In this document: one piece after another, positions 1 through 33,826 of the stretch | Position numbering within the stretch: the first letter of the stretch is position 1 | Layout of the letters: the number at the start of each line of letters is the position of its first letter | Source: Sphaerochaeta sp. Phil3 | Lineage (GTDB): Bacteria; Spirochaetota; Spirochaetia; Sphaerochaetales; Sphaerochaetaceae | Direction: 5' to 3' | DNA length: 33,826 nt | Assembly (NCBI GenBank): GCA_001940825.1 | Contig: MSGT01000066.1 | Location: 1 to 33,826 of the forward strand | Notes under the pieces: model-generated | What the model saw: the letters and a program-made list of their open reading frames with translations, nothing else | Databases searched by the model: none | Told to the model about the DNA's origin: nothing | Translations under genes and position numbers: made by a program

Positions 1-84
1 ACTTTTGTTACAGCCCCTTTTTTTGTGGATTTCAATGATTTTCAGCTTTCAGAATGCTTTACTGCTCTAAAGTCTGTGGCCGTT

Positions 85-183
85 CTGTAGCATCTGTAGC
101 GTCTGTCACATGTGTTGGAGGTGTGGTGTCTGTTGCAAGTGTAGAGCCTGTGACACGTGTAGAACCTGTAGCCCTTGTTTCCC
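85..183. repeat. Period-9 degenerate minisatellite downstream of galK
   Basis: Eleven consecutive 9-base units lie in exact register, each with TGT at positions 2-4 (for example CTGTAGCAT, CTGTAGCGT, CTGTCACAT, GTGTAGAAC, CTGTAGCCC). The array ends ten bases before the galactokinase stop codon. An open frame on the plus strand reads as a CxxC-rich peptide, but this follows from the repeat and has no ribosome site. Bases 1-84 show nothing recognisable. Different 9-mers repeat at 3647-3718 and 21518-21593. Confidence 0.8.
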
Positions 184-192
184 CAAAGAACT

Positions 193-1452
193 CTACTTTA
201 TCCGCATCGTCGGAAGGCTTCGTATAGCCAGTTTCGTGCAGCAGTCCTTGCCAAAGACCTTTGACATGTGGGACTCAAAGGCATCGGTCTTGCAGTGCGG
301 GATGTAGGCCTCTATTGTGCCGGCGAAACCGCCTCCTTGGATACGGTAGGCCCCTTCGTGGCCTAGGAACGATTTGGCCATTGCGTAGGCGAGGGAGATT
401 CCTTGTTCTGTGCTGCAGGTTGGGCTGTAGATGTTCTGAAGGAATTCGAACGATGATTCGCCGCTTTCCCTTACAAGGTTCAGGTATCCATCGAAGTCCT
501 TTGAGGACAAGGCTTTGAGCATGTTGTCAACGCAGTTGTTCTCTCTAAAGAAGTGGTAGGCTCTGAGTATTGCCCGGTCGTTTGAAAGGTCTTTGCGTAG
601 GGAGAAAAGCGAATCGAAGAAGTCCTGGGGTGCCACTTCGCGCAGGACCGGTTTCCCAAACCATTTCGCCACGGTCTTCATTTCAAGTGGAATCGAGGCG
701 TAGTCGCAGGTGAGGTCTGCATGGCTGCCACCGGTGTTGACCACAATGTAGTCGTATCCGTACTCCGAGAAATCTATTGAAATTGGTGATATCGCAGGGT
801 TGGATGCATCTTTGAAATCTATTCCTACAATGCCTCCGTTGGCGCAGGCTATCTGGTCCATGAGTCCACATGGTTTGCCAAAATACGAGTTCTCCGCTTC
901 CTGTCCCATGATTGCAAGCTCTGTGGCAGTGAAGCGGTCGTCGTTGAAGAGCGAGTTGAATATTGTGCCAATTAGGACTTCTATGGCGGCTGAACTGCTT
1001 AGTCCAGATCCTTTGAATATGTTTGAGTCCGTATTGGCCTCAAAGCCGCCAAGACATCCCCCTCGTTTTACGATTGCTGCGGCAACACCTCTTACAAGTG
1101 CATGCGTAGTGCCTTGTTCCTCTTCATGCACGCTCAGGTCCGATATATCCACATTCACAGCAGGGTAGCCTTCGCTCAGAATCGTGACGTTGTAGTCCAT
1201 GGTTTCATGGACGGCGGCTATGGTATCGAGATCTATCGAGCCTGCTATGACCTTGCCGTTGTTGTGGTCTGTGTGGTTGCCCCCAAGCTCCGTTCTTCCA
1301 GAAGTGGAGAACAATGCCTGTGGCATGGTTCCAAAGAGCTCAACGTGCTTTTTTTCAAGGTCTTCGAGTCTTCTTCTCCTTTTCCCTGCTCCTTCTGCAT
1401 CCAAAGATTTCCCGTATAGACCCTGTAGCTTTTGCAATCCAAAGATATCCAT
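193..1452 (-). CDS. galK: Galactokinase (GHMP kinase family)
   Basis: This 419-residue protein should phosphorylate galactose to galactose-1-phosphate, the first step of the Leloir pathway, in the cytoplasm. The galactokinase signature (GRTELGGNHTDHNNG) lies near residues 52-66. The GHMP ATP-binding loop (KGSGLSSSAAIE) is near 147-158, and a C-terminal glycine-rich motif (RIQGGGFAGTIEAY) matches the family. The start is set by GGGAGGG six bases upstream of ATG 1450-1452; an upstream in-frame ATG at 1500 lacks such a site. The gene starts inside the 3' end of the RecQ-like gene (98-base overlap, different frame), so the two are probably co-transcribed. No other galactose gene is in the window. 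Confidence 0.93.
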   Translation of the reverse strand: MDIFGLQKLQGLYGKSLDAEGAGKRRRRLEDLEKKHVELFGTMPQALFSTSGRTELGGNHTDHNNGKVIAGSIDLDTIAAVHETMDYNVTILSEGYPAVNVDISDLSVHEEEQGTTHALVRGVAAAIVKRGGCLGGFEANTDSNIFKGSGLSSSAAIEVLIGTIFNSLFNDDRFTATELAIMGQEAENSYFGKPCGLMDQIACANGGIVGIDFKDASNPAISPISIDFSEYGYDYIVVNTGGSHADLTCDYASIPLEMKTVAKWFGKPVLREVAPQDFFDSLFSLRKDLSNDRAILRAYHFFRENNCVDNMLKALSSKDFDGYLNLVRESGESSFEFLQNIYSPTCSTEQGISLAYAMAKSFLGHEGAYRIQGGGFAGTIEAYIPHCKTDAFESHMSKVFGKDCCTKLAIRSLPTMRIK

Positions 1453-3028
1453 CGTTGACCCTCCCAAGAACAAGTGCAATGAAATTATACAGGGAAACAT
1501 CGCTGCGGTACAGCAATTTTCCTTTGCTGCAGAATTGAACGTTTCCTATTCCCGTTTCTTTTATGCAGCTCCCTTTGATCGCATCTTTGAGCCTTGCGCA
1601 GTTCCAGTTCTGCAGCGCTCCAAAGAATGGATTCGCCATGTCCGTCTGGTCTATCACGGATGCGTCTCTGTTCGCTGTAAGGAGATATGCAGCTCTTTCA
1701 ACCGAGAACCTGAACGGAAACATCTTGACGAATCTCCTTAGAACGACCTCGTCGCTTGGCGTTCCCATATCCATGCCAAGGCATACATCGCAGCCAGTGC
1801 ACTCATCCTTCTCCTCTCCTAAGGCTCGCAACAGCCCACGTCGTCTGCATTCGTTTCCCTCAAAGACCGATATCAATGGCCCTTCTTCCTTCTGCATGTT
1901 GTTTTTCCATGTCTCCTTTAGAATCCAAGCCATCGAAAGCTCTCCATCCCTTCCGGCTCTTCCCGATTCCTGAAGGTATTCCTCAATGGTCTTTGGCAGG
2001 TTGTAGTGAATCACCGTCCTAATCGATCTGACGTCTATGCCCATGCCAAAAGCGCATGTCGATACCAGAACTCCGTCCTTCGTCTCTATGAACCAGCGTT
2101 CCAGTTTTTCCCTCTCGTTCTTGGAAAGTCCTGCATGATAGTAGCGGATTGGAAATGAGCGTTGCGTACATGGATTTCTCGCTGCAAGGTCTCTTGTGAT
2201 TTCAAAGCAAAGTTGCTGCGTCTCATGACGTGTCCTGCAGAACACAAGGGCAGGGCGTTCGCAGCCTTCAAGTATGTCCACCACGGCCTGCCTTTTGTCC
2301 AGACATCTATAGACAGCGTAGACAATGTTCTCTCTGTCTGCGTCTCCTCTTACAACAAGCGGTTTGGAAGGGAATAGGTGTTGTGCAATGAAACCAACGG
2401 TTTCTTTGGAGGCTGTGGCAGTGAAGGCAAGGACCTGTTTTGGCATGAGTTCGAAGACCGCTTTCTTCAATTGTGAGTACTGTGGTCTGAAATCCTTTCC
2501 CCATTGCAGGATCACATGCGCTTCGTCAATGACCATGAGGCTTGTTCTATACTGACTTAGTCTGTTGAGAATCTCCGGTTTCAACAAGGTCTCTGGCGTG
2601 GTCATGATTATCCTAGCCCCTCCATCTATCTTGTTCCAAAGCTGTCTGCGCTGTTGTTTCGTCTGTCCTCCTCTAAGGCAAATGCACTCGATTCCTGCTT
2701 TCTTAAGCTTTGCCATCTGGTCGTTCATGAGGGCAAGCAGGGGATAGACTATTATGGTAAGCCCATTGCAGAGCACTGCGGGGACGAGAAAGCATAGAGA
2801 TTTGCCGGTTCCCGTGGGCAGTATCACAAGCTGATGCCTTACGAATGCTCCTGCGTCCTGTTCCAGTATCCGTTCCATGACCAGCATCTGGAAAGGTTTG
2901 ACCATGGTTATTCCAAAAAGACTCTTGGCTGTCTCTCTTATCCTCTCCGTGTTCGATTCGATAGTAGGCTTTATACCGGACTCGATGGTTGTCTCGATAA
3001 CAGGCTCGATAATAGGCTTGTCTTGCAT
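1355..3028 (-). CDS. recQ: RecQ-family ATP-dependent DNA helicase
   Basis: This 557-residue superfamily 2 helicase would unwind DNA 3'-5' in repair and recombination. Walker A (PTGTGKS) lies at residues 71-77 and the DEAH box at 168-171, followed by the RecQ-type QWGKDFRP motif. Motif VI (ESGRAGRDGE) is near residue 350. A four-cysteine zinc site (NECRRRG then CTGCDVC) follows. It is shorter than E. coli RecQ and no HRDC domain is apparent after the zinc region. AGGAGGG lies seven bases before ATG. The N-terminal 24 residues are a four-residue repeat (IIEP, VIET, TIES and so on) encoded by a 12-base tandem repeat. The last 33 codons overlap galK; the basic tail (RRSREKEKKTRRP) may be a read-through extension. 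Confidence 0.9.
   Translation of the reverse strand: MQDKPIIEPVIETTIESGIKPTIESNTERIRETAKSLFGITMVKPFQMLVMERILEQDAGAFVRHQLVILPTGTGKSLCFLVPAVLCNGLTIIVYPLLALMNDQMAKLKKAGIECICLRGGQTKQQRRQLWNKIDGGARIIMTTPETLLKPEILNRLSQYRTSLMVIDEAHVILQWGKDFRPQYSQLKKAVFELMPKQVLAFTATASKETVGFIAQHLFPSKPLVVRGDADRENIVYAVYRCLDKRQAVVDILEGCERPALVFCRTRHETQQLCFEITRDLAARNPCTQRSFPIRYYHAGLSKNEREKLERWFIETKDGVLVSTCAFGMGIDVRSIRTVIHYNLPKTIEEYLQESGRAGRDGELSMAWILKETWKNNMQKEEGPLISVFEGNECRRRGLLRALGEEKDECTGCDVCLGMDMGTPSDEVVLRRFVKMFPFRFSVERAAYLLTANRDASVIDQTDMANPFFGALQNWNCARLKDAIKGSCIKETGIGNVQFCSKGKLLYRSDVSLYNFIALVLGRVNDGYLWIAKATGSIREIFGCRRSREKEKKTRRP
2959..3018. repeat. 12-base tandem repeat in recQ 5' end
   Basis: Five 12-base units (CGATAATAGGCT, CGATAACAGGCT, CGATGGTTGTCT, a diverged unit, CGATAGTAGGCT on the plus strand) encode a four-residue repeat ahead of the helicase core. 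The helicase domain begins only after it, so the repeat is probably a dispensable N-terminal extension. Confidence 0.75.
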
Positions 3029-3111
3029 GATGAAACCCTCCTATAAATGTAATACAAATAACAGATGACTTTCATTCACGGTCTACATCATTTGGTTTTT
3101 GAGATTTCCTC

Positions 3112-3139
3112 TTCACTTTGGAAAAAAACATGCTATAAT
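3112..3139 (+). promoter_or_regulatory. Sigma70-type promoter upstream of a non-coding stretch
   Basis: TTCACT (3112-3117), a 16-base spacer and a perfect TATAAT (3134-3139) point rightwards. No protein gene follows for nearly 1 kb, so it probably drives the short transcript at 3146-3252. Confidence 0.5.
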
Positions 3140-3145
3140 TCAGTC

Positions 3146-3252
3146 GCTCGTTATACAAAGAAAAGAGTGGATTCCAATGTCTGTTAGACAAAGGGTCCGG
3201 GAAGGGAACTGAGGACTCTAGAAATGGAGAAGCCGGTTCCTTTTTCTTTCTT
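3146..3252 (+). ncRNA. Candidate small RNA ending in an intrinsic terminator
   Basis: A start about seven bases after TATAAT 3134-3139 would give an RNA of roughly 100 bases. The 3' end is a terminator: GGAACTG (3205-3211) pairs with CGGTTCC (3234-3240), there is an inner CTC/GAG pair, and TTTTTCTTTCTT follows at 3241-3252. Upstream, GTCC and GGAC could form another stem. No ribosome site or sensible reading frame is visible. The GGTCCGGGAAGG stretch recalls the SRP RNA tetraloop region, but the conserved SRP bases after it are missing. No known RNA family is recognised. Confidence 0.35.
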
Positions 3253-3341
3253 GGTTTTTGCGTGGTCTACGTTGTCGCTACAGCATACGCCGTGCAAATA
3301 GCACTGTCATATGCTTTGCTACTAGTATCCCATCGAAAACC
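3253..3341. repeat. Structured repeat, copy 1
   Basis: The apical hairpin spans 3282-3315. AGCATA-c-G pairs with C-a-TATGCT, the CC/TGT internal loop is kept, and the inner stem is GTGC/GCAC where most copies have GTAC/GTAC. The middle helix is GTGG-tc-TAC against GTA-tc-CCAT. The basal helix pairs GGTTTT (3253-3258) with AAAACC (3336-3341). It begins directly after the terminator of the candidate small RNA. Confidence 0.75.
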
Positions 3342-3362
3342 CCTGTGAAAGTTTTCTTGGTC

Positions 3363-3445
3363 TTTGCGAGCATTGCGTTGTCAGTTCGGGCACAGCCGTA
3401 CAGCAAGTACTGTCTGTGCCCTCCTTTCTAGCACTGCATCGCAAA
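3363..3445. repeat. Structured repeat, copy 2
   Basis: The apical hairpin spans 3388-3421: GGGCACAG pairs perfectly with CTGTGCCC, with the CC/TGT loop and GTAC/GTAC inside. The middle helix is GCA-t-TGC against GCA-c-TGC. The basal helix is TTTGCGA (3363-3369) with TCGCAAA (3439-3445). The spacer before the basal arm (GAAAGTTTTCTTGGTCTTTG) recurs almost unchanged after the copy, ending about 3474. It lies 106 bases from copy 1. Confidence 0.8.
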
Positions 3446-3646
3446 TACCTGCGAAAGTTTTCTTGGCCTTTGTGTCGTCTCCTGCGTCATATCAGGGTTT
3501 CTTTCGCTTGGTTTGCCTAAAAATGCTATTTTTTAGTTTCCTTAGGCTCTTGGATTGTAAATTCAAGGCATAAAATAGCCTAAAAATTGGTTCTTCACGG
3601 AAAGTTGGGGGATTGGGGGGGAGGGGAATTGAAGGAGAGCATCCAT

Positions 3647-3718
3647 CCTTGGGGCCGTTGGGGCTCTTCGGGCTCTTTGGGCCTATGGGGCCGTTGGGGC
3701 TGTTGAAGACCGTTGAAA
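3647..3718. repeat. Period-9 minisatellite, GGGC type
   Basis: Units such as CCTTGGGGC, CGTTGGGGC, TCTTCGGGC, TCTTTGGGC, CTATGGGGC and CGTTGGGGC run in exact 9-base register and decay into TGTTGAAGA and CCGTTGAAA. A minus-strand frame through it reads as Pro/Gly-rich triplets resembling collagen, but there is no ribosome site and the rest of that frame is low-complexity. The flanks 3446-3646 and 3854-4028 hold no gene I can support. Confidence 0.75.
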
Positions 3719-3773
3719 CAATGGAGGGTGTCCGTGGTTCTTGAGACGGTTGTGGCGATTGTGGCGGCGCATG

Positions 3774-3853
3774 ATGACATGAAAGGCCTTGTTTTCGCTG
3801 TTTGTGTGCATGTTTTTGCCTAGAAAAGCGCTTTTTCGATGTTTTCATGTCAT
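3774..3853. repeat. Long inverted repeat with inner palindromes
   Basis: ATGACATGAAA (3774-3784) is exactly complementary to TTTCATGTCAT (3843-3853). The 58-base interior contains the palindromes AAGGCCTT and AAAAGCGCTTTT. It could extrude as a cruciform or fold as RNA. No U-run follows, so it does not look like a terminator. Confidence 0.55.
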
Positions 3854-4028
3854 TTCGGCCATGGAGCGGATACCTGGACGGCCGCCTCGAAGAGAACCTC
3901 CCCTTCGCTTCCATGAGGCATTCCCAGACCATCCGTCAGAGCACCATCACCCATAAAAACGTGAAGAACCTAAAAATTTGAAAAAAGGATCAAATTAGAC
4001 TATTCGATATCCAAGTTTGCTGTTCTCG

Positions 4029-4083
4029 TTGACATAAAAAGCAAGGGGGAATATCCTAACGTCCTCTGAAATCATCTGATTTC
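4029..4083 (+). promoter_or_regulatory. Promoter and short leader hairpin for the flavodoxin-fusion gene
   Basis: TTGACA (4029-4034), 17 bases and TATCCT (4052-4057) form a good sigma70-type promoter. The leader then has a small hairpin, GAAATC-ATCT-GATTTC (4068-4083), ahead of the ribosome site at 4104-4108. Confidence 0.6.
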
Positions 4084-4113
4084 AAACCTACTCGCAAAAA
4101 CCAAGAGGTGAAA

Positions 4114-5052
4114 GTGAAACGCAGTAAAAAACATTCGCGATATGAAACAGCCAGAAGGATCCTTCTCTTCTGGACTCTGTTCGTTGGAATAGGGGCAGTT
4201 GCAGGTGCCACTGGAATGTTGGTTGACACTACGGGAAGCTCCATGGGCATGGATGCAATGCTTCCATATTTCCAAGTGCTTCCGTTCGCTAGCGTCCTCT
4301 ACCAGGATTTCCTTTTCCCTGGAATCGCCCTTTTGATAGTCAACGGCATCACGAACCTCACCGCCGCTGCACTTCTTATCAAGAAAAAGAAGGCGGGGAT
4401 TGTGTGCGGCGGCATCTTTGGAATAACGCTCATGCTGTGGATATGCATCCAGTTCTATATCTTCCCATTCAACTTCATGTCCACATCGTTCTTCATCTTT
4501 GGACTTGCCCAAGCCCTCACAGGCTACGCCGCATGGGTGTTCTATACACAGGAGCACTTCCATTTCGACGAAAGCGAGTATCCAAACGTAGGCCGCAACA
4601 CCAAAAAGCTTGTCGTCTATTTCTCACGCATGGGCTATGTGAGGAAGATTGCATACGAAGAAGCCAACAGGACCGGATCGGCCATCTACGAGATAAAATC
4701 CACAGAACTGACGGCCGGCACGCTTGGATTCTGGTGGTGCGGACGCTTTGGAATGCATCGCTGGGACATGCCAATCGAATCCTTGGAATGCCTTGATCTG
4801 GCCTCATACGACCACGTCACGATCTGCACTCCAATATGGGTGTTCGCCCTTTGCGCTCCCGTGAGGGCATTCTGCCGCAAAGCAAGCGGACTCATACGTC
4901 AGGCCGATTACATTGTGGTCCATCATACACGCTGTTTCTCCTACTTCAACGCCGCCGAAGAAATGGACAGTCTCCTTGGGATAAGCTCAACCGGAGCACG
5001 AAGCATCTGCTGCAAGTTTGGCTCATACGACAAAGTCAAGAACAGAGTTTGA
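4114..5052 (+). CDS. Integral membrane protein fused to a flavodoxin-like domain
   Basis: This 312-residue protein has two parts. Residues ~15-147 hold about four hydrophobic membrane segments with a KKKK loop near 90-93. Residues ~165-312 resemble a flavodoxin: a first strand (KKLVVYFSRMGYVRKIA), a middle TICTPIWVFALCAPVRAF strand-loop of the kind that holds FMN, and a late strand (DYIVVHHTRCFSYF). It may anchor an FMN electron carrier to the inner face of the membrane; function and partner are unknown. GTG 4114 is chosen because AGAGG lies five bases upstream; GTG 4108 would add two residues. The phosphate-loop serine/threonine pattern of classical flavodoxins is poor, so FMN binding is not assured. 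Confidence 0.75.
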   Translation: MKRSKKHSRYETARRILLFWTLFVGIGAVAGATGMLVDTTGSSMGMDAMLPYFQVLPFASVLYQDFLFPGIALLIVNGITNLTAAALLIKKKKAGIVCGGIFGITLMLWICIQFYIFPFNFMSTSFFIFGLAQALTGYAAWVFYTQEHFHFDESEYPNVGRNTKKLVVYFSRMGYVRKIAYEEANRTGSAIYEIKSTELTAGTLGFWWCGRFGMHRWDMPIESLECLDLASYDHVTICTPIWVFALCAPVRAFCRKASGLIRQADYIVVHHTRCFSYFNAAEEMDSLLGISSTGARSICCKFGSYDKVKNRV

Positions 5053-5076
5053 CTTGCTACGATGTTGCATTATATT
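5049..5076 (+). promoter_or_regulatory. Promoter for the DUF4190-like gene
   Basis: TTGACT (5049-5054) overlaps the preceding stop codon; a 16-base spacer and TATATT (5071-5076) follow. The ribosome site GGAGGTGAG lies just before ATG 5109. Confidence 0.55.
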
Positions 5077-5108
5077 AGGGATATAAACACTCATTTGGAG
5101 GTGAGAAA

Positions 5109-5465
5109 ATGTCAGACGAATACAAAGAAAACTCAATAGAGCAGACTTCTCAGGTACAGGCCCCCGCAGTGGCACCGGCCAACAACGGCGAAAGCCAGGC
5201 CGTCACAGCTCTGGTCCTTGGAATCATTTCACTGGCCTGTGTAGTTGCAGGATTCACCGTAGTTGGTGCAGTGGCAGGAATCGTGCTTGCAATCATCGGT
5301 CTTGTGATGGCTCACAAGTCGAGCGTCCTTGGATGTACGAACGGCAAGCGCACGGCAGGTTTCGTGTGCTCGGTCGTAGGCTTGGTGCTCAACTGCATAT
5401 GCGTGGTGCTGGTGTGCTTTGGACTGGCTATCGCCGCCGTCGCCATGTCCTGCTGGTGGCTCTAG
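5109..5465 (+). CDS. Small DUF4190-like membrane protein
   Basis: This 118-residue protein has a polar, Gln/Glu/Ala-rich N-terminus (residues 1-30) followed by two hydrophobic hairpin regions (about 31-68 and 82-115) separated by a short Gly/Lys loop (NGKRTAG). The ALVLGIISL opening and the repeated GxxxAxxxG pattern are typical of DUF4190 proteins, whose function is unknown. GGAGGTGAG gives a strong start. Its own promoter sits at 5049-5076. The TAG stop lies at the left edge of structured repeat copy 3, so the last residues may be shaped by the repeat. Confidence 0.8.
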   Translation: MSDEYKENSIEQTSQVQAPAVAPANNGESQAVTALVLGIISLACVVAGFTVVGAVAGIVLAIIGLVMAHKSSVLGCTNGKRTAGFVCSVVGLVLNCICVVLVCFGLAIAAVAMSCWWL

Positions 5466-5552
5466 GACTTTGCGGCCATCAACTACGTCAGGGCGAACGG
5501 TGCCGTACAGCCAAGTACTGTCACCGTTCTTCTTCCTTGTCCTGACCGCAAA
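5459..5552. repeat. Structured repeat, copy 3 (type A)
   Basis: The apical hairpin is GAACGGTG (5495-5502) with CACCGTTC (5522-5529), enclosing CC/TGT and GTAC/GTAC. Outside it GTCAGG (5487-5492) pairs with CCTGAC (5541-5546), and TTTGCG (5469-5474) with CGCAAA (5547-5552). The left arm carries an extra 12-base stretch that can form a side hairpin in copies 5 and 7. CTCTAGGAxTTTGC at its left edge contains the TAG stop of the upstream gene, as at copy 5. Confidence 0.8.
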
Positions 5553-5720
5553 TTCCGTCGAGCAGGCTCTGGTTTTCAAGCGCATTACTGCGTTGGTTCG
5601 AGCATGGCCGTACAAATTAGTACTGTCCATGCTCTTCCGCCTTGTACTGCATCTTGAAAACCCTTGGGCAAATTCCGTCGAGCAGGCTCTGGTTTTCAAG
5701 CGCATTACTGCGTTGGTTCG
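5548..5720. repeat. Perfect 53-base direct repeat, 120-base spacing
   Basis: Bases 5548-5600 and 5668-5720 are identical. Each carries the left arm and linker of a type B structured repeat. The first is followed by a complete hairpin (copy 4). The second ends in GGGCACTACAAGC with no hairpin, so it is a half unit left by recombination or partial duplication. Confidence 0.85.
5571..5662. repeat. Structured repeat, copy 4 (type B)
   Basis: Basal helix: GGTTTTCAAG (5571-5580) with CTTGAAAACC (5653-5662), ten perfect pairs. Middle helix: GCA-t-TAC with GTA-c-TGC. Apical hairpin 5600-5634: GAGCATGG with CCATGCTC, CC/TGT internal loop, GTAC/GTAC and a six-base loop. Confidence 0.85.
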
Positions 5721-5754
5721 GGCACTACAAGCATCAATTGAATAGGAGTTGGAT

Positions 5755-6312
5755 ATGAGAAAGGATTTTGGAAAGAACACGTGGATGTATCCGCTTCCAG
5801 TGCTTATCATTGGAACGTATGACGAGGATGGAAAGCCAAACGCAATGAACGCTGCGTGGGGCGGAATCTATGACACCAATCAGGTCATGCTGTGCCTGAG
5901 CGCCGCTCATAAGACGGCAAAGAACATCAACCTTAGAAAGGCGTTCACCGTAAGCTTTGCAACGGCATCCCATGTGGCTGCATGCGACTATGTGGGACTT
6001 GCATCAGGCAACAACACACCTGACAAAATGGAGAAGGCCGGCTTTACGACAGAACGCAGCCAGTTCGTGGACGCACCTGTCATAAACGAGCTTCCAATGG
6101 CTTTGGAATGCACCCTCAACCACATAAACGAGGATGGAATCATAGTAGGGGACATCGTCAATGTAAGTGCAGACGAAAGCATCCTTGGAGAGAATGGCAA
6201 AATTGACCCTGAAAAGCTCCAGCCAATTGCATTCGATCCCGTCAACAACGGCTACCTCGTTTTGGGCCGCAGGGTTGGCAACGCATTCAGCGACGGGAAG
6301 GCTCTTAAATAG
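5755..6312 (+). CDS. Flavin reductase-like FMN-binding split-barrel protein
   Basis: This 185-residue protein matches the flavoprotein family that binds FMN in a split barrel and often reduces flavin with NAD(P)H. It shows the typical opening (YPLPVLIIGTYDEDGKPNAMNAAW), a strand VMLCLSAAHKTAKNI, then FTVSFATASHVAACDYVGLASG and the IVVGDIVNVSADE-type C-terminal strand pair. Substrate is unknown. ATG 5755 is seven bases after AGGAG. It follows structured repeats 3 and 4 and no promoter is obvious. The stop codon sits in the loop of a perfect 10-base hairpin. Confidence 0.85.
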   Translation: MRKDFGKNTWMYPLPVLIIGTYDEDGKPNAMNAAWGGIYDTNQVMLCLSAAHKTAKNINLRKAFTVSFATASHVAACDYVGLASGNNTPDKMEKAGFTTERSQFVDAPVINELPMALECTLNHINEDGIIVGDIVNVSADESILGENGKIDPEKLQPIAFDPVNNGYLVLGRRVGNAFSDGKALK

Positions 6313-6322
6313 GAGCCTTCCC
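6295..6322. terminator. Hairpin over the stop codon between convergent genes
   Basis: GGGAAGGCTC (6295-6304) pairs perfectly with GAGCCTTCCC (6313-6322) and the loop holds the TAG stop. It lies between convergent genes, so it may end transcripts from both sides, but neither strand has a U-run; it could instead protect the mRNA 3' end. Confidence 0.5.
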
Positions 6323-6364
6323 AAAGCATCTCTTGATTCTATTGTCTATTGTCGTTCTAGGTCT

Positions 6365-7297
6365 TCAGTCTTCGAAGAGGGGCGTTGAGAGGTATCTGTC
6401 TCCAGTGTCTGGCAAAAGGACCACAATGGTCTTTCCTCTGTTCTCTGGTCTCTTTGCCAGCTGGACGGCCGCCCATACGGCAGCACCTGAGGAGATGCCT
6501 ACCAAGACACCTTCCTTCCTTCCAATGAGCCTTCCGGTTGTGAACGCATCCTCGTTCTCGACAGCAATGACTTCATCGTAGACTTTCGTATCAAGGACAT
6601 CTGGAAAGAATCCTGCACCAATGCCTTGGATCTTATGGCTGCCTGCAGTGCCTTTGCTCAGCATCGGTGACGAAGCCGGCTCTACAGCAACTATCCTGAC
6701 ATTTGGATTTTGGCTCTTCAGGTACTCTCCTGTACCTGTGATGGTTCCGCCTGTGCCGACTCCTGCCACGAAGATATCCACTTTGCCATCAGTGTCGTTC
6801 CAGATCTCCGGACCTGTCGTAGCCTTATGTACGGCTGGGTTTGCAGGGTTGATGAATTGGCCTGGTATGAAGCTGTTGGGAATCTCCTTTGCAAGTTCGT
6901 TTGCCTTTTCTATGGCTCCCTTCATTCCTTTGGCACCTTCTGTGAGCACCAGCTCCGCACCGTAGGCTTTCATGAGCTTGCGTCTTTCAACGCTCATCGT
7001 CTCTGGCATGACTATGATGATCCTATAGCCTCGTGCGGCTGCGACGGAGGCCAAACCAATGCCTGTATTGCCTGATGTAGGCTCTATTATGACAGAATCC
7101 GGCTTCAACAGCCCCTTTTTCTCTGCATCATCTATCATGGCCTTTGCAATGCGGTCCTTGACGCTTCCAGCTGGGTTGAAGTACTCAAGCTTTCCAAGAA
7201 TTCTTGCTTCAAGGCCTTCTTCCCTTTCAATGTGTGTCATCTCAAGAAGAGGCGTCCCTCCAATCAGCTGATCTGCCGATGTAAAAACCCTATTCAT
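6365..7297 (-). CDS. cysK: Cysteine synthase A (O-acetylserine sulfhydrylase)
   Basis: This 310-residue PLP enzyme makes cysteine from O-acetylserine and sulfide. The PLP lysine is K47 in NPAGSVKDR. The substrate loop (PTSGNTG) is near residue 74 and the phosphate-binding [10 protein letters not shown] near 175. The C-terminus ([11 protein letters not shown], then [13 protein letters not shown]) is complete and of normal length. AGGAGG precedes ATG. The Rrf2 regulator gene is divergent, and a palindrome covers the cysK -10 element, which suggests repression by that regulator. No serine acetyltransferase (cysE) is in the window. Confidence 0.95.
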
Positions 7298-7328
7298 ATT
7301 GGATTCCTCCTACGTCTTTGTCAATTTT

Positions 7329-7380
7329 ATAAACCCACTTAATCTGTAGGTTTATATGGATTTTATTTGGATTATGCCAA
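7329..7380 (-). promoter_or_regulatory. cysK promoter with Rrf2-type operator palindrome
   Basis: Reading leftwards, TTGGCA (7375-7380), 18 bases and TATAAA (7351-7356) form the cysK promoter. The inverted repeat ATAAACCCAC (7329-7338), seven bases, GTAGGTTTAT (7346-7355) matches at nine of ten pairs and overlaps the -10 element. Its position between cysK and an Rrf2 gene makes it the likely operator. Confidence 0.6.
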
Positions 7381-7408
7381 TCCTTACTCCATTTGTCAAC
7401 AACCGGTT

Positions 7409-7435
7409 TTGCTTTTTTCCAATCTGACCTATAAT
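7409..7435 (+). promoter_or_regulatory. Promoter for the Rrf2 regulator
   Basis: TTGCTT (7409-7414) and TATAAT (7430-7435) are 15 bases apart, a short spacer with a perfect -10. The transcript would begin about 40 bases before ATG 7485. Confidence 0.45.
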
Positions 7436-7484
7436 CGCTTGTAACCAGTTTGTTCTACTGCAATATTACAGAATGGAGGGGACT

Positions 7485-7916
7485 ATGCTCATTTCAACGA
7501 AAGGCCGCTATGCACTTAGAGTCATGATTGATTTGGCAGAGCATCAAAGCAGAGGCTTCGTTCCTTTGAATGCGATTGCAACCAGGCAGGAAATCTCCGA
7601 GAAGTATCTGGAAAGCATCATCAAGCTTTTGGTGAAGGCCCAACTGTTGACAGGCCTTAGAGGTAAGGGGGGTGGCTATAAGCTCACAAAGGCACCAGAG
7701 CAGTATACAGTGGGAAGCATCCTGCGGGTCACAGAGGACTCCATGGCACCGGTTTCGTGCCTTTCTTCACAAAGCAATACCTGTCCAATGGCTACAGAGT
7801 GCAGAACCCTATCGTTCTGGAAAGGCTTGGACAAAGTCATAAACGACTATGTAGACAGCGTCACACTGGCTGACCTGGTCCGTACCTCCGCAGACGGATT
7901 CGACTACGTCATTTGA
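7485..7916 (+). CDS. Rrf2-family transcriptional regulator (IscR/CymR type)
   Basis: This 143-residue protein has the Rrf2 winged helix: LISTKGRYALRVMIDLAEH at the N-terminus, recognition region EISEKYLESIIKLLVKAQLL, and wing GLRGKGGGYKLTK. After it come three cysteines spaced C-x8-C-x5-C (VSCLSSQSNTCPMATEC), close to the IscR cluster site (C-x5-C-x5-C), so it may bind an Fe-S cluster. CymR proteins, which control cysteine genes, usually lack these cysteines. GGAGGGG supports ATG 7485; an ATG 12 bases upstream overlaps that ribosome site. Divergence from cysK and the palindrome between them suggest control of cysteine synthesis in response to Fe-S or cysteine state. Confidence 0.88.
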   Translation: MLISTKGRYALRVMIDLAEHQSRGFVPLNAIATRQEISEKYLESIIKLLVKAQLLTGLRGKGGGYKLTKAPEQYTVGSILRVTEDSMAPVSCLSSQSNTCPMATECRTLSFWKGLDKVINDYVDSVTLADLVRTSADGFDYVI

Positions 7917-7942
7917 CTTCTTTCCCTTTTGCTGTTACGTAA

Positions 7943-7971
7943 TTTCCAAAAACCCTCCAATGCTGTATAAT
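7943..7971 (+). promoter_or_regulatory. Promoter for the envelope protein/phosphoesterase pair
   Basis: TTTCCA (7943-7948), 17 bases and a perfect TATAAT (7966-7971); AGGAGGGG lies just before GTG 8005. Confidence 0.55.
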
Positions 7972-8004
7972 CCCTAATGTGCGCTTGGTGCATCAGGAGG
8001 GGTT

Positions 8005-8670
8005 GTGAAGAGGGGATTGTCATTTCTATCTATCATGGTCATTGTGCTTGGAGTCTCCTATGCCAGGACCGTTGGCGTTTCGCTTTCATATTCACCAAAT
8101 ATGGAATTCCCGCAACGGCTTGTGGAGGCCGTTTCGTACAAGGAGGGGCCTTGGTCCTTCGATATGGTCGAGCACGGAGGCAGAAAGGCCGATATCTCTG
8201 TGCAGTACAATCCTGAGTCGTCCTCTTTTCTTAGTCATATGGTCCTTGCAAACACCTCCTATTCGTATGGTCTCTGCGGTTGGAGCGGCCTTGGATATAT
8301 GCTTGGAGTTGATTACAGAAAGGGGCTTTTCGAACTAGGCTTGGACATTGGCGCCCAACTTGCAGCTGCATACGGCCCGTACTTTGGAGGTTTTTTGTTT
8401 TCCGTTACACCTCTTGCAAAGGCAGTAGTAGGAATTGGAGCCACTGGCTTTGAAGCAAATATCTACATGAGCTTTACTACTCCATTCTGTCGTGAATGGA
8501 AGGCCGTTCCAACGGTTGGAGGCAAGGTCTCGGTAGGTGTCTTGGATCCATACTGGATAGGAATGGAGGCCTTCGTGAAGTATGCGGAGTTCCTCACCGA
8601 TACACGCACAATGGTATCGGCCTTTGGAATCAGGCTTTCGTGCGAGTACAGGACAGGAGGGTGCATATGA
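8005..8670 (+). CDS. Secreted or outer-membrane protein of unknown function
   Basis: This 221-residue protein has an N-terminal signal peptide (KRGLSFLSIMVIVLGVSYA, probable cleavage after SYA). The rest is rich in alternating aromatic, Gly and Ser residues (for example LANTSYSYGLCGWSGLGY and LGLDIGAQLAAAYGPYFGG), which suggests a beta-rich envelope protein, perhaps a small barrel. I do not recognise a family. The start is GTG right after AGGAGGGG; the spacing is short. Its stop overlaps the next start (ATGA), so it is translationally coupled to the phosphoesterase lipoprotein. Confidence 0.7.
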   Translation: MKRGLSFLSIMVIVLGVSYARTVGVSLSYSPNMEFPQRLVEAVSYKEGPWSFDMVEHGGRKADISVQYNPESSSFLSHMVLANTSYSYGLCGWSGLGYMLGVDYRKGLFELGLDIGAQLAAAYGPYFGGFLFSVTPLAKAVVGIGATGFEANIYMSFTTPFCREWKAVPTVGGKVSVGVLDPYWIGMEAFVKYAEFLTDTRTMVSAFGIRLSCEYRTGGCI

Positions 8671-9623
8671 GGCGGTTGTGTATAGTGTCCTGTGCCGTTC
8701 TTCTGCTCGTCGCGGCCGTTTCGTGCGAGTTCAACGGCGACCTTTTCAGAGGGGTTGAGGGTAATCCTTTCCTGGAGAATGCCTATGACATAGAGCTTCG
8801 TGCAGGTGAAGAGACTCCTAGGTTCGTCGTGGTCACAGATGTCCATCTTGGAAGAGAGTCCAACGACGATGGCACAAGACGCTATGATGGGGCATTCAAA
8901 ACGTTCCTTGAGTCTGAAATAGGACATTGTTCTGCTCTTGTATCGCTTGGTGATTTCGTGGACGAAGCCAATATAGGCAGGGCTTCTTCAGCCGGTTTTG
9001 TAAGGACGTTCGCACCCTATTGCTCGGGTAGGTACATTGGTGTGATTGGAAACCATGAGACGCATGTGTCGTCCATGGAGGACTGGGAGTCGTCGATTCC
9101 GATGCAAGGTGGAGTTGAGGTATACACCAAGCGTATGGCCGTCTACAGGTTTGAAGATGTCTCGCTGTATGTGATGGACAACGCAAAGCGCATATTTGGC
9201 AGCATGCAGCTCGACTATCTTGAAGCGGCTCTGGAAAAGGATTCGAATCCAGTGAAGATAGTCTTGGCCCACGAGAACGTGTTCACCGGAAGGAAGCTGG
9301 ACCAGAGCCTTGTAGTGTTTGGAAACTGCAGTGCAACGGAGATTGCAAGGTTTTCAAAGATTCTGAGTGAGAACGGTGTGTCCCTTGTCCTTACAGGCCA
9401 CACCCACAACGGAGGCATCGTCTATAGCTATGGCGAGGGTAGGGGCGGCGGTTGCTACGAGATGAACCTTGCCGCATATCACGGATATGAATCCTCATTC
9501 GACCTTGAAGGCAAAGGCAACTGGTATGTAGTGGGCGTTGACAGAGCTTCAAGGGAGATTGTGGTTGAGACCTACGCTGCGGCGACAGCCATGAAGGTTG
9601 CAGAGAATCGTTTTGGGTATTGA
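8667..9623 (+). CDS. Lipoprotein metallophosphoesterase (calcineurin-like)
   Basis: This 318-residue protein has a lipoprotein signal ending VAAVSC (Cys20 the likely lipidated residue). The calcineurin-like metal motifs follow in order: TDVHLG near residue 56, GDFVDE near 95, GNHETH near 127, an AHEN near 197 and GHTHNGG near 243. It would hydrolyse a phosphoester or pyrophosphate bond on the outer side of the membrane; the substrate cannot be told. ATG 8667 overlaps the previous stop (ATGA) and has AGGAGGG upstream. It is probably co-transcribed with the upstream envelope gene and ends at a weak terminator at 9628-9646. Confidence 0.88.
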   Translation: MRRLCIVSCAVLLLVAAVSCEFNGDLFRGVEGNPFLENAYDIELRAGEETPRFVVVTDVHLGRESNDDGTRRYDGAFKTFLESEIGHCSALVSLGDFVDEANIGRASSAGFVRTFAPYCSGRYIGVIGNHETHVSSMEDWESSIPMQGGVEVYTKRMAVYRFEDVSLYVMDNAKRIFGSMQLDYLEAALEKDSNPVKIVLAHENVFTGRKLDQSLVVFGNCSATEIARFSKILSENGVSLVLTGHTHNGGIVYSYGEGRGGGCYEMNLAAYHGYESSFDLEGKGNWYVVGVDRASREIVVETYAAATAMKVAENRFGY

Positions 9624-9627
9624 AACG

Positions 9628-9646
9628 ACTTCCGAGAAGGTTTTTT
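9628..9646 (+). terminator. Weak intrinsic terminator
   Basis: ACTTC-CGA-GAAGGT (9628-9641, one bulged base) is followed by TTTTTT. The stem is short, so confidence is limited. Confidence 0.4.
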
Positions 9647-9654
9647 CTTCTAAA

Positions 9655-10071
9655 CTATCTCTTGACTCGTATGAACGAGACCGCTCCCTTGAACTTCTTG
9701 GCATCCAGGGTTATTTCGTACTCCCCTGTCTCCTGAGCCGTTACCCTGAAATTGGATGAGGATATGCCATCCCCTTTGTATGCGATTGCCCCTGATGGGG
9801 CCTTGATTGCAACGTTCATCTCACCAGTCACTACTTCGAAGACCACTTGGAAATCATCGCCTTCTTCCATGGAAATCGTGTGGATTTCCTTGCAGTTCAT
9901 CATGGTGCAGTCCACTGCAAAGTAGTCGTCGTTGCCAACTCGGTTTCCATTGAACGTGCTCATGTTGCTGTTGTAACAGGAAGCAAAGAGAAAGACTGTC
10001 GATATGACCAAGAGAACCACAGCAAGATGTCTTTTGGCTTTTATTGCATCAAGTGTTTTAAAATCTTTCAT
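9655..10071 (-). CDS. Small lipoprotein of unknown function
   Basis: This 138-residue protein has a basic N-terminus, a hydrophobic stretch (LAVVLLVISTVFLF) and lipobox FASC with Cys31 as the lipidation site. The mature part is mostly beta (FQVVFEVVTGEMNVAIKAPS, then FRVTAQETGEYEITLDA and AVSFIRVKR), like a small beta-sandwich; no family is recognised. ATG 10071 is chosen because the -10 element of a good promoter covers the upstream ATG at 10080. The RNA would then start at or within a base or two of this ATG, so it may be leaderless. It is divergent from oleate hydratase. Confidence 0.65.
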   Translation of the reverse strand: MKDFKTLDAIKAKRHLAVVLLVISTVFLFASCYNSNMSTFNGNRVGNDDYFAVDCTMMNCKEIHTISMEEGDDFQVVFEVVTGEMNVAIKAPSGAIAYKGDGISSSNFRVTAQETGEYEITLDAKKFKGAVSFIRVKR

Positions 10072-10078
10072 GACCTGC

Positions 10079-10107
10079 ATGATATGCAAATAGACATTCT
10101 TGGTCAA
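10079..10107 (-). promoter_or_regulatory. Promoter for the small lipoprotein, probably leaderless
   Basis: Reading leftwards: TTGACC (10102-10107), 17 bases, TATCAT (10079-10084). Only seven bases separate the -10 from ATG 10071. Confidence 0.55.
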
Positions 10108-10183
10108 GATTTGGTTAAGTTGCCCCATTTCACCAAATCTTAGCCAAATGGACGTAGCCGTCCAAAGGAATCCTACATATATT
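10108..10183. promoter_or_regulatory. Inverted repeats upstream of oleate hydratase
   Basis: GATTTGGT (10108-10115) is exactly complementary to ACCAAATC (10132-10139), and TGGACG-TAGC-CGTCCA is a perfect palindrome at 10149-10164. TATATT at 10178-10183 is a possible -10 for the oleate hydratase gene, although no good -35 matches it. The palindromes are candidate operators for either divergent gene. Confidence 0.4.
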
Positions 10184-10245
10184 CCGTGCATCTAAGGGAT
10201 TCAAAAGTTCCCAATTGGAAAAAGACCTGTTTAGGAGGGTTCAAT

Positions 10246-12033
10246 ATGTATTATTCAAGTGGCAATTATGAAGCGTTTGCACGTCCTAGAAAACCTGAAG
10301 GGGTCGAGAGGAAAAGTGCCTATATCGTGGGAAGCGGACTTGCCGCACTCACAGCTGCGTGCTATTTGGTGCGTGATGGACAAATGGATGGAGAGCGCAT
10401 CCACATCCTTGAAAAGGACAAAATCGCAGGAGGAGCCTGCGATGGCTATAAGTACGAGGATATTGGCTATGTGATGCGTGGCGGTCGTGAGATGGACAAC
10501 CATTTTGAGGTCATGTGGGATCTGTTCAGATCCATTCCGTCCATCGAGACTCCAAATGTGAGCGTGTTGGATGAGTACTACTGGCTCAACAAGGCGGATC
10601 CAAACTATTCCCTTTGCAGAGCAACGGAGAAGTGCGGTCAGGATGCCCATACTGACAAAAAGTTTGGCCTGTCGGACAAGGGTGCAATGGAGATAATGAG
10701 GCTCTTCATGACTCCAAACGAGGAGCTTCAGGACAAGAGGATCGACGAAGTCTTCGACGATGAGGTTTTTGGTTCCAACTTCTGGCTCTACTGGCGCACC
10801 ATGTTCGCCTTTGAGAACTGGCACAGCGCACTTGAGATGAAGCTGTACATCCAGCGCTATATCCACCATATTGGTGGTCTTCCAGATTTCACTGCGCTTC
10901 GCTTTACAAAGTACAACCAGTACGAGTCAATGATCCTTCCAATGGTCAAGTACCTTGAGAAGGCCAATGTGAAGTTTGAATTTGGAACCAAGGTTCTTAA
11001 CGTCAAGTTCCGCAGCACAGGCGATGGCGACGAAAAGAAAAAGGTTGCAACAGCAATAGAAGTGGAGCGTGACGGCAAGAAGGAGAAGATTGCCCTCACT
11101 GAAGACGACCTTGTGTTCATCACAAATGGTGGATGTGTTGAGAACTCCAGCATGGGTTCCCAGAACGAGCCTGCAAAGTTCAACACCGCTTTGAAGGAAG
11201 GCGGCGGCTGGGACATGTGGAAGAAGATTGCCGCCCAGGATCCTGCATTTGGACATCCTGAGAAGTTCTGTAGCCGCCCGGATCTTTGTAACTGGGAGAG
11301 CGCTACGGTTGAAACCTTGGACTGCAAGATCCTTCCATACATAGAGAAGATCTGCAAGCGCGACCCTCTGAGCGGCAAGGTCGTCACTGGCGGAATCGTG
11401 ACGGTCAAGGATTCCTCATGGCTCATGAGCTGGACGATAAACCGTCAGCCTCAGTTCCGCGAGCAGCCAAAGGGACACGTCATTGTGTGGCTCTACGGCC
11501 TCTTCTCGGAGAAGGAAGGCGACTACGTCAAGAAGCCTATGCGCGACTGCACAGGCCGTGAGATATGCATGGAATGGCTGTACCACATTGGAGTCCCTGT
11601 CGATTTGATCGACGACTACGCAACCAACCACGCCAACACGGTTCCTGTCATGATGCCATACATCGATGCCTTCTTCATGCCTCGTGCATACGGAGACAGA
11701 CCTCTTGTCGTTCCAAAAGGAGCCGTGAACTTCGCATTCCTTGGCCAGTTCGCAGAGACCCCCAGAGACACCATATTCACGACAGAGTATTCAATGCGTA
11801 CCGGAATGGAGGCCGTCTACACGCTTCTTGGCGTGGACCGAGGTGTACCTGAGGTCTGGGGCAGCGTATACGACATACGTGCACTGCTTGATGCCACGGT
11901 CAAACTCCGCGACGGCAAGAAGATAACAGACATGGACACCAACCTCTTGGAACGCATCGCTCTCAAGACGCTTCTTGGAAAGGTCAAGGATACCGATGTC
12001 GAAAAGCTCCTCAAGGAGTACAAGGTCATCTAA
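10246..12033 (+). CDS. ohyA: Oleate hydratase (FAD-dependent)
   Basis: This 595-residue protein adds water to the cis-9 double bond of oleate to give 10-hydroxystearate, a known fatty-acid detoxification reaction of gut and skin bacteria. The FAD-binding motif (YIVGSGLAALTAACYL) begins near residue 27, followed by ILEKDKIAGGACDG and the family motif GYVMRGGREMDNHFE around 78-92. The C-terminal part (FLGQFAETPRDTIFTTEYSMRTGMEAVYTLLGVDRG) and the total length match the family. ATG 10246 follows AGGAGGG by six bases. It is a single-gene unit with an intrinsic terminator at 12068-12107. Confidence 0.95.
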   Translation: MYYSSGNYEAFARPRKPEGVERKSAYIVGSGLAALTAACYLVRDGQMDGERIHILEKDKIAGGACDGYKYEDIGYVMRGGREMDNHFEVMWDLFRSIPSIETPNVSVLDEYYWLNKADPNYSLCRATEKCGQDAHTDKKFGLSDKGAMEIMRLFMTPNEELQDKRIDEVFDDEVFGSNFWLYWRTMFAFENWHSALEMKLYIQRYIHHIGGLPDFTALRFTKYNQYESMILPMVKYLEKANVKFEFGTKVLNVKFRSTGDGDEKKKVATAIEVERDGKKEKIALTEDDLVFITNGGCVENSSMGSQNEPAKFNTALKEGGGWDMWKKIAAQDPAFGHPEKFCSRPDLCNWESATVETLDCKILPYIEKICKRDPLSGKVVTGGIVTVKDSSWLMSWTINRQPQFREQPKGHVIVWLYGLFSEKEGDYVKKPMRDCTGREICMEWLYHIGVPVDLIDDYATNHANTVPVMMPYIDAFFMPRAYGDRPLVVPKGAVNFAFLGQFAETPRDTIFTTEYSMRTGMEAVYTLLGVDRGVPEVWGSVYDIRALLDATVKLRDGKKITDMDTNLLERIALKTLLGKVKDTDVEKLLKEYKVI

Positions 12034-12067
12034 ACCGTTTCAGGTGAGTTTTCTTCAATTGTTTGAT

Positions 12068-12107
12068 AAGGTGCAGGCTCGTTTTGTTGCGGGCCCGCAC
12101 CTTTTTT
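12068..12107 (+). terminator. Intrinsic terminator of oleate hydratase
   Basis: AAGGTGC-a-GGC (12068-12078) pairs with GCC-c-GCACCTT (12093-12103; its last Ts begin the U-run), and TTTTTT spans 12102-12107. Confidence 0.85.
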
Positions 12108-12112
12108 GTTCA

Positions 12113-12949
12113 TTAGGTTTTGAGGATTGCCTTGACCTCTTCGACAGAAATTGCAGCGTACTGTGAGATCTTGTCCACGGAGACGCCATCTGCATGCATG
12201 GCCTTGACCATGCGATTTCTTTCGTTTGTCTCGCCCATGGCCTCGCCCTCGTCGTATTTGTCCTTTAGAAGGAACTCCAGCTTCATGTACTCTTTCCTCC
12301 AGTCGTCGTCTCTGTTGTACTTCTGCACGTACTTGTCCAGAACAGCCACAAGCCCGCTTCTGGTCTCCATCCCTATGGCCCCGACACCGCCGTTCAGATA
12401 CCTGAACAGCTCATCCATGTCCAGGTTGGAGACGCCCTTGGAACCTCTGCTGTTCAGGAACATGATATACCTGCGGTCCCCAAGAGGCAAGCCTTGTACG
12501 TCCTCGCACATCGTGGAGAACCTGTAGACCTTCTCGTCCTTTGAAAAAGGGTCGAACGTGCACAGGAATATCACATAGCTTGTCCTCATGCTCCCAAAGC
12601 CCTCTCCCTTGTCAAGCATGGCTATGTCCATGGAGGAGGAATACAGCCTTGCCCTCTCGGCAAGGTCCGTGATCGATGTACGCTGGAGTTCAATGTCATA
12701 TACCGTCTTTCCATCGTCGAAGTAGACGTCCAGCCTCACACCTCTTCTCATGGGGTCTGAGAGTATGCTCTTCTCGGCCTCCGGATGCCTTGCATACCTT
12801 ATGTCCGCTATGCGGTGTTCATCGCCGAATATGGCTTCCAGCAGCTTGATGCATGCCTTCTTGTTCTTCATGACCGTGGTGAACATGAAGTTGTTCTCCA
12901 GGGCCACGTCGTTCCTGTTCCTTCCGACTGCGTTTTCCTTCATCTTCAT
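12113..12949 (-). CDS. Rpn-family recombination-promoting nuclease / PD-(D/E)XK transposase-like protein
   Basis: This 278-residue protein matches the Rpn/transposase_31 family, which are PD-(D/E)XK nucleases found in many copies in spirochaete genomes. Visible marks are an opening ALENNFMFTTVMKNKKACIKLLEAIFG, the catalytic region RLDVYFDDGKTVYDIELQ (D...ExQ), and a Pro/Phe strand YVIFLCTFDPF. The C-terminus has a helix with many charged residues and a short HTH-like end (DGVSVDKISQYAAISVEEVKAIL). ATG 12949 follows GAGAGG; an upstream ATG at 13066 would add 39 residues without a ribosome site. It is convergent with oleate hydratase and intact. A perfect 11-base hairpin lies upstream. Confidence 0.85.
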   Translation of the reverse strand: MKMKENAVGRNRNDVALENNFMFTTVMKNKKACIKLLEAIFGDEHRIADIRYARHPEAEKSILSDPMRRGVRLDVYFDDGKTVYDIELQRTSITDLAERARLYSSSMDIAMLDKGEGFGSMRTSYVIFLCTFDPFSKDEKVYRFSTMCEDVQGLPLGDRRYIMFLNSRGSKGVSNLDMDELFRYLNGGVGAIGMETRSGLVAVLDKYVQKYNRDDDWRKEYMKLEFLLKDKYDEGEAMGETNERNRMVKAMHADGVSVDKISQYAAISVEEVKAILKT

Positions 12950-13097
12950 ATCTGACCTCTCTGAATTTGGATTGAAGGGCTTCCTGAGTCCTTCATAATT
13001 CCAAATACGAGAAACCTGCGTTTTCCATTCACGGTTTTCGAAAGATTTTTGAAGAACACTGAACAACTCATTGTCACAAAAAGCGATGTTTTATAAG

Positions 13098-13123
13098 AAA
13101 AAGTGACAGCGATGTCACTTTTT
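13098..13123. terminator. Perfect bidirectional hairpin terminator
   Basis: AAAAAGTGACA (13098-13108), loop GCGA, TGTCACTTTTT (13113-13123). It gives a U-run on both strands and lies downstream of the minus-strand purine operon. Confidence 0.7.
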
Positions 13124-13233
13124 GAATGGGAAATGGATTTCAGGACACATCAAAAGTTCTGCCAAATCAACAGGCCTAGATGGTAGGTGACGTTTCTTCA
13201 TTTTTACGAATTTTGGGCGTTTAGGAAGAAAAC

Positions 13234-13273
13234 TTTCTTCAGTAATTCCGTTTTTTCTCGTTTACTGAAGAAA
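13234..13273 (-). terminator. Inverted repeat just past the xanthine dehydrogenase stop
   Basis: TTTCTTCAGTAA (13234-13245) is exactly complementary to TTACTGAAGAAA (13262-13273), with a 16-base loop. On the minus strand it is followed by GTTTTCTTCC, so it may stop transcription or protect the operon mRNA end. Confidence 0.45.
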
Positions 13274-13301
13274 CCTAGTGGCGAAACGGCACTATTCAGC
13301 T

Positions 13302-16300
13302 TCAGCTCTCCGGGGTGGCGATTTCAAGGACACCCATGGGACAGGCTTTGGCGCATTGGCCGCAGGCTATGCACTTCTTGGAGACGTGCATGACGGGGTC
13401 TTCCACCATGAGGCCAAACGGGCAGGCTTCACGGCACTTGCCGCAGTTGTTGCACATCTTGAGGTCCACGACGCACACTCCAAACTGATTGCGGCTTATG
13501 GCCTTCTGAGGACAGGCATCTGCACAGCGTCCGCACTGTATACACGTCACAGGTCTTGTTATGAGACCCTGTATGCCGCTTTGGTTGCCAATTCCTTTCC
13601 TCTCCCGCACTTGCAGGAATGCAAGTGAAGCCTTCTCTTGCTTGAAGAAGATCTTGGAGCATGTACGCACGCACTCAAGGCATCCTATGCAGCGAGCGTT
13701 CTTGTTCACTGCAAGGCTCTTGACCTTGCGCTTCACTGCTGAGCCTTCGTCGAGGCTATATGGAGTGTTTTCTATAGGAAGCGAGAAGCGCTTAATACCA
13801 TCGAGCCTGTAGTAGGCATCGGCTATGCAAGGGGCCGTTGGGATGGAAGTGATCTCTCCAAGTCCCTTGCCTCCGTTTGCTATATCAAGGCCGGGTTTTT
13901 CTATGATTACAGGCACTAAATCAGGTACTTCGTCCGCTCTGAAAAGCCCAAGGGAGCCATATTTTGCAAGTGGCTTGCAGTCTTTGAGAGGGTAGTTCTC
14001 CCTAAGGGCGTAGCCTGTGCCCATAATGACACCGCCTTCTATCTGGCCTTCAACGTTGGTTGGGTTTATTGCCCGTCCTACATCGTGGGCGGCTATGATC
14101 CTGTCTATCTTGTGGGTCTTCTCATCGAGCACCGCAACTTGGGTTGCATAGCCGTATGCCACGTGGCTCTTTGGATGTGGCTTGTCGCTGCCAAACGGAT
14201 CCGTCTCTGCTAGGTATTCGGCATAGAATTCGCGGCCTTCGAGGGTTTTCAGGGCATCGTTTGGGGTGAGGCTGCTCGTTGAAAAGCTGGAGAATCCGCT
14301 AGGGGCCGAATCCTCAGGGGCATCGGCCTTGGCAACGAAATCGGTCTTGGCAACGAAATCGGCCTTGGCAACGAAATCGGCCTTGGCAACGAAATCGGCC
14401 TTGGCAACGAAATCGGCCTTGGCTGCACCTTCACCAGACACCTTGTCCAATGCCGCCTTCAACTGCAGTGCGGCTCGTCGTGCGGCCTCGCCCGTGACGG
14501 TTGTGTGTCTTGAGCCTGATGTCGTGCCGCTGTCCGGAGCCTTGATGGTGTTGGCTTTCTCCTCGATGACGAGTTCTCCGGGAAGACCCGTTATGTCGCA
14601 GACAATCTGCTTGAGTATGGTACACAGGCCTTGTCCTATGCAGGAGCCCCCGCAGTGGATGACGACGTGGCCATCTCGCACTTCCAGGTCAACTCGTCCA
14701 AAGTCCAAAAGACCCACGCCCACGCCAGCGTTCTTCATGGCACATGCAATGCCTGCGTACCTGTTGGATTCGTATTCGTCCTTGACGGCCTCAAGCGTCT
14801 CCACCAAGCCGGTTGCGTTGTCAACGATTTGGCCGTTTGGAAGTGCCTGACCTGGCCTTATGGCGTTGCGGTAGCGAATCTCCCAGTGAGAGATTCCAAT
14901 TTCGTCTGCAATGTGGTTGAGCATGGACTCTATGGCAAAGCACGTCTGGGTTACACCAAAGCCTCTGAATGCGCCCGCAGGCGGGTTGTTGGTGTAGTAG
15001 GCGTATCCGTCTATCTGGAAGTTTTCGTAGTTGTATGGACCCGATGCATGTGTGCACGCCCTTTGCAAAACAGGAAGCCCCAACGATGCGTATGCGCCCG
15101 TGTCTGCAATCACAGTGGCTTTGAGGCCTTGGATTATGCCGTTTTCATCGCATCCAAGGGTGAAGTCCATATCCATTGGGTGTCGCTTTGGATGCACCAG
15201 AATGCTTTCTTGCCTCGTGAGCTTCATCTTGCATGGACGTTTGGTGAGTAGGGCGGCAAGTGCGCTAAGGTGCTGTACCGTAACGTCCTCCTTGCCTCCA
15301 AAGCCACCGCCTACATAGCAGTTCTCTACTACAACCTTTTCTGGTGGCAGTCCCAGCATTGGTGCTGTTTCGCGTCTTGTGTCATAGACACTCTGGTCCG
15401 TGGAGTATATCTTCACGCCAGTGACATTGCCAGTGGCATTGCCAGTGACATTGACAGTGTCTTTGGAATCGCCGCTTTCAGATCCGATTTCAGAACCATC
15501 TACAATAGGGAACGCCACCGCAGCCTCAGGCTCTAGGAACGCATGCTCGGTCCACGGAGTGGAGTATTTCTCGTGCAGTACGTATTTTGATTTAGCCAAA
15601 GCGGTTTCCACGTCTCCGCGGTCCACATGGGTGTGCCCAAGAAGGTTGCCGCCTTCTCTTTCCTCATGAACCCTGGGAGCATCCTCCTTCATTGCCTCGT
15701 ATGGTGATGAAACGAAGGGAAGCACCTCGTACTGAACCTTCACAAGGTCAGCGGCTTTGCGGGCATCGGCGTATGTTTCGCCCGCCACTATGCATATAGC
15801 ATCTCCAAGGTAACGGGTTATACCACCAACCGGGATCATTGCGTCCCAGTCCCTGAGTATGTGTCCTACTTTTATATCGCCAGGGATGTCCTGAGCCGTG
15901 AAGATTCCAAACACACCGTTTGCGTCCATTGCAAGCGAAGTGTCTATGGAAAGCACCCTTGCGCGCGGATACTTGGATCTGACAGCCACAACGTGCAGCA
16001 TGCCGTCTGCGTATATGTCATCTGGGTAGACCCCACGTCCCGTAACCTTGTCCATGACATCCACACGTGGGATGCGCTGTCCAATTCTCCAGTTGCGGTC
16101 TTTGTCTATGCCTTCAACGCCAAGGGCCTTGAACTCATCATTTTTCAGACCGATGTCCTTGCACTCTTCCTTGGCCGCATCCTCTCTGAACATCCTTGCC
16201 GCAAGTTCAACGGCCTTCACTATCTTTGCATAGCCCGTGCAGCGGCAAATGTTGTTCCTTAAGGCATGTCGAATGTCCTTTTCCGTGGGTGATGGGTTCT

Positions 16301-16634
16301 CGTCCAAAAGCGCCTTTGAGCATATCACCATGCCAGGGATGCAGAACCCGCACTGAACAGCACCGGCCTCTCCAAATGCAGTGGTGAATATGTCCTTTTG
16401 CCTTTGCGACAGCCCTTCGACCGTCCTGACGGACTTTCCCTCCATGTCTGACACCATTAGCGTGCATGCCTTCACGGCCTTGCCATCCACAAGGATTGTG
16501 CAGGTTCCACATGCACCCTCCGAGCATCCGTCCTTGACCGATGTCAAACGAAGGTCGTCTCTAAGATATCTTATGAGTTTTTTGTCGTTTCCTACGACAA
16601 CAGGGCTATCGTTTACGGAAAAGCTTGTACTCAC
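13302..16634 (-). CDS. One-chain xanthine dehydrogenase: [2Fe-2S] + molybdopterin + polyferredoxin
   Basis: This 1110-residue molybdenum hydroxylase should oxidise hypoxanthine/xanthine toward urate. Residues 1-150 hold two [2Fe-2S] sites (C37, C42, C45, C57; then C95, C98, C130, C132). The molybdopterin part starts near 185, with GGGFGGKED, GAFRGFG and the catalytic-glutamate region GGKGLGEITSIP. The last ~120 residues are a ferredoxin with four CxxCxxC clusters (CIGCLEC, CIQCGRC, CNNCGKC, CIACGQC). No FAD domain is present, so electrons probably pass to the ferredoxin end and not directly to NAD+. It resembles selenium-dependent clostridial enzymes. Start is GTG, overlapping the permease stop (GTGA). 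Two tandem repeats lie inside the molybdopterin part. Xanthine is inferred from the family and transporter; a related purine is possible. Confidence 0.88.
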   Translation of the reverse strand: MSTSFSVNDSPVVVGNDKKLIRYLRDDLRLTSVKDGCSEGACGTCTILVDGKAVKACTLMVSDMEGKSVRTVEGLSQRQKDIFTTAFGEAGAVQCGFCIPGMVICSKALLDENPSPTEKDIRHALRNNICRCTGYAKIVKAVELAARMFREDAAKEECKDIGLKNDEFKALGVEGIDKDRNWRIGQRIPRVDVMDKVTGRGVYPDDIYADGMLHVVAVRSKYPRARVLSIDTSLAMDANGVFGIFTAQDIPGDIKVGHILRDWDAMIPVGGITRYLGDAICIVAGETYADARKAADLVKVQYEVLPFVSSPYEAMKEDAPRVHEEREGGNLLGHTHVDRGDVETALAKSKYVLHEKYSTPWTEHAFLEPEAAVAFPIVDGSEIGSESGDSKDTVNVTGNATGNVTGVKIYSTDQSVYDTRRETAPMLGLPPEKVVVENCYVGGGFGGKEDVTVQHLSALAALLTKRPCKMKLTRQESILVHPKRHPMDMDFTLGCDENGIIQGLKATVIADTGAYASLGLPVLQRACTHASGPYNYENFQIDGYAYYTNNPPAGAFRGFGVTQTCFAIESMLNHIADEIGISHWEIRYRNAIRPGQALPNGQIVDNATGLVETLEAVKDEYESNRYAGIACAMKNAGVGVGLLDFGRVDLEVRDGHVVIHCGGSCIGQGLCTILKQIVCDITGLPGELVIEEKANTIKAPDSGTTSGSRHTTVTGEAARRAALQLKAALDKVSGEGAAKADFVAKADFVAKADFVAKADFVAKTDFVAKADAPEDSAPSGFSSFSTSSLTPNDALKTLEGREFYAEYLAETDPFGSDKPHPKSHVAYGYATQVAVLDEKTHKIDRIIAAHDVGRAINPTNVEGQIEGGVIMGTGYALRENYPLKDCKPLAKYGSLGLFRADEVPDLVPVIIEKPGLDIANGGKGLGEITSIPTAPCIADAYYRLDGIKRFSLPIENTPYSLDEGSAVKRKVKSLAVNKNARCIGCLECVRTCSKIFFKQEKASLAFLQVRERKGIGNQSGIQGLITRPVTCIQCGRCADACPQKAISRNQFGVCVVDLKMCNNCGKCREACPFGLMVEDPVMHVSKKCIACGQCAKACPMGVLEIATPES
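14323..14430. repeat. 18-base tandem repeat within the xanthine dehydrogenase gene
   Basis: Five full units and one partial unit of TCGGCCTTGGCAACGAAA encode repeated ADFVAK. One unit differs by a single base (A to T substitution in the protein). The near-identity means recent expansion. It falls in a loop between two conserved parts of the molybdopterin domain, so length changes may be tolerated. Confidence 0.9.
15418..15465. repeat. 12-base tandem repeat within the xanthine dehydrogenase gene
   Basis: Four units of GCCAGTGACATT or close variants encode NVTGNATGNVTG, a second surface-type insertion before VKIYSTDQSVYDTRRE. Confidence 0.75.
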
Positions 16635-17578
16635 ACCCTCATCTCCCTATTGAATGATTTTCCAAGCGCCGCCGGTCCAAGCTTGTTGGACTCGCGGTTG
16701 AACGCCAATACCACTATTACTAGGATATAAGGCAGCATTGTCAAGAACTCGTAGTACTGGAACTGAGGAACGAAGATCTGGATTTGGGTCTGGAATACCT
16801 GTGCAAACGTAAAGAGCACCGCTCCAAGGAAAATCTTAACAGGATGCCACTTTCCAAAATATACAAGGGCGACTGCAATGAAGCCGCGTCCGTTTATTAT
16901 TCCGGCGTTGAACATCTTTGCCTGGCACAGAGTGAGGAATGCACCTGCAAAACCTGCCATGGCACCGCCTACCGCAAGGCTTTGGTAGCGCACTTTCGTT
17001 ACGTTTATGCCAAGTGAATCGGCTGCCCTTGGATGTGTTCCAACAGCTCTGACCTTGAGACCCCATGGGGTCTTGTATATTACATACCATGCAACAGGAA
17101 CCATGAGGTATGCAAAGTAGACCACAGGGTTGTGGGTGAAGAACACCTCTCCAATGATAGGAATTCTGGAAAGGCCTGGGATCGCTGTTGCATTTATTCC
17201 CGTTATGGACTGAGTGCCACCAATGTAGGAGCGGAAGAAAGTGCCTGCAAGGCCCACTCCAAACATTTGCATTCCAATGCCCGCAATTCCCTGCGGTGCT
17301 CTGAACGTTATGACAATTATTCCAAACAGCAGTCCAAGAAGAGCTCCGCATACTGTCGCGGCCAAAAGCCCAAGGATGTTCACATACCAAGGTACTGCGG
17401 ATGCACCGCCAATTGAGAATGGAATGAGCATTCCAAGAAAGGCCCCCATGCTCATTATGCCTTCGCATCCAAGGTTGAAGATTCCCGCCTTCTGGTTGAA
17501 CATTTCACCCATGGATGCCATGAGTAGGGCGGCTGAAAATCTTACCGTAAGCGTTAGTGTGTTTACTATGAAATCCAT
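16631..17578 (-). CDS. ABC transporter permease, purine/nucleoside (BmpD/YufQ type)
   Basis: This 315-residue inner-membrane protein has about eight to ten hydrophobic segments and the branched-chain/ribose-type permease signature (GEMFNQKAGIFNLGCEGIMSMGAFLG near residues 24-47). A second conserved stretch (AVGTHPRAADSLGINVTKVRYQS) is the loop that contacts the ATPase. It pairs with the upstream permease to form the channel. ATG 17578 follows GGAAGG by six bases and lies 11 bases after the previous stop; its own stop overlaps the xanthine dehydrogenase start (GTGA). Confidence 0.9.
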   Translation of the reverse strand: MDFIVNTLTLTVRFSAALLMASMGEMFNQKAGIFNLGCEGIMSMGAFLGMLIPFSIGGASAVPWYVNILGLLAATVCGALLGLLFGIIVITFRAPQGIAGIGMQMFGVGLAGTFFRSYIGGTQSITGINATAIPGLSRIPIIGEVFFTHNPVVYFAYLMVPVAWYVIYKTPWGLKVRAVGTHPRAADSLGINVTKVRYQSLAVGGAMAGFAGAFLTLCQAKMFNAGIINGRGFIAVALVYFGKWHPVKIFLGAVLFTFAQVFQTQIQIFVPQFQYYEFLTMLPYILVIVVLAFNRESNKLGPAALGKSFNREMRV

Positions 17579-17589
17579 GTGCAGCCTTC

Positions 17590-18711
17590 CTATGCTTCCT
17601 TTGCGCCTTTTGCGCATATATCGCTTGTGTTTCTTATGTCCTGTATCGTGCGACTGAAGAAGCGCTTTCTGAAACGTTCCTGTGAGTACGGATTGTTTAT
17701 CGCCATTTGAACGGCGACGATTATGAGGATTATAAGTCCCTGTAGCGTTGATACCAGGTTTGGTGGAACCGCTGTAAGAATCTGCAGGTTCACCTGACTG
17801 TAGAGCAGGATCCCAAAGAAGAACGCCGCTGGGATTATCCCAATTGGATGCAGTGCTCCAAAAAGAGCCACGACGATTCCAGAGAAACCGTAGCCTGATG
17901 TGATGCCTTCCATTGCTCGACCCTGCACGCCCATGAGTTCAACGGCTCCTGCCATGCCGGCACAGGCTCCTGAAATCATCATTGAGATGATGAGATATCT
18001 TGAAACGTTTATCCCTCCGTACCTTGCAGCCCTTTCAGACGCACCTGCGGCTCGCATCTTGTAGCCCCATGTGGTCTTGAAGAGAAGTATGTATATCAAA
18101 ACGACCAGAATTGCCGCAAGGATTATGCCTTGGTGCAGAGATGCGCCCTTGATGAACTTCGTAAGAGTTGCGTTCGACGAAATCCTTGCTGTCATTGGCG
18201 TTCCCGTCTTTTCGTTTGGATCCAGCATTGGAATCCTTATGCAAAAGAGGTAGAACTGCGCTGCGGCATAGTTGAGCATGACAGTGGAAAGCAGCTCGCT
18301 TACCTCTAGCTTCGCCTTAAGAAAACCTGGAACGAAGCCGTATGCCGCACCCGCAATTGCCCCAAAGAGAATGCAAAGTGGGATTGCAATGATGCGTGGA
18401 ATTCCATCGCAGTGGAGGGCTATGGCGCAGGAGGCTATGACACCCATGTACATTTGGCCTTCAGCTCCAATGTTGTTTATTCCGCTTCTTGAGGATACGC
18501 TAATGCCCAAGGCTATTATCATAAGGGGAATCATCCTCGTAAGGACTTCGCAGAACGAGCGCATGTTCTTGAACGGCATCGAGATGATTATCCAATACGT
18601 TTCAAAGACGCTGCCTCCTACAGCGAGGATTATGAGCGCCCCAACGACGAGGGCTATGAGTATGGCCGCCGTTATGACGGAGACCTTGTACCAAAGTTTG
18701 TAGTTATTCAT
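17590..18711 (-). CDS. ABC transporter permease, purine/nucleoside (BmpC/YufP type)
   Basis: This 373-residue membrane protein is the longer of the two permeases, as usual in BMP-type systems. It has an N-terminal membrane segment, then RMIPLMIIALGISVSSRSG and NIGAEGQMYMGVIA, and the ATPase-contact loop (AAGASERAARYGGINVSRY). The start ATGAATAA overlaps the ATPase stop by eight bases, with AAGGA just upstream, so the two are translationally coupled. An in-frame ATG at 18741 would add ten residues inside the ATPase gene and is less likely. Confidence 0.9.
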   Translation of the reverse strand: MNNYKLWYKVSVITAAILIALVVGALIILAVGGSVFETYWIIISMPFKNMRSFCEVLTRMIPLMIIALGISVSSRSGINNIGAEGQMYMGVIASCAIALHCDGIPRIIAIPLCILFGAIAGAAYGFVPGFLKAKLEVSELLSTVMLNYAAAQFYLFCIRIPMLDPNEKTGTPMTARISSNATLTKFIKGASLHQGIILAAILVVLIYILLFKTTWGYKMRAAGASERAARYGGINVSRYLIISMMISGACAGMAGAVELMGVQGRAMEGITSGYGFSGIVVALFGALHPIGIIPAAFFFGILLYSQVNLQILTAVPPNLVSTLQGLIILIIVAVQMAINNPYSQERFRKRFFSRTIQDIRNTSDICAKGAKEA

Positions 18712-20230
18712 CTTCCTTGACCCCCGCCATGAGAATTCCAAGTCTGCTGCTGTTGGCTTCGTCCCTCATTAGGACCTTCTGCGTCCTGCCTTTGAAGATT
18801 ACGGCAATCCTATCGCTCAGGTTCATTATCTCTTCAAGCTCCTCGCTTATGAGAAGGATTCCAACTCCCTTTTTCCTTAAATCCAGAAGCTGTCTATGTA
18901 TGAACTCCGCAGCCCCCATGTCCAAGCCTCTGATAGGGTAGACGCACACAAGGAACTTTGGATTTCGTGAAATCTCCCTTGCAAGGATGACCTTTTGGAT
19001 GTTTCCTCCCGACAGCGAGCCCGCTGCTATGTTTATATGGGGAGACCTTATGTCAAAGTCCTTTCTCGCAGCCTGCGCATAATCCTCTATCTCCTTCTCC
19101 TTGAGGATGTGCGCCTTGGAGAACCGGGATGCCTCGCTGTCCTTGAGGATTAGGTTCTCCTTTATGGACATGGACGGGACTATGCCCTCAGTATTGCGTT
19201 CCTCCGGGATATAACCCATTCCTAGACCGATTACCTCGTGCGGCGTCTTGTTTGAAATCTCCTCTCCAAAGAACGAGATGCTTCCACTTTCCACCTTTCT
19301 AAGACCGTTTATGGCCTCGGCAAGCTCCCTTTGTCCGTTTCCTGACACACCCGCAAGGCCAACAATCTCCCCTTGCCTTACCTCAAGGTTGAAATCGTCG
19401 AGGGCAAGGAAGCCTCTATCGCTTCTTACGCATAGGTTTTTTATCGTAAGGGCAGGAGCGCCCTCGCATGGAGATTCGGTATTCTCTGTGGTCTCCACCT
19501 CATGGCCTGTCATAAGGGCAGCTATCTCCTTTGGAGAGTAGTCCTTAGTGCTTCCGTTGAACACGACCCTGCCATGTCTTAGAATGCTCACCTTATGTGA
19601 CAACGCCTTAACTTCATTGAGCTTGTGGCTTATGAAGATTATGGAAAGCTCACGACTCATGTTGTCCAGAAGCCTTATGAGCTCGTCCGTCTCCTGAGGG
19701 GTGAGTGCGCTTGTAGGTTCGTCGAGAATCAGGAATTTGGCTCCAAGGCACAGCGTCTTGACAAGTTCGACTCTCTGTTGCTCTCCAACGGAAAGCTGCC
19801 ATACGAAGGCATCGGGGTCTACATGCAGGCTGTATTTTCTGGATATCTCTGCGATCCTTGTTCTGACCATTGCCGTATCTATCTTGGTAGTCCTCCAGCT
19901 TTCCTTCATGCCAAGGGTGATGTTTTCAAGCACCGTCATGTTTGGCACGAGCATGTACTGTTGGTGGACCATCCCAATGCCGTATGCAAATGCATCGTTT
20001 GGGGATTTGAAGTTGACTTCCTCTCCGTTTATGTAGATATGGCCCTCATCCGGTTGGTAGAGGCCCATTATTATGTTCATGAGTGTCGTTTTTCCAGCTC
20101 CGTTCTCGCCAACAAGGGCTAGGATTTCGTGCTCGCCTACCGTTAGGCTTATGTCGTCCGATGCCAACACCCCTGGGAACCGCTTGGTTATGTGTTCTAC
20201 TTTAAGTTCTCTTATTCTTTCGTTGTTCAT
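18704..20230 (-). CDS. ABC transporter ATPase with two nucleotide-binding domains
   Basis: This 508-residue cytoplasmic protein has two tandem ABC domains, as in sugar and nucleoside importers. The first has Walker A GENGAGKTT near residue 41, signature LSVGEQQR and Walker B LILDEPTSAL. The second has a degenerate P-loop (GVSGNGQRE, no GKT) and signature LSGGNIQK, the normal state for this family, so only the first domain is expected to be fully catalytic. The second Walker B reads FLVCVYPIRGLD. The start is placed at ATG 20230, with no clear ribosome site, just after the terminator hairpin. An upstream ATG would start inside that hairpin. Confidence 0.9.
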   Translation of the reverse strand: MNNERIRELKVEHITKRFPGVLASDDISLTVGEHEILALVGENGAGKTTLMNIIMGLYQPDEGHIYINGEEVNFKSPNDAFAYGIGMVHQQYMLVPNMTVLENITLGMKESWRTTKIDTAMVRTRIAEISRKYSLHVDPDAFVWQLSVGEQQRVELVKTLCLGAKFLILDEPTSALTPQETDELIRLLDNMSRELSIIFISHKLNEVKALSHKVSILRHGRVVFNGSTKDYSPKEIAALMTGHEVETTENTESPCEGAPALTIKNLCVRSDRGFLALDDFNLEVRQGEIVGLAGVSGNGQRELAEAINGLRKVESGSISFFGEEISNKTPHEVIGLGMGYIPEERNTEGIVPSMSIKENLILKDSEASRFSKAHILKEKEIEDYAQAARKDFDIRSPHINIAAGSLSGGNIQKVILAREISRNPKFLVCVYPIRGLDMGAAEFIHRQLLDLRKKGVGILLISEELEEIMNLSDRIAVIFKGRTQKVLMRDEANSSRLGILMAGVKEDE

Positions 20231-20239
20231 GTGTTCTAC

Positions 20240-20272
20240 TATAAAAAGAGTGCCGGCCTTGGAGACCGGCAC
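20240..20272 (-). terminator. Intrinsic terminator/attenuator inside the purine operon
   Basis: GTGCCGG pairs with CCGGCAC over 20250-20272, and the minus strand continues TCTTTTTAT (to about 20241). It lies between the binding-protein gene and the ATPase, so partial read-through would give much more binding protein than transporter. Confidence 0.8.
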
Positions 20273-20287
20273 ATGTAAATGCGCTAA

Positions 20288-21322
20288 TCAAAGCTTGCTG
20301 TAGTCTACATCGCTCCAATTTGCAAGGATATTGGCCTGTGCCTTGAACTCTGCCATCTTGTCTTCGACAGCCTTCTTGATCTCTGGAGTGATTTTGTCAG
20401 CACACTTTGCTGTGTTCCAACCCCATACGAAACCGCCGTTGCTAAAGTTCATTGGAATGAGTTCTCCGCCAAGCTTGCCTTCATCGAACTTCTCGACAAG
20501 GCCAATGAGGACTGCTTTGTAGTTGTATGAGGAGGCTGCAATGCATTTGTAGCCTTCGTCAAGGTCAATCTGTGCAAGGTCCTGACCAACCCACCAGATG
20601 TCCTTGTCTGGATAGTCCGCAACTGCTCTGAGAGCGCCAAGGGCCTGCTGAGAGGAGCCTGTAAGGACATCTGCACCACCCTGGATGAACGTCTGTGCTG
20701 CTTCGCCTGACTTGACCGTGTCGTTGAAGTTTCCAATGTGGGTGATCTGGATCTTGCAGGCTGGGTTGACGGACTGTACACCAAGTACGAAGCCTCTGTT
20801 GTACCTTGCGGCATCACCGCCGTCGATAGGTCCTACGAGAGCCACTTTGTTGACCTTGGTCGTCATTCCAGCGACTATTCCGGAGAGGAAACCCGTCTCC
20901 TCTGACTGTGGCATGTAGCTGAATACGTTTGGAGCAATGATGTCGGTTGTGGTTCCAAATGCGAACATTACCTCTGGGAACTCAGCTGCAGCTTCTTCGA
21001 CCTGTGCTCTGAACTGTGAGCCGTGGACTATGATGATGTTGTAGCCAAGGTTCACATATGTCCTTATGGCCGTCATCGTGTCAGCTGGCTGTGTGTTCTC
21101 GACTGCCTTGTAGTCTGCGATTTTGCCTGCAGGAAGCTCTTCTATTGCCTGCTGGATTCCGTCATGCATGGCCTGACACCAGCCTTTGTCGTCGATTGTA
21201 GACGAAACGATGAGAGCTACTTTGATCTCCTTCTTGGCCTCTGCCGTCTCTCCTGCGCCACCAGCGAACAGCATGGACACCGTCAAAAGTACCATAATGG
21301 ATACCAGTAAAGTCTTTTTCAT
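20288..21322 (-). CDS. BMP/PnrA-family purine nucleoside-binding protein
   Basis: This 344-residue periplasmic solute-binding protein resembles the BMP family (PnrA/TmpC of Treponema pallidum binds purine nucleosides). It has a signal peptide (KKTLLVSIMVLLTVSMLFAGG) with no lipobox cysteine, so it may be soluble or anchored only by its signal. Conserved parts are VALIVSSTIDDKGWCQAMHDG, YNIIIVHGSQF, FSYMPQSEETGFLSGIVAG and the YNRGFVLGVQSVNP strand. AGGAG lies seven bases before ATG. It is first in the operon, behind a consensus promoter, with a terminator just after it. The nucleobase or nucleoside bound cannot be read from sequence; the xanthine dehydrogenase at the operon end points to a purine. 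Confidence 0.92.
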   Translation of the reverse strand: MKKTLLVSIMVLLTVSMLFAGGAGETAEAKKEIKVALIVSSTIDDKGWCQAMHDGIQQAIEELPAGKIADYKAVENTQPADTMTAIRTYVNLGYNIIIVHGSQFRAQVEEAAAEFPEVMFAFGTTTDIIAPNVFSYMPQSEETGFLSGIVAGMTTKVNKVALVGPIDGGDAARYNRGFVLGVQSVNPACKIQITHIGNFNDTVKSGEAAQTFIQGGADVLTGSSQQALGALRAVADYPDKDIWWVGQDLAQIDLDEGYKCIAASSYNYKAVLIGLVEKFDEGKLGGELIPMNFSNGGFVWGWNTAKCADKITPEIKKAVEDKMAEFKAQANILANWSDVDYSKL

Positions 21323-21346
21323 TTTTTTCTCCTTTTGTTTTGGTTC

Positions 21347-21396
21347 GAAGCTTTCGCTTCACTTGAAATTATAGGATACGGTAAATCACATGTCAA
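21347..21396 (-). promoter_or_regulatory. Consensus promoter and leader hairpin of the purine operon
   Basis: Reading leftwards, TTGACA (21391-21396), 17 bases and TATAAT (21368-21373): full consensus at both boxes. The leader has GAAGC-GAAA-GCTTC (21347-21360), a GNRA-capped hairpin near the 5' end that may stabilise the mRNA. The leader is too short for a known purine riboswitch. Confidence 0.8.
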
Positions 21397-21517
21397 AGAA
21401 AAAATGTTTTTTTGTTGCAGTTTGTTGCTTTTGGATTCTGTCTGTCCCTCACTACACCCACTACGCCTACTAACACTCTTTAATCCCCCTGCTGAGATTG
21501 TGAGGTTTTTGTCGCAA

Positions 21518-21593
21518 TGGTGAGCGTGGTGGGTTGGTAAGCTTGGTGAGTATTGTGAGTGTGGTAAGCATGGTGAGCGTGGTAAGCATGGCA
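21518..21593. repeat. Period-9 minisatellite, TGGTRAGCN type
   Basis: About eight units such as TGGTGAGCG, TGGTAAGCT, TGGTAAGCA run in 9-base steps with one 8-base slip. It lies between the purine-operon promoter and exonuclease I. A weaker period-9 stretch (ACTACACCC type) is at about 21450-21480. Confidence 0.75.
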
Positions 21594-21666
21594 CCTGTTT
21601 GTTTGGAAAATACCATTTGTATCGCCAAACAGGTTTGAGGCTTGCGCATTTGTACTGGATTTGTGC

Positions 21667-21672
21667 TAGAAT
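21667..21672 (+). promoter_or_regulatory. -10 element immediately before exonuclease I
   Basis: TAGAAT ends six bases before ATG 21679, which puts the transcript start at or next to the start codon. A matching -35 is poor (TTGCGC at 19 bases). Confidence 0.35.
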
Positions 21673-21678
21673 CAAGGC

Positions 21679-23094
21679 ATGTATACACAGGACAGTTTCT
21701 TTTGGTATGACCTCGAGACCTTTGGTCTTTCGCCCTTCTATGACAGGATAGCGCAGTTTGCAGGACAGCGGACGGACATGGACCTAAACCCAATAGGGGA
21801 CCCGGTGATCCTCTACTGCAGGCTTGCCGCGGACTATGTTCCAGATCCACAGGCTTGCCTTGTCACCGGCATCACTCCGCAAGATGTTAAGGCCAAGGGT
21901 GTTCCTGAAAGCGAATTCGCCCAAAGGATAAACGAGCTTTTCAGCGTGCCCAACACATGCGTATGTGGTTTCAATACATTGAAGTTCGACGACGAGTTCA
22001 TACGAAACCTCTTCTACCGCAACTTCATAGACCCATACGAAAGGGAGTGGCGCAACGGATGCTCAAGATGGGACATCATAGACCTTGTACGTGCAGCCCA
22101 CGACCTTAGACCCCAGGGCATACGCTGGCCCAACCCAAAGGCCAATGGAAACCCCGTATTCAAACTTACGGAGCTTACAGCTGCGAATGAGATAGAGCAG
22201 ATAGGCGCACATGATGCAATGGTTGACGTTAACGCCACCATAGCCGTTGCAAAGCTCATAAAGGAGAAGCAGCCAAAGCTTTTCAAACACTACCTCAAGC
22301 TCAGAAGCAAAGTGGAGGTACGCAACTATCTGAACCCGCAGGATGAACCAAAGCCTGTGCTCCACACCTGCGCACAGTTCACAAATCCAAAGGGCTGCAC
22401 GTCCCTCATAGTCCCAATCACACCACATGCAAAGAACGAGAACACTATAGTGTGCTTCGACCTTTCTCAGGATGTGACGCCTCTTCTTTGTGCAAAGAGC
22501 GAGGACATCTACAGGACCCCTGGAATAATGAAGGTAGCTGTCAACAAGGTTCCGTTCCTGTCAGGCATGAACGCATTGGACGAGGAGGGGTACAATAGGT
22601 TGGGAATCGACTTCCAAGAGTGCATGGAGCGCTACAACACCATACTGTTCAACCGTCCGCTTCTGATTGAGAAGATACGCACAAACGACTCCGATGCCTA
22701 CGAAACGGCTGACGACCCTGACTATGCAATATACTCCAAGTTCTTCACGGACCACGACAAAAGGCTGTTCGCCGTCATCCGCAGCACCCCTCCGGAGCAG
22801 AGGCTTTCGCTCAATTTGGATTTCGAGGATCCGCGATGTCCCCAAATGCTGTGGCGCCATGTATGCCGCAGCTACCCAACGCTTCTTGATGCTGAGAACC
22901 TCAAGAAATGGAAGTCGTTCGCTTCAACGAGGCTGCTCTGTCCTCCAGGCAACGAGATAAACGATGTGAACTTCGTGGAACGCAAGCTTGACGAGAAACT
23001 TGCAGACACCAACATTGCACCACGGGACAAGCAGGTGTTGGCGAAACTCAAGGAATACATCGTCTCGCTGAAGCGCTATCTTGGCATGAAATGA
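21679..23094 (+). CDS. sbcB: Exodeoxyribonuclease I
   Basis: This 471-residue protein is close in length to E. coli exonuclease I (475), which degrades single-stranded DNA 3'-5' in recombination and mismatch repair. The DEDDh metal residues are visible: D11 and E13 in YDLETFG, an aspartate in GFNTLKFDDEF near 99-109, and HDAMVDVNA with the catalytic His and last Asp near 177-183. The SH3-like and C-terminal helical parts follow (for example TNPKGCTSLIVPITPH and WRHVCRSYP). The enzyme is mainly known from gammaproteobacteria. There is no true ribosome site: AAGG ends one base before ATG and a -10 lies just upstream, so translation may be leaderless. Confidence 0.93.
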   Translation: MYTQDSFFWYDLETFGLSPFYDRIAQFAGQRTDMDLNPIGDPVILYCRLAADYVPDPQACLVTGITPQDVKAKGVPESEFAQRINELFSVPNTCVCGFNTLKFDDEFIRNLFYRNFIDPYEREWRNGCSRWDIIDLVRAAHDLRPQGIRWPNPKANGNPVFKLTELTAANEIEQIGAHDAMVDVNATIAVAKLIKEKQPKLFKHYLKLRSKVEVRNYLNPQDEPKPVLHTCAQFTNPKGCTSLIVPITPHAKNENTIVCFDLSQDVTPLLCAKSEDIYRTPGIMKVAVNKVPFLSGMNALDEEGYNRLGIDFQECMERYNTILFNRPLLIEKIRTNDSDAYETADDPDYAIYSKFFTDHDKRLFAVIRSTPPEQRLSLNLDFEDPRCPQMLWRHVCRSYPTLLDAENLKKWKSFASTRLLCPPGNEINDVNFVERKLDEKLADTNIAPRDKQVLAKLKEYIVSLKRYLGMK

Positions 23095-23103
23095 GGGAAT
23101 CCC

Positions 23104-23124
23104 AAGGCTATTGCATGCAGCCTT
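23104..23124 (+). terminator. Possible hairpin after exonuclease I
   Basis: AAGGCT (23104-23109) pairs with AGCCTT (23119-23124). Only three Us follow, so termination would be weak. Confidence 0.3.
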
Positions 23125-23146
23125 TGCGAATCTCTTACGAAAAAAC

Positions 23147-23176
23147 TTGAAAACAGGGTGAAATGGGGCTTATAGT
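23147..23176 (+). promoter_or_regulatory. Promoter of the secreted protein gene
   Basis: TTGAAA (23147-23152), 18 bases and TATAGT (23171-23176). The -10 is only nine bases from ATG 23186, leaving a leader of a few bases at most. Confidence 0.5.
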
Positions 23177-23185
23177 TTACTGAGA

Positions 23186-23851
23186 ATGGTAAGACGCTGT
23201 TTTGTATTTGTCCTGATAGCTTCGTTCGCATTCACGGGTCTCTATGCCGCAGATTCAGAGCTGCCACCTACGACAGACGAGGTTGGGGATGCCCTGACTG
23301 TAATCATGGACTGCCTCTCTGCGTCAATAGTCACATCGTGCACGGATTCAAGCATAACGCTTCCAAACTGCACGGTGTCCGTTGGGCAGGCATCCAAACT
23401 CCCGCTTAGGGTCGCATACTTCCTTGCAGACCCCTCCGAATATGTGGAGGCTTTGGCTCCCGCCGCAGAGGGTGGAAGCTTCCTTTCATCGTTCCTGTCG
23501 TTCCTCAACAACGCAATGGAGGATCCATTGGTGTCTGCTGTGTATGTGGCCATGGCATCCAGAGGCTACGGCAACGGAGACTACCTCTTGTCCGGGTCCA
23601 TTACGTTCAGCTATCCCGATGGGGTTACGTTCGATGACGTCATGGAGGTTTGGACGACGAGGCAGAACACTGGACAGAGCATTGACATGACGGTTGAAAT
23701 GAGGGTCTACGGTTTTGCCATGGCCCGCCCGCTCTATGTCACAGGCAACTTCACAATGGGCGTGGACGATGAAGGTGACATCGTCGTCAGCTCCATGGGA
23801 GAATACACGATAAACAGCTATACATTCGTAAATGGAGAATTTAGGTTTTAG
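23186..23851 (+). CDS. Secreted protein of unknown function
   Basis: This 221-residue protein has a signal peptide (VRRCFVFVLIASFAFTGLYA, cleavage probably after YA). The mature part is acidic and beta-rich, with strands such as YLLSGSITFSYPDG and SIDMTVEMRVYGFA. It ends in a C-terminal strand with a terminal Phe (SYTFVNGEFRF), as in many outer-membrane barrels; its small size leaves a periplasmic sandwich possible too. I do not recognise the family. No ribosome site is seen and the promoter -10 lies nine bases from the ATG, so it may be near-leaderless. The TAG stop is followed at once by a structured leader and then hexokinase, so the two may be co-transcribed. Confidence 0.65.
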   Translation: MVRRCFVFVLIASFAFTGLYAADSELPPTTDEVGDALTVIMDCLSASIVTSCTDSSITLPNCTVSVGQASKLPLRVAYFLADPSEYVEALAPAAEGGSFLSSFLSFLNNAMEDPLVSAVYVAMASRGYGNGDYLLSGSITFSYPDGVTFDDVMEVWTTRQNTGQSIDMTVEMRVYGFAMARPLYVTGNFTMGVDDEGDIVVSSMGEYTINSYTFVNGEFRF

Positions 23852-23917
23852 ACCGATGTCCTTGTTTTCGTATATGGAACGTTTTGTTCCATTATGGCGG
23901 CGTTTTGGGACATCGGT
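23852..23917 (+). promoter_or_regulatory. Two-stem structured leader upstream of hexokinase
   Basis: ACCGATGTCC (23852-23861) pairs exactly with GGACATCGGT (23908-23917) and encloses TGGAAC-GTTTT-GTTCCA (23875-23891), which can extend as AT pairs. No U-run follows. The ribosome site AGAGGAGA lies outside, four bases beyond the outer stem. It begins one base after the upstream stop codon. It could be an mRNA processing or protection element, or a regulatory leader; no known riboswitch is recognised. Confidence 0.55.
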
Positions 23918-23933
23918 TTGAGAGGAGAATGAT

Positions 23934-25298
23934 ATGAAGGCTCAAGTAGCGGATTTCTTGGACAGACACAGTCTCAACCCGGACGGCATTGGAATGGACG
24001 GGCTTTGTGACTATTTCATTCGCGAGATGGAGAAGGGCCTTTCCGGGCAGAAGAGCTCCCTTCCAATGATTCCAAGCTACTGTTCTCCAAATGCGCTTCC
24101 AAGGGCGGGCGAGACGGTCATTGTAATAGATGCAGGCGGCACCAACCTTAGGACGTGCCTTGTGGAGTTTGACCCATCGCTCAAGCCCGTTGTGCACGAT
24201 TTCAAGCGAACTCGTATGCCTGGGTTCGACAGGGAGGTGAGCGCAAAGGAGTTCTTTGAGGTGTTCGCCGGTGAGATCGAGCGCCTTGTGGACAAGAGCG
24301 ATAGGATTGCCTTTTGCTTCTCGTATGCTGCGCGGATACTGCCTGACCATGACGGCGTTCCAATTGGATTCAGCAAGGAGATAAAGGCCCCTGAGGTCAT
24401 TGGGATGCGCTTGGGGGAGAACCTTCTGGCGGAGCTTTCACGCCGTGGGCACGATGTGTCCAAGAAGAAGGTGATAATCCTCAATGACACCGTCACGACC
24501 CTTCTTGCCGCACAGTCGCACAACACTGACGGCAAGTACGATGGTTGCATAGGCTTCATACTTGGAACAGGCACGAACACTGCATATATAGAGCAGAACT
24601 GCAGGATCCAAAAGCTCCCGGAAGGGCACTGCATGCAGGGCAGCCAGATAATCAACGTTGAGTCCGGATGCCTGGACATTTGTCTTGGGGACATTGACCG
24701 AGAGTTCCTGGACGGTACGGTGGACCCCAAGTCATACAACTTCGAGAAGATGATAAGCGGTGCGTACCTTGGTCCTTTGGGAAGGCACGTCATAGCCGCC
24801 GCGGTGAAGGAGGGGCTGTTCAGCGAAGGATTCTCTTCAAGGTTCGAGGATATGTGTCCCTGCCAGGATTCCCTTGCAACCAAAGATCTCAGCTGTTTCC
24901 TGGAACACGAGGATTCTCCATCTGAGTATCCCTGCGATTCTTCACAGTGCTATGACTGCGGCTCCACAGACGACAATGTGCTTGTAAAATGCGTAGCAGG
25001 AAACGAAGATGATGCAGACATCCTGTGCGAACTCCTCACCGCCTTCATAGCGCGTGCAGCAAAACTCACAGCTGTTAACCTTGCATCGGCAGTGCTCATG
25101 ACGAACTTTGGAAAGGATCCAGACCATCCAGTGCTCATAAACGCAGACGGCACCACCTTCTACAAGACGGCGTACCTCAGAAGCTTCACCCAGGAATACC
25201 TGGATGCGTTCCTTGCTCAGAAGGGACGTCATGCGGTGTTCACGAGAATAGAGGACTCGCCAATCATTGGCTGCGCCATTGGCGGTCTTACCCTCTAG
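23934..25298 (+). CDS. Hexokinase (eukaryote-like family)
   Basis: This 454-residue protein should phosphorylate glucose at the start of glycolysis. It has the actin-fold phosphate-1 motif VIDAGGTNLRTCLVEF (65-80), the catalytic aspartate in ILNDTVTTLLA near 186, the second phosphate loop GFILGTGTNTAYIE near 210 and a C-terminal GCAIGGLTL. This resembles the eukaryotic-type hexokinases found in treponemes more than the short ROK glucokinases of most bacteria. Residues ~305-365 form a cysteine-rich acidic insertion (CPCQD, CDSSQCYDC). ATG 23934 follows AGAGGAGA. The TAG stop lies at the edge of structured repeat copy 5. Confidence 0.9.
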   Translation: MKAQVADFLDRHSLNPDGIGMDGLCDYFIREMEKGLSGQKSSLPMIPSYCSPNALPRAGETVIVIDAGGTNLRTCLVEFDPSLKPVVHDFKRTRMPGFDREVSAKEFFEVFAGEIERLVDKSDRIAFCFSYAARILPDHDGVPIGFSKEIKAPEVIGMRLGENLLAELSRRGHDVSKKKVIILNDTVTTLLAAQSHNTDGKYDGCIGFILGTGTNTAYIEQNCRIQKLPEGHCMQGSQIINVESGCLDICLGDIDREFLDGTVDPKSYNFEKMISGAYLGPLGRHVIAAAVKEGLFSEGFSSRFEDMCPCQDSLATKDLSCFLEHEDSPSEYPCDSSQCYDCGSTDDNVLVKCVAGNEDDADILCELLTAFIARAAKLTAVNLASAVLMTNFGKDPDHPVLINADGTTFYKTAYLRSFTQEYLDAFLAQKGRHAVFTRIEDSPIIGCAIGGLTL

Positions 25299-25388
25299 GA
25301 TTTTGCAGTCAATGACTGCGTCAAGGCAAACGGTGCCGTACAGCTAGTACTGTCACCGTTCTTCTTCCTTGTCCTGACTTCAAACTCC
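25290..25388. repeat. Structured repeat, copy 5 (type A)
   Basis: Apical hairpin 25329-25360: AACGGTG with CACCGTT, CC/TGT loop and GTAC/GTAC. A side hairpin GCAGTC-AAT-GACTGC (25305-25319) fits in the left arm, then GTCAAGG pairs with CCTTG and TGAC. TTTG pairs with CAAA and GGA with TCC at the base. The left edge CTCTAGGATTTTGC contains the hexokinase stop and matches copy 3. Confidence 0.75.
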
Positions 25389-25403
25389 GTCGAGGGATCT
25401 CTA

Positions 25404-25494
25404 GGGCTTTAAGCGCATTGCTTCGTTGGTTCGAGCATGGCCGTACAATTAGTACTGTCCATGCTCTTCCTCCTTGTATTGCATCTTAAATCCC
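25404..25494. repeat. Structured repeat, copy 6 (type B)
   Basis: Basal helix GGG-c-TTTAAG (25404-25413) with CTTAAA-t-CCC (25485-25494). Middle helix GCA-t-TGC with GTA-t-TGC. Apical hairpin 25433-25466: GAGCATGG with CCATGCTC, CC/TGT loop, GTAC/GTAC. The basal stem differs from copy 4 on both sides with pairing kept. Confidence 0.8.
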
Positions 25495-25507
25495 GTCGAG
25501 GGAGCTC

Positions 25508-25555
25508 TGTTTCTGCAGCCATTGACTGCGTCAGTGCAAACGGTGCCGTACAAAG
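25508..25555. repeat. Structured repeat, copy 7, truncated
   Basis: The left arm (GCAGCCATTGACTGCGTCAG), ACGGTGCCGTAC and AAAG remain, and then the similarity stops before the right half of the hairpin. It marks the left border of the AT-rich island. Confidence 0.7.
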
Positions 25556-25568
25556 AATACTAAACTAT

Positions 25569-26533
25569 TTACAGTCTTGTTATTTCCCATCTTCCATTGC
25601 GTTTTGCGCCAACTCTTTTGACAATGCCCAACTCACAGAGCTTCTTCAAACGAATTGAGACTGTTTTGCGGCTTGTAGACATTTTTTCTGCAATATTTGT
25701 CGTTGTAGATTCTGGGTTTTTCTGTAGTAAAGAAATGATTTGGAGCGATTTTTGATCCAACTTTTCTGTGTCGTTTATTGTAACCTTTTTTGTAACCTTT
25801 ATTGTAACCTTTTCACTTTCTTTTTCTTTGTTCTCTCTGGAGTTGCTTGAACCTTCAATCCAGTTTTCCGGAGCGGAGAATCTAATCATGATGTCCCCTG
25901 GATTGATTGTATACTCCGGCTCTGGAACTCCGCTGTTCCTACATGCAGAGCAAATCTTTTCAATCCCTCGTCCCCAACTCTCAATGAAACCTGCCAAATA
26001 CAAGACGTGGGCGATATTTGGATTGTAAGGTTTGGAGGCATGTTTACTCATTAGGTTTTCCAGCGTCCAATTTTCAGGAAGCCTCCCGCAGTTGGCAATG
26101 TAAAGCTTGTCTTCGTATACGCTAATTTGAATGGGAACACCAGACTGGTATTCCTTATGGCAATGGCATTTAGAATTGCTTCGCGAAGGGCATCCTCTGG
26201 CACAAAGTAATGTTCTATGCGCTGTATGCCTTCATAGGTGATTTTTGCCTTCATGTACTTGAGGTAGACCAATTCTATAGCCTTGTCTACTTGTTCTAAA
26301 ACCGACCCATGGACTTCATCTTGGTATTTCAAATCGGAATCCGTTTCAAAATAGCCAATCTTTATGTAGGCTCCAAGTTGCCATTTCTCAGGGTCTCTTC
26401 CAAAAAGGAGCATTGCGGCGTTGGTCAAATAGCTTCCATTCACTAGATGAAGTTTTTCTATCAAGGCATCTTTTGGCTCTTCAAGTATGCTCTTGTCGAT
26501 TCGTCCTTTTCTTAGACTCCATTCCTTGAAATG
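25569..26533 (-). pseudogene. Broken AlbA/RecG-like ATP-binding transcriptional regulator
   Basis: The two frames together match the middle and C-terminus of the widespread AlbA-domain 'putative transcriptional regulator' family. The upstream part (to about 26160) contains LREAILNAIA; the downstream part reads YQSGVPIQISVYEDKLYIANCGRLP, MSKHASKPYNPNIAHVLYLAG and ends in a winged helix after a KVTIKVTKKVTI repeat. The frames meet at 26158-26161, where one missing G (GCCATAAGG for an expected GCCCATAAGG on the coding strand) fits the normal AIAHKEYQ. The N-terminal AlbA domain (about 150-200 residues) is absent: a stop lies at 26534-26536. It is therefore both 5'-truncated and frameshifted. Confidence 0.85.
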
Positions 26534-26600
26534 TTATATGTTCTCGTCGTAAACATCCGTAAGGCTTGAACATGACAATTTTAAATGTTAACAATCATAA

Positions 26601-26632
26601 GATAGGAGTTGCTAAAAACAACAACTCCTATC
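26601..26632. terminator. Perfect 11-base hairpin at the start of the AT-rich segment
   Basis: GATAGGAGTTG (26601-26611) pairs with CAACTCCTATC (26622-26632) around a 10-base A-rich loop. On the minus strand it lies just past the gene remnant at 26651-26860, so it may have been its terminator, though the U-run is poor. Confidence 0.5.
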
Positions 26633-26650
26633 GCTTCGCTTAATCATTTA

Positions 26651-26860
26651 TTACATTTTAGGATTAAACTTAAAAGCTTGCATCTTTAAATTGAAAGCAT
26701 GTCTTGGTTTAACTATGAAGTAAACATAGTGTTCTACTCCAGCCTCTTCAACATAGAAACTACATTTATTATTCCCATCATTTGCTGTGAAATTACCATT
26801 TGCATCTACTACACCTTTATCTCTAAAAGCGCAGAATTTATTTCTATTTGCATATGGGAA
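26651..26860 (-). pseudogene. Gene remnant, 69 codons, AT-rich
   Basis: An open minus-strand stretch reads FPYANRNKFCAFRDKGVVDA and continues to VKPRHAFNLKMQAFKFNPKM before TAA. It has no usable start codon and is bounded upstream by TAG and TAA. Composition and the beta-rich, surface-protein look (NGNFTANDGNNKCSFYVEEA) match the neighbouring lipoprotein. The opposite-strand frame of similar length has no ribosome site. I infer a decayed 3' end of a surface-protein gene. Nothing recognisable is seen at 26861-26969. Confidence 0.4.
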
Positions 26861-26969
26861 CTAATAGCAAATAACTACCCCCTTACTATTTCGTTAATTC
26901 TTTTCATTTACTAAGGCTACAAAATCTATTAATTATTTTTGATCCTTATCGAGGGCATCAACTTGCTGA

Positions 26970-29461
26970 TCATGTAGTTTTTTTAGTCACTTCTACTTTC
27001 CATATTTCCCCTTTTGGAACAGTAAAGAAAATATATAAAGAATTTGTATTACCTTTACGTCCGTCGTAAATGCAAGTATTATTGTCTTTGCAATATAAAT
27101 TCTTGCCATCATTTAAAGTTACACCAAATTTAACAGGGGAAGAACTTCCTGAAACTTTTGTGACTTTTATTTCAAAACTGGCATCCGCCTTCGACGAATC
27201 GGCATAATAGCGGAAACCAATTGTACTATTATTGCTTCCACTAGAATTATCTGCAACTTTTGTAGTTTTTATTTCTTCAAACTTATCTATATCTATATCT
27301 CTGATAACAATACTTTCTGGCATTTTACCTAGTTTATAATTTGAATTTCCTAATATTTTTACATTTTCCTTTTTCATAAAAACCTGACTTGTAGTCCAAG
27401 GATGCTTTGAATCAGAACATTCAACCTCAACCCTTTCCCCTGGAACAACATCATTTAGTTCTCCAAAAACATAAGTACGTTTTTTTAATACTGCATTATT
27501 ATTTTTAAGGTCATAAATACGAGGTGTAATGAGATAGCTATCGTTTGAATTATTTGAAATAAACTTAAGTTCTTTTGGGTTTATCTGAGCCCAAATATTA
27601 TCCCTACCTATAACATATTTAGTTGTAGATATACCATTCAATTTGACAGTGTGGCTTACATATTTAGAATCATCAACATCTTTGCTCGACATCGTAATAT
27701 CAATTGAGACACTTTCATTATTGATGACCCCATAACTTTCATCTAATTTCATGGAAATTATACGAGACCCATCATAATCTTTATTTGCTACGATCTTCTT
27801 CAATTCGATGGAGGAGATTTCGACCGTACCTATCTTAGTAAGATCTTCAAAAGAAGTGACATTGTCTGATAATCCTTGTAAAGTATAGTTGCCCCCTGCA
27901 TCGAATACGGCTATGAACTTATTTCCATCAATACTAAGCACTGATTCTTCAAGTATGGTGAGTAAATCTTTTTCTGAGACATTAGCAGAATAGATCTCAA
28001 AACTACCCCAATCAATGTTACCATGAAGGTTTTGATTATAAGGGAAGATCTTAAGCTTGACTCTTTCTTTGGTTTCTAAATTGAAACAAACAATATCATT
28101 AGCATCAGTTTCAGCTTTATATGTTGCTCCTTGCAAATTAAACTCAGGAAGCTCAGCAGGTAATATCCTAACACCTTCACCCGTAAAGCTTATACCTTTA
28201 TAGTTATTAGTGACTTCACCATCTTGTAGAATCTTTGTATTAGGTTTTAAATAAGCAGTAACATCAGGAGATGACATTTGTACTTTTAATACGATGTTAT
28301 CAGAGCCTTTTACGCCATTAGAAGCATCAGGGATGATAGTAACCTCATTATTTCCATCATAGGTCTTAGAACCTGTGATCCCATATAATGGAGCAGGTGT
28401 GATATTTACTTTGAACACTAAATTATCTAATAGATAATTATTTAGATATTCAGCACCAACATCGTATGATGCTGATACTTTTTCACCAACTTCCTTCTGT
28501 TCTGATTTGATATTTGTGATTTTAACTACATCATCGCCTTGAACACCTACACCATCACTTGCTTTTAATTCAAGATCAGGAAAACTTACAAGTGCTGATT
28601 CATATTCTCTTGGTTCTGGATGGATAAAAGTACCACTAAGCTTTGCTCTTTCGATTTTGAAAGGGGTTATGCATTGTGCTTCATTCCACTCTGCATTAGC
28701 TTCAACTCTTACCCTAACTGTATAAGTACCAGCATCCTTCGGAGCTTGCTCAGTATAGGATTCATCAGGTTCTGAATCTTTCTTAAATTCTATTATTACT
28801 TTTTCACTGTCAGAAAGGGAAAGCGTGTTGCCTTCTTTTTTTCTTACGATATCAGAATTAGCAATAGTAATTGCCTTGCTATCATAAGTTTTATTAAGGA
28901 TAAGATTTATTGCTATATCACCATCTTTTGCTAAGAGTGGATCTATTGATCTATGTTCTTTTGTATGACAGACGCTACATTCTCTTGTTTCTACACCTGC
29001 AATTCCATAACTAGGAGGAGTAGTTACTATCCAAGAACCAAAAGTATGGTTATCTTTTGCAGGCAATACTTCAGTATAAGTTTCGCGCATCTGTTGCATT
29101 CAAAAAGTCTTTCACCATCAACACAGGTTGCTGCTTTTACAATTATTCCAGCATCCCCCCAGTCATGAGCACCCGGCAAAATTACAGTCTTTTTATAATC
29201 GCATACCTTACAAAAAGAAATCTCTTCTCCATCTTTACAAGTAGCTGGTTTTATTGATCTTACTTCAAATTCATGCTCACCATACTTATCCTTTAGATCT
29301 TCACAACCGCAAGTTGCTTTGTGATAATGGTGTGTCTCTGATTGTTCAAACCTAGCTTCAAAAGTATGTTCATGCTTAGGTTTATTATCACAAGATGTAA
29401 ATAAAGAAAGCATAACGAATAACAGAGCGGTCACAAAATAGACTTTGTGCATTTTTACCAT
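26970..29461 (-). pseudogene. Frameshifted YDG-repeat surface lipoprotein
   Basis: About 830 codons split by one frameshift near 29085-29088. The first part has a lipoprotein signal (MHKVYFVTALLFVMLSLFTSC), a His-rich HEHTFEARFEQSETHHYH region and zinc-ribbon-like CxxC units (CKDGEEISFCKVC, CVDGERLFECNRC). The second part resumes at ETYTEVLPAK, a third unit (CSVCHTKEHRS) and at least three repeats with the KxYDG motif (SKTYDGNNEV, NKDYDGSRII, NKTYDSKAI), ending in a Thr-rich beta region. One missing G (TGCGCGAAAC for TGCGGCGAAAC) restores CGETYTEV. Such proteins are adhesin-like. Start ATG 29461 follows AGGAG. It is AT-rich, hence likely transferred. A real slip site cannot be excluded but no homopolymer is at the junction. 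Confidence 0.75.
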
Positions 29462-29489
29462 ACGTGGTGTCTCCTTTTTGAATTCGATA

Positions 29490-29518
29490 TTATTAATGTA
29501 TGAATTCCAATCTGTCAA
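29490..29518 (-). promoter_or_regulatory. Promoter of the YDG lipoprotein
   Basis: Reading leftwards, TTGACA (29513-29518), 17 bases and TAATAA (29490-29495). It is still intact although the gene is frameshifted. Confidence 0.6.
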
Positions 29519-29611
29519 TTAGTAAATTCTTATTATTTCTTAACCTATAGAAGAATTATATAACTTTTAATAAACAATTATATTGATAAAACGCTCTTAA
29601 AGATTAAAAGA

Positions 29612-29650
29612 AAGGGTTGTGTAAAACTGCTTTTGTTAAACACAACCCTT
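29612..29650 (-). terminator. Terminator of the outer-membrane protein remnant
   Basis: AAGGGTTGTGT (29612-29622) pairs with ACACAACCCTT (29640-29650). On the minus strand TTTCTTTTAATC follows the stem. It lies eight bases past the remnant's stop codon. Confidence 0.7.
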
Positions 29651-29657
29651 ATTATTT

Positions 29658-29831
29658 TCAAATCTTAAAATCAAATCCTATTCTTACGCTATTGTAGATC
29701 TTGGATAAGATGCCAGTAAAAGCTGTCCCAAGATGAACATCTCCAAAATCTTTTCCCGTACCAATTATCGGATAAAATCCTGCTGTATTAACCCAAAAGT
29801 TGTCTAATCTGTACTCAAAACCTTTTCTAGC
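29658..29831 (-). pseudogene. Outer-membrane beta-barrel C-terminal remnant
   Basis: An open stretch of 57 codons without start codon ends in SVRIGFDFKI-TGA, with alternating hydrophobic residues and a strand-like end (DVHLGTAFTG, IYNSVRIGF), as in C-terminal strands of barrel proteins. A TGA lies directly upstream (29832-29834), 30 bases from the transposase start codon at 29864 of the opposite strand. The insertion sequence probably truncated this gene. The intact terminator downstream supports its former expression. Confidence 0.55.
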
Positions 29832-29863
29832 TCAATAATTGATACTCAAACAGGAGGGTAGCC

Positions 29864-30373
29864 ATGCCAGCAATAGCATCTAGTGAAATAAAGACACGAA
29901 TTGTTCATCAACCTCAAAAAAAACGGGGATATATATGTTATAGAGCGTAAAACCCTTTATGATCCTGAAAAGAAATATAACAAAGTACTTTCTAGTAAGA
30001 TCCTTTCAAAAATTCCAAAAGGAACAGATATGCCCGTACCTACCCGGCCAAAGAGGCGAAATGGGGGAAAAGTCTCAAACTCAAACACTGTATCTACAGT
30101 ATCAGAAGCCTCTCGTACTAAGGTGGGAATGATGGATATCATCGACTATATCGGAGTTGCTTCCGGTATCGATGATGCTGTCTCTGGGAACACCGACAAG
30201 GGAACAGCTCAAAAGACAATTTCTCTAGCACGGTATCTTCTTGCAACGAATGGCCAGTCGCTTCCGGGAATACAGACCTGGCAATTTTCACATCCTTTGC
30301 CCTATGAAGACGGACTATCCGAGAATGTTTATACACAATCGATGAAATCATCCCTATTTTGAGAGATATGTAG
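29864..30373 (+). pseudogene. IS1634/IS4-type transposase N-terminal fragment
   Basis: AGGAGGG precedes ATG 29864. The frame opens MPAIASSEIKTRIVHQPQKK, then shifts at an A8 run (29916-29923) into NGDIYVIERKTLYDPEKKYN, VGMMDIIDYIGVASG and ARYLLATNG, typical of the N-terminal part of IS1634-like transposases. A second shift near 30335 leads to IDEIIPILRDM and a stop. The catalytic DDE core is absent. The A8 run could be a programmed slippage site in the intact element, but this copy is dead because the rest is missing. Bases 30374-30433 show nothing recognisable. Confidence 0.65.
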
Positions 30374-30433
30374 TAAATGCAGAGTTGAGGGAAATCAATC
30401 CACAACCGTGAGAAATGAAATGGATTCGTGTTT

Positions 30434-30465
30434 CTTTGTACTGACTTCGTTGGTTCGAGAATGGC
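30434..30465. repeat. Structured repeat, copy 8, remnant at the right island border
   Basis: CTTTGTACTG is followed by CTTCGTTGGTTCGAGAATGG, matching the linker and left hairpin arm of a type B repeat (CTTCGTTGGTTCGAGCATGG in copy 6). The right arm is missing; the minus-strand gene stop (30466-30468) follows at once. Confidence 0.6.
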
Positions 30466-30864
30466 TCAGTAGGCTTCGCCTAGGGAGAAGTCGCCCACTA
30501 TTTTCATGAGCTTGCCATCTTTGACAATGGAGAGGTCTCTGTTGGGGAACATTATCTTGAGGTTGTTTTGGAGATACGAGAACGCCGCATCGTTTATCTC
30601 CTGTCTCTCTTCTGGCGGTACTCTATCCAACGTTCTTATATCCACTTCCACAACGTATCCGCGACCTGAGTTTGAACCATAACCCAAAGTGAAGGCCAAT
30701 GCGGTGGAGAACAGACCATCGAAGCGTGGGTTGGAACCTGATCCTCTTTTGAGTCTGTTCGGATGTATCCTGTACTTTGTTCCATACAGGTCTTCAAGGT
30801 AGTCGTCAAGGTTCTGGCAAAGCATAGAGAGAGTGCTTTCAAGTTCTTCCTGTTTTGGATGCAT
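30466..30864 (-). CDS. Conserved-looking 132-residue protein beside a patatin-like lipase
   Basis: I do not recognise this family. The protein is charged and soluble, with no signal or membrane segment. Helix (QEELESTLSMLCQNLDDYLEDLYG) comes first, then a basic Gly/Ser stretch (RLKRGSGSNPRFDG) and a strand GRGYVVEVDIRTLDRVP. The end carries MFPNRDLSIVKDGKLMKIVGDF. AAGGA lies upstream of ATG. It starts 15 bases after the patatin gene on the same strand, so the two form one unit and probably act together. Its stop codon abuts repeat copy 8, so the last codons may have been altered. Confidence 0.65.
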   Translation of the reverse strand: MHPKQEELESTLSMLCQNLDDYLEDLYGTKYRIHPNRLKRGSGSNPRFDGLFSTALAFTLGYGSNSGRGYVVEVDIRTLDRVPPEERQEINDAAFSYLQNNLKIMFPNRDLSIVKDGKLMKIVGDFSLGEAY

Positions 30865-30879
30865 TGTCGTATTCCTTCT

Positions 30880-31986
30880 TTATCGTTGGTTCTTGTTGTT
30901 GAGCAGCATAGAGGCAACTTTGAGAATCTCGTCTGCATGTTTGTCCGCCACAGTGTTGGCGAACTCCACCATCGACTTCACGGAGTCAGGATTTGTGTCA
31001 TCCATCTTTATTCCAAGTTCCAGTGGGTCGTCTATGCGTATGTAGTCTACATCCTGCATGTTTTGCAGGACATAGTCCGTGGTCCTCTTTTGCGCCGTGG
31101 AGAACATTGGGTTCACTTGATCCACCCAGCTCAACAGACCGTATGTGTCCTCAAGTGACATCGTGTGGATTTTTCCTCCCGTGCTGAGCGACAATATGTG
31201 GAACTTGCTGCAGTTTGGATAGAGTTTCTTGGCTTCTATGTATGCATATATGGAGGGGTTGTTTGCAACAACTCCGCCGTCTACGAGGATCTCGCCGTTT
31301 CGTATCAAAGGAGGGAAGTATGTGGGGGCGGCGCTTGTTGCACGTCCTGCATCCCTTACCAGAAACGACCTGTCTTCATAGCTTTTTATCATTACAGGTG
31401 CCCCTGAGAAAAGGTCATAGCTCATTATCAGGGTTGGAACTGTGGCTTCTCCAAGCTTTGAATCTTCGAACCACTCATCAAGCATGGACTCTATGCCTGA
31501 TTCCGGGTACTTGGTGGATGCGATCTTCCTGAGTCCTGTGAACGTGGATGTTGGGAATATGGTCTTTCCCATTGACATATACTGATCAAGAATATCGTCC
31601 AGGAGTATCTGCGGTGCGTTCTTGCATATTTTATATCCGAACTCGGTAGGACATGTGAGGGCAAGCGATATTAGTCCTCCGGTTGAGGTTCCTGCAATGT
31701 AGTCGAAGTAGGAGTCAAGGCTGTCTTCGCCGCCGCAGCATCGTATTTCATCCTCTAGCTTTTGGAGCAGCACCATTGGAATGACTCCCCTCATGCCTCC
31801 TCCGTCAATGCATAGGATGAAGCGCTCCTCTGGCTTCTGCAACGCCTGTTGCTCCTGCGGTGAGATGGATTCAGTGACATCGGCCTTGAAGTCCTGCGTT
31901 GTCGTGTCCTTTGGGGTGTTTCGTTTTATGTGCAGCTTTGTGCGTATCGTATTGAACAAGTCCCGTATGCTCATGCGACTAAACAT
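30880..31986 (-). CDS. Patatin-like phospholipase
   Basis: This 368-residue protein is a patatin-fold lipid acyl hydrolase. The oxyanion motif DGGGMRG is at 61-67, the nucleophile serine S101 lies in GTSTGG, and the catalytic aspartate sits in VDGGVVANNPS. No signal peptide is seen, so it acts in the cytoplasm on inner-membrane lipids. Members with this layout include CapV effectors of CBASS antiphage systems, but no nucleotide cyclase is in the window. Two starts are possible, ATG 31986 and ATG 31974, neither with a strong ribosome site. The radical SAM gene diverges only 27 bases away. The small gene downstream is in the same operon. Confidence 0.85.
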   Translation of the reverse strand: MFSRMSIRDLFNTIRTKLHIKRNTPKDTTTQDFKADVTESISPQEQQALQKPEERFILCIDGGGMRGVIPMVLLQKLEDEIRCCGGEDSLDSYFDYIAGTSTGGLISLALTCPTEFGYKICKNAPQILLDDILDQYMSMGKTIFPTSTFTGLRKIASTKYPESGIESMLDEWFEDSKLGEATVPTLIMSYDLFSGAPVMIKSYEDRSFLVRDAGRATSAAPTYFPPLIRNGEILVDGGVVANNPSIYAYIEAKKLYPNCSKFHILSLSTGGKIHTMSLEDTYGLLSWVDQVNPMFSTAQKRTTDYVLQNMQDVDYIRIDDPLELGIKMDDTNPDSVKSMVEFANTVADKHADEILKVASMLLNNKNQR

Positions 31987-32013
31987 GATATATTTGGTGC
32001 TGAAGGTCAAGGT

Positions 32014-32997
32014 ATGAATATGCAAATGAAGCGTTATAACCAATATTCGGATTGCCGGTTGTGTCCAAACGAGTGCGGGGTGGATCGTGCTGCAGGTGAA
32101 GTTGGGCGCTGTGGGCAGACAAGCCAGATGCGTGTTGCTTGGATGGGTCTCCATAGGGGAGAGGAGCCACCCATTACCGGCGAACACGGCTCAGGCATGG
32201 TGTTCTTCTGCGGCTGTCCCCTGCATTGTCAGTACTGTCAGAACTATCAGATAAGCGGTGCGCTGGATGGGCAGGAAGGCTCTCGTTGTCGTTCCTATGA
32301 TGGCGTTGCCGTCACGGAGAAGCAGCTTGCGGATCTGATGCTCGACCTCCAGTCCTTTGGCGCTGCGTCCATAAACCTCGTCACGGGAACGCATTACATC
32401 CCATCCATTGTGGTGGCCTTGAAGGATGCCAAGAAAAGGGGGCTTTCTCTTCCTGTCGTGTGGAACTCATCAGGTTACGAAAGTGTTGAGGCCATGCGCC
32501 TGATTGACGACCTTATTGATTTATATCTTCTTGATGTGAAAACAATTGACAAGGATGTCGCTTCGCGTTTCTGCGGCCTTGCACGCTATTGCGATGCCAT
32601 CGTCCCTTTGGTGCGCTTCCTGAAAAGACGTCACCCTCACACCTATATGGAAAACGGTCTTGAGGGCGTTCTCGTGAGGCATCTCGTCTTTCCCAGAACT
32701 CTTGATGCCACCATGCGATTTCTTTCCTGGTATGCCGATAACCTTAAGGACAACTTCCTCTTGTCCCTCATGGTGCAGTTCGTTCCACCTCTTGAAGACC
32801 CTGGATTTCCAAAACTTGCAAAGAGCGAATACGACTCATTGCTGGATGCGCTTGACCGCTATGAAATAGATGGTTTCATACAGGAGCAATCCGACAACGA
32901 AATACTGTGGATTCCCGATTTCACCAAGGACCAACCCTTTCCGGACAGTTTTGCAGAACCCCTGCCTTCGTTCCTTGATTTGAAGAGAAAAGCCTAA
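32014..32997 (+). CDS. PflX-like radical SAM protein
   Basis: This 327-residue protein matches the PflX branch (COG1313) of pyruvate-formate-lyase-activating-enzyme homologues. The N-terminus has CRLCPNECGVDRAAGEVGRC, an extra cysteine site, then the radical SAM motif CPLHCQYC (CxxxCxxC) near residue 67 with the NYQIS strand after it. GTHYIPS and VVWNSSGYES follow, as in the family. The reaction is unknown. Starts at 32014, 32020 and 32026 are close; 32014 has AAGG seven bases upstream. The promoter would lie inside the 5' end of the divergent patatin gene. It converges on UMP kinase with 30 bases between. Confidence 0.85.
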   Translation: MNMQMKRYNQYSDCRLCPNECGVDRAAGEVGRCGQTSQMRVAWMGLHRGEEPPITGEHGSGMVFFCGCPLHCQYCQNYQISGALDGQEGSRCRSYDGVAVTEKQLADLMLDLQSFGAASINLVTGTHYIPSIVVALKDAKKRGLSLPVVWNSSGYESVEAMRLIDDLIDLYLLDVKTIDKDVASRFCGLARYCDAIVPLVRFLKRRHPHTYMENGLEGVLVRHLVFPRTLDATMRFLSWYADNLKDNFLLSLMVQFVPPLEDPGFPKLAKSEYDSLLDALDRYEIDGFIQEQSDNEILWIPDFTKDQPFPDSFAEPLPSFLDLKRKA

Positions 32998-33027
32998 ATG
33001 GGTTGTCGTTTGTGACCTTTGGTTCGT

Positions 33028-33723
33028 TCAGCCTATCGTCGTGCCTTCGAACGGCTTTCCATTGAGTATTGCAATCGTGTTCTCTATGTTGCGTCCGTCT
33101 GCACAAACGACCTTTATCTGGGCTTCCTGCGCCAGCTTTGACGCAATTGGATCGAACGGAACGTTCTTGCCTGGAACCCATTGGTCTCCCACCATTTTCC
33201 TGAAATCCTCCCATGAAATGCTGTCGATTGGTTTTGCATCTGGGTTCTTACGAGGGTCGTCAGTATAGACCTTTGCGATGTTGGAGAGGTTTATCACCGT
33301 TTTGGCTCCAAAGCGACGTGCGAGATAGACTGCATCGGTGTCCGTTGAGAAGCCGGGTTTCCATCCTCCAGCTACAAGGACCTTTCCTTCGAACTTAATG
33401 CTGCTTGCTGTTGGGTCTATGACCAGAGCATCCTTGCAAAGGTCTCCAAAGATGGATTTCACAAGCTCTCCGTTAAGGTGCGTTGCTCTTATTCCAATCC
33501 AGTCCTGCACGTTGGCGTCCTTGGCTTCGTCTCCCATTACATCCCTGTAGGCCTGCTGATACACCCTCGCAGGTGCTCCTCCACCGCAAACGAATATGAG
33601 CTTGCTTTCTGAGTTCTCCTCAAGGTATTTCTTCATCCCTCCAAGGAACTGTGCCAGAAACGTGCTGTTGACCTTGTCAGGTGCAATTATGGAACCACCC
33701 ACTGAAAGAACGAAAATACCCAT
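33028..33723 (-). CDS. pyrH: UMP kinase, archaeal-type amino acid kinase fold
   Basis: This 231-residue enzyme should convert UMP to UDP. It shows the amino acid kinase fold: GIFVLSVGGSIIAP at the N-terminus, FVCGGGAPARVYQQ, the IGIRATHLNGELV helix, GGWKPGFSTDTDAVYLARRFGA for substrate, and VYTDDPRKNPDAKPID near residue 155. The layout resembles the archaeal-type UMP kinases also found in some spirochaetes and differs in detail from E. coli PyrH. ATG 33723 follows AGAGAGG by six bases; a further upstream ATG at 33768 lacks a site. A promoter is seen at 33760-33789. Confidence 0.85.
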   Translation of the reverse strand: MGIFVLSVGGSIIAPDKVNSTFLAQFLGGMKKYLEENSESKLIFVCGGGAPARVYQQAYRDVMGDEAKDANVQDWIGIRATHLNGELVKSIFGDLCKDALVIDPTASSIKFEGKVLVAGGWKPGFSTDTDAVYLARRFGAKTVINLSNIAKVYTDDPRKNPDAKPIDSISWEDFRKMVGDQWVPGKNVPFDPIASKLAQEAQIKVVCADGRNIENTIAILNGKPFEGTTIG

Positions 33724-33759
33724 TGGAAACCTCTCTTCTGTGCTTGTTTTGCTGCTTTG

Positions 33760-33789
33760 ATGATACATTTTTCATCTGCTGCCTTGCAA
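33760..33789 (-). promoter_or_regulatory. Promoter of UMP kinase
   Basis: Reading leftwards, TTGCAA (33784-33789), 18 bases and TATCAT (33760-33765). Confidence 0.5.
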
Positions 33790-33793
33790 CCCT

Positions 33794-33826
33794 TCTTGGT
33801 CGTTGCATGGTCTACGTTGTCGCTGC
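33794..33826. repeat. Structured repeat, copy 9, cut by the window end
   Basis: CTTGGT, then GTTGCATGG and TCTACGTTGTCGCTGC match the left arm of copy 1 (3250-3283) with four differences. The hairpin itself would lie beyond the window. Confidence 0.6.

Follow-up and report, generated by a model that had tools for sequence, protein, structure and literature searches.

The palindromic repeats in the stretch of DNA analysed here, the 33,826 nucleotides of contig MSGT01000066.1 of Sphaerochaeta sp. Phil3 (hereafter, the window), are probably non-autonomous mobile DNA elements that belong to a Correia-type superfamily and are moved in trans by some enzyme. The element occurs in at least three bacterial phyla and, outside Neisseria, starts near a stop codon in the sense orientation or right behind a terminator.

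A single hairpin plan with compensatory changes

Each unit of about 100 nt forms one long hairpin, for which an alignment of 40 copies from the Phil3 genome gives 31 base pairs. From the base upwards, the hairpin consists of a basal helix (TTC/GAA), an internal loop, a 3-bp helix, a C-T mismatch and a helix of 9-10 bp; it continues with a 3-bp helix closed by an almost invariant C-G pair, an asymmetric loop with CGTYGTC, a helix of 7-8 bp, a CC/TGT internal loop, a 4-bp helix and a short loop at the top. The 3-bp helix above the basal loop appears as GGT/ACC, GGA/TCC, GGG/CCC, GCT/AGC or GTT/AAC, and the 4-bp apical helix as GTAC/GTAC, GTGC/GCAC or GTAT/ATAC. A preliminary description of this DNA had claimed outer stems that differ in sequence and stay complementary (GAACGGTG/CACCGTTC, GAGCATGG/CCATGCTC and GGGCACAG/CTGTGCCC), an inner stem changing from GTAC/GTAC to GTGC/GCAC and concerted changes in the basal stem, and all of these are read in the sequence as claimed.

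Across the 40 Phil3 copies, 89.7% of the cells pair, compared with 67.9 ± 0.8% after shuffling, and cells with changes on both sides number 270 versus 88 in the shuffled alignments. When the partner was slid by 1-3 columns, the covariation score fell from 0.55 to about 0.1. RNAalifold independently recovers most of the pairs, adding three more, of which two fall in the asymmetric loop and the third in the CC/TGT loop. Because the copies are related, an R-scape-like phylogenetic test was written, using a FastTree tree, Fitch reconstruction and 60 null alignments with equal changes per branch. Applied to 66 intact Phil3 copies, it returned 10 significant covarying pairs at E<0.05, all 10 within the structure. 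A test of this type had been proposed beforehand, with a lack of covariation above phylogeny as the result that would speak against the hairpin; ten pairs exceed the phylogenetic expectation. The proposal of a single multi-helix hairpin with compensatory changes and a constrained structure is thus upheld by both shuffling and the phylogenetic test, and the conclusion that the structure of the element is under constraint is supported.

Copies in the window

The window contains six full copies of 101-103 nt each and several truncated ones, all on the forward strand. The six full copies make up three head-to-tail pairs, each followed by one incomplete copy that breaks off in its left half or at the apex, and they are matched with E values from 5e-17 to 3e-23 by R1, a covariance model built solely from 40 copies of this spirochaete genome. 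Array 1 consists of a unit with the inner stem GTGC/GCAC at 3248..3349 (R1 82 bits, E 1e-17) and a unit of the GGGCACAG/CTGTGCCC type at 3354..3455 (104.8 bits, E 2.7e-23), and is closed by a truncated left-half copy at 3460..3489 (direct repeat D8 and the sequence). Its first unit starts right after a terminator-like hairpin with a T tract (GGAAC...GTTCC-TTTTT), located by eye at about 3205..3245. Array 2 comprises units at 5460..5562 (89.6 bits) and 5566..5668 (79.1 bits) and a truncated left-half copy at 5669..5724 with 98% identity to 5548-5604 (repeat D2); the left end of its first unit, CTCTAGG, includes the TAG stop (5463-5465) of an ORF listed at 5109-5465. The same left end, CTCTAGG, is found in array 3, where it includes the TAG stop (25296-25298) of a hexokinase-like gene at 23934-25298; the units of this array lie at 25293..25394 (87.3 bits) and 25399..25500 (98.4 bits), and the closing copy at 25504..25568 breaks off just past the apex (repeat D4; weak R1 match at 25504-25600, E 0.49). 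In addition, a partial copy at 33793..33826 is cut by the contig end (partial R1 match, repeat D7), and a probable remnant at 30444..30465, a 22-nt match to the left half of the element with 20 of 22 bases identical (repeat D5, blastn), adjoins the stop of the minus-strand ORF 30466-30864.

All six copies that had been listed in the preliminary description are therefore present and fold alike. Their bounds need slight extension, since a further 3-bp helix and the basal helix belong to the unit, and it had been missed that the 5' ends abut stop codons (5463-5465 and 25296-25298) or the terminator-like hairpin (~3205-3245).

Several other features were observed in or near these regions. A possible small RNA gene, with a TATAAT-like box, a length of ~100 nt and a terminator-like hairpin, lies at 3130-3245 between recQ and array 1. 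A further dispersed repeat, of low complexity (GGGGCCGTTGGGGCTCTTCGGGCTCTTTGGG), is found at 3650-3710 and at the end of contig C61 (L041), each time after an element array. At 14304-14441, an 18-bp in-frame tandem repeat (AKADFVAKADFV...) is located within the 1110-aa ORF 13302-16634.

Spread within and beyond the genome

R1 gave 87 matches at E<=1 in the Phil3 genome (2.36 Mb in 72 contigs, the window being C66). The copies that were read form 49 clusters, and the units are co-oriented within every cluster. Copies were also found in 14 of 118 sampled relatives, spanning four genera.

An exact-pattern scan of ~85,000 species genomes extended this range to Sphaerochaetaceae-type gut MAGs, Clostridia and Oscillospiraceae MAGs, Janthinobacterium, Andreprevotia, Pseudoduganella and Pseudomonas nitroreducens. 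With R1, between 3 and 45 copies were confirmed in each of these carrier genomes. Matches at E<=1e-4 are carried by 48 of 200 sampled genomes (24%) in the order of Andreprevotia, where the types include TATAGTGG (G745), TATAGTC with arms differing between copies (G869) and TTCCATT (G764). In the class of the Clostridia MAG, matches are patchy (12 of 291 sampled genomes). R2, with stricter filters, undercounts, as only 13 copies were regained even in the Phil3 genome. No element was detected in viral contigs by exact-pattern search, and the Rfam covariance models gave no match at the window elements and no credible one at the elements of 16 other loci.

Position at gene ends

The end of an element or array was taken as flush when it fell between 22 nt inside a gene (about -20) and 8 nt past its stop codon. 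In the Phil3 genome, the left end is flush with a stop in 35 of 49 clusters and the right end in 8 of 49 (Fisher p 5e-8). The relatives within the family show the same asymmetry (left ends 36/58, right ends 8/58), as do Andreprevotia, Janthinobacterium, Pseudoduganella and Pseudomonas (19/24 versus 3/24), while the result for the Clostridia MAG is weaker (10/22 versus 3/22). Most of the other Phil3 clusters begin after the T tract of an intrinsic terminator, and two begin after an apparent 5S rRNA end, as judged by eye. In several spirochaete relatives, the element occupies the gap between two co-directional genes. A literature search for strings of the element sequence, and for palindromic repeats tied to stop codons, returned nothing. 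The stop-codon rule points either to a novel specificity of insertion or to strong filtering at the ends of genes.

Signs of movement, arrays and retention

The 3' end of the hexokinase gene offers a comparison between species. In the congeners G064 and G050, the element is absent and two convergent stops abut, while it is present in Phil3, G025, G060, G072 and G056, with stems that are unalignable between some of these lineages. G007 has the left half only, and one element common to G060 and G072 is oriented oppositely in the two genomes. In relatives, the convergent neighbour of the hexokinase gene is a small gene ending in ...GDFSLGEV, but in the window the two lie ~5 kb apart (25298, and 30466-30864 on the minus strand). 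It looks as though a segment had been inserted at the hexokinase junction that bears the element, with the probable remnant adjoining the stop of the partner gene.

Regarding the arrays, the inner parts of the units are no more alike within arrays (identity 0.58) than between them (0.60), indicating that different lineages were assembled and that the arrays did not form by local duplication; tandem duplication as their origin is rejected on the same values. The outer arms, on the other hand, have an identity of 0.80 within arrays versus 0.68 between. Arrays are often followed, as at L117, L119, L110, L112, L127 and L132, by an AT-rich inverted repeat of another kind, each with its own sequence (TTTAGGAAGAAAATTTTCTTCCTAAA, TTTTGCATAAA...TTTATGCAAA, GTGGAAG...CTTCCAC). 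At L034, L035, L014 and L023 of the Phil3 genome, the right half of the element is lost and what follows is a degenerate tandem tract, GTGCACTAAGCTCACTATGCTCATTACGCTTACT.

In G764 (L380-L385), a distinct Correia-type subfamily is represented by six very similar copies that carry a 3-bp TTA, TCA or TAA on both sides, as seen by eye in this one genome, and four of the six abut the stop codon of a convergent gene. With such an apparent duplication, insertion into a stop codon would restore the stop. A duplicated target, a trait of Correia insertions, was sought elsewhere as a repeated stop trinucleotide and was seen in 1 of 32 candidates, equal to chance. The position behind a rumA/rlmD-type gene is common to Phil3, G064 and G012, the last from another genus; positions common to species or genera speak against simple mobility and also fit long-term retention with a function.

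Pairing at the level of DNA or RNA

A helix that is kept as RNA tolerates G-U but not A-C, and on the opposite strand the two swap. Among 66 Phil3 copies, we counted 47 G-U and 51 A-C, and among 104 copies from other genomes, in an alignment that had been fitted to the structure, 110 and 117. A model-independent count, selecting well-paired copies, gave 11 G-U, all at one position, and 26 A-C, while 24 tRNA acceptor stems from the same loci, used as a control, gave 12 G-U and no A-C. The apical helix in other genomes has A-T in 75 and G-C in 28 of 104 copies, with zero G-U intermediates. As G-U equals A-C in frequency while the tRNA stems show 12:0, the better fit among the two options in the preliminary description, RNA or single-stranded DNA, is DNA, in single-stranded or cruciform form. 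These observations point to pairing that matters, or arises, at the DNA level, and they leave room for a secondary role of the transcript. The count of G-U against A-C may serve as a simple means of separating DNA-level from RNA-level covariation, a distinction that matters where searches treat covariation as proof of structured RNA.

Explanations for the element

We consider it unlikely that the unit is a functional RNA, a 3'-UTR element on which selection acts as RNA behind the stop and which would serve as a terminator, as a protector of the mRNA 3' end or as an RNase III site. It would suit the sense orientation flush behind stops in three phyla and the copies that sit between cistrons of apparent operons, and NEMIS transcripts are RNase III substrates in Neisseria (PMC2649163, PMC10969869). 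However, G-U does not exceed A-C, whereas it does in the tRNAs, the apical helix passes from A-T to G-C and shows no G-U, many copies are located after a terminator or 5S rRNA and so outside the main transcript, and the distribution is very patchy, with no Rfam family. A strand-symmetric mismatch pattern would also be expected if a mutational process, such as template switching or mismatch repair acting on the extruded hairpin, kept the arms complementary with no selection on structure, an idea to which we give little credence. It is favoured as well by the greater similarity of the outer arms within arrays, and by right arms that could pair with the end of the upstream coding sequence at a few loci (the rumA-type gene; G007/G064 C198). 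Nevertheless, the CC/TGT loop, the C-T mismatch and the unpaired CGTYGTC and CTWG are conserved, and arm-to-arm copying would erase them; moreover, complementarity generally stops short of the coding sequence (true pairs 4.6 and 4.8, shuffled pairs 4.9 and 5.0). A general derivation of the arms from the preceding coding end was rejected, as only the loci just named show it and the true pairs do not exceed the shuffled ones. Finally, the preliminary description had suggested looking for a RAYT or other transposase gene, and the Phil3 genome does have seven Y1_Tnp matches, most of RAYT length. But a REP-type element moved by a RAYT (Y1 HUH) transposase is highly improbable: none of 20 Y1/RAYT genes has an element closer than about 2 kb, G120 (45 copies) and G012 (9 copies) are without a Y1_Tnp match, many genomes with Y1_Tnp lack the element, and the 100-nt unit has no GTAG or CGTC foot beside a short stem.

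Under the preferred reading of a mobile DNA element, a trans-acting recombinase or transposase would recognise the extruded DNA hairpin, possibly through its apex and the unpaired CGTYGTC and CTWG strands, and move it. Insertions would persist at gene ends because the stop codon and the terminator are spared, and later units would be added beside an existing one, giving rise to arrays. When transcribed, the hairpin would sit at the mRNA 3' end, where RNase III could cut it, as reported for NEMIS in Neisseria; such cutting would be a side effect and would not account for the structure. The analysis turned up neither a mobilising enzyme nor a transposition event. The strict sense orientation is left unexplained if insertion is purely neutral. 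A broader version can be entertained only tentatively: the elements might form an ancient cross-phylum class of structure-recognised hairpins with Correia as a frozen-end branch, in which insertion in sense at gene 3' ends is designed, an enzyme acts in trans, units are added in order, and the arms, not the apex, adapt to each locus.

Comparison with known repeat families

REPs are 20-40 bp long and consist of a single short stem with a tag at its end (PMC3733652). Like the element, they are palindromic, extragenic and dispersed, and both are thought to act as single-stranded DNA; the element differs in its 101-103 nt and several helices, and in having neither a foot tag nor a RAYT link. ERIC, RUP and other bacterial MITEs are ~100-200 bp long, with inverted repeats and a long transcribed stem-loop, and are without their own transposase (PMC2229807). 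The element resembles them in size, in its inverted repeats, in its long stem-loop when transcribed and in lacking its own transposase, and, judged by description, they are different as far as known. Integron attC sites were also considered: these have GTTRRRY/RYYYAAC boxes, cassettes between sites and IntI, whereas no such boxes were seen by eye in the element, whose units adjoin without cassettes.

Since 1986, the Correia element has been treated as a peculiarity of Neisseria, and we know of no enzyme that mobilises it. The first link to it came from a blast search of a plasmid collection, which matched N. gonorrhoeae chromosomes filed as plasmids. The Janthinobacterium-type core occurs at 35 places in one N. 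gonorrhoeae chromosome, and the gonococcal sequence at these matches, TATAGTGGATTAA...GCCGTACTATTTGTACTGTC...TTAATCCACTATA, is the short Correia element. When run on 200 kb of N. gonorrhoeae, R1 matched five sites (E 1e-6 to 0.03), namely all five elements of 105-107 bp that have TATAGTGGATTAA/TTAATCCACTATA at their boundaries, and no others. Since a model built only from spirochaete copies picks out precisely these short Correia/NEMIS elements, we conclude that the element is a relative of the Correia element, and the earlier statement that no known family is recognised no longer holds.

The element and the short form of Correia (104-108 bp) are alike in length and hairpin plan, both are multi-copy and non-coding, and they have in common the conserved apical core GCCGTAC-N-GTACTGTC, with CGTTG on the left and CCTTG on the right. 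Inversion in place has been reported for Correia elements (cited in PMC10969869), and it is seen for the element at the hexokinase locus. On the other hand, Correia has 26-bp TATAGTGGATTAA ends, whereas the element lacks them and its arms vary by locus and lineage, the Phil3 ends being TTC/GAA, CTC/GAG and others that differ by locus. As these defining ends are absent, the element is a relative and not CREE sensu stricto. It is also flush behind stops in sense, whereas in G745, with TATAGTGG ends, only 3 of 10 left and 2 of 10 right ends are flush, and, unlike Correia, it builds head-to-tail arrays of unlike units. The Correia element is described from Neisseria in a 2024 review (PMC10969869), and no report of a Correia-type element outside Neisseria was found in the open-access papers that were searched. 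What is new is its range across phyla, the rule of starting at stop codons, covariation of the DNA type and arrays built from unlike units, and a superfamily that takes in Spirochaetota, Clostridia and many beta- and gamma-proteobacteria provides a phylogenetic profile with which the mobilising enzyme can be sought.
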